Positions 1-64,000 of a stretch of 64,000 nucleotides of DNA are shown piece after piece; the first letter of the stretch is position 1; each line of letters opens with the position of its first letter. The notes beneath the pieces are model-generated. The model did no database searches and was not told the origin of the DNA. It saw only the letters and a list, made by a program, of their open reading frames with translations. The stretch covers positions 19,921-83,920 of the forward strand of contig CANBTT010000006.1 in the NCBI GenBank assembly GCA_947372465.1, read 5' to 3'. Origin of the DNA: Burkholderiales bacterium (GTDB lineage: Bacteria; Pseudomonadota; Gammaproteobacteria; Burkholderiales; Burkholderiaceae_C). The position numbers and the translations under genes were made by a program.

Positions 1-542
1 GGTTCATCCATGGTGAAGTACTCTCGGCTCCAGTCCACACTGTCACCCATGCGGCGCATTTGCTGTGTGATGGTCTTGCCGCTCTTGTCCTTCCACTCCC
101 AAACTTTAGAGATGAAGTTTTTCCTTGAAACCTCCTCCGTGGGACCTAGGGTGTGCCTAGACAACCCTTGCTCTTGGAGTTGTCTCTCCACCACAATCTG
201 TGTTGCAATGCCCGCGTGGTCGGTGCCAGGAATCCAAGCCGTGTTGGCGCCCGACATGCGGTGGTAGCGCGTCAAACTGTCCATGATGGTTTGGTTAAAG
301 GCGTGCCCCATGTGCAAAGTGCCTGTGACATTGGGGGGTGGGAGTTGAATGGCAAAGGAGGGCGCCCCCTTTTTGGCCATTTGTGTGCCTTTGTAGCCCG
401 CAATGCTGTAGCCTCTGGCTTCCCATTCAGGACCCCAGTGGGCTTCAATTTGAGCCGGTTCAAATGATTTGGACAGACTTTGCAAGGCGGGTTGATCGAT
501 CGGAGCAACGGGTGCAGAGGATTCTTTGGAGGCAGCGTTCAT
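1..542 (-). CDS. valS: Valine--tRNA ligase, N-terminal part (cut by window edge)
   Basis: Attaches valine to tRNA-Val in the cytoplasm. The leftward frame opens with ATG at 540-542 and stays open for 180 codons to the window edge, so only the N-terminus is present. The class I HIGH-type signature reads HMGH at residues 77-80, preceded by [11 protein letters not shown]. It is followed by the ValS-typical [11 protein letters not shown] motif, where the catalytic domain meets the editing insertion. The first 30 residues are a low-conservation extension rich in Ala, Ser and Pro. The next gene upstream is on the same strand 184 bases away. The identification is secure; the start could be a few codons off because no strong ribosome site is visible. 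Confidence 0.96.
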
Positions 543-594
543 AAAGACCCAGGACGGCAGAAAAAGAAAAAGTACGACATGTACAAAACCACTC

Positions 595-616
595 AAGGAC
601 CGCTTGGGGTCCTTTT
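595..616 (+). other. Stem-loop in the valS upstream region
   Basis: A perfect 7-bp inverted repeat (AAGGACC / GGTCCTT) with a 6-nt loop is followed on the + strand by TTTT. No + strand gene ends here, so a terminator role is doubtful. On the minus strand it lies in the valS leader or in the 3' end of the VOC-gene transcript. Confidence 0.3.
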
Positions 617-726
617 GGGCACAGACCCCATCATTTTACTCGGCCTTTGCGCAGCAGTCGGGGCCCAAAGCGCTGCAGACCTTGCCAGGTTCAGGCAAGA
701 AACAATGGTTTTTGAGGCTCAAAACC

Positions 727-1365
727 CTATGTTTTTGAGATTTCAGGTCGGTCGTTTCTCTCGGGCTTGAGTTTGGCGTGTGAGCCATTGGCCGCTTTTT
801 CGGCCCTCCAGGCCTCTTTTCTTTGGGTCCACTGCTGGAGGCGTTCGTGGGCGGTCAAACTCTCTTGGTGCATGGTGTCTTTGCTGCCAGTTTGAACCGT
901 CAACTCCAGGCGAATGCCATTGGGGTCAAAGAAGTAAATGCTTTTAAACACATGGTGATCGGTCACCCCCAAGACCTCAACACCGTGGGCCTGGAGACGC
1001 TCTTTTGCGCGCTCGAGTTCACTCTGCGTGTCCACCCGAAAGGCGATGTGGTTGACCCAAATGGGTGTGTTGGGAGAGGGCAGCGCCGCCTCGTCATCGC
1101 CCAGGTCAAAAAAGGCAATGAAGGAGCCGTCCACAAGGCGAAAGAAAAAATGCGTGTACGGGCAATACTCCCCGGTGCTTGGCACATGGTCGCTTTGAAT
1201 GATGTGGTACAAAGGCAGGCCCAAGATGTCTTCGTAAAAGTGGCGTGTTTGCTCTGCGTCTTTTGCGCGGTAGGCGTAGTGGTGCAACTGCTGGATGGGG
1301 ACCGCCCCAGGGATTGAAGGCGTGGAGGAGGACAATGGGTTGAGCATCTCTTGGGGGGTGGGCAT
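727..1365 (-). CDS. VOC-superfamily (glyoxalase/dioxygenase-fold) protein
   Basis: A 212-residue protein of the vicinal-oxygen-chelate fold, which covers glyoxalases, extradiol dioxygenases and fosfomycin-resistance enzymes. The substrate cannot be told. A beta-alpha-beta-beta-beta module starts at HHYAYRAKDAEQTRHFYEDI (residues 28-47). Candidate metal ligands are His28 or His29, His106 in NHIAFRV and Glu154 in NGIRLELTV, the usual two-His-one-carboxylate layout. The last 50 residues are a charged tail. The frame is open further upstream, but the extension to 1476 looks non-coding and the ATG at 1363-1365 gives a normal N-terminus. It stands alone between valS (same strand) and a divergent rubrerythrin gene. 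Confidence 0.85.
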   Translation of the reverse strand: MPTPQEMLNPLSSSTPSIPGAVPIQQLHHYAYRAKDAEQTRHFYEDILGLPLYHIIQSDHVPSTGEYCPYTHFFFRLVDGSFIAFFDLGDDEAALPSPNTPIWVNHIAFRVDTQSELERAKERLQAHGVEVLGVTDHHVFKSIYFFDPNGIRLELTVQTGSKDTMHQESLTAHERLQQWTQRKEAWRAEKAANGSHAKLKPERNDRPEISKT

Positions 1366-1631
1366 GGCTGTTGATCCGCTAAAACAAACTGACTTGAAGT
1401 GTAAGCCAACACGAAGCATATGTGTGATCAAAAAGACAAAAATTGCCTCATAAAAATGGCCTTGTATTTCGCGCACAAATTAAAGGGGTTTTTGCCCTTT
1501 TGAGCTTGGATTGAGTTAATCTACGCGTGGGCGACAGACGCCATAAGGTGAGTGGGCGGTCAAGTTGCAGGGTTGCGACCCGTCCCTTCATCGCTGATGG
1601 CTTCGCCCAAGCTTAAAAGAAAGAACAAAAC

Positions 1632-2054
1632 ATGTCCGCACTCAAGGGCTCCAAGACTGAGAGCAATTTAAAAGACGCCTTTTCTCAGGAGTCTCAAGCC
1701 AATCGCCGCTATTTGTATTTCGCCAACAAAGCCGATATTGAAGGGCAACAAGACGTGGCCGCTTTGTTTCGCTCCACGGCAGGCGGGGAGACCGGACATG
1801 CGCACGGCCACTTGGAGTGGCTCGAGCAGTGCTCAGACCCGGTCACCGGTTTGCCCATTGGGTCGACGCGGGACAATTTGGCCGCCGCAGTGGCAGGGGA
1901 GACCCATGAATACGCCGACATGTATCCCGGTATGGCCAAAACCGCAAGAGATGAAGGCTTTGATGAAATCGCAGACTGGTTTGAAACACTCGCCAAGGCT
2001 GAGCGCTCACATGCGACACGGTATACCAAAGCACTCTTGGCCTTTGTCGATTGA
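1632..2054 (+). CDS. Rubrerythrin-type diiron protein without rubredoxin domain
   Basis: A 140-residue ferritin-like four-helix protein. Rubrerythrins reduce hydrogen peroxide at a diiron site in the cytoplasm. The metal-binding Glu/His set is present: Glu20, Glu53 with His56 (GGETGHAHGH), Glu90 and Glu93 (AAVAGETHEYADMY), and Glu124 with His127 (AKAERSH). The C-terminal rubredoxin-like FeS4 domain of classical rubrerythrins is absent, so electrons must come from a separate partner. A DUF3501 gene follows 40 bases downstream and looks co-transcribed. In other proteobacteria I recall rubrerythrin, an Fe-S oxidoreductase and DUF3501 lying together; the Fe-S gene is missing here. Confidence 0.9.
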   Translation: MSALKGSKTESNLKDAFSQESQANRRYLYFANKADIEGQQDVAALFRSTAGGETGHAHGHLEWLEQCSDPVTGLPIGSTRDNLAAAVAGETHEYADMYPGMAKTARDEGFDEIADWFETLAKAERSHATRYTKALLAFVD

Positions 2055-2094
2055 GCGCTGAGCAACTTCAAGAGCCACTTTCAATGCACGCACG

Positions 2095-2685
2095 ATGAAA
2101 ACGCACGGCCACATCAGTGCTGAGAGCTTGATGACCCTTGAGGCCTACGCCAAGTACAGGCGAGAGCACCATCGAGACATCATGCGCGTGCGCCAACTCA
2201 GAAGCGTCTCTTTGGGCGAGCACATGCACGTGCAGTTTGAAAGCGAGTACACCATTCGCTACCAAATCCAAGAAATGCTCAGAATTGAGCGCATCTTTGA
2301 AGAAAAAGAGATTCAGGCCGAAATTGATGCCTACGCGCCTCTTGTGCCAGAGGGCTCGAATTGGAAAGCCACCGTGCTTTTGCAGTTTCCCGATCCTCAG
2401 GTGCGACGCGCGCAGTTGGCTCGACTCATCGGCGTGGAGGACCGTTTGTTTGTACAAACGCAAACCTCCTCCAAGGTCTTCGCCATTGCCGATGAGGACT
2501 TGGCGCGAGAAAGCGCAAAAAAAACATCCGCGGTGCACTTTGTTCGTTTTGAGTTGAGCCCGCAAATGGTGGCGGATGTGAAAGCAGGCGCCGGCGTGAC
2601 GCTTGGGTGTGACCATGCACAGTGCACGCAGGCGCTGCCGCTTTCACATCAGCTCTTGTCCTCTTTGTTGCAAGACCTCCATTGA
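2095..2685 (+). CDS. DUF3501 family protein
   Basis: A 196-residue soluble protein whose start (SLMTLEAYAKYRREHHRDIM) and central QIQEMLRIERIFEE segment match the DUF3501 family. The function is not established. The family is usually found beside rubrerythrin genes, as here, so a role in oxidative-stress electron transfer or metal handling is inferred from context only. There is no signal peptide or membrane segment. The ATG at 2095 follows the rubrerythrin stop by 40 bases, and the family-typical N-terminus supports this start. Confidence 0.85.
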   Translation: MKTHGHISAESLMTLEAYAKYRREHHRDIMRVRQLRSVSLGEHMHVQFESEYTIRYQIQEMLRIERIFEEKEIQAEIDAYAPLVPEGSNWKATVLLQFPDPQVRRAQLARLIGVEDRLFVQTQTSSKVFAIADEDLARESAKKTSAVHFVRFELSPQMVADVKAGAGVTLGCDHAQCTQALPLSHQLLSSLLQDLH

Positions 2686-2810
2686 GATGCACGACAAATG
2701 TCGGATGTGGGGTTCAATGGGCGCATTTAAGCGCGCCAATCGTGTGCAATTCAAACTAAAATACAAACATCTTTTTGAATGGCCAGAGCTTGTCTTGCGC
2801 ACCTTAGAAA

Positions 2811-3599
2811 ATGCTTTTTTTACTGTCCCCCGCCAAAACACTCGACTTTGAGTCTGCACTGAGCAAGCCCGCCTTGCGCTTTGAGCCAGAGTTGCCTGCT
2901 TTTTTAGATCAAACCCTGTCCCTGGTGTCGCATTTAAAGAAGATGAAGCCCGAGCAACTCTCGGCCTTGATGTCCATCAGTGAGCCTTTGGCGAAACTCA
3001 ATGCTGAGCGCTTCAAGTCCTTTGCAGCTGAGTTCAGTGAAAAAAACGCAAGGCCAGCCTTGATGGCATTCAATGGCGACGTCTATGAGGGCTTGGATGC
3101 AAAGAGCCTGGATTTAAAGGGTCTGCGTTTTGCTCAGTCCCATGTGCTGATTTTGAGTGGGCTCTACGGCGCCTTAAAACCCATGGACTGGATGCAAGCT
3201 TATCGTTTGGAGATGGGCACGGCTTTGGTTCAAGGCGGCTTTAAAAACCTGTATCAATTTTGGGGGGCAAAAATTGCCGATCATTTGAACGACTTGCAGG
3301 CCCATCAAAGCGCGCCCACCCTTGTCAACTTGGCCTCTCAGGAATATTTTAAAGTGATCGATCGCAAGGTGTTGAAGGCTCGGGTGATTGATTGCGTGTT
3401 TGAAGATGAAAAGGACCACAAGTACAAGGTGATCAGTTTCTTTGCCAAAAGGGCCCGAGGTCTCATGCTGCGCTTTGCCATCGATCACAAAATCAAGAAC
3501 CCCCAATCACTCAAAGACTTTGATTATGAGGGTTACCAATTTCACTCGCCCACGTCCTCCGAAGACCATTGGGTCTTTAGACGCGCCCAGAACACATGA
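2811..3599 (+). CDS. yaaA: Peroxide stress protein YaaA (DUF328)
   Basis: A 262-residue member of the YaaA family. In Escherichia coli YaaA lowers intracellular free iron during hydrogen peroxide stress and binds DNA. Family signatures are MLFLLSPAKTLDF at the start, FNGDVYEGL at residues 87-95, LSGLYGALKPMDWMQAYRLE, and the basic SFFAKRARGLMLRF near the C-terminus. Length matches the family (about 255-260). The rubrerythrin and DUF3501 genes just upstream point to a peroxide-defence neighbourhood, though the 125-base gap suggests a separate promoter. An inverted repeat lies in that gap. Confidence 0.94.
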   Translation: MLFLLSPAKTLDFESALSKPALRFEPELPAFLDQTLSLVSHLKKMKPEQLSALMSISEPLAKLNAERFKSFAAEFSEKNARPALMAFNGDVYEGLDAKSLDLKGLRFAQSHVLILSGLYGALKPMDWMQAYRLEMGTALVQGGFKNLYQFWGAKIADHLNDLQAHQSAPTLVNLASQEYFKVIDRKVLKARVIDCVFEDEKDHKYKVISFFAKRARGLMLRFAIDHKIKNPQSLKDFDYEGYQFHSPTSSEDHWVFRRAQNT

Positions 3600-3659
3600 G
3601 CAGGGCTGCCCTTGGTCGCAATAGCGCCATGTGGCACCAACTTGAGTCCGAATAAAAAA

Positions 3660-4562
3660 ATGAAATTACATGCGAATGGCATTGAGATTGAATACGCCGT
3701 CCACGGTCGCCCAGAGGATGAACCCATTTTATTGATCATGGGCTTGGGGTTGCAGTTGGTGTCTTGGCCGCCCCTGTTCATTGAGTCCTTGCTCAAAGCC
3801 CATTACCAAGTGATTGTCATGGACAACCGTGACAGTGGACTGTCCAGTGAGATGAGGGACGATCAAACCCCCAATTTGTTTTGGATGGGTGTGAAAGACA
3901 AATTGGGTCTGAGCTCCAAAGTCCCCTACACCTTGAGCGACATGGCGCTGGATTGTGTGGGTGTTTTGGATGCATTGAAGATCAAAAAAGCCCACATTCT
4001 GGGCCTGAGCATGGGGGGCATGATTGCGCAGCGCATGGCCATTCATCACCCCGAGAGAGTTCTCAGTTTGATCAGCATCATGAGCACCAGTGGTGCCCAT
4101 GGCTTGCCCAAACCCGACCCCACCTTGCTGCAAAACTTGTACATGCCTGTCACGGGTGGGCAGGGTTTTGAAGCCTGGGTGGACAAGGCCCTTCAGTCCA
4201 TGCAAATGATCACAAGCCAGGCCTTTCAAGACGATCTCTCCGATGTGCGATCACGCGTTGAGATGGCGCTTGCGAGAAGTTATCGACCCATGGGCATCTT
4301 GAGGCAAACTGCAGCGGTCATGGCAGACGCCGAGCGGGCAGACTTGTTGCACTTGATCAAAGCGCCCACCTTGGTGATTCACGGCACGCACGATCCTTTG
4401 GTGCCCATAGAATGTGGGCGCGATACGCACAAACGAATTGTGGGCTCCCTCTGGGTGGAAATTGAAGACATGGCGCATGACTTGTCCAATAAGTTGACGC
4501 CTGTCTTGTTGTCGCCGGTGCTGACGTTTTTGAAGTCGCACGCCACGCAACACACCTCATAA
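3660..4562 (+). CDS. Alpha/beta hydrolase
   Basis: A 300-residue alpha/beta-fold hydrolase, cytoplasmic by the lack of a signal peptide. The nucleophile elbow is GLSMGG (Ser117). The acid is probably the Asp of HGTHDPLVP and the base the His of EDMAHDLS, giving a complete Ser-Asp-His triad. An oxyanion-region motif, LLIMGLGLQLVSWPP, follows the first strands. The substrate is unknown; annotated relatives include esterases and haloalkane or epoxide hydrolases. A TTG upstream at 3612 would add 16 unconserved residues, so the ATG at 3660 is preferred although no clear ribosome site precedes it. queF follows 21 bases downstream. Confidence 0.88.
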   Translation: MKLHANGIEIEYAVHGRPEDEPILLIMGLGLQLVSWPPLFIESLLKAHYQVIVMDNRDSGLSSEMRDDQTPNLFWMGVKDKLGLSSKVPYTLSDMALDCVGVLDALKIKKAHILGLSMGGMIAQRMAIHHPERVLSLISIMSTSGAHGLPKPDPTLLQNLYMPVTGGQGFEAWVDKALQSMQMITSQAFQDDLSDVRSRVEMALARSYRPMGILRQTAAVMADAERADLLHLIKAPTLVIHGTHDPLVPIECGRDTHKRIVGSLWVEIEDMAHDLSNKLTPVLLSPVLTFLKSHATQHTS

Positions 4563-4583
4563 AAGTCAAACCCGAATCAACGC

Positions 4584-5471
4584 ATGAACTCACCTGAACA
4601 ATCCGCATTGGGTCAACCCACACAGTACGTGGATCACTACGATCCTTCGCTTCTCTATCCATTGCCCAGACAGGCCAAGAGAGATGAGCTGGGACTGCGA
4701 CAAGCCCCAGATGGGCGCAGTGTGCTGCCCTTTATGGGGGCGGACATTTGGACGGCCTACGAACTCAGTTGGCTCAATCTCAAAGGCAAACCCCAAGTGG
4801 CGCTGGCGCGTTTGGTGATTCCTTGCGAGAGTCCTTGCATCATCGAGAGCAAGTCCATGAAGTTGTATTTCAACAGTTTTAGCCAGACCCCATTTGCAAG
4901 TGCACAAGAGGTTCAGCAAAAAATGGTCCAAGACTTGTCGGCTGGCGTTTGGCAGTTGAGCGGGGACGCTCAAAAGTCCTCTCTCGCGACTGCCCCGGCT
5001 GTTTTGGTGGAGATGATTGAGCCCAGGGATTTCAGGGCGCAAAAGATCGAAGAGCTCAGCGGTGTGGATTTGGACCGTTTGGACATTGAGTGCAACACGT
5101 ACCAGCCGGCCCCCCATTTGTTGAGCGCACAGTTTGACCGCGCGCCGGTCAGTGAGGTCTTGTGCTCACAACTTTTAAAGAGCAACTGTTTGGTCACGGG
5201 TCAACCCGATTGGGGCTCGGTTCAGATTGCCTACACGGGGCCGCAAATTGATCAAGCCGCGCTGCTTGCTTATTTGATCAGTTTTAGAGAGCACAATGAA
5301 TTCCATGAGCAGTGCGTTGAGCGTGTGTTCATGGATGTCTGGACCCGGTGCAAGCCCAGCAAGTTAAGTGTTTATGCTCGCTATACGCGCCGCGGGGGCT
5401 TGGACATCAACCCTTTTAGGACCAGCCATCCTCAGGCGCTGCCACCTTTGATGCGAACGGCCAGACAGTAA
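4584..5471 (+). CDS. queF: NADPH-dependent 7-cyano-7-deazaguanine reductase QueF
   Basis: Reduces preQ0 to preQ1 with NADPH, a late step of queuosine tRNA modification. At 295 residues it is the long, two-subdomain (E. coli-like) form. The catalytic Cys202 lies in [15 protein letters not shown] with the partner Asp209. The substrate-binding [13 protein letters not shown] motif is at residues 87-99 and HEQCVERVF later, followed by the [14 protein letters not shown] signature at the C-terminus. It follows the hydrolase gene by 21 bases and ends just before an intrinsic terminator at 5509-5529. No other queuosine gene is in the window. Confidence 0.97.
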
Positions 5472-5508
5472 AAAAGTCCTTGTCTGCTGTGCGTGCACTG
5501 CAGCAGTC

Positions 5509-5529
5509 ACGGCTTTGAGCCGTTTTTTT
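5509..5529 (+). terminator. Intrinsic terminator after queF
   Basis: A 6-bp perfect stem (ACGGCT / AGCCGT) with a TTG loop is followed by a run of six Ts. It lies 38 bases after the queF stop, on the correct strand, in the convergent gap with terC. Confidence 0.75.
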
Positions 5530-5614
5530 GATTGCCGCAGTGAGGCACATTGAGCGGCTTGTCCCTGCATTTTTAATGGCCTTCGAACGGGGCGCTGTTT
5601 GAAACCCTGGGGCG

Positions 5615-6325
5615 CTAGGGGCCGGACTTCTTTCTTGATCGAATATTGAGCATTTCAACGCAGACTGAAAATGCCATTGCAAAATAAATGTAACCCTTGG
5701 GGATGTGATGTTCAAACCCCTCGGCAACGAGCACGACGCCGACCACCACTAAAAAGCTAAGCGCTAGCATTTTGATGCTTGCATGCTTGGAAACAAAATC
5801 ACCGATATCGCGAGCAAACAGCATCATGAGCCCCACAGAGACAATGACGGCGGCAATCATGATTTCAACTTGGTCGACCATGCCAACCGCAGTGATGATG
5901 GAGTCAAGGGAGAAAACGATATCGATGACCATGATTTGTAAAATCACAGACGTCAGTGTGTTCTTTGAGTTGCTTGACTGTCCATTGTCCCCTCCCTCCA
6001 ATGTTTGATGGATCTCGGTTGTGCTTTTCCAGATCAAAAACAAGCCGCCTAACAGCAAAATTGAATCTCTGCCAGAGATTTCATGTCCAAGCAATGTGAA
6101 CATCGGCGCAACCAAGCCAACGATCCACGATAGAACCAAAAGCAGGCCAATGCGCATGAACAAAGCCATGGACAAACCAATGCGTCGAGCTGTTTCACGC
6201 TTATCTTTTGGGAGTTTGTCGACAAGAATAGAAATGAAAATGATGTTGTCAATGCCTAGCACCAATTCCAAAGCAGTTAGAGTGGCAAAGGCGATCCAAG
6301 CTTGCGGGGAGTAGATGATGTCCAT
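5615..6325 (-). CDS. TerC-family integral membrane protein
   Basis: A 236-residue multi-pass inner-membrane protein with about seven hydrophobic segments. The family's acidic membrane motifs are both present: LELVLGIDNIIF near residue 20 and VIDIVFSLDSIITAVG in the second half. TerC relatives are linked to manganese export and tellurite resistance. The exact ion here is not shown. The frame continues upstream to 6424 but overlaps htpX; the ATG at 6323-6325 gives the family start MDIIYSPQAWIAF. Only 19 bases separate it from the htpX stop, so the two are likely one operon. Confidence 0.9.
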   Translation of the reverse strand: MDIIYSPQAWIAFATLTALELVLGIDNIIFISILVDKLPKDKRETARRIGLSMALFMRIGLLLVLSWIVGLVAPMFTLLGHEISGRDSILLLGGLFLIWKSTTEIHQTLEGGDNGQSSNSKNTLTSVILQIMVIDIVFSLDSIITAVGMVDQVEIMIAAVIVSVGLMMLFARDIGDFVSKHASIKMLALSFLVVVGVVLVAEGFEHHIPKGYIYFAMAFSVCVEMLNIRSRKKSGP

Positions 6326-6344
6326 GGGTGGTGATGTGTTGGTG

Positions 6345-7217
6345 TTATTTGGCGTCTTGCAGTGCTGCAATACGTTCTTCAAGAGGAGGGTGGCTGGCAA
6401 ATAGCTTGTCCAAATCACCAGCAATGCCCATGGCCGATAGACTGGCGGGTAGCGAGCCTGTTTGCATTTGTCCCAGGCGATGGAGCGCGCTGATCACGGG
6501 CTCCTTTTTCCCCAGCAATTGGGCGGAGCCCTCATCTGCTCGGAACTCACGTTGGCGGCTGAACCATGCAACGATGATGCTTGCGACAAAGCCCAGTGCA
6601 ATGTCTAGCAAGAAACTTGTGAGGTAATAGCCCCACCCAGGCCCCCTGGATTCATCGTCCTTGCCGCGTGTGAGCTTGTCGACAAAGTACCCAATCAATC
6701 GACTCAAGAACACCACAAAGGTGTTGAGCACGCCTTGAATCAGGGTCAAGGTGACCATGTCACCATTTGCAATGTGTGCAATTTCATGGCCCAAAACGGC
6801 CTCAATCTCATCTCGGGACATGCCTTGCAACAAACCCGTTGAGACAGCAACCAAGGCCGCATTTTTGAAGGCGCCTGTTGCAAATGCATTGGGTTCGCCA
6901 TCAAAGATCGCCACCTCAGGCATTTCAATGCCTGCGCGCAGAGATAATTTTTTGACTGTTTCTAAAATCCACGCTTCATCTGCATTGCGAGCTTGGGTGA
7001 TGAGCTCTGCACCTGTAGAAATTTTGGCCATCCACTTGCTCATCAGCAAGGAGATAAAAGCGCCTCCACATCCCATGAGCATTGAAAATAACAACAGGGC
7101 ATTGAGATTCAAGCCAGCGGCCGCCAGGTAATTGTTCACGCCGAGCAAGCTTGCAACAATGCCAAGCAATGCAACAACAGCTAGGTTGGTCAGCAGAAAA
7201 AGGAAAATTCGCTTCAT
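6345..7217 (-). CDS. htpX: Membrane zinc metalloprotease HtpX
   Basis: An M48-family inner-membrane protease that degrades misfolded membrane proteins and is heat- and envelope-stress-induced in E. coli. The 290 residues begin with two transmembrane helices (about 4-26 and 36-58). The HEIAH zinc motif is at residues 144-148, the third ligand is a Glu in [10 protein letters not shown], and two more hydrophobic segments lie between them. Length matches the family (285-295). It is first in a leftward pair with terC. A TTGACA-type -35 lies about 95 bases upstream. I did not find a good heat-shock promoter match. Confidence 0.96.
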
Positions 7218-7286
7218 GTGAAATCCTTTCTATTGTCTATCGCGTTTGATAAAAAATTGATCGCTTGCTCAAGCATTGCCAAGTCG

Positions 7287-7316
7287 ATTCTCTAAATACG
7301 ATCATATGTATGTCAA
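7287..7316 (-). promoter_or_regulatory. Candidate promoter for htpX-terC
   Basis: A consensus TTGACA lies at 7311-7316 (minus strand), with a weak -10 GAGAAT at 7287-7292, 18 bases apart. It sits in an AT-rich divergent gap between htpX and the chaA-like gene. The -35 is perfect and the -10 is poor. Confidence 0.35.
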
Positions 7317-7402
7317 TAAACTATTTCAATGAAAATTGAGAATAACCTTAGAAAAACTGAGTTTATTGATAATTGTTTTTAATCAGTCCATGGAGCAAAA
7401 AA

Positions 7403-8497
7403 ATGAAGCCATCTAACGGATCAAAATTATTGAGTCATTGGGCTTTGCTTGTTCCACTCTTGAGCTGTGCAAGCCTGGTTGGCTTTTTAAGTCTTTCTTT
7501 GGTGTCTTATTGGTCAATACTTGCTTTTGTCATCATGATGATGGCGGTCATCGCTTCTGTTCATCACGCTGAATTGATTGCACATCGTTTGGGTGAACCC
7601 TATGGCACTTTGGTGCTTGCGCTCGCAGTGACGGTCATTGAGACGGCCTTGATCTTGTCCATCATGTTCATGCAAGGAGGTAAAAACCCAAGCCTGCCGA
7701 GAGACACAGTTTATGCGGCCGTCATGATCATTTGCAATGGTGTCGTGGGCTTGTCTTTGCTCATTGGAGGCGTCCATCACAAAGAGCAATTGTTTCGCAT
7801 TGAAGGCACGGGTTCAGGGTTTGCTGCTTTGGCCACATTGTCGGTGTTGGTGCTTGTGATGCCTCTCGTGACAACCAGTTCACCTGAGGGGACTTACACA
7901 AATGCGCAGTTGTTGTTTGTGGCGATTTCTTCGCTTTCGCTTTGGCTTGTATTTGTGTTTATTCAAACCGTGCGACACCGCGACTACTTTTTACCAACCG
8001 ATAACATGGATGACAAGTCAGCGCATGCCGCGCCTCCTACGGCCTTACAAGCATGGTCAAGTCTGTTCTTGATGGCTTTGTCCTTGGTGTGCGTGGTGGG
8101 TTTTGCAAAAATACTCTCCCCTGCCATCCAATCCTTGGTCGCTCTTTATCAAGCACCAGAGGCGACTGTGGGTATTGTTATCGCGCTCATTGTTTTGTTG
8201 CCAGAAACCTATGCCGCACTCAGGGCTGCAAAGGCAAACAGGCTTCAAACAAGCATGAATCTAGCGATTGGCTCCGCATTGGCAAGCATTGGCCTAACGA
8301 TACCTTTGGTCGTCTTGGCATCTGTTGTTTTTAAGTTTGACTTGATGTTGGGTGTTGATGCCAAAGATGAAGTGCTCTTGGCCCTGACCTTTTTGGTGGG
8401 AACCATCACTTTAGGATCTGGTAGAACCAATGTGATGCAAGGTGCAATTCATTTGGTGTTGTTTGCTGCTTTTTTGTTCTTGACACTGGTGCCCTAG
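7403..8497 (+). CDS. chaA: ChaA-type calcium/sodium:proton antiporter
   Basis: A 364-residue inner-membrane cation/proton exchanger of the CaCA superfamily with about eleven hydrophobic segments. Both inverted alpha-repeat motifs are visible: GEPYGTLVLALAVTVIETAL (after the HHAELIAHRL segment) and LLPETYAALRAAKANRLQTS, with the conserved membrane Glu in each. The loop with VYAAVMIICNGVVGLSLL also matches ChaA. The frame opens at a TTG at 7373, but the ATG at 7403 is preceded at good spacing by GGAG (7392-7395), so that start is chosen. It is divergent from htpX-terC; ion homeostasis may be the common theme. Confidence 0.88.
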   Translation: MKPSNGSKLLSHWALLVPLLSCASLVGFLSLSLVSYWSILAFVIMMMAVIASVHHAELIAHRLGEPYGTLVLALAVTVIETALILSIMFMQGGKNPSLPRDTVYAAVMIICNGVVGLSLLIGGVHHKEQLFRIEGTGSGFAALATLSVLVLVMPLVTTSSPEGTYTNAQLLFVAISSLSLWLVFVFIQTVRHRDYFLPTDNMDDKSAHAAPPTALQAWSSLFLMALSLVCVVGFAKILSPAIQSLVALYQAPEATVGIVIALIVLLPETYAALRAAKANRLQTSMNLAIGSALASIGLTIPLVVLASVVFKFDLMLGVDAKDEVLLALTFLVGTITLGSGRTNVMQGAIHLVLFAAFLFLTLVP

Positions 8498-8828
8498 AAA
8501 TAAATGTAGGCCTCTTGCATGGTCCTTGGCTGTCAAACAATCTATGGGTGTGGAGGTCATTGATGTGGTGGGTGTTTTGTCAAAATTTCAAGTGAGCAGC
8601 GTTCACTTTGACTGCTGCAAAGAGTTGCTGATCACTTGAGAAAATCAAATGCCCTGGCCTGCATGTCAAGCCCTTGGGTCAGCAGAAGATCGAGTTGCTC
8701 TACATTCATGAATCGAAGTGGCATTGGACCCTTCGCAGGCGTTAAGCTGTTCAAAGGTGGCATGCATTTTTGACGCCTTGAAGAGTGGTGGCGCAAGCTT
8801 TAGGTGTTTTTACCGGCAGAACAGTCGG
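8498..8828. other. Gap with no supported gene
   Basis: About 330 bases between chaA and the 3' end of the leftward Cys-rich gene. Only very short open frames are present on the minus strand (up to about 43 codons). Base composition is like the neighbours rather than AT-rich, so a decayed gene is possible, but no family is recognisable. No terminator with a convincing T-run is seen after chaA. Confidence 0.4.
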
Positions 8829-9134
8829 TCAGTGGTCATGTTTTTTTGGTGTCACTTCAATCTTGCTTGTGGCAATAGATTGATCTGTAGGGTCTTGCGT
8901 GGTTTTGATGTGTTCGACATTGGATGCAGGCATGCACATTTTTGCGCCATCCCAAACTTGGCCACACCAACAGATGCCCTCAAGATTGATGAGGCACGTA
9001 CCAGTTCCGCAGCACCTTGGATCGTTGTTCAATGGGATTCCAATCTTTTGTTTGAATGACTTTAAAAAGCAGTCCAGAGCGCTTGTGAAATCGCCCCTAG
9101 GGCATATTTTCTGTTTTTTTTCAATGCCAGGCAA
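8829..9134 (-). CDS. Small cysteine-rich conserved hypothetical protein
   Basis: A 101-residue frame with a striking cysteine cluster: C41, C42, C47, C55, C57 and C67 within NNDPRCCGTGTC, GICWCGQVWDGAK and MC. From memory, similar NDPRCCG-G-TC ... CWCGQ-WDG blocks occur in small unannotated proteins of other betaproteobacteria, which supports coding. The pattern suggests metal or Fe-S binding, but no function is known. The true start may be later: residues 1-33 look less conserved, and TTG or ATT codons just before NNDP are alternatives. It lies 125 bases downstream of the photolyase-like gene on the same strand and could be co-transcribed. Confidence 0.55.
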   Translation of the reverse strand: MPGIEKKQKICPRGDFTSALDCFLKSFKQKIGIPLNNDPRCCGTGTCLINLEGICWCGQVWDGAKMCMPASNVEHIKTTQDPTDQSIATSKIEVTPKKHDH

Positions 9135-9259
9135 GGTGTTTTGTGATTGTTCGAGGATGCTTTTTTCAATTCATCACAAGAGCTGGTTTGAGGCGTCAGG
9201 TGGCCCTGCTCCAGTGATATCAAACCGATGGGTTGTTGAAAAAATGATATCCATGTTCC

Positions 9260-10816
9260 TTAGAAATCAAACCCCAATTGTTCAGGTGCTATGGACTCGC
9301 CTGCAAGTTTCTTTTTGGGGCGGGGAGCGCTGCGGCGCGAGGCGTGCTTGTCGATGACGGCTTTGTTTGCAATGCGCACGTCCGAATTTTTGCGACGAGC
9401 ATGCACTTTCTCCTTGGCATCCCGTGTCGCCAACGCCAAATCAACCAGTGGCTCAGGCATGTCCAACGGATTGGACACACCATTGGCGTGCATCAAATCT
9501 TGGCGCATTTTCCAGGGTTCAAAAAGCCATGCATCCGGGAGGGCCTTCATTGCAGGAAGCCAGCGCCTTACAAAGATGCCTTTGGGATCGTGATCTTGGG
9601 CTTGTTTGATGGGGTTGTAAACGCGGGTTAAATTGATGCCTGTGGTGCCCGATTGCATTTGCATTTGGCTCCAGTGGATCCCTGGTTCATAATCTAAAAA
9701 CTGTGTGGCCAGCCACTCGCCCACAGGGCGCCAATGCAGCCACAGGGGATACGCCGCAACGGAGACCAGCATGGCCCGCATTCGAAAATTCAGCCATCCC
9801 GTTTCTCTTAGCATGGTCACACTGGCGTCAACCATGGGCCAACCGGTTCGAGCCGCTTTCAGGGCTTCAAAATACATTGGATTCAATGCGTGTTCTCGCA
9901 AATCATCGTATCCGCGGTGCATGTTGCGCATTTCGATGGCGGGTTCGCTCTCGAGCTTTTGAATGAAGTGGCAATGCCAGTAAAGGCGACTCACAAAGGC
10001 CGTTAAACCTGCGCGGTGGCGGCTCGCTTGAGCGGGCAGGAGAGCCAGGCATGCCCGAGTTTCTTGCACCACTTCTCGCATGCTGATACAACCATAGGCC
10101 AGATAGGCAGAAAGGCGTGAGCAAGCATTGGGTGCCGACAAGGGTGAAGAAATGCCCCCGCGATAGCCAATGCTGCGGGCGTTCAGGAAATTGTGGAGTG
10201 TCTTCAATGCTTGAGGGCGCCCCCCCCGTTGTCTCAAGGGGGGGTTGTGCTCCAAGTGGGCGGGGGCGGTCATTGATAAGGGTTCCAGGCAAGCTTGGCG
10301 CCAAAAAGTCAATGATTCAATGTTTACTCTGGGTGAGGCCATGTGTCGCTCCCACTCGCCTTGCCAGACATTTCGATCTTTGAGACGCCGCACAACGCCA
10401 AACTGTGCAAATTCTGTCCATGCCAGGTCTTTGGACTTGCACCATGCGGCCACTTGAAGGTCGCGTCGATAAGTAAATCCGTTGCCTGTTTCTTCGTGTG
10501 AATAAAGCCCAGTAAAAGGCTCGGTTCGCCAAATGCGTTCCAGCACATCGGTCATTTCTCCCGTGTGGATCTCAATGCATCCACCCAGCTTGCGAAAATG
10601 TCTGTCAAGTGCTTGCAAGGACTCCCGCACGAATTCAAAGTGCTGAAGCGCGCAATCGGGTTGCAGCCAAAAATTGGGCTCAATCACATAGATGCAGCGC
10701 ACAGGCCCTTTTTGTGAGGCTTGTGCAAGGGCCGCATGATCTTGCCATCGCAAATCGCGTTTGAACCAAACCAAAGAATAAGTCAAGGGTGCTTTTCGCG
10801 AGGGTTTAAAACGCAA
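9260..10816 (-). CDS. Cryptochrome/DNA photolyase family flavoprotein
   Basis: A 518-residue FAD protein. The N-terminal alpha/beta antenna domain begins VWFKRDLRWQDHAAL. The C-terminal all-helical FAD domain includes RLSAYLAYGCIS, FVSRLYWHCHFIQKLE and NFRMRAMLVS. The FAD/lesion region reads HWSQMQMQSGTTGIN, then RVYNPIKQAQDHDPKG and FVRRWLP. The SGTTGIN and YNPIKQ blocks resemble a proteobacterial cryptochrome/photolyase group close to plant cryptochromes rather than classical PhrB. It may repair pyrimidine dimers with light or act as a photosensor; the sequence does not decide. The basic C-terminal tail (residues about 470-505) may contact DNA. The DUF2237 gene is 9 bases upstream on the same strand. 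Confidence 0.9.
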   Translation of the reverse strand: MRFKPSRKAPLTYSLVWFKRDLRWQDHAALAQASQKGPVRCIYVIEPNFWLQPDCALQHFEFVRESLQALDRHFRKLGGCIEIHTGEMTDVLERIWRTEPFTGLYSHEETGNGFTYRRDLQVAAWCKSKDLAWTEFAQFGVVRRLKDRNVWQGEWERHMASPRVNIESLTFWRQACLEPLSMTAPAHLEHNPPLRQRGGRPQALKTLHNFLNARSIGYRGGISSPLSAPNACSRLSAYLAYGCISMREVVQETRACLALLPAQASRHRAGLTAFVSRLYWHCHFIQKLESEPAIEMRNMHRGYDDLREHALNPMYFEALKAARTGWPMVDASVTMLRETGWLNFRMRAMLVSVAAYPLWLHWRPVGEWLATQFLDYEPGIHWSQMQMQSGTTGINLTRVYNPIKQAQDHDPKGIFVRRWLPAMKALPDAWLFEPWKMRQDLMHANGVSNPLDMPEPLVDLALATRDAKEKVHARRKNSDVRIANKAVIDKHASRRSAPRPKKKLAGESIAPEQLGFDF

Positions 10817-10825
10817 GCCAAGACA

Positions 10826-11197
10826 TTAACGCTCGCCATTCACTGATTGGAGTTGATCAAGGCTTGCAAACGCAAGAGCCCGCATATGGGTGCTCTCAAG
10901 AATGACCGCTGGCGCAACGCCTGCATCAAAAGCTTCCTTCCATCTCAATGCGCACAAGCACCAGCGATCCCCGGCCTTCAATCCCTTGAATCGGTGCTCA
11001 GCGCGTGGCGTGGAGAGGTCATTGCCTTGCTCAAGGGAGAAGTCCAAAAACGCCTGCGTCATTTTTGCGCAAATGACATGACTGCCTGAGTCCTCTTCGT
11101 CGGTGTTGCAACACCCGTCTCGGAAAAACCCTGTCAATGGGTCGTAGGAGCAGGGGATCAGTGGTGTGCCAAGTACGTTCAAGGCGTCTTTGTTCAT
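10826..11197 (-). CDS. DUF2237 family protein
   Basis: A 123-residue soluble protein that matches DUF2237 along its full length: LNVLGTPLIPCSYDPLTGFF, RDGCCNT, HVICAKMTQAFLDFS, GNDLSTP, and GDRWCLCALRWKEAF. Six invariant-looking cysteines (C16, C29, C30, C43, C80, C82) suggest metal binding or redox chemistry. The biochemical role is not established. Its start overlaps the stop of the upstream tyrosine phosphatase gene (11194-11197), and the cryptochrome/photolyase gene follows after 9 bases, so the three genes form one transcriptional unit. I recall the family turning up beside photolyases elsewhere, but cannot check that. Confidence 0.9.
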   Translation of the reverse strand: MNKDALNVLGTPLIPCSYDPLTGFFRDGCCNTDEEDSGSHVICAKMTQAFLDFSLEQGNDLSTPRAEHRFKGLKAGDRWCLCALRWKEAFDAGVAPAVILESTHMRALAFASLDQLQSVNGER

Positions 11198-11694
11198 TGT
11201 GGTGCTTTCATGATGAGTGACTTGATCAGTCCATCGCAGGCCTCTTCGACCAAATCCAAGACTTGTTCAAAGCCTTGATCGCCGCCGTAGTAGGGGTCTG
11301 GAATTGCCGAAGCTTGTGAAATTTGTAAAAACTCAGTGAGGCCTCGTATTTTGTGACGGTGCTTTGGGGCGCAACGCTCTTCAAGCAATGCCCGGTTGTC
11401 CCAATCCATCGTGATCAGCAGATCGAAGGCCTCAAAATCTTTGTCCTCGACAGCTCTGGCTCGCATGTGCGAGAGGTCATACCCCCTTTTGAGTGCGTGG
11501 CCTTGGGTGCGGCTGTCAGGCGGTGAATGGGGGTGGAAGTTGTGTGTGCCTGCTGAGTCAACATGCACATGGTCGGCCAGTGCAAGATCTGTCAATTTCT
11601 TTTTTAAAACCCCCTCAGCCGTGGGGCTGCGACAGATGTTGCCCATGCAGACAAAAAGAATCTTTAGCTTAGAAGGCTGCGTTGCATGTGACAC
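11194..11694 (-). CDS. Low-molecular-weight protein-tyrosine phosphatase
   Basis: A 166-residue cytoplasmic phosphatase of the LMW-PTP/arsenate reductase fold. The P-loop CMGNICRS has the nucleophile Cys16 and Arg22; the general acid is Asp133 in IPDPYYGG. In bacteria such enzymes remove phosphate from tyrosine kinases and their substrates, often linked to exopolysaccharide, but no kinase or polysaccharide gene is nearby. Its stop overlaps the start of the DUF2237 gene by four bases. It is the first gene of a leftward unit that continues into the photolyase-like gene. Confidence 0.93.
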   Translation of the reverse strand: MSHATQPSKLKILFVCMGNICRSPTAEGVLKKKLTDLALADHVHVDSAGTHNFHPHSPPDSRTQGHALKRGYDLSHMRARAVEDKDFEAFDLLITMDWDNRALLEERCAPKHRHKIRGLTEFLQISQASAIPDPYYGGDQGFEQVLDLVEEACDGLIKSLIMKAPQ

Positions 11695-12022
11695 GGCAAC
11701 TCCTGTTCACGTTGGGGTTCGCTAGACATGGTTGAGGATGATTTTTTCACGGAAACAACAAGCCGTGATGAACGCATCCTGTTCGGGTTCGGGTTTGGGT
11801 TCACTTCAATGGGCCATCCAATGAAGCCCATTGACCGCGTGAGGCATGCGTGCAAAACGACATTTGAGGCCAAGTGATGCTGAGAAAAAGTCATGCTCAA
11901 GCGCTCAACGGTGCGAACAGTGCAAGTGTAAAAAATCTTTGCTTTTCATGCGCTCTTTGCGCCAAATACAATTCTTTCCGTAAGGCTTTCATCTCCAAAG
12001 AGCACTTGACGCGTGCCGCGCT
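11695..12022. other. Gap with hexamer repeat and inverted repeat
   Basis: About 330 bases between the phosphatase start and the dinB stop, both leftward. It holds an imperfect GTTCGG hexamer repeat (11781-11802) and an 8-bp inverted repeat CAATGGGC / GCCCATTG with an 11-base spacer (11807-11833). No supported gene is seen; a short minus-strand frame that would read the repeat as Asn-Pro units lacks other coding signs. Confidence 0.45.
11781..11802. repeat. GTTCGG-type hexanucleotide tandem repeat
   Basis: About 3.7 copies of a 6-bp unit (GTTCGG, GTTCGG, GTTTGG, GTTC) lie in the gap upstream of the phosphatase gene. Confidence 0.7.
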
Positions 12023-13405
12023 TCACGACTCACCCAGCCAGTTGGCTTGAACGGGTCTTGACCGAGTCAGACCCGTGGCCTGTGCGTCTTGTGCATCAAG
12101 CGTTTTGGGCTCCAAGGACGAGACCCTGACGCCCAGGAGTCGAAAGCGTCGAGTCAAATCGATGCGCTTTAAGCATTGAGAGGCCGCCTGGCGAATGTCT
12201 TGGGCTTGGTCAATGGCCACTTCAAGGGTCTGGTCTCGCGTGACGACTTTGAAATTATCGTACTTGATCTTCACGCCCACTGTTTTACCCCTCACCTGTT
12301 TTCGCTGTAAATCCAAACTCACTTGTGTGCACAGGCGCGTGAAAATCTCTCCCAGCTCTTGTCTGTCTTGTGTCACCAAGAGGTTGCGCTCAAAGGTGGT
12401 CTCGCGACTCATGGAGACGGGGTCGCTGTGTGTTTCAAGCGCTCGATCGTCTTGCCCTCTGGCCACCGAATACAACCAAGCGCCATATTTTTTGCCAAAC
12501 GAGGCGATCAAGGTGTCCATGGACCGAGTCGCCAAGTCGCCAATGTTCTGGATGCCCAAAGACTTTAATTTTTCATCTGCTTTGGGGCCAATGCCGTTGA
12601 CCTTTTTGCAAGGCAAGGGCCAAATCTTTGACTCCAAATCAGACGCCAACACAATGCTGATGCCATTGGGTTTGTTGAATTCACTGGCCATTTTGGCGAG
12701 CAATTTGTTGGGGGCCACGCCAATGGAGCAAGTCAGTCCCGTGGCTTGAAAGATGCTTCTTTGAATGAGCTTGGCCATGGACAAGCCGTTGTCTCGCTGG
12801 CCCCCAGGCACGTGCGTGAAATCCAAATACACCTCATCCACGCCCGTGTTTTGCATCACCGGACAGATCTCTAAGACGAGCTCTTTGAATCGCTGCGAGT
12901 AATGCCGGTATTGATCAAAGTCAACGGGCAAGAGATAGGCCTGAGGGCACAGTTGTGCCGCCTTCATGAGTCCCATGGCCGAGCCCACGCCAAAGCTGCG
13001 AGCGGCGTAAGTCGCGGTGGTGATCACCCCTCGGCCCACATAATTCTTAAGTTGTGGAAATTCATTCAAGGGTGTTTTGGCATCCCAATCGGCTGGGTCA
13101 ACCCCATTGAGCTGTTTGAGCATGCTCTTTTTGCCGCCCCCAATGACCACGGGCAGGCCCTTGAGTTGAGGGTAGCGCAGCAACTCCACGGAGGCATAAA
13201 AAGCATCCATGTCCAAGTGCGCGATGCGTCTCTTGAAGCCGGGTGTTTGGAGCCAAGCCTCCGGTGAATTTGGCAGCACGCCTTGCTGTGAAACGCCGCC
13301 TTGGGGTTCAGGCTTGAAGTCGGCAAGCGGCAAGCCAAAGACCGCCTCAAAGCTGTCTGTGTCCCCTTGCTTTAACGGGCTTGAAGGGGGTTCAAGCTTT
13401 TGCAT
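12023..13405 (-). CDS. dinB: DNA polymerase IV (Y-family)
   Basis: An error-prone translesion polymerase used at stalled forks. At 460 residues it is longer than E. coli DinB (351). The extra length is an N-terminal extension of about 58 residues before RRIAHLDMDAFYASVE and a palm insertion at about residues 91-124 (after VVIGGGKKS). Catalytic acids are Asp65 and Asp67 of DMD and the Asp-Glu of NTGVDEVYLDF. The helix-hairpin-helix reads VNGIGPKADEKLKSLGI. As I recall, the insertion and the YVGRGVITTATYAAR segment are usual for Comamonadaceae DinB. The ATG at 13403-13405, 14 bases after the lldD stop, fits better than the upstream frame. No LexA-like operator is seen, so it may be read from the lldD transcript. 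Confidence 0.93.
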   Translation of the reverse strand: MQKLEPPSSPLKQGDTDSFEAVFGLPLADFKPEPQGGVSQQGVLPNSPEAWLQTPGFKRRIAHLDMDAFYASVELLRYPQLKGLPVVIGGGKKSMLKQLNGVDPADWDAKTPLNEFPQLKNYVGRGVITTATYAARSFGVGSAMGLMKAAQLCPQAYLLPVDFDQYRHYSQRFKELVLEICPVMQNTGVDEVYLDFTHVPGGQRDNGLSMAKLIQRSIFQATGLTCSIGVAPNKLLAKMASEFNKPNGISIVLASDLESKIWPLPCKKVNGIGPKADEKLKSLGIQNIGDLATRSMDTLIASFGKKYGAWLYSVARGQDDRALETHSDPVSMSRETTFERNLLVTQDRQELGEIFTRLCTQVSLDLQRKQVRGKTVGVKIKYDNFKVVTRDQTLEVAIDQAQDIRQAASQCLKRIDLTRRFRLLGVRVSSLEPKTLDAQDAQATGLTRSRPVQANWLGES

Positions 13406-13419
13406 GGTGTTCTCGGGGG

Positions 13420-14580
13420 TCAAACCCAGGGAGAAAAACTGCCGGGCAACAAAATAGAGGCGTCCACATCCTTGACCTGTGTGCGACCACAAAAGGCCAT
13501 GCTGAGCGCCAATTCGTTGTGGATGATTTCAAGCACCTTGTCCACGCCGTGCTCGCCCATGGCACCCAGGCCATACAGCATGGAGCGACCAATGTAGGTG
13601 CCCTTGGCCCCCAAGGCCAGGGCTTTCAAAACGTCTTGACCCGAGCGAATGCCCCCGTCCATGTGCACCTCGATGTCTTGGCCCACGGCTTGCACAATCT
13701 TTGGCAAGGCTTTGATGCTGGACTCGGCGCCATCGAGTTGTCGTCCACCATGGTTGGACACAATCAGGGCATTGGCGCCCGAGTTCACCGCCAATTTGGC
13801 GTCCTCGACATCTTGAATGCCTTTTAAGATCAAGGGGCCGCCCCAACGTTTTTTGATCCACTCGACATCGTCCCAATTGAGTCTGGGGTCAAATTGCTGC
13901 GCTGTCCAAGACGACAGCGAACCCATGTCTTCCACGCCTTTGACGTGGCCGACAATGTTGCCAAATTGTCGCCTTGAGGTGTTGAGCATTTCAAAGCACC
14001 AGCTCGGTTTGGTCATCAAATTCATGATGCTCGAGAGGGTCAATTTGGGCGGCGCGCTCAAACCATTTTTGAGGTCCTTGTGTCGTTGACCTAAAATTTG
14101 AAGGTCCAAGGTCAAAACCAAAGCTGAGCAGTTGGCTTGCTTGGCGCGGTCGATCAAGCGTTCAATGAAATCGCGGTCCCGCATGACATACAGTTGAAAC
14201 CAAAAGGGGTGGTGATCGGTCTCTTTCGCAACGTCCTCAATGGAGCAAATGCTCATGGTCGACAAGGTAAAAGGGATGCCAAATTTCTTTGCACTCTTGG
14301 CGGCCAAAATTTCACCATCTGCGTGCTGCATGCCGGTGAGCCCTGTGGGCGCAATGGCAACGGGCATGCTCACCGCTTGGCCAATCATGCTGCTGGCCGT
14401 GTTGCGGTTTTCCATGTTGACGGCGACACGTTGGCGAAACTTGATGCCCTTGAAGTCGTCTTCATTGGCGCGGTAGGTGCTTTCAGTCCACGAGCCGGAG
14501 TCGGCGTAGTCATAAAACATTCTGGGCACACGCCGCTTTGCAATCCGCCTCAAGTCTTCGATGGTCGTGATAACAGGCAT
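13420..14580 (-). CDS. lldD: FMN-dependent alpha-hydroxy-acid oxidase, probable L-lactate dehydrogenase
   Basis: Oxidises L-2-hydroxy acids, most likely L-lactate to pyruvate, passing electrons to the quinone pool. The 386 residues cover the full TIM-barrel: MFYDYADSGSWTE with the active Tyr, PVAIAPTGLTGMQHADGE, FQLYVMRD, LVLTLDLQILGQRHKD with the conserved Asp, LILKGIQ with the FMN Lys, and IVSNHGGRQLDGA with the catalytic His and Arg. All key residues are intact. Related glycolate, mandelate or other 2-hydroxyacid oxidases cannot be excluded. The gene lies 2 bases after argH and 14 bases before dinB, an unusual three-gene leftward run. Confidence 0.88.
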   Translation of the reverse strand: MPVITTIEDLRRIAKRRVPRMFYDYADSGSWTESTYRANEDDFKGIKFRQRVAVNMENRNTASSMIGQAVSMPVAIAPTGLTGMQHADGEILAAKSAKKFGIPFTLSTMSICSIEDVAKETDHHPFWFQLYVMRDRDFIERLIDRAKQANCSALVLTLDLQILGQRHKDLKNGLSAPPKLTLSSIMNLMTKPSWCFEMLNTSRRQFGNIVGHVKGVEDMGSLSSWTAQQFDPRLNWDDVEWIKKRWGGPLILKGIQDVEDAKLAVNSGANALIVSNHGGRQLDGAESSIKALPKIVQAVGQDIEVHMDGGIRSGQDVLKALALGAKGTYIGRSMLYGLGAMGEHGVDKVLEIIHNELALSMAFCGRTQVKDVDASILLPGSFSPWV

Positions 14581-14582
14581 GC

Positions 14583-16040
14583 TTATTCCTTCTGTAGACG
14601 AAGTGTGTGGCGTTGAATTTGTGCTTTGATTTGTGCGGGCGCTGTGCCGCCCAGGCTCGTTCTGGAGTGAAGCGAGCCCTCAAGACTCAATACATCGTAG
14701 ACATCGGCCTGAATGCTAGGGTGAAAGCTTTGCAGTTGCTCAAGTGTCAAAGCACTCAACTCCAAGCCCTCGCGCAAGCTGTGCTTGACGGCCAAAGCAA
14801 CCGTTTCGTGCGCATCCCTGAAGGGCAGGCCCTTTTTGACCAAATAGTCGGCCAAGTCGGTCGCTGTGGCGTAGCCTTTGAGGGCGGCGCTTTGCATGGC
14901 TTCTTTGTGAATGGTCAAGCCCCCGCTGAAGAGGCCGGTGCTTGGGTCCTTCTCGCCAGCGATCATTTGAGCAAAGATGCGCAAGGTGTCTTTGACCGTG
15001 TCCACCGTGTCAAAGAGAGGCTCTTTGTCTTCTTGGTTGTCTTTGTTGTAGGCCAAGGGTTGGGCCTTCATGAGCATCAACAAGCCCATCAAGTGCCCCA
15101 CCACACGTCCTGTTTTCCCACGCGCCAGTTCGGGCACATCGGGATTTTTCTTTTGCGGCATGATGGAGCTGCCGGTGGTGAAACGGTCCGCGATTTGGAT
15201 GAAGGCGAAGTTTTGACTCATCCATAAAATCAACTCCTCGCTCATGCGACTGATGTGCACCATCAGCAATGAACTCGCGCTCGTGAACTCAATGGCAAAG
15301 TCCCTGTCGCTCACGGCGTCAAGGCTGTTTTGACACACCTGGGGTTCGCCCATTGCATTGACCATGCCCAGCAACTCGGCGACCCGCGTGCGGTTGATGG
15401 GGTAGCTCGTGCCGGCCAGGGCCGCTGCACCCAAGGGCAAGGTGTTGGTTCTGGCCTTGATTTCTTGCATGCGTGCAGCATCGCGAGAAAACATCTCAAT
15501 GTAGGCGAGCAAGTGGTGAGCAAAACTCACCGGTTGAGCCACTTGCAAATGGGTGAACCCTGGCAAGATGACGTCGATGTTTTTTTCAGCCAAGGACAAC
15601 AAGGCCCTTTGAAGTTCCACCAAAAGTTGGGTGATCAACTCAATCTCGGCACTGAGCCACAAGCGCACATCGGTGGCCACTTGGTCGTTTCTGGATCTGG
15701 CCGTGTGCAGTCTTTTGCCAGCGTCCCCAATCAACTGGGTGAGTCGCGCTTCAATGTTGAGGTGCACATCTTCAAGAGCGAGCTTCCACTCAAATGCACC
15801 ACTCTCTATTTCAGCTGTGATGTGTTGCATGCCGTTTTTGATGGCAGCGAAATCGTCACCGCTTAAAATGCCGCATTCACACAGCATTTGCGCGTGTGCC
15901 AAAGAGCCTTGGATGTCAGCTCGCCACAAGCGTTGGTCAAAGAAGACGCTCGCAGTGTAGCGCTGAACCAATTCGCTCATCGGTTCGTTAAAGAGGCCAG
16001 ACCAGGCTTGGGATTTTTGATCAAGTGGATTCGTAGACAT
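14583..16040 (-). CDS. argH: Argininosuccinate lyase
   Basis: Splits argininosuccinate into arginine and fumarate, the last step of arginine synthesis. The protein has 485 residues, slightly longer than the usual 460-470. Fumarase/lyase-superfamily signatures are clear: [33 protein letters not shown] with the catalytic His, and [12 protein letters not shown] with the catalytic Ser loop. The start [17 protein letters not shown] matches the family. It is transcribed divergently from a flavoprotein gene at 16185; the 144-base gap should hold both promoters. No other arginine gene is in the window. Confidence 0.97.
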
Positions 16041-16184
16041 GAGCGGTATTTTAAGCCTTTCATGGGCCTGGTTGCGCGACGCTTGTCCGCTTCAAACATC
16101 CCATATTCCTTAAAATCCTAAAAAAGTCAGGCCAAAGCGGTCTATGATGTCGAATTCGCTCTGTGATGGGGCTTTACTTGAGGT

Positions 16185-17411
16185 ATGCAGGACATGAGCA
16201 ACGACGCGATCGTGGTCATCGGGGGGGGTCATGCTGGGGCACAAATTTGTGCCACTTTGGCTGAATTGGGGCAAGCCCACAGGGTTCACTTGGTGTGTGA
16301 GGAGGCCTCATTGCCTTACCAGCGGCCTCCATTGTCCAAAGCATTTTTTAAAAAGGACGATGAGCCCATTCAATGGATCCGGGCACAGACTTGGTTTGAT
16401 CAACAAGGGGTCACCGTGTACTTGGGCGATGCGGTCAAAAGCATCGACTTGCAAAACCGTGTGGTACATCTCGCTTCGAACAAGCACGTGCCGTTTTCAA
16501 AACTCGTTTTCGCCACGGGCACGCGCTCGAGGAGAATGGCAGAATTGCCCCCGTCGATTGAGAACGTGCATTTGCTGAGAACGGCCCAGGATGCACAACA
16601 GCTCAGAGACACGCTGCCCAAGACCGAGCAATTCACCTTCATAGGGGGGGGCTTCATCGGTTTGGAGTTGGCTGCGACGCTCAACGCTTTGGGCAAAAAA
16701 GTCACGGTTTTGGAGGTCAGTCCAAGGTTGTTGGCGCGTTCTATCTCTGTTGAATTGTCGGAACATGTTTTAAAGACGCACACAGACGCTGGCATTGACA
16801 TCCGCCTTCAATGTGAGATCAAAGGCTATAAATTTGAAGGTCAGCGACTCACCCACATTGAGTTAAAAGACGATATGTTGAGCGTTGACCAGGTGTTGCT
16901 TGGCATTGGTGCCCAGCCCGAGTTGACGCTCGCGCAGTCGATTGGACTTTTGTGTGAGGGTGGCGTTGTCGTGGATGAGCAAATGCGCTCCTCGGTGCCT
17001 GACGTTTGGGCCATTGGTGACTGCACCGTCTTCCCTTACGGTGCTGCTGGAGGCCAATTGCGACTGGAGTCGATTCAAAATGCAAACGATCAAGCCAAAG
17101 TGGCCGCGCACAGCATCATGGGTCAACCCGCTTCTTACAAGCCCACGCCTTGGTTTTGGTCTGAGCAAGGCGCGATGCGTTTGCAAATGGTGGGGCTGAT
17201 GCCTAAAGAGCCGACCACGTTCAAACGAGCCGGTGCCAATGCGCAAGCGTTCTCTCTTTTTCACTATGCCCAAGGGGCATTGGCCTGTGTTGAGAGTGTG
17301 AACTCGGTGATGGATCACATGATGGCCAAAAAATTCTTCGAGCTTGGGGTTCATCCAAAACCCGAGGATGTCTGCAACCCAGCCGTGGCTCTGAAGAGCT
17401 TGGTGCCCTGA
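16185..17411 (+). CDS. NAD(P)H-dependent FAD oxidoreductase, ferredoxin/rubredoxin-reductase type
   Basis: A 408-residue two-dinucleotide-fold flavoprotein. The FAD motif is VVIGGGHAGAQ near residue 10, the NAD(P)H motif FIGGGFIGLELAATLNALG at about 147, and the second FAD motif DVWAIGDCT at about 281. A C-terminal reductase domain (TPWFWSEQ onward) follows, as in ferredoxin, putidaredoxin and rubredoxin reductases. Such enzymes feed electrons to small Fe-S proteins serving P450s, dioxygenases or rubrerythrin. No ferredoxin or oxygenase lies beside it, so the partner is unknown. Starts at 16185 or the in-frame ATG at 16194 are both possible. hemC follows after 77 bases. Confidence 0.9.
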   Translation: MQDMSNDAIVVIGGGHAGAQICATLAELGQAHRVHLVCEEASLPYQRPPLSKAFFKKDDEPIQWIRAQTWFDQQGVTVYLGDAVKSIDLQNRVVHLASNKHVPFSKLVFATGTRSRRMAELPPSIENVHLLRTAQDAQQLRDTLPKTEQFTFIGGGFIGLELAATLNALGKKVTVLEVSPRLLARSISVELSEHVLKTHTDAGIDIRLQCEIKGYKFEGQRLTHIELKDDMLSVDQVLLGIGAQPELTLAQSIGLLCEGGVVVDEQMRSSVPDVWAIGDCTVFPYGAAGGQLRLESIQNANDQAKVAAHSIMGQPASYKPTPWFWSEQGAMRLQMVGLMPKEPTTFKRAGANAQAFSLFHYAQGALACVESVNSVMDHMMAKKFFELGVHPKPEDVCNPAVALKSLVP

Positions 17412-17488
17412 GGGTTGATGTTTTCGGGGAATTCCGATCTTTGACGTGATAGTATTTGCTCAACTTTTTTTATGGTGGTTTTCTAATC

Positions 17489-18430
17489 GTGAACACAGCA
17501 TCTAAAACACAACTCCACTCCCTCACCATTGCCACGCGCGAGAGTCGCTTGGCGCTTTGGCAGGCGCACCACGTTCAAGCGCTGTTGGCTGAAAGGGGCT
17601 TGGACGTCCATTTGCTGGGCATGACCACGCAAGGGGACCAGATTTTGGATCGAAGCTTGAGTCAAGTCGGTGGCAAGGGACTCTTTGTCAAAGAGTTGGA
17701 GGTGGCGCTTGAGAGGGGGCAGGCCGATCTGGCCGTGCACTCACTGAAGGATGTGCCCATGGATTTGCCCGATGGTTTTCACTTGGGCTGTGTCATGGAA
17801 AGAGAAGACCCAAGGGATGCCTGGGTCTCGTCCCAATATGCCACCTTGCAAGATTTGCCTCAAGGGGCAACGGTTGGTACTTCCAGTTTACGTAGAACAG
17901 TGCTTTTGCGAGCATTGCGCCCCGATTTGAACATTGAACCGCTCAGGGGCAATTTGGACACCCGTCTTAGAAAATTGGATGAGGGCTTGTATGCGGGCAT
18001 TGTGCTGGCAGCCGCGGGCTTGAAGCGACTGGGTTTGAGTGAGCGCATCAGGCACATCTTTGAAATCTCTGAAATGCTGCCTGCCGCCGGTCAAGGGGCA
18101 CTTGGCATTGAGATCAAAGCTGGGCGTCAAGATGTTCAAGAGGTGCTCAATGAGTTGTCGCACCAGACCACTTGGCTCGCAGTCGCTGCTGAGCGCGCGG
18201 TCTCTAGAACCATGGGCGGGAGCTGTTCCATGCCATTGGCGGCCCATGCCACGGTGCAAGGCGAGTACTTGACCTTGCTTGCTGCTTGGGGTGATTTGAA
18301 GCCAGGTGGGCCATTGATCAGAGCGCAAATGACCACAGAAGTGGCGGACCTCAAGGCCGCGGAAGCATTGGGTTTTGCTGTTGCACAAAAACTCATTGAG
18401 GCCGGCGCTCAAGTCATGAAGCCCGCCTAA
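17489..18430 (+). CDS. hemC: Hydroxymethylbilane synthase (porphobilinogen deaminase)
   Basis: Joins four porphobilinogens into hydroxymethylbilane for heme and siroheme. The 313 residues contain the dipyrromethane-cofactor Cys246 in GGSCSMPL, the catalytic Asp88 in HSLKDVP, and the conserved [16 protein letters not shown] and [15 protein letters not shown] stretches. The start is inferred: the frame opens at a TTG at 17456, but a GTG at 17489 places the first conserved segment ([15 protein letters not shown]) at the usual distance and has GGTGG about ten bases upstream. It is first in a rightward hemC-hemD-hemX-hemY run. Confidence 0.95.
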
Positions 18431-18481
18431 TATTAAGTACCTGGCTTTGATCGCTCTTTGAAGCCCAAGGTCCTCAACGCC

Positions 18482-19318
18482 ATGATGTCTTCTTCTTTGC
18501 GTGCCCCTTCTTCATCGACAACGGTGGTGATCACGCGGCCCAAGGCCCCTTCATTGCTTTGGGACAAGGCTTTTGGGGATGCTGGATTCAAGGTGCTGCA
18601 TGTGCCCTTGATCGAAATTGACGGCCCACCCGATCCCCAAGACTTGGAAGGCGTGGCTGAACACTTGCATGATTATCAAGCCATCATGTTTGTCAGTCCA
18701 CAGGCCGTGGCTCAATTCTTTCATCATTGCAGGGTCAACATGAGCACTTGGCAAACGCCGTGCTGGGCCACAGGCGGTGCGAGTCATGCGGCTTTGTTAA
18801 AGGCCGGTGTCCAAGCAACTCTCATTTTGATGCCAGAAGATGAGTCGGGTTTGTGGGACAGTGAGCACCTGTGGCTTCGCGTCAAGGAGACGGTAAAGGC
18901 CGGACAAAAGGTGTTGATTGTGCGTGGAACGGACCTTCAACACCATGAGCCAGTCGCGAAGGATCCTCAATGGGCTGCCCAAGGCATGGGGCGTGAGTAT
19001 TTGAGTGAACAACTCAAAGACAAAGGCCTAGAGGTCACCTACTTGGTGGCTTATCAAAGGCGCCCGCCCCTTTGGAGTGAGGCGCAGCGAATGCAAGTGC
19101 GTGCGCTGTTGAATGCAAACAGTGTTTGGATCTTCACCAGTTCTCAAGCCGCAAGAAATTTGGCAGAGCAAACAAAGCCCATCGACCTTTCACAAGCAAA
19201 AGCCATTGCCACTCACGAGAGAATCGCAGGAGAGTTGCGTCATTTGGGCTTTGGTGTTGTTCTCTTGTCACGCCCAGGTGTGGCAGAGGTCTTGCGATCA
19301 CTAGAATCACTTGCATGA
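18482..19318 (+). CDS. hemD: Uroporphyrinogen-III synthase
   Basis: Cyclises hydroxymethylbilane to uroporphyrinogen III with inversion of ring D. The 278-residue two-lobed protein is poorly conserved in sequence, as usual for HemD. Recognisable parts are VVITRPKAPSLLWDKAFGDA at the start, FVSPQAVAQFF, VLIVRGTD with the following REYLSEQLKDKGLEVTYLVAYQR, and WIFTSSQAARNL. Position directly between hemC and hemX confirms it. A TTG at 18458 is an alternative start; the double ATG at 18482/18485 is preferred. Its stop overlaps the hemX start (ATGA at 19315-19318), indicating translational coupling. Confidence 0.93.
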   Translation: MMSSSLRAPSSSTTVVITRPKAPSLLWDKAFGDAGFKVLHVPLIEIDGPPDPQDLEGVAEHLHDYQAIMFVSPQAVAQFFHHCRVNMSTWQTPCWATGGASHAALLKAGVQATLILMPEDESGLWDSEHLWLRVKETVKAGQKVLIVRGTDLQHHEPVAKDPQWAAQGMGREYLSEQLKDKGLEVTYLVAYQRRPPLWSEAQRMQVRALLNANSVWIFTSSQAARNLAEQTKPIDLSQAKAIATHERIAGELRHLGFGVVLLSRPGVAEVLRSLESLA

Positions 19319-20637
19319 ACAAGCACGACTCCACCTCAAGCGCCTACACCGAAGATCAAGGTGCTTCAAACTCGCTCAAAGATTCGTCGTCCGACAACGT
19401 TCATGCGTCCCCTCCCAACAAGAAGCCAAGTCCCCCTGATGGCCACGCCCATTCAGCAAACGCTGGTGCTGCCTTGCCTATGAGCCGTGTGAGCTTCAAA
19501 GCCAAGCTCTTCAAAGGCCTGACTTGGGCGTTTGGGCTTTGCAGTTTGATGGCCATGGTGCTGGGTTTTTATGTGTGGGAGAAGCTCTCGCATGTGCAAG
19601 AACTGCTCGCGCGGCAAAGTGCAGATGCCTCTCAAGTTTCTCTAGAGGCCAAAAGTTTGGCCAAAGAGTCGATGGATTCAAGCCGTGACACGGCGGCTAA
19701 ACTTGCACTGACGCAAAACAAGTTGAGTGAAGTGGTTTTGCAGCGAGCGCAAATGGATGCCTTGATGCAAAGTTTGAGTCGATCAAGAGACGAGAACTTG
19801 GTCGAAGACATCGACTCTTCGCTCAGACTTTCTCAGCAGCAGGCTTTGCTCACCGGCAGCTTGCAGCCTTTGCTGAGTGCCTTGAAAACCGCCGATGAAC
19901 GGCTTGCAAAGCTGTCTCAGCCTCGTTTGGCCTCGCTGCAGCGCGCCATTGCAAAGGACATGGACCGGGTCAAGAGTTTTTCAATGGCCGACACGCCCAA
20001 TTTGTTGATTCAATTCGATGAAATGATGCGATTGGTCGATGAGTTGCCGCTCACCAACGATGTTTTGCGGCCCAAGGACAAGGCGCTGGGGATCCATGGG
20101 AGCAGCAGTGCAAGGCAAGGCCATCCCTCTGCCTCAGCTCAGCATGACAGCGCAAACTTGCCCCCTCACACATCGCCCCCTTTGGTGAATGCCGTGAATG
20201 CCAAGGCTGAGCCTGAGTCTGAGTCTGAGTCTGAGTCGAAGGTGTCCTGGGCGCAAGGCATTGCACAAAGCTGGTGGCAAAAAGCCTTTGCTCTGGTGTG
20301 GCAAGAATTCAAAGGACTCATTCGTGTCAGTCAAATCGATCAACCGCAAGGGGTGTTGCTGAGTCCCGAGCAGTCGTTTTTTGTTCGAGAAAACTTAAAG
20401 TTGCGCCTTCTCAATGCGCGAATGGCCTTGCTCGCTAGACAGATGGAGACGGCCAAAGCGGACGCTGGCATCGTGCAAAGTGAAATCAATAAGTATTTCG
20501 ATGTGCATCAAAAAAACACGCTGGTGGCACTGAGTTTGTTGCAAAACATTCAGGTGAATTTAAAGCAATTGCAACTGCCCTCTCTCAACGAGAGTTTCGC
20601 AGCCATCGCGCAAGTCCAAGCTCAAGCGGGGCATTGA
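19315..20637 (+). CDS. hemX: HemX-like membrane-anchored protein
   Basis: A 440-residue inner-membrane protein of the HemX family, whose exact role in heme synthesis is not settled. The cytoplasmic N-terminus (about 60 residues, rich in Ser, Pro and His) is followed by one transmembrane helix at about 68-87. A long helical, coiled-coil-prone periplasmic part follows (AKSLAKESMDSSRDTAAKLA). A low-complexity stretch of Glu-Ser repeats, encoded by a hexamer repeat at 20209-20238, separates it from a conserved C-terminal block containing REFLKLRLLNARMALL-like sequence (SFFVRENLKLRLLNARMAL). The start overlaps the hemD stop; hemY begins 1 base after its stop. Confidence 0.9.
   Translation: MNKHDSTSSAYTEDQGASNSLKDSSSDNVHASPPNKKPSPPDGHAHSANAGAALPMSRVSFKAKLFKGLTWAFGLCSLMAMVLGFYVWEKLSHVQELLARQSADASQVSLEAKSLAKESMDSSRDTAAKLALTQNKLSEVVLQRAQMDALMQSLSRSRDENLVEDIDSSLRLSQQQALLTGSLQPLLSALKTADERLAKLSQPRLASLQRAIAKDMDRVKSFSMADTPNLLIQFDEMMRLVDELPLTNDVLRPKDKALGIHGSSSARQGHPSASAQHDSANLPPHTSPPLVNAVNAKAEPESESESESKVSWAQGIAQSWWQKAFALVWQEFKGLIRVSQIDQPQGVLLSPEQSFFVRENLKLRLLNARMALLARQMETAKADAGIVQSEINKYFDVHQKNTLVALSLLQNIQVNLKQLQLPSLNESFAAIAQVQAQAGH
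20209..20238 (+). repeat. GAGTCT hexamer repeat inside hemX
   Basis: Five tandem 6-bp units (GAGCCT, three GAGTCT, GAGTCG) encode alternating Glu and Ser (EPESESESES) in a linker. The units are in frame, so copy-number changes would not shift the reading frame. Confidence 0.85.
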
Positions 20638-20638
20638 G

Positions 20639-21937
20639 ATGAGAGCGGCCCTTTGGTTTTTGTTCTTGTTTGCTGTGGCCGTGGCGCTCTCTTTGTTTTT
20701 GGGGGTGAATCAAAGCGTGGTGACGCTTTTTTGGCCGCCCTACCGAGTTGATCTCTCGCTCAATTTGGTCCTTCTTTTGTGGGCGCTCAGTTTTGCGGCG
20801 CTGTACATCACCCTAAGGGGGACGTCGATCTTGGTGGACTTGCCGCAAAAGGCACAAAGATGGCGATTGCTGCAAAGAGAGCGCGCGATTCATCAAGGCT
20901 TGGTGCTGGCCATGTTTCAACTCTCTTCGGGTCGATTTTTAAGGGCGCAAAAATCTGCGCTCAAGGCCTTGAATTTGTTGCAAGATTTGAACACGGGTCG
21001 CATGGAGCATGCGCTTGCGGCCAGTTACTTGGCGGAGCTCCAATGCATGCTGCATTTGATCCATGCAGAAGCGGCGCATTGTTTGCGCGATCAAGTCGGG
21101 CGGGACGCGCAATTCGAGCAAGCCCTCATCTTGTCTCGCTCTTTGCAACTGCTCTCTAGAGTCGAGCCGATGGAGACGAGTCAATTGCTGGCAACGCGTT
21201 GGCATTTGTCAGACAAAGACCCCAAGGCTGCGCTGTCGCGTTTGGCGCAATTGTCCGCCGGTGCAGCGAGAAGAACGGTTGCGTTGAGGCTCAGGTTGAA
21301 GGCGGCGAGATTGAGTGAACAAAATGACCTTGCCCTGGAGACCGCCAAGTTGTTGGCCAAGCACGGTGCTTTCAGCCCAAGCGTTGCCCAAAGTTTGTTG
21401 AAAAGTTTGATCGCCTCGTGTTTGAGCGAGGCCAAGGATGAGGCGCAGTTGATCAAGTTGTGGGCCCATTTGGAGCTCAAAGAGCGTCAAATTGAAGGCA
21501 TAGGCCTCTTGGCCGCTGAGCGTCTTCTTCAGTTGAAGGGATCTGTCACCCTGGCCAAAGAATGGCTCAGCAGCGACAGTGAGCGCTTGCTCAAAGAGCC
21601 GCAAAGTTTGCCTGCAGGCTTGCGTGTTCAATTGGCCTTGTTGCTTGAGCGAGTGATCAGTGACTTGGCGCCCAACGCCGATGATTTGACGCAACTCGAT
21701 CAAGCTGTGCGACTGCACCCTCAAGGGGTGGAGTTGCAGTACTTGTACGGACAAGTTTGCTTGCACCATGCGCTTTGGGGCAAGGCACAGCAGCTTTTGG
21801 AGTTGGCGGTCATCAAACACCCCTCGCATGAGCTCAAAAAGAGGGCTTGGATTGCCTTGGCAAGGCTCGCGGAGCAAAAGGGCGATCACCAAAAGGCCCT
21901 TGAACTTTGGCGCAAGGCGGCCCTTTTGACGCCCTGA
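20639..21937 (+). CDS. hemY: HemY-like TPR membrane protein
   Basis: A 432-residue protein of the proteobacterial HemY family (not the Gram-positive protoporphyrinogen oxidase of the same name). Two N-terminal transmembrane helices (about 1-20 and 36-60) flank the VTLFWPPYRVDLSLNLVLLL segment typical of the HemY N-domain. The remainder is tetratricopeptide-like helices, ending with ARLAEQKGDHQKALELWRKA. In E. coli hemX and hemY follow hemCD; the role is thought to be in heme-pathway organisation but is unproven. It starts one base after the hemX stop and ends the heme operon. Confidence 0.92.
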   Translation: MRAALWFLFLFAVAVALSLFLGVNQSVVTLFWPPYRVDLSLNLVLLLWALSFAALYITLRGTSILVDLPQKAQRWRLLQRERAIHQGLVLAMFQLSSGRFLRAQKSALKALNLLQDLNTGRMEHALAASYLAELQCMLHLIHAEAAHCLRDQVGRDAQFEQALILSRSLQLLSRVEPMETSQLLATRWHLSDKDPKAALSRLAQLSAGAARRTVALRLRLKAARLSEQNDLALETAKLLAKHGAFSPSVAQSLLKSLIASCLSEAKDEAQLIKLWAHLELKERQIEGIGLLAAERLLQLKGSVTLAKEWLSSDSERLLKEPQSLPAGLRVQLALLLERVISDLAPNADDLTQLDQAVRLHPQGVELQYLYGQVCLHHALWGKAQQLLELAVIKHPSHELKKRAWIALARLAEQKGDHQKALELWRKAALLTP

Positions 21938-21961
21938 CGGCCGTTTGAGTTGCGCACCGGG

Positions 21962-21981
21962 TTTTGTGTTGAGACACAAAA
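21962..21981 (+). terminator. Possible weak terminator after hemY
   Basis: An 8-bp perfect stem TTTTGTGT / ACACAAAA with a TGAG loop, 25 bases after the hemY stop. It is AT-rich with no T-run beyond the stem, so function is uncertain. Confidence 0.3.
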
Positions 21982-22253
21982 GGATCCCATGAGATCCAGC
22001 CTAGCCCAGCCCAGCCCAGTCCAATCCAGCGCAATGACTGAGCAAGCTATGCATTCAGTTCTAGGCAGGCTCAAGCACTTCATGGTCCAAACACCTCAAC
22101 CCCAAGCTTGGCAATCACTTTGAACTTGACCAACAAACATCAAAGGGATGGCTTTGTTCATCGCTGTGCCTGAACCGTCCTTTGGATCGTTTCAGCGCTC
22201 AAGGGCATGGCAAGGGTGAGCGCTTTAAACTTTGTGCGCCCTCTGAGCGCTCC

Positions 22254-22297
22254 AAAAAAAGAAGCACCCCAAGCCTTTCGGCTGGGATGCTGCTTCT
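22254..22297 (-). terminator. Intrinsic terminator of rne
   Basis: Read leftward, a long stem pairs AGAAGCA with TGCTTCT and continues through an imperfect section to AGCC / GGCT around a GAAA tetraloop. A run of seven Ts follows. It lies about 55 bases after the rne stop on the right strand. Confidence 0.88.
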
Positions 22298-22352
22298 AGG
22301 GGTCCCTAGACCTTCAAATGCAATTGAAGGCCCAAGGTGTCATCAACGTGGC

Positions 22353-25262
22353 TTACTTGGAATCGTTGGCGAAGGGCAGATTCAACTGGCTCAGATTTTT
22401 CCGAGTCTCAACCAACACCAAAGGACCTTCGTCAAGCACCACTGCGGGCGGTCTGACTCTGGGCAAACGAACAGGCGCGGGTTCGTTGGCAATGCTTTGC
22501 TGAACCTGTGCCACTTTGCTCGCGTCTGATTGGACCCATTGCAAGTTGGAGGATTCGGTCAAGGCGGTCAAGGACGCAATGGGCAAGTCATAACCAGCAA
22601 TGCTTGGCATGGAGGCCTTGGGTGCTGGTGTGGAAGACGCTGCTTGAACAGGCGCTGGCTGGACAACAGGTGCAGCGGTGGGCGCATTGGACAAAGCAGC
22701 GGGGGCCAAAGCGAGGTGTTCATTCACATCAGCTGAAATTTTTGCGGCGCTTTGTGGCGCATCAAAATAAGAGCCTTGACGAATCTCAACGGGCCTGTCG
22801 CTGCCAGCATCTTGCGCTTGTGCACTCGACTCTTGACCTTGTCCAAGTCCTTGGTCGATGGGAGCAGCATCACTGTCTCTTGGCGCTCTTTCACGACGGT
22901 CTCGGCCGTAACGGTCACGTCCCCGTCTTTCTCTGTTCTCGCTCGGTGCATTGGACGATTGAACGCCTGCGTCGCTGTCCAAAGCATTGCGGTGATCGGG
23001 ATGTTGATCGTTTGCAAGGGCTGGACTGTTGTCGTTGGCGTTGAAGCTTGTCGCTTCATCTGCATTGGGTGCGCGATCAGGTCCTCTTCGGTTGCCCCTT
23101 TCCCGACGCGAGTCACCCCGCTCACTGCGTTCACGCCTGGGTGGACGTGCTTGATCGGACTCGCTGGCGCTGCGTTCTGCGTCCCCGTTGCTTTGCGTGT
23201 CGTTGCGCGTTTGAGCATCTTGGGCGCGCGCATCTGTGGCTCGCTCACCTTGAGCTGAGCGAGGAGCGCCTCTGGCATTGCGTGATCTGTTGCCACGTGG
23301 CTCTTGGTTGCCTGTGGCAGCGTCTGCTTGTTGATCCGTGGCGCCATCTGCTTTGGGCGCTCTTTCTGCTCGATCACCTCGATCGCCGCGCTCAGCTCTA
23401 TCTGGGCGGTCTGAGCGGTCGTTTCTTCGCCCGCCACGTCGAGAGTCTCTTGGGTTTCTTGACTCCCTTGGATCGCGCTTGTCCTCTTTTTTGCTTCCAT
23501 TGGATGGGGCAGAGGCGGGTGTCTCTTTAGAGGCGTCAGAACTTGTGAACAAGGATTTGACCCAGCCAAAGAAACCACCAGAGGCTTTCGCTTGAGCGGG
23601 CTTGGGCGGCGTTTTGGCAACAGGCGCTGGTGTAGGCTTGGCTTCGTGTTGCGGAGCGGGGGCGTCTGGAAGGACGCCCTTGATCACAGGCGTTTGGCGG
23701 TTGGTGGGCTCTTGTGAGCGGCGCGTAACAGCCGTCACGTCCTCCACCTCATCGACCATTTTGTAGCTCGCCTCCATGTTGTCCAAGCGAGGATCGTCGT
23801 GCTTGAGTCGATCGAGTTTGTAGTTCGGGGTCTCTAGCGCTTTATTGGGCACGAGCAAGACGCTGATGCGTTGCTTGAGTTCAATTTTGGCGATTTCAGT
23901 GCGTTTTTCATTCAACAAGAAGGAGGCCACTTCAACGGGCACCTGTGCATGAACGGCTGCCGTGTTGTCCTTCATGGACTCTTCTTGAATGATCCTAAGG
24001 ATCTGCAAGGCCGAACTCTCTGTGTCTCTGACGTGTCCAGAGCCGCCACAGCGGGGACATGGAATCGAGGCGCCTTCAGACAATGCAGGGCGCAGACGCT
24101 GACGGCTCATCTCCATCAGTCCAAATTTACTGATCGTTCCAAATTGCACGCGTGCACGGTCTTGCCTGAGCGAGTCGCGCAGACGGTTCTCAACCTCGCG
24201 GCGGTTCCTGGATTCCTCCATGTCAATGAAGTCGATCACGATCAGGCCACCCAAGTCGCGCAGTCGCATTTGACGGGCCACCTCTTCAGCGGCCTCTAAG
24301 TTGGTGCGCGTGGCGGTCTCTTCAATGTCCCCGCCTCGAATGGCTCTTGCTGAGTTCACGTCCACCGAGACCAAGGCTTCGGTGTGGTCAATCACAATCG
24401 CGCCACCACTGGGCAGCGTCACTGTTCTTGCATAGGCCGATTCAATTTGATGCTCAATTTGAAAGCGACTGAATAGGGGGGCGTCGTCTCTGTAACGTTT
24501 GACCCGCGCTGCGTGCTCGGGCATCACGTGAGACATGAATTGGTGCGCTTGATCAAAGATGTCATCTGTATCGATCAAGATGTCGCCAATGTCACTGTTG
24601 AAGTAGTCGCGAATCGCGCGAATGACCAAACTGGACTCTTGGTAGATCAAAAAGGCGCTTTTGCCACCTTTGGATGCGCCATCAATGGCCGACCAAAGTT
24701 TGAGCAAATAATTCAAATCCCACTGCAGCTCAGGCGCAGCGCGCCCAATGCCCGCTGTTCTGGCAATGATGGACATGCCGTTGGGGTATTCCAATTGATC
24801 CATCGCCTCTTTTAGTTCAGCGCGGTCGTCGCCCTCAATGCGTCGGCTTACACCGCCGCCTCTTGGGTTGTTAGGCATCAAAACAACATATCGGCCAGCC
24901 AAGGAGATGAAGGTGGTGAGCGCAGCCCCTTTGTTGCCACGCTCCTCTTTCTCAACTTGGATCAAAAGCTCTTGGCCTTCACGGATCACATCCTGGATGC
25001 GAGCTTGGCTTGGAGAAATGTTGGCGCTGAAAAATTGTTTTGAAATCTCTTTGAAGGGCAAAAAGCCGTGGCGCTCTTCACCGTAGTCGACAAAGCAGGC
25101 CTCCAAAGAAGGCTCAACGCGGGTCACCACCGCTTTGTAGATGTTGCCCTTGCGCTGCTCGCGCCCTTCAATTTCAATTTCATAGTCAAGTAATTTTTGA
25201 CCATCTACGATCGCTAAGCGTCTTTCTTCGGCTTGCGTTGCATTGATAAGCATCCGTTTCAT
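22353..25262 (-). CDS. rne: Ribonuclease E
   Basis: The main endoribonuclease for mRNA decay and rRNA/tRNA processing, and scaffold of the RNA degradosome at the inner membrane. The 969 residues include an S1 RNA-binding domain (about 38-120, RKGNIYKAVVTRVEPSLEAC), the catalytic Asp301 in SVDVNSARA and Asp344 in VIDFIDMEE, and the zinc link CPRCGGSG (Cys402, Cys405). The C-terminal half is disordered and very rich in Arg, Asp, Ala and Gln (about 560-820), followed by a Pro/Ala-rich tail that ends LNLPFANDSK. The start MKRMLINATQAEERRLAIVD is standard. A 569-base upstream gap suggests a long regulatory leader, as known for autoregulated rne in E. coli. Confidence 0.97.
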   Translation of the reverse strand: MKRMLINATQAEERRLAIVDGQKLLDYEIEIEGREQRKGNIYKAVVTRVEPSLEACFVDYGEERHGFLPFKEISKQFFSANISPSQARIQDVIREGQELLIQVEKEERGNKGAALTTFISLAGRYVVLMPNNPRGGGVSRRIEGDDRAELKEAMDQLEYPNGMSIIARTAGIGRAAPELQWDLNYLLKLWSAIDGASKGGKSAFLIYQESSLVIRAIRDYFNSDIGDILIDTDDIFDQAHQFMSHVMPEHAARVKRYRDDAPLFSRFQIEHQIESAYARTVTLPSGGAIVIDHTEALVSVDVNSARAIRGGDIEETATRTNLEAAEEVARQMRLRDLGGLIVIDFIDMEESRNRREVENRLRDSLRQDRARVQFGTISKFGLMEMSRQRLRPALSEGASIPCPRCGGSGHVRDTESSALQILRIIQEESMKDNTAAVHAQVPVEVASFLLNEKRTEIAKIELKQRISVLLVPNKALETPNYKLDRLKHDDPRLDNMEASYKMVDEVEDVTAVTRRSQEPTNRQTPVIKGVLPDAPAPQHEAKPTPAPVAKTPPKPAQAKASGGFFGWVKSLFTSSDASKETPASAPSNGSKKEDKRDPRESRNPRDSRRGGRRNDRSDRPDRAERGDRGDRAERAPKADGATDQQADAATGNQEPRGNRSRNARGAPRSAQGERATDARAQDAQTRNDTQSNGDAERSASESDQARPPRRERSERGDSRRERGNRRGPDRAPNADEATSFNANDNSPALANDQHPDHRNALDSDAGVQSSNAPSENRERRGRDRYGRDRRERAPRDSDAAPIDQGLGQGQESSAQAQDAGSDRPVEIRQGSYFDAPQSAAKISADVNEHLALAPAALSNAPTAAPVVQPAPVQAASSTPAPKASMPSIAGYDLPIASLTALTESSNLQWVQSDASKVAQVQQSIANEPAPVRLPRVRPPAVVLDEGPLVLVETRKNLSQLNLPFANDSK

Positions 25263-25831
25263 TGATGCGTTCCTTTTCTTGTATAACTAAACATCACAGG
25301 CCCATGACGGACCAACGATGCCTGAAACGACGCCAAGAACGAAAGGAATTGCCGCTAAAATTCGCCGCTGGAGAAACCGTTTTAAGGTCGCTGGCGAAAG
25401 CTGGGCACGAGGATAGGAGCGAGTCGCAAGGGAGTGGGCAACGCTTTTGTAAAGCGGGCCATCCGAGTGTGCAAAGACAAAGGGGTGTTGCGTGCGAACC
25501 CAAGCACTGTTGTGGGGAAAAACCCAAACAGGAGGAGGGGCAACAAGAAAAACACCATCAGCATCTTAAATTTCTTCTCTCGCTATGATCCGTTTGACTT
25601 GGGGTTTTGGGAGATCCAAGATCAACAAAACTCCCCAAGTCAAACTTTGTATATTCCGTATCAAAGTTCAATGGACGTCGGCTCAACCGATGGGGGGCGC
25701 ACCCCTCACACTTCATAGGAGGTGAGTCTGTGTCGCGGGGCCTGTCGGGGCATCGACCGCCAGCTTGGGGTATTTACGTGATCTAATTGACCAAATGACA
25801 AAACAAATCAAGTACTTGGAATCCAACGCTG
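25263..25831. other. Long divergent leader region between rne and rluC
   Basis: 569 bases with no supported gene; a + strand frame at 25434-25718 has no recognisable features. The outstanding element is a 13-bp perfect inverted repeat at 25592-25645. The span is probably the 5' leader and promoters of rne (leftward) and rluC (rightward). In E. coli the rne leader mediates feedback by RNase E, so structured RNA here would fit. Confidence 0.6.
25592..25645. repeat. 13-bp perfect inverted repeat (large hairpin) upstream of rne
   Basis: Left arm GTTTGACTTGGGG (25592-25604) and right arm CCCCAAGTCAAAC (25633-25645) are exact complements. A further 5-bp inner pairing, TTTTG/CAAAA, lies past a 2-base bulge. 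There is no T-run on either side, so it is not a plain terminator. Confidence 0.9.
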
Positions 25832-26857
25832 GTGAATAACATTATACGACCCTTGAGGCCTGAGAGTCCAGTTCAGGCCAAACAAATCGAAGTGGATGAC
25901 GAGTCCACCGGCCAAAGGCTGGATAATTTTTTAATGCGCCACCTCAAAGGTGTGCCAAAAACACACATTTATCGCATTATTCGCTCGGGCGAGGTGCGCG
26001 TGAACAAGGGCCGCGCTTCGGCCGATAGCCGGGTCAAGGGGGGCGATCTCGTCAGGATTCCCCCTTTGAGGACCTCTGAGCAAGCGCAACTCAAGGAGGA
26101 ACTTGCCTGTGCTGGGGGCATTCCAGCTCGGGAATTCCCCGTTTTGATGGAAGATGAGCACTTGATGGCCATCGACAAGCCCGCCGGAGTGGCCGTGCAC
26201 GGGGGCAGTGGCGTGAGTTTTGGCGTGATTGAGCAACTGAGACAAGCCAGACCTTTGCTCAAATCCTTGGAGTTGGTCCACCGAATTGATCGTGAAACCT
26301 CGGGCATTTTGTTGGTGGCCAAGAAAAGAAGTGCTTTAAAGCACTTGCAAGACCAGTTCAGAGAGCGCGAGACGGGAAAGACTTATTTGACCATGGTTCA
26401 AGGCCAATGGCCCTCCAACCGCAAAGTCATTGACCTGCCGCTCAAGCGCTACTTGCTCAGCAACGGCACCCAAGAGGGCGAGCGACGTGTGCGGGTGGCG
26501 CAAAAAGACGACCCTTCTGGTTTGAGGGCCATCACTCTCGTGAAGGTGGCCCGCTTGGTGGGGGGCTACTCTTTGTTGGAGGTCACCATCAAGACGGGCA
26601 GAACCCATCAAATTCGTGTTCATTTGGCCAGCTTGGGTTACCCCATTCTTGGGGATGAGAAATACGGCGACTACGACCAAAACAAAGCCTTGCAAAAACT
26701 CGGTCTCAAGCGCATGTTCTTGCACGCGTGGCAGTTGAAGTTTTTTCACCCCAACATCGCTAAGCCCGTGACGCTTGAATGCCCCTTGCCCCAAGAGTTG
26801 CAAGACTTCATTGGCAGGCAGCAAGGCTTGGGGGCGGCGGGCGAAGGTCCGCAATAA
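25832..26857 (+). CDS. rluC: 23S rRNA pseudouridine synthase, RluC type
   Basis: Converts specific uridines of 23S rRNA to pseudouridine (955, 2504 and 2580 in E. coli). The 341 residues have an N-terminal S4 RNA-binding domain (about 27-80, STGQRLDNFLMRHLKGVPKT) and a RluA-type catalytic domain with Asp153 in VHRIDRETSG. Later motifs are TGRTHQIRVHLASLGYPILG and LHAWQLKF. The GTG at 25832 gives the family-like start; no ATG fits as well. RluC following rne divergently is the common order in Burkholderiales and other proteobacteria. A HAD-hydrolase gene follows 19 bases downstream. Confidence 0.95.
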   Translation: MNNIIRPLRPESPVQAKQIEVDDESTGQRLDNFLMRHLKGVPKTHIYRIIRSGEVRVNKGRASADSRVKGGDLVRIPPLRTSEQAQLKEELACAGGIPAREFPVLMEDEHLMAIDKPAGVAVHGGSGVSFGVIEQLRQARPLLKSLELVHRIDRETSGILLVAKKRSALKHLQDQFRERETGKTYLTMVQGQWPSNRKVIDLPLKRYLLSNGTQEGERRVRVAQKDDPSGLRAITLVKVARLVGGYSLLEVTIKTGRTHQIRVHLASLGYPILGDEKYGDYDQNKALQKLGLKRMFLHAWQLKFFHPNIAKPVTLECPLPQELQDFIGRQQGLGAAGEGPQ

Positions 26858-26876
26858 ACATTTTGTTTGAATTGAT

Positions 26877-27548
26877 ATGTCCTTCAACGCTAAAAGACCC
26901 TTTGATTTGATTGCCTTTGATTGGGATGGGACGCTCTTTGATTCAACGCAGTTGATCACGCGTTGCATTCAAGCCGCGGTGGAGGATGTGGGCGGGCAAA
27001 GGCCCCAAGCAGCGCGCGCCTCTTATGTCATTGGCATGCCATTGATGGCCGCTTTGGCCCATGCCGCACCCGATGTGCCCGAGCACTTGTACCCGCAATT
27101 GGGAGAGCGTTACAGGTTTCATTACAAAAAAAATGAACACGAATTGGCACTTTTCCCTGGCGTTGTCGAGCTGCTTGAGTGGCTCAAGACGCAGCACTAC
27201 TGGGTCACCATTGCGACCGGTAAAAGCCGCGCTGGCTTGAACGCTGCTTTGCATTTTGATGCTTTAAAGGGCTTGATTGATGACTCCAGGACGGCCGACG
27301 AGACGGCTGGCAAGCCAGACCCTTTGATGCTTCATGAGTTGATGTCCATGTACGGCGTGGCCCCTTCAAGGACCCTCATGGTGGGTGACACGTCGCATGA
27401 TTTGGAAATGGCCAAACGCGCTGGCTGTCCTAGTGCCGCTGTGACTTACGGTGCGCATGAGGACCATGAACTTAAAAAGTACCAGCCCTTGGTGTTTGCC
27501 AACAGTGTGAACGATTTATGGGATTGGTTCAAATCCTTGCACGCTTGA
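26877..27548 (+). CDS. HAD-family phosphatase, phosphoglycolate-phosphatase-like
   Basis: A 223-residue haloacid-dehalogenase hydrolase. Motif I is FDWDGTLFDST (the first Asp is the nucleophile). Motif II is the Thr of IATGKSR, motif III the Lys of AGKPDP, and motif IV VGDTSHDLEMAKRAG. The cap domain between motifs I and II is helical, as in phosphoglycolate phosphatase and related enzymes. The substrate is not fixed by sequence. It sits between rluC and a Rieske protein in a rightward run, an order I recall from other Comamonadaceae. Confidence 0.92.
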   Translation: MSFNAKRPFDLIAFDWDGTLFDSTQLITRCIQAAVEDVGGQRPQAARASYVIGMPLMAALAHAAPDVPEHLYPQLGERYRFHYKKNEHELALFPGVVELLEWLKTQHYWVTIATGKSRAGLNAALHFDALKGLIDDSRTADETAGKPDPLMLHELMSMYGVAPSRTLMVGDTSHDLEMAKRAGCPSAAVTYGAHEDHELKKYQPLVFANSVNDLWDWFKSLHA

Positions 27549-27616
27549 CAAGTCGGGTTTTGGCGATAAGTGCATGGGGCTTGGAACAATGGCTTGCGGT
27601 TTTTGGAGGTCAAATC

Positions 27617-27997
27617 ATGCATGAGCCCACTCAATACTATTTGTGTCCCTCAACAGCGCTTGAAGATGGCGCTGAAGGGGTGGTGTTTGATGTCATTTAC
27701 GGCGGTCAAACTTGTCGTGCCTTTGCCGTTCGTTATGAGGGGCAAGTCCAGGCCTATTTGAACCGCTGTGCCCATGTGGCCATGGAGATGGATTACCGCG
27801 AGGGGCACTTTTTTGACCAGACCAAGAGGTGGCTCATCTGTGCAACGCATGGCGCTTTGTACGCGCCTCAAACAGGACAGTGCATGGGCGGGCCTTGCAA
27901 GGCGGGTTTGATCAAAATTGATGTTTTTGAGAAAGAGGGAAGTGTTCATTGGTTAAGTGCGTACAATCTGATCAAGAAAGAGAATATTTTTGACTGA
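27617..27997 (+). CDS. Rieske [2Fe-2S] domain protein
   Basis: A 126-residue single-domain Rieske protein. Cluster ligands are CAH in NRCAHVAMEMDY and CATH in WLICATHGALYAP, the standard C-x-H ... C-x2-H pattern. The sequence then runs TGQCMGGPCKAGLIKI as in nitrite-reductase small-subunit-like and dioxygenase ferredoxins. No oxygenase is adjacent, so the electron partner is unknown. The open frame begins earlier (27518) inside the HAD gene, but GGAGG at 27605-27609 placed just before the ATG at 27617 decides the start. sppA follows 61 bases later. Confidence 0.92.
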   Translation: MHEPTQYYLCPSTALEDGAEGVVFDVIYGGQTCRAFAVRYEGQVQAYLNRCAHVAMEMDYREGHFFDQTKRWLICATHGALYAPQTGQCMGGPCKAGLIKIDVFEKEGSVHWLSAYNLIKKENIFD

Positions 27998-27998
27998 G

Positions 27999-28015
27999 TT
28001 GGCCCCAAGGGCCAA
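27999..28015. other. Short stem-loop after the Rieske gene
   Basis: A 7-bp perfect stem TTGGCCC / GGGCCAA with a 3-base loop begins 2 bases after the stop codon. No T-run follows, so it may protect or process mRNA rather than terminate it. Confidence 0.4.
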
Positions 28016-28058
28016 AAGAGGAAACTATTCTTTGTATGTTTTCGTTTGACTGCACGCC

Positions 28059-29147
28059 ATGAACTCTTCACACAATTCACCTCCTCCGAACGCCACCAGT
28101 GAGCAAGAAACTGCCAAAACGCCTGCTCCAGAGGACGTTCATGCCAGTTCAGGTGCGTTTGAGCATCCCGGGCCCGCTGCAAGTCATCAAGACAATGCGA
28201 GCGACTCAACCACAAGCAGTGCCAGCACTTGGGAGCGCCAAACTTTGGAGCAGCTCGCTTTTGCAAGTCTTGAGGAGCAAAAAAAGCAAAGATGGTGGCG
28301 CAATTTCTTTCGCTTTGTTTGGTTAGGGGTCGCCTTGACGTTCATGACCTTGAGTGTTTACAAGGGCGGCGTGTCCAGCAGCAACAGCCAGCCCCACACG
28401 GCAGTGGTTGAGATCAAGGGCGAGATTGCGGCAGACAGTGACGCCAGTGCGGACACTGTGGTGAGCGCCTTAAAGGAAGCCTTCGAAGAAGAAAGTGCTG
28501 TGGCTGTGGTGTTGTTGATCAATTCTCCTGGGGGCAGTCCCGTGCAAGCGGGCATGATCAATGACGAGGTGAAGCGACTCAAGGGACTTCATAAAAAGCC
28601 CGTTTACGCCGTGGTGGAAGAGATGAGTGCTTCTGCGGCTTACTACATTGCGGTGTCTGCGGATGAAATTTATGTGGACAAAGCAAGCATTGTTGGCAGC
28701 ATTGGCGTGCTGATGGATGGCTTTGGGTTCACAGGCTTGATGGACAAGTTGGGCATTGAGAGAAGGCTTTTGACGGCAGGCGAGAACAAAGGCTTCATGG
28801 ACCCCTTTAGTGCGCAATCGAAGACGCAAAAGGCCTATGCTTTGAGCATGCTCGAACGCATTCATCAGCAGTTCATCAAGGTCGTTCGCGAAGGTCGAGG
28901 CGAGCGCCTCAAAGAGACCCCTGAGACATTCACGGGCCTCTTTTGGACCGGTGAGGAAGCGGTTGAGATGGGCTTGGCTGATTACTTGGGCAATTTGGAC
29001 TACGTGGCCAGAGAAGTGACCAAGGCCGAGACGATCATCGATTACACGAAGAAAGACAGTGTGGCCGAAAGATTGGCCAAGCGCTTTGGTGCAGCGCTGG
29101 GCGAGGGGGCGTTCAAAGCCCTTTACAGGCCAGCTGTTTTGCGCTGA
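28059..29147 (+). CDS. sppA: S49-family signal peptide peptidase SppA
   Basis: An inner-membrane serine protease that digests cleaved signal peptides. The 362 residues form the short (single-domain, Bacillus-like) version. A Ser/Thr/Pro-rich cytoplasmic tail of about 75 residues is followed by one transmembrane helix (about 83-101) and then the protease domain. The Ser/Lys dyad is probably Ser192 in EEMSASAAYY and Lys244 in GENKGFMDP, by analogy to Bacillus SppA. SPGGSPVQAG and ASIVGSIGVLMDG are further family motifs. It is the last gene of the rightward rluC run and converges on the RsmI-like gene. Confidence 0.94.
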   Translation: MNSSHNSPPPNATSEQETAKTPAPEDVHASSGAFEHPGPAASHQDNASDSTTSSASTWERQTLEQLAFASLEEQKKQRWWRNFFRFVWLGVALTFMTLSVYKGGVSSSNSQPHTAVVEIKGEIAADSDASADTVVSALKEAFEEESAVAVVLLINSPGGSPVQAGMINDEVKRLKGLHKKPVYAVVEEMSASAAYYIAVSADEIYVDKASIVGSIGVLMDGFGFTGLMDKLGIERRLLTAGENKGFMDPFSAQSKTQKAYALSMLERIHQQFIKVVREGRGERLKETPETFTGLFWTGEEAVEMGLADYLGNLDYVAREVTKAETIIDYTKKDSVAERLAKRFGAALGEGAFKALYRPAVLR

Positions 29148-29221
29148 ACATTGCACAGCCTGGGGCTAAAGGCGCTTTGCTGATCGACCCTCCCTCTGAG
29201 CTCAAGGCCTCGATGAGGCGT

Positions 29222-29980
29222 TTAGGCGCCTAGCAAGAACACGCAAGGCTCTTGCAGTTGGGGCAGTGTTTTAAAGGTCTTCCATTTTTCAATTTGATGG
29301 GATTGGATCCACTCATTGGGCCCGCTCAAGCCGCAGGCCAAGGCCAGTCTCGTTTGCGGATGCAGCACCTCCAGCATGCTGCGCATGAGGCTTTCATTGC
29401 GATAGGGCGTTTCAATGAAAATTTGGGTTTGGCCAGATTTCTTGATCCATTGGTCTAAATATTTGAGCCGCTCAATTTTGCTCTCTTGGGCTTGAGGGAG
29501 GTAGCCAATGAAGCTGAAATTTTGTCCATTCATGCCGCTGCTTGCTAGGGCCATCATGAGAGACACTGGGCCCACCAGGGGGACCACCTTGAGCCCCAAA
29601 AGATGCGCAGCTCTCACCACCGAGGCGCCTGGGTCTGCTATGGCAGGCATGCCCGCTTCGCTCACCAGCCCCATGTCATGCCCTTGGAGCAAGGGTTTGA
29701 GCAGATCTTTGGCGTTGAATTCTCCCTTGTGATCCCCCTTTTTGTGAACTTGGTGGGGCAACTCAAGCATCACGTGCTCTTGAATCGCTTGGCTCAAGGG
29801 GACAATGTCATTGACTCGCTTTAAAAAAGCACGCGTTGATTTTGCGTTTTCGCAGATCCAGTGGGTCAGCCGCGAGGCCGTTTCAATGCTTGATTGCGGC
29901 AAGCTTTGAGACAGCGCTGTGGTGTGTGTTGAGCCAAAATCCAAAGGTGTTGGGACCAAGTAAAGAGTGCCGTTTGCCAT
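29222..29980 (-). CDS. Tetrapyrrole-methylase-fold SAM methyltransferase (RsmI-like)
   Basis: A 252-residue SAM-dependent methyltransferase of the RsmI/tetrapyrrole-methylase fold. RsmI methylates the 2'-O of C1402 in 16S rRNA. Matching parts are GTLYLVPTPLDFG at the start, VSEAGMPAIADPGASVVRAA, and the SAM-site LVGPVSLMMALASSGMNG. It lacks some N-terminal features of canonical RsmI and belongs to the shorter variant found next to maf in Burkholderiales, so the rRNA target is an inference. The frame continues to a TTG at 30052 overlapping maf; the ATG at 29978-29980 is chosen because the conserved domain begins there. Confidence 0.85.
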   Translation of the reverse strand: MANGTLYLVPTPLDFGSTHTTALSQSLPQSSIETASRLTHWICENAKSTRAFLKRVNDIVPLSQAIQEHVMLELPHQVHKKGDHKGEFNAKDLLKPLLQGHDMGLVSEAGMPAIADPGASVVRAAHLLGLKVVPLVGPVSLMMALASSGMNGQNFSFIGYLPQAQESKIERLKYLDQWIKKSGQTQIFIETPYRNESLMRSMLEVLHPQTRLALACGLSGPNEWIQSHQIEKWKTFKTLPQLQEPCVFLLGA

Positions 29981-30048
29981 TTTTTGTGTGGTCCTTAAAG
30001 AAGCGGTTGGATGGTGATGCATGGGCCTTTGGGCCCTCAAAAGAAAAC

Positions 30049-30666
30049 TCAAGCGCTTGACAAAACATCAAGGCCGGCGAGCATGAGCAAGTGGGTGGTT
30101 TGTATGAGCGGCAGTCCGATCAATGAAGTGGGATCATCGCTTTCAATTTTTTCCAACAAGGCGACCCCCAAAGACTCGCTCTTGGCGGAGCCCGCGCAGT
30201 CATAAGGTTTGTCTTTGAGGAGATACGACTCGATGGTTTTTTGGGACAGCACTTTGAAGACCACTTTCACGCTAGAGACAAAGGTTTGTGAAAACTGTGT
30301 GTCTTCGCACCGCACACACACGCTTGTGTGAAACAGAACGGTTTGACCACTCATTTTTGTCAATTGTGAAACGGCGTTTTCGTGGTTCAGGGGCTTGCCA
30401 AGGGCTTGACCATGAAGGTCCGCCACTTGATCGGAGCCAATCACGATGGCATGGGGATGAAGCTTTGCGACATGTGCAGCCTTTTCTTGGGCCAAGCGCA
30501 AAGACAAGTCGATGGGGCGCTCGCCCTCGAAGGGGGTTTCATCAACGGCTGGACTGACCGTCTCAAAAGGCCACTGAAGTCGAGACAGCAATTCGTGACG
30601 GTACTTGGAGCTCGATCCCAAGATAAGAGGTCTTGTGTTTTGAAGGGTGAGGGGGTCGTGGCTCAT
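30049..30666 (-). CDS. maf: Maf-family nucleotide pyrophosphatase
   Basis: Hydrolyses non-canonical or modified nucleoside triphosphates. E. coli YceF, the nearest type, acts on m7GTP. The 205 residues begin LILGSSSKYRHELLSRL with the substrate-binding Ser/Arg signature, then VDETPFEGE, VIGSDQVADLHGQALGKP with the catalytic Asp, and DCAGSAKSESLG. Its neighbours, the divergent yceD-rpmF-plsX-fab run, are the usual context of the YceF-type Maf. A promoter-like pair lies 20-50 bases upstream. The RsmI-like gene follows directly on the same strand. Confidence 0.94.
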   Translation of the reverse strand: MSHDPLTLQNTRPLILGSSSKYRHELLSRLQWPFETVSPAVDETPFEGERPIDLSLRLAQEKAAHVAKLHPHAIVIGSDQVADLHGQALGKPLNHENAVSQLTKMSGQTVLFHTSVCVRCEDTQFSQTFVSSVKVVFKVLSQKTIESYLLKDKPYDCAGSAKSESLGVALLEKIESDDPTSLIGLPLIQTTHLLMLAGLDVLSSA

Positions 30667-30688
30667 GGGGGATGGTTGACAAAAAGGG

Positions 30689-30718
30689 GCTATAAAAATG
30701 CGCGCATGGACGGTTCAA
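30689..30718 (-). promoter_or_regulatory. Candidate promoter for maf
   Basis: Read leftward, TTGAAC (30713-30718) and TATAGC (30689-30694) are 18 bases apart, with an expected start about 15 bases before the maf ATG. The match is moderate. Confidence 0.35.
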
Positions 30719-30881
30719 TAGAAAATGCGCTTGAACAAGAAATCTCGGCGCATTTGATGGGATGCCCGCTCGTTTGGACTTATGATAAGGGAGATTGTGC
30801 ATCTTCACGTCGCTTGAGCAAAGAGTTGTTGAGCGCACACTGAGTCACCATCCTATTTATTTTTTAAAGACAGCTGCCTTC

Positions 30882-31502
30882 ATGTCCAAAGATCTCGATC
30901 TCACCAAACTGCAAGTGCTCAAGTTCGCGCAGTCGCAAACTCACGCACACGGGCGCGAACCCCTTGAGCGCTTTGCACGTTTGATGCTCGAGCAAGCGCA
31001 TGCGCTTGAAGGGCAAAATGCAAGCCTTGAGCTTGAGCCCTCAAAAGAGCGCCCAGTGCCTGAACAGGCTTGGGTGGATTGGCGGCTTGAAGGCTTCTTT
31101 GATCCCTTGGATCCGAATGTCCCAACAGCCGTGGATGCCAAGGCAGGTTTTAAATTGGAGGTGCACGCGGCCATCAAGATGACGTGCCAGCGCTGCTTGG
31201 GTGTTTGCCTTCAACGCTTGGATGTCAATCGCACCTTTCGTTTTGTGCGTGATGAGCAAATTGCATTGGCCATGGATGACGCGTCTGAGGATGAGTTTTT
31301 GGTGCTCTCCAGTGCATTTGATGCGCTGGAATTGATCGAAGACGAGTTGATCATGGCGCTTCCCTTGGTCCCCTTGCACGCCCAGTGCCCTGTGCCATTG
31401 ATACAACAAGTAGACCATAAGTCCTCACTGGAGATTGAATTTGAGTCCAAAAGACCCAATCCATTTGAGGTTTTGTCGGTTTTGAAGACCAAAAAGCAGT
31501 AA
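30882..31502 (+). CDS. yceD: YceD family protein (DUF177, 23S rRNA accumulation protein)
   Basis: A 206-residue cytoplasmic protein of the YceD family, genetically linked to 23S rRNA accumulation in E. coli and co-transcribed with rpmF in many bacteria. The four-Cys pattern is visible as MTCQRCLGVC and HAQCPVP, with the acidic EDELIMALPLVPLH segment before the last Cys. The start at 30882 (MSKDLDLTKLQVLKFAQ) matches the family; the frame upstream to 30795 looks non-coding. rpmF follows 107 bases later, with a consensus -10 in between. Confidence 0.92.
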   Translation: MSKDLDLTKLQVLKFAQSQTHAHGREPLERFARLMLEQAHALEGQNASLELEPSKERPVPEQAWVDWRLEGFFDPLDPNVPTAVDAKAGFKLEVHAAIKMTCQRCLGVCLQRLDVNRTFRFVRDEQIALAMDDASEDEFLVLSSAFDALELIEDELIMALPLVPLHAQCPVPLIQQVDHKSSLEIEFESKRPNPFEVLSVLKTKKQ

Positions 31503-31519
31503 AAACTGGACTTTAGGCT

Positions 31520-31525
31520 ATAATC
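31520..31525 (+). promoter_or_regulatory. Consensus -10 box upstream of rpmF
   Basis: A perfect TATAAT lies 85 bases before the rpmF start in a non-coding gap. No good -35 is seen at 16-18 bases upstream, so strength is uncertain. Confidence 0.35.
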
Positions 31526-31609
31526 GTTGGTTCTGCGAGTGGCAAGGGGTTCAAAGCCCAGCACTTCTCACCGTATTCTTCTTTTACCTTTTACGTCTAG
31601 GAGCCGACC

Positions 31610-31792
31610 ATGGCCGTCCAGCAAAATAAAAAATCTCCTTCAAAACGCGGCATGCACCGCTCACACAATGCCTTGAATGTGCCAGGTATCGCTGTCGAGC
31701 CCACAACAGGTGAAATACATTTGAGACATCACATCAGCCCCACAGGTTTTTACCGTGGTCGCAAGGTGTTGAAGACCAAATCTGAAGCCTGA
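31610..31792 (+). CDS. rpmF: 50S ribosomal protein L32
   Basis: A 60-residue basic ribosomal protein. The start [20 protein letters not shown] and the [20 protein letters not shown] segment are diagnostic for the proteobacterial form, which lacks the four zinc-binding cysteines of the Gram-positive type. AGGAG is placed well before the ATG. It lies between yceD and plsX as in E. coli and most proteobacteria. A terminator-like hairpin follows at 31811-31848. Confidence 0.98.
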
Positions 31793-31810
31793 TCGTTGCT
31801 TAGGCAAAAC

Positions 31811-31848
31811 GGCCCGTTGCTGATCCAGTTAGCGCGGGCCTTTGTTTT
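31811..31848 (+). terminator. Probable (partial) terminator between rpmF and plsX
   Basis: A GGCCCG / CGGGCC stem extended by GCT/AGC across small bulges is followed by TTTGTTTT, 18 bases after the rpmF stop. It may reduce read-through, so L32 can be made in excess of the lipid enzymes. Confidence 0.65.
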
Positions 31849-31899
31849 GATGCAGCGAAAATTTAGGATGCCTCTTCTTCATTCAGAAGCGTCTTGCCC

Positions 31900-32946
31900 A
31901 TGATTACTTTATCGGTTGATTTAATGGGCGGGGACTTGTCTCCTCAAGTCAGGCTTGAGGCGTGCAACAGGTTTCTCAAACACCACCCTCAAGCGAATGT
32001 GCTTTTGGTGGGATTGAAGGACGCTTGCGGGTCCTGGTCCCATCCTCGTGCCACCTTGTTGGAGTGCACGGAAGTGGTCCTCATGGACGACGCCGTGGAA
32101 GTGGCCATGCGACGCAAAAAAGACTCCTCCATGCGAGTCTGTATCGAACAAGTTAAAAATGGTGTGGCGCAAGTGGCGGTCTCTGCAGGCAACACGGGCG
32201 CATTGATGGCCATTGCACGCTATGTGCTTAAAACGATTGACGGCATTGATCGACCAGCGATCGCTGGACAAATGCCCAATGTCTCAGGGGGTGCCACGAC
32301 CATGCTTGATTTGGGTGCCAATGTGGACTGCACGCCTGAGCATTTGCTGCAATTTGCAGTGATGGGCTCGGCCTTGGTGTCCGTGCTTCAAAACAATCCC
32401 CATCCAAGTGTGGGTCTGCTCAACATTGGAGAAGAGGCGATCAAAGGCAGTGAGATGATCAAAAAGACATCAGAGTTGTTAAGGGCTGCGGGCGCTGCGG
32501 GCAATTTGAATTTCTATGGCAACGTAGAGGGCAATGATATTTTCAAAGGCACCACCGATATCATTGTTTGTGACGGCTTTGTGGGCAACGTTGCACTCAA
32601 GGCCAGTGAAGGCTTGGCCTGGATGGTCAGCACCTTGCTTAGAGAAGGTTTTGCAAGAAATGTGTTCACCAAAATCGCAGCCGTCTTGAGCTATCCAGTG
32701 CTCTCGGGTTTCAAAAAACGGGTGGACCATCGCCGGCACAATGGTGCCGCTTTGCTGGGCCTTCAAGGCTTGGTTTTTAAGAGCCACGGCTCTGCAGATG
32801 CCTTGGCGTTTGAGACCGCTTTGAATCGAGCGTATGATGCGGTTCAAAACCACTTGTTGGACAAAGTGCACTCTCAAATCTCCAAAGCGAGGGCCTTGCT
32901 TGAGGCCCAAGCCAATGTCGACCCACTGCAGTCAAGCAACGAATGA
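31900..32946 (+). CDS. plsX: Phosphate acyltransferase PlsX
   Basis: Forms acyl-phosphate from acyl-ACP for the first acylation of glycerol-3-phosphate (used by PlsY). The 348 residues start [16 protein letters not shown] and contain [48 protein letters not shown] and [14 protein letters not shown], all family signatures. The frame can also open at a TTG two codons earlier. Its last four bases overlap the fabH start (ATGA, 32943-32946), implying coupled translation with fatty-acid synthesis. Confidence 0.97.
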
Positions 32947-33944
32947 GTAAATTTTCAAAAATCATCTCAACGGGCAGTTTTTTGCCCCCTCATCGGGTCA
33001 GCAACGCGCAACTGGTGAGCGACTTGGCTGTGCACGGCATTGAGAGCTCAGATGAGTGGATTGTTGAGAGAACGGGTATCAGCTCGCGCCACTTTGTCCT
33101 TGGGGATGTGAGCAGCAGTGATTTGGCCTTTGAGGCCTGTGTGCGTGCACTTGAAGCTGCGCACTTGGGGCCGCAAGACATTGATTTGATCATTGTGGCC
33201 ACCTCAACGCCGGACATGGTTTTCCCGTCCACAGCATGCATCTTGCAGCACAAACTCTCGCAGATCAACGAACAAGCGCAAGGCATATTGGGCGCTCCTG
33301 CGTTCGATGTTCAGGCGGTTTGCAGTGGCTTTGTCTATGCGTTGACCACGGCAGATGCATTGATACGCGCCGGCAATGCCAAGCGAGCCTTGGTGGTTGG
33401 TGCGGAGGTGTTTTCTCGCATTTTGGATTTTAAAGACAGAACCACCTGCGTGCTCTTTGGTGATGGTGCCGGTGCCGTGGTTTTGGAGGCCAGCAGTGAG
33501 CCAGGAATTTTGTCCACAGACATTCATGCCGATGGCAGGCATGTGGGCCTTTTGTGTGTTCCAGGGCATGTCAAAGGGGGCCATGTTTTGGGCGATCCCG
33601 TGATCAAAATGGATGGCCAATCGGTGTTCAAATTGGCGGTGGGTTTGCTTGAAGGGGCGGCAAAGGCGGTCATCGAAAAGGCCCATCTGACAGATGCTGA
33701 CATCGACTGGTTGGTGCCCCATCAGGCCAACATCCGGATCATTCAAGCCACGGCTAAAAAATTAAAACTGCCCATGGAGCGCGTCATTTTGACCGTTCAA
33801 GATCATGGCAACACATCCGCCGCGTCCATTCCCTTGGCCTTGGACCAAGGGGTGCGCTCAGGGAAAATCAAGCCTGCTCAAACCGTTCTTCTCGAGGGCG
33901 TGGGTGGAGGATTTACTTGGGGCGCGGTATTGTTCAAACTCTAG
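32943..33944 (+). CDS. fabH: 3-oxoacyl-ACP synthase III
   Basis: Starts fatty-acid chains by condensing acetyl-CoA with malonyl-ACP. The 333 residues carry the Cys-His-Asn triad: Cys127 in [13 protein letters not shown], His in [12 protein letters not shown], and Asn in [14 protein letters not shown]. Length is slightly above E. coli FabH (317). It overlaps plsX by four bases and is followed by fabD after 14 bases, so the fab genes are read as one unit. Confidence 0.97.
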
Positions 33945-33958
33945 GACCCGCAGGAATT

Positions 33959-34921
33959 ATGAGTCAACATCAATTTGCTTTTGTTTTTCCGGGCCAAGGC
34001 TCTCAAAGCGTGGGCATGCTGGCGTCTTGGGCGTCGCACGCGCAGGTGAAGTTGACCCTTGAGGAGGCCAGTCAAGCCTTGGGTGAGGATTTGCAAAGTT
34101 TGATTGAGCTTGGCCCCAAAGAGGCGCTGGCCTTGACGAGCAACACGCAGCCCGTCATGCTCGCCGCCGATGTGGCGATCTACCGAGCCTGGTTGGCAGA
34201 AGGTGGTGCTGCGCCTGTTGCCGTTGCGGGCCATTCACTGGGTGAGTACGCGGCGCTTGTTGCGGCGGGTGTATTGAGTCTGTCTGAGGCCATTCCCTTG
34301 GTGCGTTTTAGAGGGCAAGCCATGCAAGATGCGGTCGCTGTGGGTGCAGGTGGCATGGCGGCGATCTTGGGTCTGGATGCGAAACAGGTCGCTCAAATTT
34401 GTCAGGAATTGACCCAAGAGGCGCACGCCAAAAACGTGCAAGAGGTGGTGGAGGCGGTGAATTTTAACGATCCTTTGCAAACAGTCATTGCGGGCAACAA
34501 AGCCTTGGTGGAGTCGGCGTGTCTCGTGCTGAAAGAAAAAGGCGCCAAGCGCGCTTTGCCTCTTCCTGTGTCCGCGCCATTTCACTCGACTTTGATGAAG
34601 CCTGCGGCCGATCGGCTAAAAGAGCGCTTGTCCAGCTTGGTCTTCAATGAGCCTTTGATGCCCGTCATCAATAACGTCGACGTCGCATCCTACGCGCAAG
34701 CAGAAAAAATCAAAGATGCGTTGTTCAGGCAAGCCTACATGCCCGTGAGATGGGTTGAGTGCATTCAAGCCATGAAGTTGATGGGTGTGAATTGGGTGGT
34801 TGAGTGTGGCCCTGGTCAAGTTCTCAGTGGTTTGACCAAGCGCATTGATGCGAGTTTAGAGAGTGCGAGCTTGAAAGAATACGCTGGCATTCAGTCCTTA
34901 AAAGATTTGTTAAAAAGTTAA
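33959..34921 (+). CDS. fabD: Malonyl-CoA--ACP transacylase
   Basis: Transfers malonyl groups from CoA to ACP. The 320 residues begin FAFVFPGQGSQSVGMLASW. The nucleophile Ser93 lies in GHSLGEYAAL, the substrate Arg in VRFRGQAMQ, and the catalytic His in SAPFHSTLM. The upstream frame from 33917 overlaps fabH; the ATG at 33959, preceded by AGGA, is the natural start. fabG follows 5 bases downstream. Confidence 0.97.
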   Translation: MSQHQFAFVFPGQGSQSVGMLASWASHAQVKLTLEEASQALGEDLQSLIELGPKEALALTSNTQPVMLAADVAIYRAWLAEGGAAPVAVAGHSLGEYAALVAAGVLSLSEAIPLVRFRGQAMQDAVAVGAGGMAAILGLDAKQVAQICQELTQEAHAKNVQEVVEAVNFNDPLQTVIAGNKALVESACLVLKEKGAKRALPLPVSAPFHSTLMKPAADRLKERLSSLVFNEPLMPVINNVDVASYAQAEKIKDALFRQAYMPVRWVECIQAMKLMGVNWVVECGPGQVLSGLTKRIDASLESASLKEYAGIQSLKDLLKS

Positions 34922-34926
34922 ACCCC

Positions 34927-35676
34927 ATGACGACCTCTTCATTGTCTGAGCAAGTGGCTTTGGTCACCGGCGCCACGCGCGGTATTGGTGCTGCGATTGC
35001 GCTGGATTTGGCGCAAAAAGGATTTCGCGTGATTGGAACGGCAACCTCTGAGGCCGGTGCGGCCCAAATCACGCAAGCTTTGTCAGCCTTTGTGGGCTCT
35101 AAAGGCGTGGTGCTGGATGTCAATGATAAATTGGCATGCGAAGCGTTGACGGATGGCCTGGTCAAAGAGCAGGGGGGCTTGCACGTCTTGGTCAACAACG
35201 CTGGGATCACCAAAGACATGTTGGCCATGCGACTCAAAGACGAGGACTGGGACCAAGTGATTCAAACCAATCTCAGTTCCGTGTTCAGGCTGTGTCGCGC
35301 AGCCATTCGTCCCATGATGAAGCAGCGCTATGGTCGAATCATCAACATCACGAGCGTGGTGGGTGCGAGCGGAAACCCTGGTCAATCCAATTACGCTGCT
35401 GCAAAAGCGGGCCTGGCCGGCATGAGTCGCGCGCTTGCCAGGGAACTGGGTAGCCGTCAAATCACGGTCAACTGCGTTGCGCCGGGGTTCATTCAAACCG
35501 ACATGACGGCTTCCTTGAGCGAGGCACAAACACAGGCTTTGATGGCTCAAATTCCTTTGGGTCAACTCGGTCAAGCGCAAGATGTGGCCTATGCCGTGAG
35601 TTTTCTGGCAAGTCCCCAGGCCGCTTACATCACCGGCCAAGAGTTGCATGTCAATGGTGGCATGTTAATGCCTTAG
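34927..35676 (+). CDS. fabG: 3-oxoacyl-ACP reductase
   Basis: NADPH-dependent reduction of 3-oxoacyl-ACP in chain elongation. The 249-residue short-chain dehydrogenase has the cofactor motif VTGATRGIGAAIA at about residue 13, NNAG at 90-93, and the catalytic Ser143, Tyr156 and Lys160 (SNYAAAKAG). The C-terminal ITGQELHVNGGMLMP is the usual FabG ending. It lies 5 bases after fabD. acpP follows after 91 bases, a gap long enough for a separate acpP promoter, as is common because ACP is needed in excess; a TAAAAT box at 35730-35735 is a weak -10 candidate. Confidence 0.98.
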   Translation: MTTSSLSEQVALVTGATRGIGAAIALDLAQKGFRVIGTATSEAGAAQITQALSAFVGSKGVVLDVNDKLACEALTDGLVKEQGGLHVLVNNAGITKDMLAMRLKDEDWDQVIQTNLSSVFRLCRAAIRPMMKQRYGRIINITSVVGASGNPGQSNYAAAKAGLAGMSRALARELGSRQITVNCVAPGFIQTDMTASLSEAQTQALMAQIPLGQLGQAQDVAYAVSFLASPQAAYITGQELHVNGGMLMP

Positions 35677-35767
35677 GATTACATTGGATTCTTGCCTGTC
35701 CGGTGTCAAATTTGTGCCCTGTTTTCGAGTAAAATCAACAGTTCCTTTACAACCCTCTGAGTAAAAC

Positions 35768-36007
35768 ATGAGTGATATCGAAGTACGTGTCAAAAAAATT
35801 ATTGCCGAGCAACTCGGTGTCGAAGAGTCACAAGTGACCAATGAAAAGGCTTTCGTGGCCGATTTGGGTGCCGATTCTTTGGATACCGTTGAATTGGTGA
35901 TGGCACTTGAAGACGAATTTGCCATTGAAATTCCTGACGAAGATGCAGAAAAAATCACGACAGTACAAAACGCCATTGATTACGCTTTGGCTCACCAAAA
36001 AAGTTGA
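35768..36007 (+). CDS. acpP: Acyl carrier protein
   Basis: A 79-residue acidic four-helix carrier of growing acyl chains. Ser37 in [18 protein letters not shown] receives the phosphopantetheine arm, added by AcpS, whose gene lies 10 kb downstream in the same run. The sequence is near the proteobacterial consensus. fabF follows 18 bases after the stop. Confidence 0.99.
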
Positions 36008-36025
36008 TTTAAAAGGTTCGTTTGA

Positions 36026-37273
36026 ATGACCAAACGTCGCGTTGTTGTCACTGGAGTGGGTTGTGTCAGTCCAGTGGGCAACACAGTCCAAGACTCTTGG
36101 AGTAACTTGCTGAGCGGACGCTCTGGTATAGACTTCATTAAAAAATTTGATGCCTCCGCTTTTGCTTGCCAGTTCGCGGGTGAAGTCAAGGGCTTGGATT
36201 TGGATGCCTACATTTCTCCCAAAGATGCCAGGGGGATGGACGCGTTCATTCACTTTGGCATTGTGGCCTCCATCCAAGCCGTGCTGGACTCTGGTCTTCG
36301 CACGGGCGACGCGCTTGACGAGGAAGAGGCGGCCAGAATTGGCTGCTTGGTGGGTTCTGGAATTGGTGGTTTGCCGCTGATTGAGTCCATGCACACCGAG
36401 CTCACGAACAGGGGACCTAGGCGCATCTCTCCCTTTTTTGTACCGGCTTCCATCATCAACATGATTTCGGGTCATGTCTCCATTCGTTTCGGCTTCAAAG
36501 GGCCCAATTTGGCCATTGCAACGGCTTGTACCACGGGCTTGCACAGCATTGGTCAAGCCGCAAGGATCATTGAGTTTGGGGATGCCGATGTGATGGTGGC
36601 GGGCGGCGCAGAGTCCACGATCTCGCCCTTGGGCGTTGGTGGCTTTGCGGCCATGCGAGCGCTCTCAACACGCAACGACAATCCTCAAATGGCCTCTCGT
36701 CCTTGGGACAAAGATCGGGACGGCTTCGTTTTGGGCGAAGGTGCCGGTGCCATGGTCTTGGAAGAATATGAATACGCGAAAGCCAGGGGCGCCAAAATAT
36801 ACGCTGAGCTGGTTGGCTTTGGTATGAGCGGAGACGCGGGACACATGACAGCGCCCGACATGCATGGCCCTAGAAGGGCCATGGTCAACGCATTGAAAAA
36901 CGCAAGCATCAATGCTGAACAAATTGACTATTTGAATGCCCACGGGACTTCAACGCCATTGGGAGACGTGAACGAGACCAAGGCGATCAAAGCAGCACTG
37001 GGAGAGCATGCCAAAAAAATTGTCGTGAACTCCACCAAATCCATGACGGGTCACCTTTTGGGGGGAGCCGGTGGCATTGAGAGTGTGTTCACCGTCTTGG
37101 CCCTGCACCATCAAATCAGCCCGCCTACCATCAACATCGACAACCAAGATCCTGAGTGCGATTTGGATTATTGTGCCAATGTGGCCCGAGAGATGCCGAT
37201 GCAATTTGCCATGAAAAACAATTTTGGTTTTGGTGGCACCAATGGCACTTTGATTTTCAAGAAAGCCCCTTAA
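36026..37273 (+). CDS. fabF: 3-oxoacyl-ACP synthase II
   Basis: Elongating condensing enzyme, which in E. coli also sets unsaturated-chain length. The 415 residues carry the Cys-His-His triad: Cys168 in [13 protein letters not shown], His in [12 protein letters not shown], and His in [15 protein letters not shown]. The [15 protein letters not shown]-terminal motif is intact. It closes the fab cluster; 276 bases without a gene separate it from mucD, where most Burkholderiales carry rpoE-rseA-rseB. Confidence 0.98.
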
Positions 37274-37549
37274 GGCGCTTGAGGAATGGGGCAGCCCCTG
37301 GGGCCTGGTCGCCTTATATTTCTATACACATGGATGCGTTGCTTCATGGCGGGTTTTGACAAGCCAATTGCGAGTTGACGCCTTGTTTGCTGTGTGAGAA
37401 CGGGAAAAAAATTCAAGTTCTAAAGTGCGGGACTTGTAATTTTTCCTTTTGACCTCATCTTTGTTCTTTGCTCTTGCCAGAGCCAAACCCGTTGACGCAT
37501 GTTGAGGGGTGGGTCCATCAAAACAGTGTGTCGGATTTTGGAGGCAGCT
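37274..37549. other. Gap between fabF and mucD
   Basis: 276 bases with no supported gene. It must hold a promoter for mucD, but I see no convincing sigma-70 pair; a GGGACTT near 37431 resembles part of a sigma-E -35 without a matching -10. The region is where rpoE-rseA-rseB would normally lie in the order. Confidence 0.5.
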
Positions 37550-39055
37550 ATGCATATTTTTTGTCCGTGTTCAAAGCTTGTTCGTTGCGCAATGGTGGCG
37601 CTTTGCCTTGCGTGCTTGGGGGCGACTTCCATGGCCGCGGGCCCTCAGCCCAACACGACTGCCCCTGTGGTTCGCGCCTTGCCCGACTTCACCGATTTGG
37701 TGGAGCTGGTGGGTCCATCGGTTGTGAACATCCGCACCATAGAAAAAGTGCTTGCCCGCTCCCCAGCCGCCAACGGCCAAGCGGACGGGGAAGAGGAGAT
37801 GCAGGAGCTTTTTAAGAAGTTTTTTGGCATGCCTTTCCCAGGGGCGCCAAGTGGGCCCAATGCGCCGCGTCAACAACGCCCCAACCGAAGTGCGCCCCAA
37901 GAGGAGGAGCAACCCAAAGGCGTGGGCTCGGGTTTTATATTGAGTGCAGATGGCCTGATCATGACCAATGCGCACGTGGTGGAAGGGGCCGATCAAGTGG
38001 TGGTCACTTTGCCGGACAAAAGAGAATTCAGAGCAAAAATAATTGGCACTGATCGAAGAACCGATGTGGCTGTGGTGAAAATTGAAGCCGCTGGTTTGCC
38101 TGCTGTTCGAATTGGCGATGTGAGCCGCTTAAAGGTGGGTGAGTGGGTGATGGCCATCGGATCTCCCTTTGGTTTTGAGAACACCGTGACCGCTGGTATC
38201 GTGAGTGCCAAGCAAAGAGACACGGGGGAGTTTGTCTCTTTCATTCAGACCGATGTGGCGATCAATCCAGGCAACTCGGGTGGCCCTTTGATCAATATGC
38301 GAGGTGAGGTGATTGGTATCAACAGTCAGATCTATTCGCGTTCGGGTGGTTTCATGGGCATTTCATTTGCGATTCCCATCGATGAGGCTGTTCGTGTGAG
38401 TGATCAACTCAGAGTGAGTGGACGCGTGCAAAGAGGGCGATTGGGGATTCAAATTGGCGCCGTCAGCAAAGAATTGGCAGAGTCCATGGGTTTGGCAAAA
38501 GCAATGGGTGCACTTGTACAAAACGTCGAGGCCAATTCTCCTGCAGAAAAAGCCGGCCTTGAGGCGGGTGACATCATCACGAAGGTCGACGGCAAGGTGG
38601 TTGAAAAATCCATCGATTTGCCGCGCTTTGTGGGCGGGATCAAACCGGGCTCAAAGGCAACAGTGACGGTCCTCAGAAGAGGGGTCAACAAAGACATTGC
38701 CGTGATGGTGGGTGAATTTGAGTCGGATAAAAAGATGGCAAGCCAAGCGCCTGCTGAAAAAGCGCCAGCGCAATCGACGTTTTCTGCCTTGGGCTTGAGC
38801 CTGAGTGATTTGACCGAGGGCATGAAGCGTGAACTTAAAGTGCGCATCGGTGTTCGGGTTGACCAGGCCACCGATGCTGCAGCGCGAGCGGGACTCAAAG
38901 AGGGCGATATTGTTTTGCAATTGGCCAATGTGGAGATTCAATCGGTGAAAGATTTCGAGACGACGTTTGCTCGTTTGGACAAGAGCAAAGCCACAACGGT
39001 CCTTTTTAAACGAGGTGAATGGGCGCAATACGCCATTATTCGCCCCAGCAAGTAA
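37550..39055 (+). CDS. mucD: DegP/DegQ-family periplasmic serine protease (MucD type)
   Basis: A periplasmic HtrA protease/chaperone for misfolded envelope proteins. The 501 residues start with a Sec signal peptide (hydrophobic about 10-24, cleavage near SMAA-G at 30). The trypsin-like domain has His142 (TNAHVVEG), Asp172 (RRTDVAVVKIE) and Ser243 (NPGNSGGPL). Two PDZ domains follow (about 290-380 and 410-495). A Pro/Gln-rich insert at 97-122 is the LA-type loop. GGAGG five bases before the ATG at 37550 decides the start. In related genomes it is preceded by the sigma-E regulon genes; here it stands alone after fabF. Confidence 0.95.
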   Translation: MHIFCPCSKLVRCAMVALCLACLGATSMAAGPQPNTTAPVVRALPDFTDLVELVGPSVVNIRTIEKVLARSPAANGQADGEEEMQELFKKFFGMPFPGAPSGPNAPRQQRPNRSAPQEEEQPKGVGSGFILSADGLIMTNAHVVEGADQVVVTLPDKREFRAKIIGTDRRTDVAVVKIEAAGLPAVRIGDVSRLKVGEWVMAIGSPFGFENTVTAGIVSAKQRDTGEFVSFIQTDVAINPGNSGGPLINMRGEVIGINSQIYSRSGGFMGISFAIPIDEAVRVSDQLRVSGRVQRGRLGIQIGAVSKELAESMGLAKAMGALVQNVEANSPAEKAGLEAGDIITKVDGKVVEKSIDLPRFVGGIKPGSKATVTVLRRGVNKDIAVMVGEFESDKKMASQAPAEKAPAQSTFSALGLSLSDLTEGMKRELKVRIGVRVDQATDAAARAGLKEGDIVLQLANVEIQSVKDFETTFARLDKSKATTVLFKRGEWAQYAIIRPSK

Positions 39056-39214
39056 GACCATTCGCTCGGCAAGGCGCTCAAAGAAATTTTGATTTTTTAC
39101 TACGAAAGGTAACAAAAAAGATTAAAAATACCCTAAAACTCTGTCGGGTATAAGGGAATTGATGCAAAAATGGCACTCGGTCAATTTTTTTTTAGGATTT
39201 TTTGTTTCAAGAAA

Positions 39215-39243
39215 TTGAAAATAAAAGAATGTTTTTTTATTAC
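39215..39243 (+). promoter_or_regulatory. Candidate promoter in the lepA upstream region
   Basis: TTGAAA (39215-39220) and TATTAC (39238-39243) are 17 bases apart in AT-rich DNA. A better -10, TACAAT at 39241-39246, is 20 bases away, which is too far. The transcript would reach the terminator at 39550 after about 300 bases. Confidence 0.35.
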
Positions 39244-39382
39244 AATTCTTCGTTAGAATCAAAGCATGTCAAATGCAAATCCAACTTCAGATTGTGAAAA
39301 TCACTTGTTATGCTGATACGCACACTGTCTCCACAATTACTCCACAGCTCACACACAAGTTGTTCTTCTTAAATAAACAATA

Positions 39383-39404
39383 CTGTGAATAAGCTGTGAA
39401 TAAT
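39383..39404. repeat. 11-bp tandem direct repeat, DnaA-box- or Pho-box-like
   Basis: CTGTGAATAAG is followed directly by CTGTGAATAAT. On the minus strand each copy contains TTATTCACA, an exact match to the DnaA-box consensus TTATNCACA. The 11-bp period and CTGT core also resemble OmpR/PhoB-class operators. Confidence 0.8.
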
Positions 39405-39519
39405 ATCCATGTTGTTGACCTACAACGAACCATTCAAGACAAATCATGGGATGTCATTGAAAGCAATTTTGCCTACAATGAAGTCCCAACTATCGCAGTT
39501 GCCATAGATTGTTGGTTCC

Positions 39520-39550
39520 GGGCGCGTCAGCAGTTGACGCGCCCTTTTTT
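39520..39550 (+). terminator. Strong intrinsic terminator upstream of lepA
   Basis: A 10-bp perfect GC-rich stem (GGGCGCGTCA / TGACGCGCCC) with a 5-base loop is followed by six Ts. It ends 44 bases before the lepA ATG, so transcripts entering from the left stop here. Confidence 0.92.
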
Positions 39551-39561
39551 ATGTCAATGAT
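39534..39561 (+). promoter_or_regulatory. Candidate lepA promoter overlapping the terminator
   Basis: TTGACG (39534-39539, inside the right terminator arm) and AATGAT (39556-39561) are 16 bases apart, which would start transcription about 25 bases before lepA. Confidence 0.35.
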
Positions 39562-39594
39562 CGTTTGAATTCAACTACTTAGGTCTTTCCTTTG

Positions 39595-41406
39595 ATGAAG
39601 CACATCAGAAATTTTTCAATCATTGCCCACATTGATCATGGTAAATCAACCCTCGCCGATCGTTTGATTCAGCGCTGTGGGGGGCTCGAGGCGCGTGAGA
39701 TGCAGGCGCAAGTTTTGGATTCGATGGACATTGAGAAAGAGCGTGGGATAACCATCAAGGCGCAAACGGCTTCATTGCTGTACAAGGCGAAAAATGGTGA
39801 GACGTACAACCTGAACTTGATCGATACGCCGGGTCACGTTGATTTCTCTTACGAGGTCTCTCGCTCCTTGTCGGCGTGTGAGGGCGCTTTGTTGGTGGTG
39901 GATGCTTCACAAGGTGTAGAGGCTCAAACCGTCGCGAACTGTTACACCGCACTCGACTTGGGTGTGGAGGTGATCCCTGTGCTCAACAAGATGGATTTGC
40001 CTCAGGCCGATCCAGAAAATGCAAAAACAGAAATTGAAGATGTGATCGGGATCGATGCGTCTGATGCCATTCCATGTTCGGCCAAGACCGGCATGGGCAT
40101 TGATGAAATATTAGAAGCCATTGTGGCGCACGTGCCTGAACCCCGGGGCAATCCAGACGGTGCCCTACGCGCCATGATCGTTGACAGCTGGTTTGATAGC
40201 TATGTGGGTGTCGTCATGCTCGTGCGCGTGGTCGATGGCGAGCTCAACTGCGGCGACCGCATCAAAATGATGGCGACGGGGACGACCTACATTGCCGAAA
40301 AATTGGGCGTCTTCACACCGGCCAATCAACCCAAGCAAAAGCTAAGTGCAGGACAGGTGGGCTACATCATTGCGGGCATCAAAGAGTTGCAAGCGGCCAA
40401 AGTGGGTGACACGATCACGCAGATCAAGCAGGGCACGGGTGGCGCGAGCGCCACCGCCACAGAGGCTTTGCCCGGCTTCAAAGAGATTCAGCCCCAGGTG
40501 TTTGCAGGCCTGTACCCAACCGAGGCCAATCAATACGACTCATTGAGAGACAGTCTAGAGAAGTTAAAACTCAATGACGCCTCTCTTCAGTACGAGCCCG
40601 AAGTGTCCCAAGCTTTGGGTTTTGGCTTTCGCTGTGGCTTTCTAGGTCTTTTGCACATGGAGATTGTGCAAGAACGACTCGAGCGAGAGTTTGACCAGGA
40701 CTTGATCACAACCGCCCCCAGTGTGGTCTACCAAGTGGTCAAAGGGGACGGGGAAGTTGTGATGGTAGAGAACCCCTCCAAAATGCCCGAACAAGGCAAG
40801 CTGCAAGAAATCAGAGAGCCCATTGTGACCGTTCACTTGTACATGCCCCAAGAGTATGTCGGTGCGGTGATGACCTTGGCCAATCAAAAACGTGGCGTGC
40901 AACTCAACATGGCCTACCACGGCAGGCAAGTGATGCTGACCTATGAGCTGCCCTTGGGGGAAATCGTTTTGGATTTCTTTGACAAACTCAAATCCGTCTC
41001 AAGAGGCTACGCCTCCATGGACTACGATTTCAAAGAGTACCGTGCCTCGGATGTGGTGAAGGTCGACATTTTGCTCAATGGTGAAAAGGTCGATGCCTTG
41101 TCCATCATTGTGCACCGAACGCAGTCTCAGTACAGAGGTCGCGCCGTGGTTGCAAAAATGAGAGAGATCATCTCCAGGCAAATGTTTGATGTGGCGATTC
41201 AGGCCGCGATTGGTGCTAATATCATCGCTCGCGAGTCGATCAAGGCGCTTAGAAAAAATGTCTTGGCCAAGTGCTACGGGGGAGACATCTCAAGAAAGAG
41301 AAAGCTCCTTGAAAAGCAAAAGGCGGGTAAGAAAAGAATGAAACAAATTGGCTCTGTAGAAGTTCCACAAGAGGCCTTTTTAGCAATACTGCAAGTGGAG
41401 GATTGA
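39595..41406 (+). CDS. lepA: Elongation factor 4 (LepA)
   Basis: A ribosome-bound translational GTPase involved in initiation and ribosome back-translocation under stress. The 603 residues begin [20 protein letters not shown] with the P-loop, then [10 protein letters not shown] (switch I), [12 protein letters not shown], and [10 protein letters not shown] for guanine recognition. The LepA-specific C-terminal domain ends with the basic [20 protein letters not shown] stretch. A TTG one codon earlier is possible. lepB begins one base after its stop. A terminator just upstream separates it from mucD. Confidence 0.98.
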
Positions 41407-41407
41407 T

Positions 41408-42403
41408 GTGGCTATTTTGACAGCGTTTGTTTTAGGGGCCTTTGGCATCTACATTGGCTCTTGGTACCTGGGTTATCAAGAGGGCAACTTTGCTCTTTTG
41501 TTGTTCTCAGCCACCGTGGTCACTGGCATTTATTGGCTTTTTGAGAAAGCCATCTTTTTGCCCAAAAGAATCCAAGAGGCGCAAGCGTTGGACCAAGCCG
41601 AGCACAAGCGCTTGGGTGAACTCGCCAGCATGGGCATTCAACAAGCGCCTTTGGACATTCAAGCCAAACAGCAAGAGATCTTGCGCCAGCCTTGGTGGCT
41701 CGATTGGACGGCGGGTCTGTTTCCCGTGATCTTGGTGGTGTTCGTTTTGCGCTCCTTTTTGTTCGAGCCCTTTAAGATCCCATCGGGCTCGATGATCCCA
41801 ACCCTTTGGGTGGGCGATTTGATATTGGTCAACAAGTTTCACTACGGTATTCGTCTGCCGGTGATCAATTTCAAAGTCACCGACGGTGAGCCCGTTAAAA
41901 GAGGCGATGTGATGGTCTTTCGTTACCCGCCGAACCCGAGTTTGGACTACATCAAGCGCGTGGTGGGTCTGCCAGGCGACGAGGTGGCCTACATCAATAA
42001 AAAGCTCACCATCAATGGTGTGGTCGTGAAAGACGCGGCCGTGCCGGACTTCTTTGAAGAGGACTCTTTGCGCTACATCAAGCAGTTTGAAGAGTCGATG
42101 CCCACAGGCGACACAAAAGACCCGCAAGTGCAACTCGTCAAGCACCGCTTGCTCAATGAAAATGAGCGGCCCGCCTTTGTCGAAGGGGCCAGTAATTTTC
42201 CGTTCAAAGAGCAGTGTCAATACAGTCTTGAGGGCATCGTGTGCAAGGTGCCCGAGGGCCATTACTTCATGATGGGTGACAACAGGGACAATTCCTTGGA
42301 CTCCCGTTACTGGGGCTTTGTACCGGACAAGAACATCGTTGGCCGCGCATTTTATGTGTGGATGAATTTTGGCAACTTGAAACGCATTGGTGGCTTTGAC
42401 TAA
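41408..42403 (+). CDS. lepB: Signal peptidase I
   Basis: Removes signal peptides from secreted proteins at the periplasmic face. The 331 residues have two N-terminal transmembrane helices (about 3-22 and 28-47), a cytoplasmic loop, and a third hydrophobic stretch (about 104-118) before the catalytic domain. The dyad is Ser128 in IPSGSMIPTL and Lys183 in DYIKRVVGLPGD; MMGDNRDNSLDSRYWG is the late signature. It starts with GTG just after the lepA stop. mucD and lepB products both act on exported proteins. Confidence 0.96.
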   Translation: MAILTAFVLGAFGIYIGSWYLGYQEGNFALLLFSATVVTGIYWLFEKAIFLPKRIQEAQALDQAEHKRLGELASMGIQQAPLDIQAKQQEILRQPWWLDWTAGLFPVILVVFVLRSFLFEPFKIPSGSMIPTLWVGDLILVNKFHYGIRLPVINFKVTDGEPVKRGDVMVFRYPPNPSLDYIKRVVGLPGDEVAYINKKLTINGVVVKDAAVPDFFEEDSLRYIKQFEESMPTGDTKDPQVQLVKHRLLNENERPAFVEGASNFPFKEQCQYSLEGIVCKVPEGHYFMMGDNRDNSLDSRYWGFVPDKNIVGRAFYVWMNFGNLKRIGGFD

Positions 42404-42422
42404 GTCCTTGTCCTCTCCCCCA

Positions 42423-43106
42423 ATGAGTCGCGCTCATCAAGAGTTGCTTGAGCGGCTGGGTTTGAGCTTTGCCCAGCCCGCCCTTTTGCACCAGGCGCTC
42501 ACCCACCGCAGCTTCAGTTCAAATCACAACGAGAGGCTGGAGTTTTTGGGCGATTCGGTGCTCAATTTGGCCGTTTCAACCATGTTGTACGCCGCCTTGC
42601 CCGACTTGCCTGAGGGGGATTTGTCAAGGGTGAGGGCCAATTTGGTCAAGCAAGACACCTTGCATCAGTTGGCCATGGACCTCAAGTTGCCCATGCTCAT
42701 TCGCCTAGGAGAAGGCGAGATGAAGTCGGGTGGACAAAAACGACCCTCTATCTTGGCCGATACCCTTGAAGCGCTGATTGGTGCTGTGTATTTGGATGCC
42801 GGTTACGACAAAGCACAAGCCTTGGTTTTTCGGCTTTTCGAGCCCATACAAATCAACCCCACCATGCAAGCGGCCTCCAAGGACCCGAAGACAGAGCTGC
42901 AAGAGTGGCTGCAAGCCAAACGACTCAAACTGCCCATCTACCGAGTCGTTGGAACGCTGGGTGCCGCGCATCAACAAACCTTCGATGTGGAGTGCGAGGT
43001 GCCAGAGCTCTCATTGATTGAGAGAGGCATCGGGGGATCAAGAAGAGCGGCAGAACAGGTGGCCGCTTTGGCCATGTTGGAGTCCATCAAGGAAAAGAAA
43101 CAATGA
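42423..43106 (+). CDS. rnc: Ribonuclease III
   Basis: Cleaves double-stranded RNA in rRNA maturation and mRNA regulation. The 227 residues contain the catalytic ERLEFLGDSVL (Glu40, Asp44), RPSILADTLEALIGAVYLDAG, and a C-terminal double-stranded RNA-binding domain (about 155-225). The frame is open from 42387, overlapping lepB; the ATG at 42423 gives the usual length and N-terminus. Its stop overlaps the era start (ATGA, 43103-43106), the classical rnc-era coupling. Confidence 0.95.
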   Translation: MSRAHQELLERLGLSFAQPALLHQALTHRSFSSNHNERLEFLGDSVLNLAVSTMLYAALPDLPEGDLSRVRANLVKQDTLHQLAMDLKLPMLIRLGEGEMKSGGQKRPSILADTLEALIGAVYLDAGYDKAQALVFRLFEPIQINPTMQAASKDPKTELQEWLQAKRLKLPIYRVVGTLGAAHQQTFDVECEVPELSLIERGIGGSRRAAEQVAALAMLESIKEKKQ

Positions 43107-44182
43107 GTACGCCAAAAGAGAACAAACCAGGCGTAAAAATGCCCAAAGAGCAAAAACGCATCAAGTCCCCCCAACACGCTGCGAGCTTGCCGCCCGCCTT
43201 GGAGTCACTGCAGGACTTGATTGCCAAGCCTGAGGACAGCGCGCATTCTTTGGGGGACGTCCCAGTGCCTGAGCTCAAAGACTTGGGCCCAAGACATGCG
43301 GGCCTCATTGCGATTGTTGGCCGCCCCAATGTGGGCAAATCCACCCTCATGAACGCCTTGGTGGGGCAAAAAATCAGCATCACCTCCAAAAAGGCGCAGA
43401 CCACAAGGCACCGCATCACGGGCATTCGAAATGAGGGCCCCAACCAACTCATTTTTGTCGATACCCCAGGCTTTCAGACCCTGCACAACAATGCTTTGAA
43501 TCGCTCTCTCAACAAAACCGTTGTTGGCGCTGTTGGCGACGTGGACTTGGTGTTGTTTGTGGTGGAGGCCGGTCATTTCAACTCGTCCGATGCCAAAGTG
43601 CTGGACCTCATCAAGCCGGGTACAAAAGTGGTGCTCTTGGCCAACAAGGTTGATCAAGTCAACAACAAAGAGGATCTCATGCCATGGATGAAAGACATGC
43701 AAGAGCGCTTTGATTTTTACGCGATATTTCCAATGTCGGCCAAAAGCAGCAAGGACATCGAACGCTTGGTGCAACTTTGCATCAAAGATTTGCCTGAGCA
43801 GGCATGGTGGTACTTGAACGACGAGCTCACAGATCGCAGCGAAAAGTTTTTGGCCAGTGAGATCATTCGCGAAAAACTGTTTCGCTTAACGGGCGATGAG
43901 TTGCCCTACACCTCGACTGTGATCATTGACAAGTTCACTGAGGAGCCCGGACGCGCGGTGGCTCGCATGATCAAAATCGCTGCCACCATTGTGGTTGAGC
44001 GTGAGGGCCACAAAGCCATGGTCATTGGAGAAAAAGGTGAAAAGCTCAAACGCATGGGCACCGATGCGCGTCAAGAGCTTGAGCGACTGATGGATGCAAA
44101 AGTATTTTTAGAGATTTGGGTCAAAGTGCGCTCAGGCTGGGCCGATGATGAGGCTCGGGTACGCAGCTTTGGCTACGAGTAA
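43103..44182 (+). CDS. era: GTPase Era
   Basis: A 16S rRNA-binding GTPase needed for 30S assembly. The P-loop GRPNVGKS is at residues 73-80, followed by TTRHRITGI, DTPGFQ and NKVD, then the C-terminal KH domain with VIGEKGEKLKRMG. At 359 residues it is longer than E. coli Era (301). The extra length is an N-terminal extension of about 58 residues rich in Lys, Pro and acidic residues before the GTPase domain. The ATG overlaps the rnc stop, which supports the long form; a later start cannot be excluded. recO overlaps its 3' end. Confidence 0.95.
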   Translation: MSTPKENKPGVKMPKEQKRIKSPQHAASLPPALESLQDLIAKPEDSAHSLGDVPVPELKDLGPRHAGLIAIVGRPNVGKSTLMNALVGQKISITSKKAQTTRHRITGIRNEGPNQLIFVDTPGFQTLHNNALNRSLNKTVVGAVGDVDLVLFVVEAGHFNSSDAKVLDLIKPGTKVVLLANKVDQVNNKEDLMPWMKDMQERFDFYAIFPMSAKSSKDIERLVQLCIKDLPEQAWWYLNDELTDRSEKFLASEIIREKLFRLTGDELPYTSTVIIDKFTEEPGRAVARMIKIAATIVVEREGHKAMVIGEKGEKLKRMGTDARQELERLMDAKVFLEIWVKVRSGWADDEARVRSFGYE

Positions 44183-45038
44183 GAAAAGTTCACTCACCCG
44201 CACAACCGAGGAGCCCTCCTTTGTGCTGCACCGTTACCCCTGGAGTGAGTCGAGTTTGGTGTTGGATGTGTTCACCCGCCACCATGGACGGCTGGTCTTG
44301 GTGGCCAAAGGGGCCAAGCGCCCACACTCCAACTTCAGGCCCGTGCTCATGCCCTTGCAGCCCTTGAGCCTGGGCTTCAGTGGGGACCAAGAGGTCAGAA
44401 ATCTATCCGCCGCAGATTGGGTCGGTGGGCACGTCATGCCTCAAGGCGAGTCCTTGCTCAGTGGCTTTTATTTGAACGAGCTCCTCTTGAAGATGCTTGC
44501 ACGTGAAGATCCACACCCCGAGTTGTTTGATGTCTACAAAGATGTGGTGCAGATTTTGTCGGGTGGCTTTGAGCAGACCTTGGGCCCCCTTTTGAGAACG
44601 TTTGAGCTTTTGATGCTCTCGCATTTGGGTCATTTGCCCAATTTAACCGCACAGACCTCCACGCTTGAGCCCCTCAAGGACATGGAGCTTTACGCCTTGA
44701 TCCCAGAGGTCGGTCTGAGCCGGGTGATGTTCAAAGACCTCATGGGCCGCTCTGAGGCTGGTGCAAGCACGGACTCACGCGACGCGCCATCGAGCAGCGA
44801 CTCGGCCACGATGATGCACCGCGCCAAAACCATGGCGCTCACGGGCGTGCAGTGGCGCGCTTTGTCGCAGGCCTTGCATGCGCCGAACGCTTTGACCAGC
44901 ACCTTGCGCTTGTGTGCAGAAATGGAGCCACAAAGTCGACAAGCCTTGCAGTCGCAATTGCGACAAATCATACATTTTCATTGCGGCATGGCGACTTTAA
45001 AGACCAGGCAGTTTATGATCGATATTCAGGCCTTGTAG
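44145..45038 (+). CDS. recO: DNA repair protein RecO
   Basis: Loads RecA at gaps with RecF and RecR. At 297 residues it begins with an OB fold: PSFVLHRYPWSESSLVLDVF, then GRLVLVAKGAKRP and RPVLMPLQPLSLGFSG. A helical core follows (LSGFYLNELLLKMLAREDPHPELFDVY is partly visible here), and a C-terminal region ends HFHCGMATLKTRQFM. A Ser/Asp-rich insert lies at about 205-225. The start at 44145 overlaps era by 38 bases; a TTG at 44169 is an alternative. rnc-era-recO-pdxJ-acpS is a standard proteobacterial order. Confidence 0.93.
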   Translation: MMRLGYAALATSKKSSLTRTTEEPSFVLHRYPWSESSLVLDVFTRHHGRLVLVAKGAKRPHSNFRPVLMPLQPLSLGFSGDQEVRNLSAADWVGGHVMPQGESLLSGFYLNELLLKMLAREDPHPELFDVYKDVVQILSGGFEQTLGPLLRTFELLMLSHLGHLPNLTAQTSTLEPLKDMELYALIPEVGLSRVMFKDLMGRSEAGASTDSRDAPSSSDSATMMHRAKTMALTGVQWRALSQALHAPNALTSTLRLCAEMEPQSRQALQSQLRQIIHFHCGMATLKTRQFMIDIQAL

Positions 45039-45088
45039 ACACAGACCTGTTTCATCTTTCCATCTTTTCTCCAAAGTGAAAACTCACC

Positions 45089-45895
45089 ATGTCTGAAACT
45101 GCTTTGCATCACAAGCGCCCAAGCCTGCACCCATGTGCTTTGTCGGTGAATCTGAACAAAGTGGCCTTGTTGCGAAATGCCCGCGAGCTTGATCTCCCGA
45201 GCGTGACACACGCGGCTCGCCTGTGTTTAAAAGCCGGTGCCCACGGCTTGACCGTGCATCCCCGGCCCGATGCGCGGCACATTCGCGACCATGATGTCGA
45301 GCTCTTGAGTGCCTTGCTCAAAGAGTGGCCAGGTCGTGAATTCAACATCGAGGGCAACCCCTTTCACAATTTGATGGGTTTGGTTGAACGCTTTCGTCCC
45401 CATCAAGCCACCTTGGTGCCCGATGGCATGGCGCAGTCCACCAGCGACCACGGCTGGCAACTGCCCCATGACTTGGAGGCCTTGAGGCCCAAGGTTGAAC
45501 AATTGAAAGCTTGGGGCGTTCGGGTGAGTTTGTTCATGGACCCCATCCCTGAGATGATGGTCCACTGCAAGGCCTTGGGTGTTGAGCGCATTGAGCTTTA
45601 TACAGAGGGGTTTGCCCGCGCTTATGCCCTTGAAGCAGATCCAAGCAACAGCACGCGCATGGCGTCAGCCATCGCGCCCTACATTGATTGCGCCAAGGCG
45701 GCGCAAGCCCTGGGGCTTGAGGTCAATGCGGGGCATGATTTGAATGCCCTGAATTTGAACTGTTTCTTGTCCCATGTGCCCCATGTCAAAGAGGTCTCCA
45801 TCGGTCATGCATTCATTGCCGATGCCTTGGTTTTGGGCTACGAGCGCGCTGTGCACTTGTACCTGGAGCAAATGCCTGGGAGTCAAGCCACATGA
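45089..45895 (+). CDS. pdxJ: Pyridoxine 5'-phosphate synthase
   Basis: Closes the pyridoxine ring from 1-deoxyxylulose 5-phosphate and 3-amino-2-oxopropyl phosphate. The 268 residues begin [18 protein letters not shown] and include [43 protein letters not shown] and [20 protein letters not shown], all PdxJ barrel signatures. N-terminal extension of about 15 residues. Its stop overlaps the acpS start (ATGA, 45892-45895). Confidence 0.97.
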
Positions 45896-46308
45896 CGGTG
45901 GGCAAAGTGGTCTATGGCATTGGCACCGATGTTTGCGACATTCGTCGCATTCGATCAAGTTATGAGCGCTACGGTGAGCGATTCTTGCACCGCATCTTAA
46001 CGCCCAAGGAGGTGGAGGTGTTCAAGCGACGCTCAGAGAGGTGGCCTGAGCGAGGTGTGCGTTACTTGGCCACTCGATTTTCAGCCAAAGAATCCTTCAG
46101 CAAAGCCATTGGACTTGGGATGAGGCATCCCATGAGCTGGCGCTCTTGCGAAATCTCCAATGCCCCGTCCGGTGAGCCTCAAATTGTGCTCTATGGTGAG
46201 CTTGAAATTTGGTGCCAAGCGCTTCGCTTGAGTGCCAAAGTCAGTGTCTCCGATGAGAGCGAGTACGCCATCAGTTTTGTGACTGTTGAGCAGTGTCTTG
46301 AACCTTAA
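45892..46308 (+). CDS. acpS: Holo-ACP synthase
   Basis: Adds the phosphopantetheine arm to ACP Ser37. The 138 residues have the magnesium-binding [11 protein letters not shown] and the [15 protein letters not shown] motif with the catalytic Glu and Lys. Length matches the family, and translation is coupled to pdxJ. Its substrate acpP is encoded in the same rightward run. nagZ follows after 21 bases. Confidence 0.96.
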
Positions 46309-46329
46309 TTCCTTTGTTGACCCTAGCCT

Positions 46330-47496
46330 ATGAAAAACATCTCTAAGCCGCTTGCCTTGAAGAAACGATTCAAAGACGCGTTCGTCCACTCGCCAGTGCT
46401 CCTCGACATTCATGGCCTGAGCTTGACGCGAGATGATCGCCGTCGATTGCTGCACCCCTTAACGGGTGGGGTGATTTTGTTTGCCAGAAACTGGCAGAAC
46501 AAAAAACAATTGATCGCTTTGTGTGAAGAGATCAAGGCCTTGCGCGCTGAGTTGCTCATTTGTGTGGACCACGAAGGCGGTCGCGTGCAGCGCTTCAAAA
46601 CCGATGGCTTTACCCATTTGCCCCCCATGCTCAGTCTGGGAGAGCAGTGGTCAAAGCGAGGTGCATTTGCCCAGCACGATGATGGTTTGTCGGTTTTGGA
46701 GGCCACGAACCGCGCGACCGCCATGGGCTTTGTCATGGCCAGTGAACTCAGGGCTTGTGGCGTGGACTTTAGTTTTGCGCCGGTGCTGGATTTGGATCAC
46801 GGCAGGAGCGATGTCATTTTTGATCGCGCCTTTCACCGCGATCCAAGGGTGGTGAGTTTGCTGTCAAAGAGTTTCATGCAAGGCATGATGCAAGCGGGGA
46901 TGGCCAATTGCGGGAAACATTTTCCGGGCCACGGGTTTGTGCAAGCAGACTCGCACACCGAGTTGCCCATTGATCACCGCGCTTTAAAAGACATCATGAA
47001 AGACGATGTGCTGCCTTACAAGGCCTTGAGCAGTTCTTTGATGAGTGTCATGCCTGCACATGTCATTTATCCAAAAGTGGACTCCAAGCAAACCGGCTTT
47101 TCAAGCGTTTGGTTGCAGACCATTTTGCGCGCTCAGTTGGGCTTCACCGGCGCCATCATCAGCGATGACTTGTCCATGAAGGGTGCCAGGGAGTTGGAGG
47201 GGCAGGTGCTGAGCTATGCAAAGGCGGCCGTTCAAGCCCTGAATGCGGGTTGTGACTTGTTGTTGCTGTGCAATCAAAGCGTGATCAAATCCGGACAAAG
47301 CCACAACGATGTGCTCGATGTGTTTTTGCAAGAGTTGGGAGACGAATTGCTCCTGGGTCATTGGGCGCTGAGCGCGAGCAGCGAGTACAGAAGGCGCGCA
47401 CTCTTGGGGCAAGGTCCGGCCTTCACATGGTCAGATTTGATGCGCGACCCCAGGTACCAACAAGCGCTGCATCAGACCCTTGCCCCAGGCCTGTGA
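46330..47496 (+). CDS. nagZ: Beta-N-acetylhexosaminidase NagZ
   Basis: A cytoplasmic glycoside hydrolase family 3 enzyme that removes GlcNAc from muropeptide fragments in cell-wall recycling; its products can induce AmpC beta-lactamase in some bacteria. At 388 residues it carries VDHEGGRVQRFK, FAPVLDLDHGRSDV, NCGKHFPGHG with the His of the catalytic dyad, and IISDDLSMKGA with the nucleophile Asp. An N-terminal extension of about 25 residues precedes the barrel. It is the last gene of the long rightward run. Confidence 0.96.
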   Translation: MKNISKPLALKKRFKDAFVHSPVLLDIHGLSLTRDDRRRLLHPLTGGVILFARNWQNKKQLIALCEEIKALRAELLICVDHEGGRVQRFKTDGFTHLPPMLSLGEQWSKRGAFAQHDDGLSVLEATNRATAMGFVMASELRACGVDFSFAPVLDLDHGRSDVIFDRAFHRDPRVVSLLSKSFMQGMMQAGMANCGKHFPGHGFVQADSHTELPIDHRALKDIMKDDVLPYKALSSSLMSVMPAHVIYPKVDSKQTGFSSVWLQTILRAQLGFTGAIISDDLSMKGARELEGQVLSYAKAAVQALNAGCDLLLLCNQSVIKSGQSHNDVLDVFLQELGDELLLGHWALSASSEYRRRALLGQGPAFTWSDLMRDPRYQQALHQTLAPGL

Positions 47497-47497
47497 T

Positions 47498-47527
47498 GTG
47501 CGACAAATTTGCAATTAATCGTCGCAC
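47498..47527. repeat. 7-bp inverted repeat after nagZ
   Basis: GTGCGAC (47498-47504) and GTCGCAC (47521-47527) flank a 16-base AT-rich spacer. It could be an operator for the small gene at 47570 or a weak hairpin; there is no T-run. Confidence 0.5.
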
Positions 47528-47569
47528 AGATGGATTTGGACAGCATTAGCGGTTAGACTGAGCGTTGGT

Positions 47570-47848
47570 TTGGGGCATGTCTCAAATCTTGTCTCCCAAC
47601 CTGAGGATTCGCTTTTGGCAACCAAATCGGGAAAGACTCAAGTCGACGGCAGTGGCCTTCGATTCACGAGCCGTGAGAACGGCTCGCCCTTCATCGGTAT
47701 GGGTAAAGTGGGTGAAACCATGTCTTGCATCAAGTGTGGGGTCCACAAGCCGCGGCGGTTGGGCAGTCAAAGAAGATTTATTGGTGGGCTTGCTTTCTTT
47801 TGCTTTGAGTGCAAGCCAGCCATTTTGGTCCCGTCCAAACCGGCATGA
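47570..47848 (+). CDS. Possible small zinc-ribbon hypothetical protein
   Basis: A 92-residue frame with paired CxxC motifs: Cys53 and Cys56 in SCIKCGVHKPRR, and Cys78 and Cys81 in FFCFECKPAI, with basic residues between (SQRRFIGG). The block SPFIGMGKVGETMSC before the first pair resembles small unannotated zinc-binding proteins of Burkholderiales, from memory. The start is unclear: TTG at 47570, or internal ATGs at 47699 or 47720, which would leave only the CxxC core. A third-position pattern similar to neighbours supports coding. Function unknown. Confidence 0.45.
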   Translation: MGHVSNLVSQPEDSLLATKSGKTQVDGSGLRFTSRENGSPFIGMGKVGETMSCIKCGVHKPRRLGSQRRFIGGLAFFCFECKPAILVPSKPA

Positions 47849-47979
47849 ATTCGGTCTGTGTGCTTTTGGGGCGCGGTGTCTTTCATCCATTGAAAGCGCC
47901 CACCTCACGCATGGGTTTCTTTCTCAACTGGCCAGCATTGTCTCTTTGTAGACGAGTGGTTTAACTTCATCTTGCAATC

Positions 47980-48141
47980 ATGGCAACACCCAACTACAAC
48001 TACGAAAAGCGCCAAAGAGAATTGGCCAAGAAAAAGAAAAAAGAAGATAAATTAAAAGAGCGCGAGTCCCGCAAAGGTGACAGCGAACCCCATGGCCAGG
48101 CCCACCCTGGCGAGCCTCCTGCTGCACAACCCCTGCCCTAA
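47980..48141 (+). CDS. Small Lys-rich conserved hypothetical protein
   Basis: A 53-residue protein beginning MATPNYNYEKRQRELAKKKK, followed by a charged helix (EDKLKERESRKGDSE) and a Pro/Ala/His tail. Proteins with this N-YxYEKRQRELAKKKKKE start are a widespread small family in proteobacteria, but the function is not known. The predicted single charged helix would suit nucleic-acid or ribosome contact; that is inference only. It converges with lysS; an AT-rich hairpin lies between them. Confidence 0.75.
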   Translation: MATPNYNYEKRQRELAKKKKKEDKLKERESRKGDSEPHGQAHPGEPPAAQPLP

Positions 48142-48218
48142 ATCGACTGGTGCGTTGTGGCTCACACCAAAGCCTGTGACCCCAAGCACCCAGCACCTTC
48201 ATGCGTGCTCAGGCCCTT

Positions 48219-48245
48219 AAAAAAAGAGATCAATGCTCTCTTTTT
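48219..48245 (-). terminator. Probable terminator at the 3' end of lysS
   Basis: Read leftward, AAAAAGAGA and TCTCTTTTT form a 9-bp stem with a 7-base loop that includes the lysS stop codon, followed by two more Ts. The mostly symmetric A and T runs could also serve the convergent small gene. Confidence 0.6.
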
Positions 48246-49795
48246 AAGGCGGGAAACAAAATCACATCTCGAATGCTGGGGCTGTTGGTGAGCATCATCA
48301 TCAAACGGTCAATGCCAATGCCGCAACCCGCTGTCGGGGGCATGCCGTATTCAAGCGCCCGCACGAAATCGTGGTCAAAGAACATGGCCTCATCGTCACC
48401 GCTGTCCTTTTGTGCCACTTGGGCGTTGAAGCGCTGCGCTTGATCCTCTGCATCGTTCAACTCGCTAAAGCCGTTGCCAAACTCACGACCCGTGATGTAG
48501 AGCTCAAAGCGCTCCGTCACGCCTGGTTTGGTGTCACTTTCACGGGCCAGTGGGGAGATCTCCACCGGGTGCTCGCAAATGAAGGTGGGCTGCCAGAGTT
48601 GGCTCTCGACCGTTTCTTCAAAGTATTTCACTTGCAGACTTGCCAGTGAGAGAGTTGATAAACGGTCTTTTTCTTCATTGAGTCCGAGTTTTTTCAAGGC
48701 CACCATGAGCCACTCTTTGTCCTCGACGCGAACATCGGAGGGGCCATATTTGAGGATGGCTTGAGGGATGGTGAGGCGCTCAAACTCTTGACTCAAGTCC
48801 ACCGCCTTGTCCGCATAATTTAAATGCAGTGTTCCCACCGAACTCAGCGCGACACTGCGGATCAACTCCTGCGTAAAGCTCATCAAGTCCAAATAGTTCC
48901 AGTAAGCGGCGTAGAACTCCATCATCGTGAATTCGGGGTTGTGACGCACCGAGATGCCCTCATTGCGGAAATTCCTGTTGATCTCAAACACCCGCTCAAA
49001 CCCGCCAACGATCAAGCGCTTCAAGTACAACTCTGGGGCAATGCGCAAGAACATTTCTTGGTCCAATGCATTGTGGTGGGTGGAGAAAGGCTTGGCATTG
49101 GCGCCCCCAGGGATGGGGTGCAACATGGGCGTCTCCACTTCCAAAAAACCGTGTTGGACCATGAACTCGCGCATGCTGGTGATGGCCTTGGAGCGGGCTT
49201 TGAAGCGCTCCCTTGTGCTCTCATCGACCATCAAGTCGATGTAGCGTTGGCGGTACTTCACCTCTTGATCCTTCATGCCGTGGAATTTGTCGGGCATGGG
49301 CCGCAAGCTCTTGGTGAGCAGACGGATCTCGCTTGCGTGAATGGACAACTCCCCCGTTTTGGTGAAAAACAAGGGGCCTTCGGCGGCAACGATGTCGCCC
49401 AAATCCCAGTGCTTAAAGCGCTCGTACACCTCTTCACCCATGTGCTCTTTGGTGATGTAGACCTGAATTTTGGAGGTGCTGTCTTGTAGGGTGGCAAAAC
49501 TCGCTTTGCCCATCACGCGTTTGAGCATCATGCGACCGGCCACCTTGACATGGATGTGGGCCTCTTTGAGCGCCTCGGCTGGCCGCAGATCGAATTCGTC
49601 GTGCAGTGCCTTGGCGTGGTGGGTCGGCTTGAAGTCGTTGGGAAACGCAATCCCGCGACCCGCACGCTGAAGATCTTTGAGGACTTTGAGTTTTTCCCGT
49701 CTCTCGTGGATGAGTTGGTTCTCATCGACGGGCTGGGCGCTCTCGTGGTCTGGCGTGTTGGAGGGGTCCTTGGGGGCTAATTTGGGATCGGTCAT
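48230..49795 (-). CDS. lysS: Lysine--tRNA ligase, class II
   Basis: Charges tRNA-Lys. The 521 residues have an N-terminal extension of about 60 residues, an OB-fold anticodon domain ([18 protein letters not shown]), and the class II core. Motif 1 is around [10 protein letters not shown], motif 2 is [18 protein letters not shown], and motif 3 is [16 protein letters not shown]. Length is slightly above E. coli LysS (505). The usual upstream partner prfB is not beside it; accD lies 101 bases upstream on the same strand. Confidence 0.98.
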
Positions 49796-49896
49796 GGGGT
49801 CGCGGTACGTAAAGGGAGAGAAGGTGAAAAAGGCTTGAGCATGGGTGTGGTGCGCAGCTGAGACAAGGGGAGGGGTCTGGCGTTGCGCATTTGTTT

Positions 49897-50769
49897 TTAC
49901 ATCAAGGCATCCGAAGGTTGTCTTAACAAGATCGCCAAGCTCGTGGCAATGGTTTTTCTCAAGTCGCGTCGGTCACAAATCATGTCAATGGCGCCTTTGC
50001 TTTGGAGAAATTCTGAGCGCTGAAAACCCTCGGGCAGGGTGACCCGAACGGTGCTCTCAATCACGCGTGGACCGGCAAAGCCGATGAGCGCTTTTGGTTC
50101 GGCAATGACCAAGTCACCAATGAATGCAAAGCCCGCTGAAACACCTCCCATGGTGGGGTCCGTGAGCACACTGATGTAGGGCAAGCCCTTCTTGGCCAAT
50201 TTGGTCAAGGCGGCATTTGTTTTGGCCATTTGCATGAGAGAGAGCAAACCCTCTTGCATGCGTGCACCCCCAGTGGCGGTGAAGCACAGAAAAGGCACCT
50301 TTTGTTCGATGGCCGCATTCACGCCTCGAACAAAGCGCTCGCCCACCACCGAGCCCATGCTCCCGCCCATGAAGTCAAACTCAAAGCAAGCGGCCACGAC
50401 ATTGATTTCATGAACGCTGCCACCCATCACCACCAAGGCATCGGTTTCTCCCGTTTGATCAATCGCTTGCTTTAAGCGCTCAGGGTATTTTCTAGAGTCT
50501 TTGAATTTCAAGGCGTCAACGGGGATGACCTCTTGGCCAAGCTCGTAGCGCCCCTCGGGGTCCAAGAACGCATCAAGGCGCATGCGAGCGGAGATTCTGT
50601 GGTGGTGCGAACAAGTGGGGCACACGTTTTGGTTTTGCTCCAAATCGTTGTTGTACAGGACCGTCTCGCAACTGGGGCATTTCACCCACAGGCCTTCCGG
50701 CACACTTCTGCGATCTGCGGGGTCGGTGGGTTGAATTTTAGGCGGCAGTAACTTTTCAAGCCAACTCAT
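49897..50769 (-). CDS. accD: Acetyl-CoA carboxylase carboxyltransferase subunit beta
   Basis: With AccA, transfers the carboxyl group from biotin to acetyl-CoA, making malonyl-CoA for fatty-acid synthesis. The 290 residues have an N-terminal zinc ribbon (Cys31, Cys34, Cys50, Cys53) and the carboxyltransferase core with [20 protein letters not shown] and [11 protein letters not shown]. The frame continues to 50802, but [13 protein letters not shown] at 50769 is the family start. It ends the leftward trp-accD unit; in related genomes folC commonly follows, but here lysS does. Confidence 0.97.
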
Positions 50770-50823
50770 GGGGTGCTCCTTTGGGTGGCGCTTAAACGCC
50801 AAGGGGTTTGATGCGGATTGATT

Positions 50824-51636
50824 TTAATGCTCATCCAAGGCGTTGCGAATGTCACGCATGAAGGTGGACAAGCGTTCGAGCTTTTCTGCGTCGGTGCCCG
50901 CTTGCAAAAGCTCAATCAGTTTTGTGCCAATCACCACCGCATCGGCCACCTTTGACAAGGCTTTGGCCGAGTGCTTGTCGCGAATGCCAAAGCCCACGCC
51001 CACCGGGATGTGCACGTGCTCTTTGATGAGGGGCAACATGCGCTCAACCGCTTGCGTGTCCAAATGTCCCGCACCCGTGATGCCTTTGAGTGAGACGTAG
51101 TAGACATAGCCGCTCGCCACCTTGGCAACGAGCTCCATGCGTGCGGGCGTGCTGGTCGGGGCCAGCAAAAAGATCAAGTCCATGTCCTTTTCTCGTAAGC
51201 GCGTGGCAAATTCAGCGCATTCCTCTGGCGGATAATCCACCACCAACACGCCGTCCACGCCCGCCTCGTGGGCGTGATCGATGAAGGACCAAGCGCCGTG
51301 GTGGTGGTCATAGCTCTCAATCGGGTTGGCGTAGCCCATCAAGACCACTGGGGTCGATGCATCCGTTTGTCTGAACGCTTTGACCGTGGCCAAGACTTGC
51401 ACCAAGTTCACGCCAAAGCTCAAGGCACACTCCCCCGCTTTTTGGATCACAGGCCCGTCGGCCATGGGGTCGCTAAAGGGAATGCCGAGCTCAATGACAT
51501 TGGCACCCGAAGACACCAAGGTGTGCATCACTTGCACCGTGATCTGGGGATTGGGAAATCCGCACATGATGTAAGGAATCAGGGCCGTTTTTTGATGGGC
51601 CTGAAGGGCTTTGAAGGTGGTCTGTATTCTGTTCAT
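50824..51636 (-). CDS. trpA: Tryptophan synthase alpha chain
   Basis: Cleaves indole-3-glycerol phosphate to indole, which is channelled to TrpB. The 270 residues contain [28 protein letters not shown] with the catalytic Glu and Asp, and [12 protein letters not shown] for phosphate binding. The start overlaps the trpB stop (51633-51636), the normal coupling of the two subunits. accD follows 54 bases downstream. Confidence 0.97.
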
Positions 51637-52907
51637 GGCACGATGTGGATGGCGTGGGTGGTGCCGCCTTTGACCTCTTGGCCTCGACAACTTGGGCGGC
51701 AGTAAAAGTCAGCATGGCTCAAATCGGCAACGGTGCCGATGTCTTTGTCACCTCGTCCAGAGAGGTTGACCAAAATGGATTGGTCTTTGTTCATGGTCTT
51801 GGCCAACTTCATGGCATGGGCCACGGCATGACTGGACTCCAAGGCGGGAATGATGCCCTCTGTGCGGCACAGGTAGTGAAAGGCCTCGAGGGCCTCCGTG
51901 TCTGTGATGCCCACGTACTCGGCGCGTCCTGTGTCTTTGAGAAAGGCATGCTCAGGGCCCACGCCTGGGTAGTCCAGTCCAGCAGAGATGCTGTGGGTTT
52001 CAGTGATTTGCCCCTGTGCATTTTGAAGCACATAGGTTCTGTTGCCATGCAAAACACCTGGTACGCCCAGTTGCAAGGAGGCTGAGTGTTTGCCGCTCTC
52101 CAAACCTTCTCCTGCCGCTTCAACGCCAATCAAACGGGTGTTTTTAAAATCAATGTAGGGGTAAAAAATACCCATCGCGTTGCTGCCGCCTCCCACGCAG
52201 GCGACCACCGCGTCGGGCTGTTGGCCTTGGTGCATCATGGGCATTTGCTCAATGCACTCACTGCCAATCACGCTTTGAAAATCTCTCACCATCATGGGGT
52301 AGGGGTGGGGCCCGGCCACGGTGCCAATGATGTAGAAGGTGTTCTCCACATTGGTGACCCAGTCCCTCAGTGCTTCGTTCAAAGCGTCTTTAAGCGTTTT
52401 GCTGCCGCTTTCAACCGGCACGACTGTGGCTCCCAGCAGTTTCATGCGGTAGACGTTGGGGCTTTGTCGCTTGACGTCTTCACTGCCCATGTACACCACG
52501 CACTCGAGTCCGTAACGCGCACAAATGGTGGCCGTTGCAACACCGTGTTGACCCGCCCCTGTTTCCGCAATGACGCGGGGCTTGCCCATGCGCTTGGCAA
52601 GCATCGCTTGTCCAATGGTGTTGTTGATTTTGTGCGCACCTGTGTGGTTGAGGTCTTCGCGCTTGAGATAAATTTGAGCGCCACCCATCTCTTGGCTCAT
52701 CCGAGCGGCGTGATAGATGGGCGAGGGCCGCCCCACGAAGTGTTTCAGCTCACTGTGAAACTCAGCCAAAAACTGTTCATCGTGCTGGTATTTGGCATAG
52801 GCGGCTTTCAACTCTTCAATGGCATGGGTGAGGGTTTCGCTCACAAAACTGCCGCCATAAGGTCCAAAGTGACCGCTCAGATCGGGTTGATGATAGGTGG
52901 ATGTCAT
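51633..52907 (-). CDS. trpB: Tryptophan synthase beta chain
   Basis: PLP enzyme condensing indole with serine. The 424 residues include the PLP Lys93 in [42 protein letters not shown] for phosphate binding, and [26 protein letters not shown] near the C-terminus. The last about 20 residues (after SHADFYC) are a weakly conserved tail. It is separated from trpF by a 181-base gap without a supported gene. Confidence 0.97.
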
Positions 52908-53088
52908 GGGTCTAAAAATGTAAAAAAATAAGGTGAGCTGTTTGCAAAAAAAGCATTGCGTTCAAGCGGTCAATTTGAGACCAAGGCACGCAAGCTTAAA
53001 TTCAAGCCTTTAAGATGTGTAGAGATCCCGTGCTTAGGTGTCATCACAAACGCATTCGCGTTTCAAAAGACGCCCCCAAGGTCTGGGC

Positions 53089-53799
53089 TCATGGTGGGGC
53101 TTGGTCGGCCAAGCGAACGGCTTGGACAAATTCATGAATGAGCTTGGCATCTTTGATCCCTTTGCCCACTTCAACCCCGGAGCTCACATCCACACTAAAG
53201 CTGCGAGCGCAAGTTTTCAAGGTGCGAACAGCGTCGCCCACGTTTGCAGGTGTGAGTCCACCAGACAGCACGAGGTGAGCGTTGACGTTTTGAGGTATCA
53301 GTGACCAATTGAAAGTTTTCCCGCCCCCGCCATAACCTGGGACGAAGGCGTCCAACAAAATGGCATGGGCTGTTGAATATTGATGGGTGTATTCTACGAT
53401 CTCAGAGGCCATTTTGGGCGTGTTTTTGTGCCCGTCCTCTTCTGAATCTAAGGGCAGCCTAAGCGCCCGAATGTAACGACGCCCTGTTTCTTTGGCCATT
53501 TGAGCGCAAAATTCAGGTGTTTCCTCGCCGTGAAACTGCAGCCAAGCACTCGGAACCGCCTCGCAACACAGTCGAATCAGCTCGCTTGGGGCGTTGACAA
53601 ACAAAAGGACAGGTGTGATGAAGGCGGGCAATCGATTGGCCAGCGCGTGCGCTCTCTCAGGGCTGACGAGTCGAGGGCTTTTTTCATAAAAAACAAAACC
53701 AATGGCATTGACACCTTCGCGCGCGCAGGCGTCTACATCCTCTTCTCGCGTGAGGCCGCAAACTTTGATGGGCGTGTGGCTATAAGTAAAAGACGACAT
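53089..53799 (-). CDS. trpF: Phosphoribosylanthranilate isomerase
   Basis: Third step of tryptophan synthesis from anthranilate, an Amadori rearrangement. The 236-residue barrel includes IKVCGLTREEDVDACAREGV with the catalytic Cys, FVFYEKSPR, LQFHGEE, AILLDAF-PGYGG-G-TF and LSGGLTPANV. The frame is open to 53814, but the ATG at 53797-53799, 2 bases after the truA stop, is the likely start. trpF grouped with truA and fimV, away from trpE, is the betaproteobacterial arrangement. Confidence 0.96.
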   Translation of the reverse strand: MSSFTYSHTPIKVCGLTREEDVDACAREGVNAIGFVFYEKSPRLVSPERAHALANRLPAFITPVLLFVNAPSELIRLCCEAVPSAWLQFHGEETPEFCAQMAKETGRRYIRALRLPLDSEEDGHKNTPKMASEIVEYTHQYSTAHAILLDAFVPGYGGGGKTFNWSLIPQNVNAHLVLSGGLTPANVGDAVRTLKTCARSFSVDVSSGVEVGKGIKDAKLIHEFVQAVRLADQAPP

Positions 53800-53801
53800 G
53801 G

Positions 53802-54608
53802 TCAAACAATCCAATCATAACTGGGTGCTGCAATGGGCAAGCCCCAGTGCGGGTCATAGCTTGGGCCTAAAAAGTATAGCCCTTGTGCAGAAAACGTGGG
53901 CGCGGCTTGTTTTCGGTCCCGAGCCTCGATGACCTCTTTGAGCCATGATGGGCCTTGTTCGCCCAAGCCGACCTGTACCAAGCAGCCCATGATGTTGCGG
54001 ATCATGTGGTGCAAAAATGCATTGGCTTCAAAGTCAAAACGAAAGTAAGCGTGTTCGGCTTGAGCGCTTTTTTGTGAGATCTCCAGGTGGGTGATCGTCT
54101 TGATGGGCGACAAAGCTTGGCACTGTGAAGCCCTAAAGGAGGTGAAGTCGTGGGTGCCCAACAAGAGCAGCGCGGCCTCTTTCATCGCGCTCAAACTCAA
54201 AGGCTTGGCCACCCAGCCCACCCGTTCGTATTCGATGCTGGGTCGCACGGGGCTTTGGAGCAGCAAGTAACTGTAGCGTCTTGAGCGAGCACAAGCGCGT
54301 GCGTGAAACTCTTTTGGAACCTCGCGCGCCCATTGGACGGCAACGTCTGAGGGCAAGTAACGATTGGTGCCACGCACCCATGAGCTCAACTCTCGTTGAA
54401 CAGGTGTGTCAAAGTGCACCACTTGCAGCAAGGCATGAACGCCTGAGTCGGTGCGACCCGCGCAAAGGGTCTTCAATGGCGTTTGGGCAAAGTTTGCGAG
54501 GGCTTTTTCTAAATGATCTTGAACCGTCTGACCCGAGAGTTGGCTTTGCCAGCCTTCATACCGCTGCCCACTGTAGGACAGGCCCAGGGCAATGCGACCG
54601 ATGCTCAT
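53802..54608 (-). CDS. truA: tRNA pseudouridine(38-40) synthase
   Basis: Makes pseudouridine in the anticodon stem-loop of many tRNAs. The 268 residues have IALGLSYSGQRYEGWQSQ, the catalytic Asp in CAGRTDSGVHALLQVVHF, RRYSYLLL, and FLHHMIRNIMGCLVQVG. The ATG at 54606-54608 overlaps the fimV stop by four bases and gives the family start; the upstream TTG at 54626 is less likely. Confidence 0.97.
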   Translation of the reverse strand: MSIGRIALGLSYSGQRYEGWQSQLSGQTVQDHLEKALANFAQTPLKTLCAGRTDSGVHALLQVVHFDTPVQRELSSWVRGTNRYLPSDVAVQWAREVPKEFHARACARSRRYSYLLLQSPVRPSIEYERVGWVAKPLSLSAMKEAALLLLGTHDFTSFRASQCQALSPIKTITHLEISQKSAQAEHAYFRFDFEANAFLHHMIRNIMGCLVQVGLGEQGPSWLKEVIEARDRKQAAPTFSAQGLYFLGPSYDPHWGLPIAAPSYDWIV

Positions 54609-56278
54609 TGTCTTTGGGTCAACCAAGCTTGAATTTGATCATGCAGTTCTCCAGCGGCTTGTGAGAGCACCTCCTCAGCAATGGCACGAGCGGTGTGGTG
54701 TTGTCCAACTTGCCAGAGCTCTTGCGCCAAATCAAAGCGCACTTGGAGGGGGTTTTCATCGGCATTGAGCGAGGCCATTGGGGTGGGGCTCAGCGTTTGC
54801 GCCACCTCAGGCGCAGTCGCCCCGTGCGGGGTGTTCAACTCATCGGTGGTGGGCAACTCCAAGTCAAAGTCAATGTTGACATGGTCTTTTAGACTGCCTG
54901 GTGCAAGGTTGGAGGCTTCGTTTTCATCGGGCAAGCCAAGGTCGCCCTCATCGGGGTCGGCTGCGGGGGGGGATTGCGGGGTGAGGACCTGGGGGCCTAG
55001 CGCACCTAGGGGCAAGGGGCGGGCCCTGAGGCTGTTAGGGATTGGGGTTTCGATGTCAAAGATGGAGCTTGGGCGACTCAAGGGGTCGACGTCGTTGTCA
55101 GATCCGGCCAGCGAGCTTGAACGATCTTTTGTTTTCCAAAGGGTGAGCAATACCAAAAAGCCAAACAAGAAGCCTGCGAACACCGGGGTCAATGGGTTTT
55201 GAAGCCAAAGGGCCAGGCGTGACTTCAAGGTGGGGCTCGAGGCGCTGGGGATGAGGCCCTCTTCACTGCGCGCACCTGAGTTGGGCGTGCTTTGCTCAGC
55301 AATTTGTCCCAACTCCTTTAAGTTTTGATTGACTTGGCTGCTCTCTTTGCGTGTTTGCTGTGCTTGCAGGTCTTTGGCGGTTTGTTCACTCGACTTTGCA
55401 TTTTTGCTGCCAGGCTTGGCGAGTTTCAATTGATCTTGATTGCTGGTCGTTGGGGCTTGCGCCTTGGGGCTGATCAGTCCTGAGGCCGTTTGTTGGGTGG
55501 CGTTCAAAGGGCTTGGGTTTGAATTTTTAATTTTTTCTGCCAAGCTTTGTCGGTATTGCTCAAAATCAAAATTCTGCGCCTTCAGTTCTTCCTTGGCTTG
55601 TTGGGCGCTGATGGACAAGACTTCTTGCTTGGAGGGGAGGGTGAGCGTGGCGTTGGCTTTGAGCCGATTGATGTTTTGTTGGACAAAAGATTTTGGGTTG
55701 GTGCGCAACAGGGCGATGAGCATTTGTTCGTAGCTCATGGGGGCCACAGCGTATTGCAGCGCAATGGCGCTGGCGGTGTCACCTGCACTGACCACAAAGG
55801 TGTTGTCCTTTAAGGTGCTGAGACGGTTGTTGCTGTCAAGCAAGACGCCAATTTCTTTGAGCTCTGAGCCAGTGCTCCACTGCAGGTCAATCAATAGACT
55901 TAAAAAACTTTGATGGATCGGTTTGTCTGAGCTGATCGAGATGACGTTTTGACCCTTTGCATTTTGCGCCAGTCGCGCTTGCGCGCCGATGGCGCCAAGC
56001 GCCGTGGCGTCCTCGCTCAGATATTTGCTTTGGTAAGTGCCAGCGCTTGCAATGCCCACTTGCAAGCCTTTGAAGTCATCCAAGGCGTTGACTGAAAGCG
56101 GGATCTCTATCTTCAAGGGCTCGCCTTGCTTGGACAACATCAGGGGGTGTCCCAAGTCAATGGCAAAAGCACACAGCGCAAAGACTTGTCCCAAACACAG
56201 GCAGATCAAGCCTTTTGAGCTGTGGGCTGTTTTGGCCAAGAGGCGCTTGCAGATGTCGAGTGGCTGAGACATGGTCAT
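54605..56278 (-). CDS. fimV: FimV-like LysM protein, short form
   Basis: An inner-membrane protein with a peptidoglycan-binding LysM region, linked to polar assembly of type IV pili and secretion systems. A signal-like hydrophobic stretch (about 20-40) is followed by the FimV N-domain (LGHPLMLSKQGEPLKIEIPL). Then come a LysM-like part (FVVSAGDTASAIALQYAV, about residue 160-215), a Gln/Lys-rich linker, and one transmembrane helix (TPVFAGFLFGFLVLLTLW). An acidic cytoplasmic region ends in the conserved C-domain (RFDLAQELWQVGQHHTARAI). At 557 residues it is shorter than usual FimV (often 850 or more). It lies between asd and truA as expected. Confidence 0.9.
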   Translation of the reverse strand: MTMSQPLDICKRLLAKTAHSSKGLICLCLGQVFALCAFAIDLGHPLMLSKQGEPLKIEIPLSVNALDDFKGLQVGIASAGTYQSKYLSEDATALGAIGAQARLAQNAKGQNVISISSDKPIHQSFLSLLIDLQWSTGSELKEIGVLLDSNNRLSTLKDNTFVVSAGDTASAIALQYAVAPMSYEQMLIALLRTNPKSFVQQNINRLKANATLTLPSKQEVLSISAQQAKEELKAQNFDFEQYRQSLAEKIKNSNPSPLNATQQTASGLISPKAQAPTTSNQDQLKLAKPGSKNAKSSEQTAKDLQAQQTRKESSQVNQNLKELGQIAEQSTPNSGARSEEGLIPSASSPTLKSRLALWLQNPLTPVFAGFLFGFLVLLTLWKTKDRSSSLAGSDNDVDPLSRPSSIFDIETPIPNSLRARPLPLGALGPQVLTPQSPPAADPDEGDLGLPDENEASNLAPGSLKDHVNIDFDLELPTTDELNTPHGATAPEVAQTLSPTPMASLNADENPLQVRFDLAQELWQVGQHHTARAIAEEVLSQAAGELHDQIQAWLTQRQ

Positions 56279-56500
56279 GTTGATCTTTTCAAGTTGGATG
56301 CTGGTTAAACATTGGACGAACCCATCACGCACGGGCTTTCAACTGACTTTTGAGCGCAATCCCCACCTGGGCGATTGCCTTGAAACATGCACGGTTTTTT
56401 CATTGGTTGAGGCCTTTGGGCGCCTCAACAAAATCACACCAAGCCCGTTTGCATTGTCCCATGCCTTGCCTGCGCTCGCATGGGGAAAACAAAGCTTCTT

Positions 56501-57646
56501 TTAAGCCTCAATCAAAATTCTGAGCATTCTTCTGAGAGGCTCTGCCGCGCCCCAAAGCAACTGATCACCCACCGTGAAGGCACCCAAATAGTCCTCGCCC
56601 ATGGCCAGTTTATGCAAGCGCCCAACGGGCACGTCCAGTTGACCTGTGACTGCTGCAGGAGTAAGTAAGCGCTCACTTAATTCTCTTTCATTGGGAACGA
56701 CTTTGACCCAGTCGTTGGCGCTTGCCAGCAAGGACTCGATGTCGGCCATGGGCACATTTTTCTTCATCTTGACCGTCAAGCCCTGGGAGTGACAGCGCAT
56801 GGCGCCGATGCGAACACACAGCCCATCGATGGGGATGCTGCCAGGCGTTCTAAAGGGCGGCAAGCCTAAAATCTTGTTGCACTCCGAGCCGCCTTTCCAC
56901 TCCTCTTTGCTCTGACCGTGATCAACGGGTACATCGATCCAAGGGATCAAGCTGCCCGCGAGTGCTGCGCCTCGGAAGTGGGTGGTGGGGAACTCTGCAC
57001 TGCGCAAAGTTTGCGTGACCTTGCGATCAATGTCCAAAATGGCCGAGGCAGGGTTGGCCAAATCGGTTTTGACGGCCGCATGCAGCGCACCCATTTGCGC
57101 CAACAGTTCACGCATGTTTTGTGCGCCTGCGCCAGATGCGGCTTGGTAGGTCATGGCCGAGACCCACTCAACCAAGCCTGCTTTGAACAAGCCACCCATG
57201 GCCATCAGCATGAGACTCACGGTGCAGTTGCCGCCAATCCAGTCCCGGGTCCCAGCGCTCAAGCCTTTGTCAATCATCTCGCGATTGACCGGATCCAAAA
57301 TGATGATGGACTCAGGTGTCATGCGAAGGGCGTTGGCCGCATCAATCCAGTGGCCCGCCCAGCCCGCTGCTCTGAGTTTTGGGTGGACCTCTTTCGTGTA
57401 ATCGCCGCCTTGTGCCGTGATGATGATGTCGCACTTCTTGAGCGACTCAATGTGGTGTGCATCTAAAAGCTTTTGCTCATTTTTGGCCATCGCAGGGGCT
57501 TGACCGCCAACATTGGAGGTGGTGAAAAAGAGAGGCTCAATCAATGCAAAATCATCTTGTGCGCTCATTCTCTCCATCAAAACAGAGCCCACCATGCCGC
57601 GCCAGCCAACAATCCCTACAACATTCGCTTTGTGATTCGTACTCAA
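56501..57646 (-). CDS. asd: Aspartate-semialdehyde dehydrogenase
   Basis: Reduces aspartyl phosphate to the semialdehyde, a branch point to lysine, diaminopimelate, methionine and threonine. The 381 residues have the NADP motif [15 protein letters not shown], the catalytic Cys141 in [15 protein letters not shown], and [14 protein letters not shown]. The C-terminal segment [16 protein letters not shown] is typical. Between leuB and fimV, as in other Burkholderiales. The 222-base gap to fimV contains an 8-bp inverted repeat (GTTGAGGC / GCCTCAAC) without a T-run. Confidence 0.97.
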
Positions 57647-57699
57647 GATGAAATCCCCAATGTGTCAAAAATGAATAAACGGTGTCCTCTCGCAGAGGA

Positions 57700-58782
57700 T
57701 CACATCAAACCTTTCAATGCCTTTGCCACGGCGTTGCCCATTTCCTGGGTGTTGACTTTCGTGGTGCCCTCGGCATAAATGTCCGCCGTTCGAAGTCCTT
57801 CGCGCAAGACCACTTTGACAGCGGACTCTATCAAGTCCGCCGCCTTTGCTTCTTGAAGCGAGAAACGCAGCATCATGGCTGCACTCAAAATGGTGGCCAA
57901 TGGATTGGCAATGCCTTTTCCGGCGATGTCGGGTGCACTGCCGTGACTGGGCTCGTACAGGCCTTGGTTGTTTTTGTTCAAGGATGCCGAGGGCAGCATG
58001 CCAATGGAGCCCGTCAGCATGGCGGCAGCATCAGACAAAATGTCGCCAAACATATTGCCCGTCACCACCACATCAAATTTCTTGGGCGCTTTGACCAACT
58101 GCATGGCCGCATTGTCCACATACATGTGATCGAGTGCCACATCGGGGTACTGCAAACCCACCTCAGTCACCACGTCTTTCCACAATTGGAAGGTTTCTAA
58201 AACATTGGCCTTGTCAACACTGGTGACCCGTTTGGATCTCTTTTGAGCCGCTTGGAAGGCCACGTGGGCAATGCGCTCAATCTCGGGACGAGAGTAGCGC
58301 ATGGTGTCAAAGGCCTCTTCAGCTCCAGGGAAATGACCATCCACGGCCGTTCGGCGTCCCCTGGGTTGACCGAAATAGATGTCACCCGTGAGTTCGCGAA
58401 TGATCAAAATATCAAGACCCGCCACCAACTCAGGCTTTAAGCTGGAGGAGGCAACCAACTCTTCGTAACAAATGGCAGGACGGAAGTTGGCAAAAAGTCC
58501 CAAGTGCTTTCTCAGTCCCAAGATCGCTTGCTCTGGGCGCAAAGGCCTGTCAAGCGTGTCGTATTTCCAATCCCCCACCGCACCAAAAAGAATGGCATCG
58601 GCCGCTTTGGCCAAGTTCAATGTGCTCTCAGGCAAGGGGTGACCCAAGAGATCAAAGGCGGTGCCGCCCACCGGCGCTTGCTCGATTTCTAGGGGCAAGG
58701 ACAAGACGTCCAACACCTTCAAGGCCTCAACAACAATCTCTTTTCCAATCCCATCTCCAGGGAGTACCGCAATTTTTTTCAT
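57700..58782 (-). CDS. leuB: 3-isopropylmalate dehydrogenase
   Basis: Oxidises and decarboxylates 3-isopropylmalate in leucine synthesis with NAD. The 360 residues begin [20 protein letters not shown] and include [38 protein letters not shown], and the metal-site [20 protein letters not shown]. The open frame runs to 58857, but the ATG at 58780-58782 has a purine-rich AAGAG about ten bases upstream and matches the family start. Confidence 0.97.
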
Positions 58783-58866
58783 GGTCGTGCTCTTCATTAA
58801 GGGGTCAACACAGTTGGCGATCCCAAAGCCACGCAAACGCGACTTTGGGGTGGGCATGCGACGCTT

Positions 58867-59523
58867 TTAAGCTTGGCTTGTGACAGAGTGAGCCAGCCAA
58901 GGCTTCGTCGCCAAACGGTGGCTCTCAAAGTCTCGAATCTTTTGTGCGTGGTGCAAAGTCAATCCAATGTCATCCAAGCCATTGATCAAACAGTGCTTCC
59001 TAAAGGCCTCAACTTGGAAAGCAATCTCTTCGCCCTGAGGTCTGAGGATGACTTGGCGCTCAAGGTCAATGGTGAGCTGATAGCCCACAAAACCGGCGAC
59101 TTCATTGAAGAGTTGATCAATCGTGCTTTCTGGCAAGACAATGGGCAACAGGCCGTTTTTGAAACAGTTGTTAAAGAAGATGTCCGCATAACTGGGCGCC
59201 AAAATGGCCCTGAAGCCAAATTGATCGATTGCCCAAGGCGCATGCTCCCTTGAAGAGCCACAGCCAAAGTTCTTGCGCGCGAGCAAAATGCTTGCGCCCT
59301 TGAAGCGCGCTTGGTTCAGCACAAAGTCAGGATTGATTTTTCTGCTGTTGGGATCTTGACCGGGAAAGCCCTCGTCCAAGTAGCGCCACTCATCAAACAA
59401 ATTGGGGCCAAACCCTGTTTTTTTAATTGATTTTAAAAACTGCTTTGGAATGATCGCGTCTGTATCGACATTCTCGCGATCCATGGGGGCGACCAAGCCC
59501 TTGAGTGTTGAAAACTTTTGCAT
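58867..59523 (-). CDS. leuD: 3-isopropylmalate dehydratase small subunit
   Basis: With LeuC, isomerises 2- to 3-isopropylmalate. The 218 residues have [35 protein letters not shown] (swivel-domain substrate loop), and [22 protein letters not shown]. Length is slightly above E. coli LeuD (201). It starts 15 bases after the leuC stop. The entericidin-like small gene often found between leuC and leuD in this order is absent. Confidence 0.97.
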
Positions 59524-59538
59524 CTTGAGCTCTGTTCT

Positions 59539-60960
59539 TTAAGAAAATTTGCGAATGTCAACAAAGTGGCCGTGAATGGCCGCGGCGGCAGCCATGGCAG
59601 GGGAGACCAAATGGGTGCGTCCACCAGCGCCTTGACGGCCCTCAAAGTTGCGGTTGCTGGTGGAGGCGCATCGCTCGCCGGGTTCAAGCCTGTCGGCATT
59701 CATGGCCAAACACATCGAGCATCCTGGCTCGCGCCATTCAAAGCCTGCGGCCTTGAAGATCACATCCAGGCCCTCTCTCTCAGCTTGCTCTTTTACAAGG
59801 CCTGAGCCAGGCACCACCAAGGCGAGGCGCACATTTTTTGCAACCTTTTGGCCAATTTTTTTGACCACTTGCGCGGCTTCGCGCATGTCTTCAATTCTTG
59901 AGTTGGTGCACGAGCCGATGAACACTTTGTCAACGTGAATGTCATCGATGGATTTGCCGGGCTCAAGACCCATGTAGAGCAAGGCTCTTTCAATCGCCCC
60001 TCTTTTGATCGGATCTTTTTCTTTGTCAGGATCGGGCACCTTGCAGGTGATGTCCAAAACCATCTCGGGAGAAGTGCCCCAAGTGACTTGAGGGAAAATG
60101 GTGCTGGCATCCAAGTCCACGACGGTGTCAAATTTGGCATCCGGGTCTGAATGCAGTGTTTTCCAATAACTGCTGGCCAATTCCCATTCAACACCCGTGG
60201 GCGCCAAGAGGCGACCTTTGACGTAATCAATGGTTTTTTCGTCGACGGCGACCAGTCCCGCTCTGGCGCCCGCTTCAATGGCCATGTTGCAAAGCGTCAT
60301 GCGGCCTTCAATCGACAAGGATTTGATCGCAGTGCCTGCGAACTCAATCGTGTAGCCCGTTCCACCCGCGGTCCCAATGTGACCAATGATGGCCAGCACA
60401 ATATCTTTGGCCGTGCAGCCTTTGTTCAAGTTGCCATTGACACGCACCAGCATGTTTTTTGCTTTTTTCGTGAGCAAAGTTTGTGTGGCCAAAACGTGCT
60501 CAACTTCACTCGTGCCGATGCCATGGGCCAAGGCACCCAATGCGCCATGCGTCGAGGTGTGGGAGTCGCCACATACAACGGTCATGCCCGGCAAAATGGC
60601 ACCATTCTCTGGGCCAATGACGTGGACAATGCCTTGTCGTTTGTGCAAAAAGGGAAAGTAGGCGGCAGAGCCAAACTCAGCAATGTTTTGGTCCAAGGTC
60701 ACCACTTGTTCTTTGCTGATGGGGTCGATGATGCCGTCATAACCCAACGCCCAGCCCGTGGTGGGTGTGTTGTGATCGGCTGTGGCAACGACGGAGCTGA
60801 TGCGCCACACCTTGCGCTTGGCTTGTCGCAAGCCCTCATAGGCTTGGGCGCTCGTGACCTCGTGGACCAAGTGTCGATCAATGTATAAAACCGACGTGCC
60901 GTCCTCTTCTGTGTGCACGACATGCTCGTCCCAAATTTTGTCGTAAAGCGTTCGTCCCAT
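59539..60960 (-). CDS. leuC: 3-isopropylmalate dehydratase large subunit
   Basis: A [4Fe-4S] aconitase-family enzyme of leucine synthesis. The 473 residues carry the cluster cysteines in [17 protein letters not shown] and [11 protein letters not shown], plus [20 protein letters not shown] with the active-site region. It is the first gene of the leuCDB run. A 140-base gap separates it from the upstream conserved-hypothetical gene, so a promoter is likely there. Confidence 0.98.
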
Positions 60961-61100
60961 GGTGTTGGCTCTTTCTTGTTCTTAAGAGAAAAACCAATAT
61001 TTTAGGCGCTAAGCGGACGCTTTTGCGGCTTGGGGCCATTTAATTGGGTAAATCGCACGGGCCAAGAAGGCCTTGCACGAGGACCCACCCACCCACGGCC

Positions 61101-61523
61101 TCATGGTTCTTTTGCAGGCTTTGGCGCTGCTGCTTGAACAATGAGCAGAGGATTCAAAAGCCTGGCACGAGGATCCACATAGTAACCCCCAAACTCTGTG
61201 TAGCGAAGTGCGTATCGATGGCACTGCGAGCAAGCATAGACGGTGCATCGATTGCTTGGAAAAAAGCCCAAAGCAATCGGCGCCTGTGGCGAGTCATACC
61301 GCGTGCCGCTTGGGTGGTACTCTTCAAAGCTTGGCTCATACACCTCGGGGTCTTGTAGGCTTGCCACGGCGTGCAGTTGCTTGGGCCAATCGGTCTCTGA
61401 CACGCTTGACCAACCCGTGGCATTTTTGAGCGTGCATGAACAATCCCGTTGCTCGGGTTTTGGCGCAGTGAGTGCCAACAATTCATCGCTTTGCGTGATC
61501 AAGGGCAGGGCTTTGTGGTTCAT
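61101..61523 (-). CDS. Conserved hypothetical protein with Cys motifs
   Basis: A 140-residue soluble protein with no named domain. A Cys cluster, RCTVYACSQCHRYALRYTEFGG (split here: Cys93, Cys98, Cys101), plus Cys28 and Cys30 in DCSC suggests zinc binding. From memory the CTVYAC-QC---LRYTEFGGYY block recurs in an unannotated gene beside gltA or leuC in other Burkholderiales, supporting it as real. The start is taken at the ATG at 61521-61523; the earlier ATG at 61538 falls in the gltA terminator. With the terminator ending only 13 bases upstream, its transcription needs read-through or a start inside the hairpin region. Confidence 0.75.
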   Translation of the reverse strand: MNHKALPLITQSDELLALTAPKPEQRDCSCTLKNATGWSSVSETDWPKQLHAVASLQDPEVYEPSFEEYHPSGTRYDSPQAPIALGFFPSNRCTVYACSQCHRYALRYTEFGGYYVDPRARLLNPLLIVQAAAPKPAKEP

Positions 61524-61536
61524 GGCTTTGAGGGGC

Positions 61537-61564
61537 AAAAAAATAGGGGCCGCTGGCCCCTATT
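61537..61564 (-). terminator. Strong intrinsic terminator of gltA
   Basis: Read leftward, AATAGGGGCC and GGCCCCTATT form a 10-bp stem with a 3-base loop that runs into a stretch of seven Ts. It is about 80 bases after the gltA stop and just before the next gene's start. Confidence 0.92.
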
Positions 61565-61642
61565 GATGAAGTCTAAAGTCAATCCAAGTGGCCTTGTAAG
61601 GGGGTGTGTAAGCCCTTATAAAGACAGCCACTTATTGTCGGT

Positions 61643-62953
61643 TTAGCGCTTGTTGATGTCTTTCACATCTCTTCTGGGGGAGCCTGTGAAGAGCTGACGG
61701 GGCCTGCCAATTTTGTACTCGGGGTCAGCAATCATTTCATTGAGCTGAGCAATCCAGCCCACTGTTCTGGCGAGCGCAAAGATGCCTGTGAACATGTTCA
61801 CGGGAATGCCAATGGCGCGTTGAACAATGCCTGAGTAAAAGTCGACATTGGGGTAGAGTTTTCTTTGAACGAAATAGTCGTCTTCAAGAGCGATTTTTTC
61901 AACAGCCTTGGCCAGTTTGAACAAGGGATCGTTCTCAAGCCCCAACTCTTTCAAAACTTCGTTGCAAGTCTCTTGCATCAAGGTGGCCCTTGGATCGTAG
62001 TTCTTGTAAACACGGTGACCAAAGCCCATGAGCTTGACGCCTGAGTTTTTATCCTTGACCTGGTCCATGAATTCGCCAACTTTGGCAACGCCGCCTTGTG
62101 CTTGGAGTTGCTCGAGCATGTTCAAGCACGCTTCGTTGGCGCCACCGTGTGCTGGGCCCCACAGACAAGCCACGCCAGCAGCAATGGCCGCAAAGGGGTT
62201 GGTGCCAGAGGAGCCGCACAAGCGAACGGTCGAGGTGGACGCGTTTTGCTCATGGTCTGCGTGCAAAATAAAGATGCGGTCCAGTGCACGCTCGAGCACT
62301 GGGTTGACCACATAGTCTTCACAGGGGTTGCCAAACATCATGCGCAAGAAGTTGCCTGCATACGAGAGGTCATTTCTGGGGTACATGAAAGGCTGACCAA
62401 TGCTGTATTTGTAAGCCATGGAGACCAAGGTGGGCATCTTTGCAATCAAGCGGATGGCCGCAATTTCACGGTGCTCAGGGTTGTTGATGTCCGTGCTGTC
62501 ATGATAAAAGGCTGACAAAGCGCCCACCAATCCAGTCATGACCGCCATGGGGTGTGCATCCCTTCTGAAGCCTCTGAGGAAAAAGTGCATTTGCTCATTG
62601 ACCATGGTGTGATTGGTCACGAGATGAGAAAAGTCCGCTTTCTGTTTTGTATTGGGCAACTCGCCTTTGAGCAACAAGTGGCAAGTTTCCATGAAGTCAC
62701 AATTGGTGGCCAACTGCTCGATGGGGTAGCCACGGTAGAGCAATTCGCCTTTGTCGCCATCGATATAGGTGATGGCAGACTCGCACGAAGCGGTGGACAA
62801 AAAGCCAGGGTCATAGGTGAAGAGACCCGTTTGACCGTAGAGTTTTCTGATGTCAATCACATCAGGGCCAATGCTGCCGTTGTAGACGGGCATCTCAAAG
62901 CTGGGCGCGCCATTTGAGAAAGCAATGGTGGCTTTGTAATCAGCGAGTTTCAT
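61643..62953 (-). CDS. gltA: Citrate synthase
   Basis: Condenses acetyl-CoA and oxaloacetate, the entry to the TCA cycle. The 436 residues are of the Gram-negative hexameric type: [20 protein letters not shown] at the start, [15 protein letters not shown] with an active-site His, [10 protein letters not shown], and [14 protein letters not shown]. Length matches E. coli (427). It follows sdhE on the same strand after 40 bases, so sdh-gltA probably form one operon ending at the terminator at 61537-61564. Confidence 0.98.
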
Positions 62954-62993
62954 GATCGGTTTTCCTTTTAATTGAGTAGCGAAAGCAACGGTC

Positions 62994-63290
62994 TTATTTT
63001 CTTATCATGTCCAGTACTTCTTGTCTTTCAGAAGTATAAAAATCTTTTGCGAGCTCGGTTCTTTTGAGAAACAAATCCATCAGATCGTTGTCTGAAAGAT
63101 CCATTAAATCATACAAAGCTTGTGCTATTTTGACAGTGAGATCTTTTTCAAAACGATTGAAAAAAGACTCAATCATCAAATCATTTTCTAGCAATCCACG
63201 TCGACACCTCCAACGCAGTTTGCTCAGCTCTCGCTCTCCAAGCATGAGCTTTGGATCTAGGCCCGAGAGAAATGAGTCAACAACGTTCAT
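62994..63290 (-). CDS. sdhE: Succinate dehydrogenase assembly factor SdhE
   Basis: A small helical protein that promotes covalent flavinylation of SdhA. The 98 residues contain the family's RGxxE motif (RRGLLEND, residues 30-37) and the [14 protein letters not shown] segment. It is slightly longer than E. coli SdhE (88). It starts 12 bases after the sdhB stop, between sdhB and gltA, the usual betaproteobacterial place. Confidence 0.95.
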
Positions 63291-63302
63291 GGGTCAATCG
63301 CG

Positions 63303-64000
63303 TTAAACAGCTCTGCGAACCATGAGTTCTTTGATCTTGCCAATGGCCTGTGTTGGGTTGAGTCCCTTGGGGCATACGTCAACACAGTTCATGATGGTGT
63401 GGCATCTAAAGAGTCGGTAAGGATCCTCTAGATTGTCCAGTCTTTCCGCCGTCGCCTGGTCTCTGCTGTCCGCAATGAAGCGGTAGGCTTGCAAAAGACC
63501 TGCGGGGCCGACGAATTTGTCAGGATTCCACCAAAAAGACGGACAGCTTGTAGAGCAACTTGCACACAAAATGCACTCGTACAAGCCATTGAGCTCGTCA
63601 CGCTCTTCAGGTGACTGCAAGCGCTCTTTTTCAGGCGGCAAGGTCTCGTTGACCAAATAAGGTTTGATGGAGTGGTATTGCTTGAAGAACTGCGTCATGT
63701 CAACAATCAAATCTCTGATGACGGGCAAACCAGGAAGGGGTTTGAGCACAATTTTTTCAGGCAAGCTCAGCATATTGGTCAAACAAGCCAAGCCATTTTT
63801 GCCATTGATGTTCATGGCGTCTGAGCCACAAACGCCTTCACGGCAAGAGCGCCTGAAGGAAATGGTGGGATCAACTTCCTTGAGTTTCATCAAAACGTCA
63901 AGCAACATGCGCTCGTGCCCATCGAGCTCGATCACAATGGTTTGCATGTAGGGCTTGGCATCTTTATCTGGATCGTAGCGATAAATCTGGAAGGTTCTTG
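63303..64000 (-). CDS. sdhB: Succinate dehydrogenase iron-sulfur subunit (5' end cut)
   Basis: Carries three Fe-S clusters that pass electrons from SdhA to quinone in complex II. Ligands visible: the [2Fe-2S] set in SCREGVCGSDAMNINGKN, the [4Fe-4S] set in CILCASCSTSCP, and the [3Fe-4S] set in FRCHTIMNCVDVCPKG. The frame continues past the internal Met at 63947 to the window edge with RTFQIYRYDPDKDAKPY, so only the first few residues are missing. sdhE follows immediately. Confidence 0.98.
   Translation of the reverse strand, partial: RTFQIYRYDPDKDAKPYMQTIVIELDGHERMLLDVLMKLKEVDPTISFRRSCREGVCGSDAMNINGKNGLACLTNMLSLPEKIVLKPLPGLPVIRDLIVDMTQFFKQYHSIKPYLVNETLPPEKERLQSPEERDELNGLYECILCASCSTSCPSFWWNPDKFVGPAGLLQAYRFIADSRDQATAERLDNLEDPYRLFRCHTIMNCVDVCPKGLNPTQAIGKIKELMVRRAV

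Follow-up and report, generated by a model that had tools for sequence, protein, structure and literature searches.

The rne-rluC gap and its inverted repeat

The window, meaning the whole 64,000-nucleotide stretch of Limnohabitans (Comamonadaceae) DNA analysed here, contains rne, which starts at 25262 on the minus strand, and a divergent rluC-like gene, which starts at 25832 on the plus strand, with a gap of 569 nt between them. The genes and the elements that define the rne leader are as follows.

22353..25262, minus strand: rne, encoding RNase E of 969 aa (Pfam RNase_E_G)
25832..26857, plus strand: divergent gene for a rluC-like pseudouridine synthase (Pfam PseudoU_synth_2 and S4)
25271..25275, minus strand: Shine-Dalgarno sequence AAGGA of rne (from the sequence; conserved in the 64-leader alignment A2)
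25841..25846, minus strand: -10 box TATAAT of the putative rne promoter, with a start expected near 25834 (family-wide conserved position)
25592..25645, minus strand: hairpin P, a 13-bp stem with inner stems, predicted to be an arm of a leader domain (folding, covariation, model R1)

The inverted repeat consists of two 13-nt arms (25592-25604 and 25633-25645) that are 100% complementary and 28 nt apart, the nearer of them being 330 nt from the rne start. These values agree with the original prediction, which had described a perfect 13-bp inverted repeat with an inner 5-bp pairing about 330 bases upstream of rne in a 569-base gap. The fold of the rne strand comprises the 13-bp stem, an inner 5-bp stem and a 4-bp stem at -26.8 kcal/mol (z = -3.6), and none of 200 shuffled sequences was equally stable. 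No further exact copy of the 13-mer arm occurs in the 3.05-Mb genome beyond the two arms themselves, by which a mobile or REP-like element was rejected.

The TATAAT box (25846-25841, minus strand) is located approximately 195 nt upstream of the hairpin, is found in the same relative place throughout the Comamonadaceae, and is the sole conserved -10 box. Because the hairpin lies downstream of this box, it should be transcribed, probably as a part of the rne leader. The box (25832-25846 region) also falls just inside the annotated rluC start. Any rluC promoter would therefore lie inside the rne leader DNA, and the divergent rne and rluC transcripts would overlap, unless rluC in fact begins further inside.

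A hairpin in a transcribed leader could itself stop RNA polymerase, acting as a terminator or attenuator that yields a short leader RNA. Such RNAs have precedents: a study on Bordetella pertussis (PMC3110155) describes RNAs of 250-300 nt, in rne orientation, from the gap upstream of rne and suggests that an rne 5'UTR element is present there, and premature termination is frequent in the rne leader of Synechocystis (PMC10989929). However, no U-tract follows the hairpin on the rne strand, where the conserved GGAUCAAAGCGAG is found instead, and a terminator scan reports none at the hairpin. The missing T-run is in agreement with the earlier statement that the repeat is no simple terminator, and termination by the hairpin appears quite improbable. 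Rho-dependent attenuation could possibly operate elsewhere in the leader.

Conservation and covariation of the hairpin

The comparison drew on leaders of 29 same-genus loci and of 80 named loci, mostly of Comamonadaceae. In 78 Comamonadaceae leaders, a hairpin occupies this position, and 76 of these 78, a set selected for folding, have z < -2. Together with the covariation described below, this recurrence places the hairpin far beyond chance. The perfect 13 bp are peculiar to the species of the window; the 91%-identical relatives L002 and L003 keep the stem with other bases and with interruptions. The flanks of the hairpin, GAUACGGAAUACCC and, on the 3' side, GGAUCAAAGCGAG, are conserved, and the letters of the stem differ between relatives.

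Pairing was examined on the alignment A1, in which 50 sequences were aligned with MAFFT without regard to structure. From it, RNAalifold recovers the stem unaided, with double changes at 8 of 8 pairs. When ten stem pairs were counted on A1, paired cells amounted to 77.3% (53.0±1.6 in shuffled alignments) and compensatory cells to 141 (53 in shuffled alignments), and all ten pairs show double changes. The covariation score was 0.591, compared to 0.215±0.020 for shuffles and at most 0.278 for slid versions of the stem. Another 28 loci, found with the model R1 that was derived from this comparison, gave 0.549 against 0.244±0.026, a value that is mildly biased because the model prefers pairing. 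At the level of sequence comparison, covariation identifies the inverted repeat as a conserved RNA structure of the rne leader. Compensatory changes across relatives, which the original prediction had proposed to look for, are thus present; it had named a transcription start closer to rne than the repeat, together with an unconserved stem, as evidence against itself, and what is found is a conserved stem with the only conserved -10 box upstream of it.

The strand of the structure is indicated by the non-Watson-Crick positions of stems that were found strand-neutrally. G·U occurs 27 times and A·C 5 times, which points to an RNA of the rne strand, although the sequences are related and a p-value is only indicative. 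The two strands show no difference in overall folding energy (p = 0.29), and it is solely the G·U/A·C count that separates them.

These data also bear on the second reading of the original prediction, an operator for the divergent promoters, here taken as a DNA palindrome at which a repressor would control rne and rluC. A perfect 13-bp inverted repeat in a divergent gap is what such an operator would look like, and any rluC promoter must lie within this DNA. In an operator, however, the arm sequence should be kept, whereas here it is almost wholly different between relatives and the pairing is retained, with double changes in all ten pairs and a strand-specific excess of G·U over A·C. Moreover, it is the flanks that are conserved, and these take part in long-range pairing; the site is about 195 bp downstream of the rne -10 box. 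The operator reading is disfavoured by these observations and is very improbable.

The model R1 matches the window at 25578-25664 with 51.7 bits. It finds exactly one match per genome in 109 of 251 family genomes (69 of 141 genera), and rne and rluC are both present at each of the 35 family loci for which this could be checked. Among 300 Burkholderiales genomes, 7 of the 9 from the same family are matched, as are, weakly, 2 of the 291 others; the latter two matches are both on loci without rne and are not convincing. The element belongs to the rne locus. No R1 match was obtained under strict filters in 142 of the 251 family genomes, so that a part of the family may lack the element or have a version that is too diverged.

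Other conserved segments were seen in rne leaders. The first ~75 nt of the rne leader (25840-25765, minus strand; TTCACCAGCG..AAGTnCTTGATTT..ATTAGAnCACG) show strong conservation across the Comamonadaceae. They may form an RNA element in their own right, with a relationship to a motif of other Burkholderiales families. In those families (L168, L174, L175, L178, L181, L187 and others), a different conserved RNA-like motif is present upstream of rne, namely GGTTAA-TCGCT-CACC-n-GT-AGCGA-TRGTAA-nnGATTT-GCGCGCTC-AAGCAC. Its stem TCGCT/AGCGA becomes TCACT/AGTGA in L168 and L174, and the motif has no Rfam match. In many leaders outside the Comamonadaceae (L173, L175, L178, L181, L187), a possible small hairpin, CCCGTGTGnnGAGCGCGGGAGA, holds the rne Shine-Dalgarno sequence.

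Long-range helices and the enclosed reading frame

The conserved flanks of the hairpin are strands of long-range helices, and the hairpin can therefore be placed as one arm of a multi-branched domain that encloses a short open reading frame (sORF). This larger domain and its sORF were absent from the original prediction. The features concerned are the following.

25653..25681, minus strand: 5' strand of helix A, CCGACGUCCAUUGAACUUUGAUACGGAAU, directly 5' of the hairpin (covariation; mean pair probability 0.91, unconstrained)
25328..25349, minus strand: 3' strand of helix A, AUUCCUUUCGUUCUUGGCGUCG, between the sORF stop and rne (covariation, pair probability)
25579..25591, minus strand: 5' strand of the probable helix B, GGAUCAUAGCGAG, adjoining the hairpin and overlapping the sORF ribosome-binding region (conserved complementarity; mean pair probability 0.98)
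25411..25423, minus strand: 3' strand of the probable helix B, CUCGCUCCUAUCC, in the last third of the sORF (conserved complementarity, pair probability)
25382..25564, minus strand: leader sORF of 60 codons, MLMVFFLLPLLLFGFFPTTVLG...LRLAPILVPSFRQRP, with a hydrophobic N-terminus (open frame, weak purifying selection)
25299..25313, minus strand: hairpin T, 5 pairs, ~25 nt upstream of the rne Shine-Dalgarno sequence (covariation; pair probability 1.0)

In the window, helix A pairs 25681-25653 (CCGACG..GAAC..GGAAU) with 25328-25349 (AUUCC..GUUC..CGUCG), a partner strand approximately 310 nt downstream; the helix closes the domain over approximately 350 nt. On the alignment A2 of 64 leaders, 85.3% of its cells are paired (76.6±0.6 in shuffles), compensatory cells number 108 (41 in shuffles), and the covariation score is 0.273, compared to 0.135±0.008 for shuffles and at most 0.069 for slid versions. 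GAAC:GUUC of the window is replaced by GAAU:AUUC in L005, by GCGAAC:GUUCGC in L045 and by CCAGAAAAC:GUUUUCUGG in L010, and the innermost part, GGAAU:AUUCC, is almost invariant. The covariation shows helix A to be a real pairing by comparative criteria. The same kind of evidence establishes hairpin T (GGCATCGTTGG-TCC..GGA-CC), which is conserved family-wide and shows compensatory changes in relatives at all 5 pairs.

For helix B, the two strands are GGAU....GCGAG in the 3' flank of the hairpin and CUCGC....AUCC within the final third of the sORF. They are complementary in 84.9% of cells, compared to about 40% for slid versions, yet covariation does not rise above that of shuffles, and helix B is for this reason considered probable only. 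Unconstrained folding of single leaders places a part of helix A at a probability >0.5 in 53 of 64, and the count for helix B is likewise 53 of 64. Run on whole leaders, RNAalifold recovers the hairpin and helix B and misses helix A; the latter was first spotted by eye, and its covariation was then counted. Hydrogenophaga-type leaders (L039, L053), in which helix B is unformed and the sORF is short, likewise keep the hairpin and helix A. In the resulting model, the domain would be a multi-way junction of helix A, the hairpin, helix B and smaller stems, with the sORF enclosed.

The two helices also account for a resemblance in the flanks. ACGGA on both sides of the hairpin resembles the ANGGA core of a CsrA/RsmA binding site, and most sequences have ACGGAA and (A)CGGAU on the two sides of the stem; both GGA motifs are, however, explained by helices A and B. 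In addition, CsrA (PF02599) is absent from all 23 Limnohabitans genomes searched, which are that of the window (G000) and 22 relatives, by a search that finds it in E. coli and others as a control. This absence refutes CsrA control in Limnohabitans, unless a diverged CsrA escaped the search, and leaves a CsrA/RsmA site with hardly any likelihood.

In nearly all hairpin-bearing Comamonadaceae leaders, a reading frame, in most cases of ~60 codons, is open from just past the hairpin to a point ~95-185 nt before rne. When the frame is fixed by its 3' motif, it is open in 61 of 64 leaders, compared to 8 and 32 of 64 for the other frames, and in 22 lower-GC leaders it is open in all 22, compared to 3 and 4. 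Sequence comparison thus shows the frame to be conserved open. The ratio of nonsynonymous to synonymous changes is 0.63, against 0.84 and 0.90 in the shifted frames, indicating weak constraint, and the sORF has no match in Pfam or NCBIfam. The nucleotides of the 3' motif LAPIHAPTP are also very conserved, which fits a double role in helix B. In some leaders (L012, L013, L039), the sORF is cut to ~20 codons with the 3' end retained.

Such a frame raises the alternative of a leader-peptide switch, in which sORF translation, gated by helix B, would control rne by way of refolding, Rho access or the stability of the leader, without RNase E being the ligand. The frame open in 61 of 64 leaders, with a fixed stop position, would be expected of such a switch, as would the complementarity, seen in almost every species, between the ribosome-binding region and the 3' end of the sORF, and the retention of that end in the shortened sORFs (L012, L013). 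On the other hand, the Hydrogenophaga-type leaders (L039, L053) dispense with helix B and have a short sORF while keeping the hairpin and helix A, the peptide is weakly conserved (0.63 versus 0.84-0.90 in other frames), and no regulatory codon run was noticed in it. Control of rne by the peptide frame without RNase E as ligand is therefore rather unlikely.

Proposed function and comparison with known rne leaders

We consider that the ~570-nt rne leader of Comamonadaceae contains a conserved cis-acting RNA domain of which the inverted repeat forms one arm, and that this domain probably serves RNase E homeostasis. The best mechanism we infer is a feedback control of rne that would work like that of E. 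coli rne5, without similarity to an Rfam model. In the proposed scheme, helix A would close the domain over ~350 nt, within which would lie the hairpin, helix B with the looped ~60-codon sORF, and smaller stems, and hairpin T and the rne ribosome-binding site would follow 3' of the domain closed by helix A. RNase E would bind or cut this folded leader of its own mRNA, such that leader cleavage and decay of the rne mRNA rise with RNase E activity, and translation of the sORF would probably open helix B and so set the exposure of the leader. That RNase E is the ligand, which way the control runs and what part the sORF plays are all inferences in this scheme.

A more elaborate possibility, which we regard as speculative and would not expect to hold, is that of a translation-gated RNase E homeostat. 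The last codons of the sORF would pair with its own ribosome-binding site, and each round of translation would refold the domain, exposing or hiding sites for the destruction of rne mRNA by RNase E. If this were true, the translational state of the cell and RNase E activity would both bear on RNase E synthesis.

Beyond E. coli, where it is established, little is known of RNase E control through the enzyme's own leader. The present element adds a structure that is backed by covariation and occurs in a large family of environmental bacteria. Its helices are defined exactly enough to be disrupted and rebuilt, and it includes a conserved sORF with complementarity between its start region and its end. 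This makes the repeated evolution of rne self-control a directly testable question.

Among the known elements, rne5 is the main point of reference. In E. coli, RNase E binds a leader hairpin of rne5, and feedback via the structured rne leader is established (PMC3997798). The Rfam models of rne5 (RF00040) and rne-II (RF01756) gave no match in the window, either at E<=10 or at the gathering threshold, and none in seven related loci at E<=1; as a positive control, the E. coli rne5 was found by the same kind of scan with 260 bits. Membership in rne5 or rne-II was accordingly rejected, and function by homology is not available. The original prediction had suggested an independently evolved RNase E sensor; the lack of an rne5 model match is consistent with the independent origin. 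No description of a Comamonadaceae rne leader element was found in Rfam 15 or in the open-access papers searched.

The rne5 element of Enterobacteria (hp1-hp3 in E. coli) and the Comamonadaceae element have in common a long structured 5' leader directly upstream of rne, a cis position, a divergent rluC, and a long-range helix enclosing internal hairpins. They differ in that no shared sequence is seen and that the Comamonadaceae layout is three-way, with the hairpin, helix B and the sORF. Furthermore, feedback by RNase E has been shown for rne5 (PMC3997798), whereas for the Comamonadaceae element it is proposed. The rne-II RNA, found by comparative genomics (PMC2864571), is likewise a lineage-specific conserved RNA upstream of rne, but belongs to a different order, the Pseudomonadales. 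BprA of B. pertussis comes from the same order, Burkholderiales, and is an RNA in rne orientation from a 522-nt gap upstream of rne; in the part of the source concerned (PMC3110155), it is available for comparison without a described structure, and R1 has no convincing match outside the family of the window among the 300 Burkholderiales genomes. Outside the enterobacteria, the rne 5' UTR of Synechocystis is similar in that rne appears to be controlled through its own long leader, by a feedback that has been suggested (PMC10989929). The Synechocystis leader uses a U-rich RNase E site together with premature termination, whereas the Comamonadaceae leader has a folded domain with a sORF. Collectively, the Comamonadaceae element, for which no earlier description was found, appears to be a lineage-specific cis element of rne, distinguished from these systems by an unusual built-in sORF.
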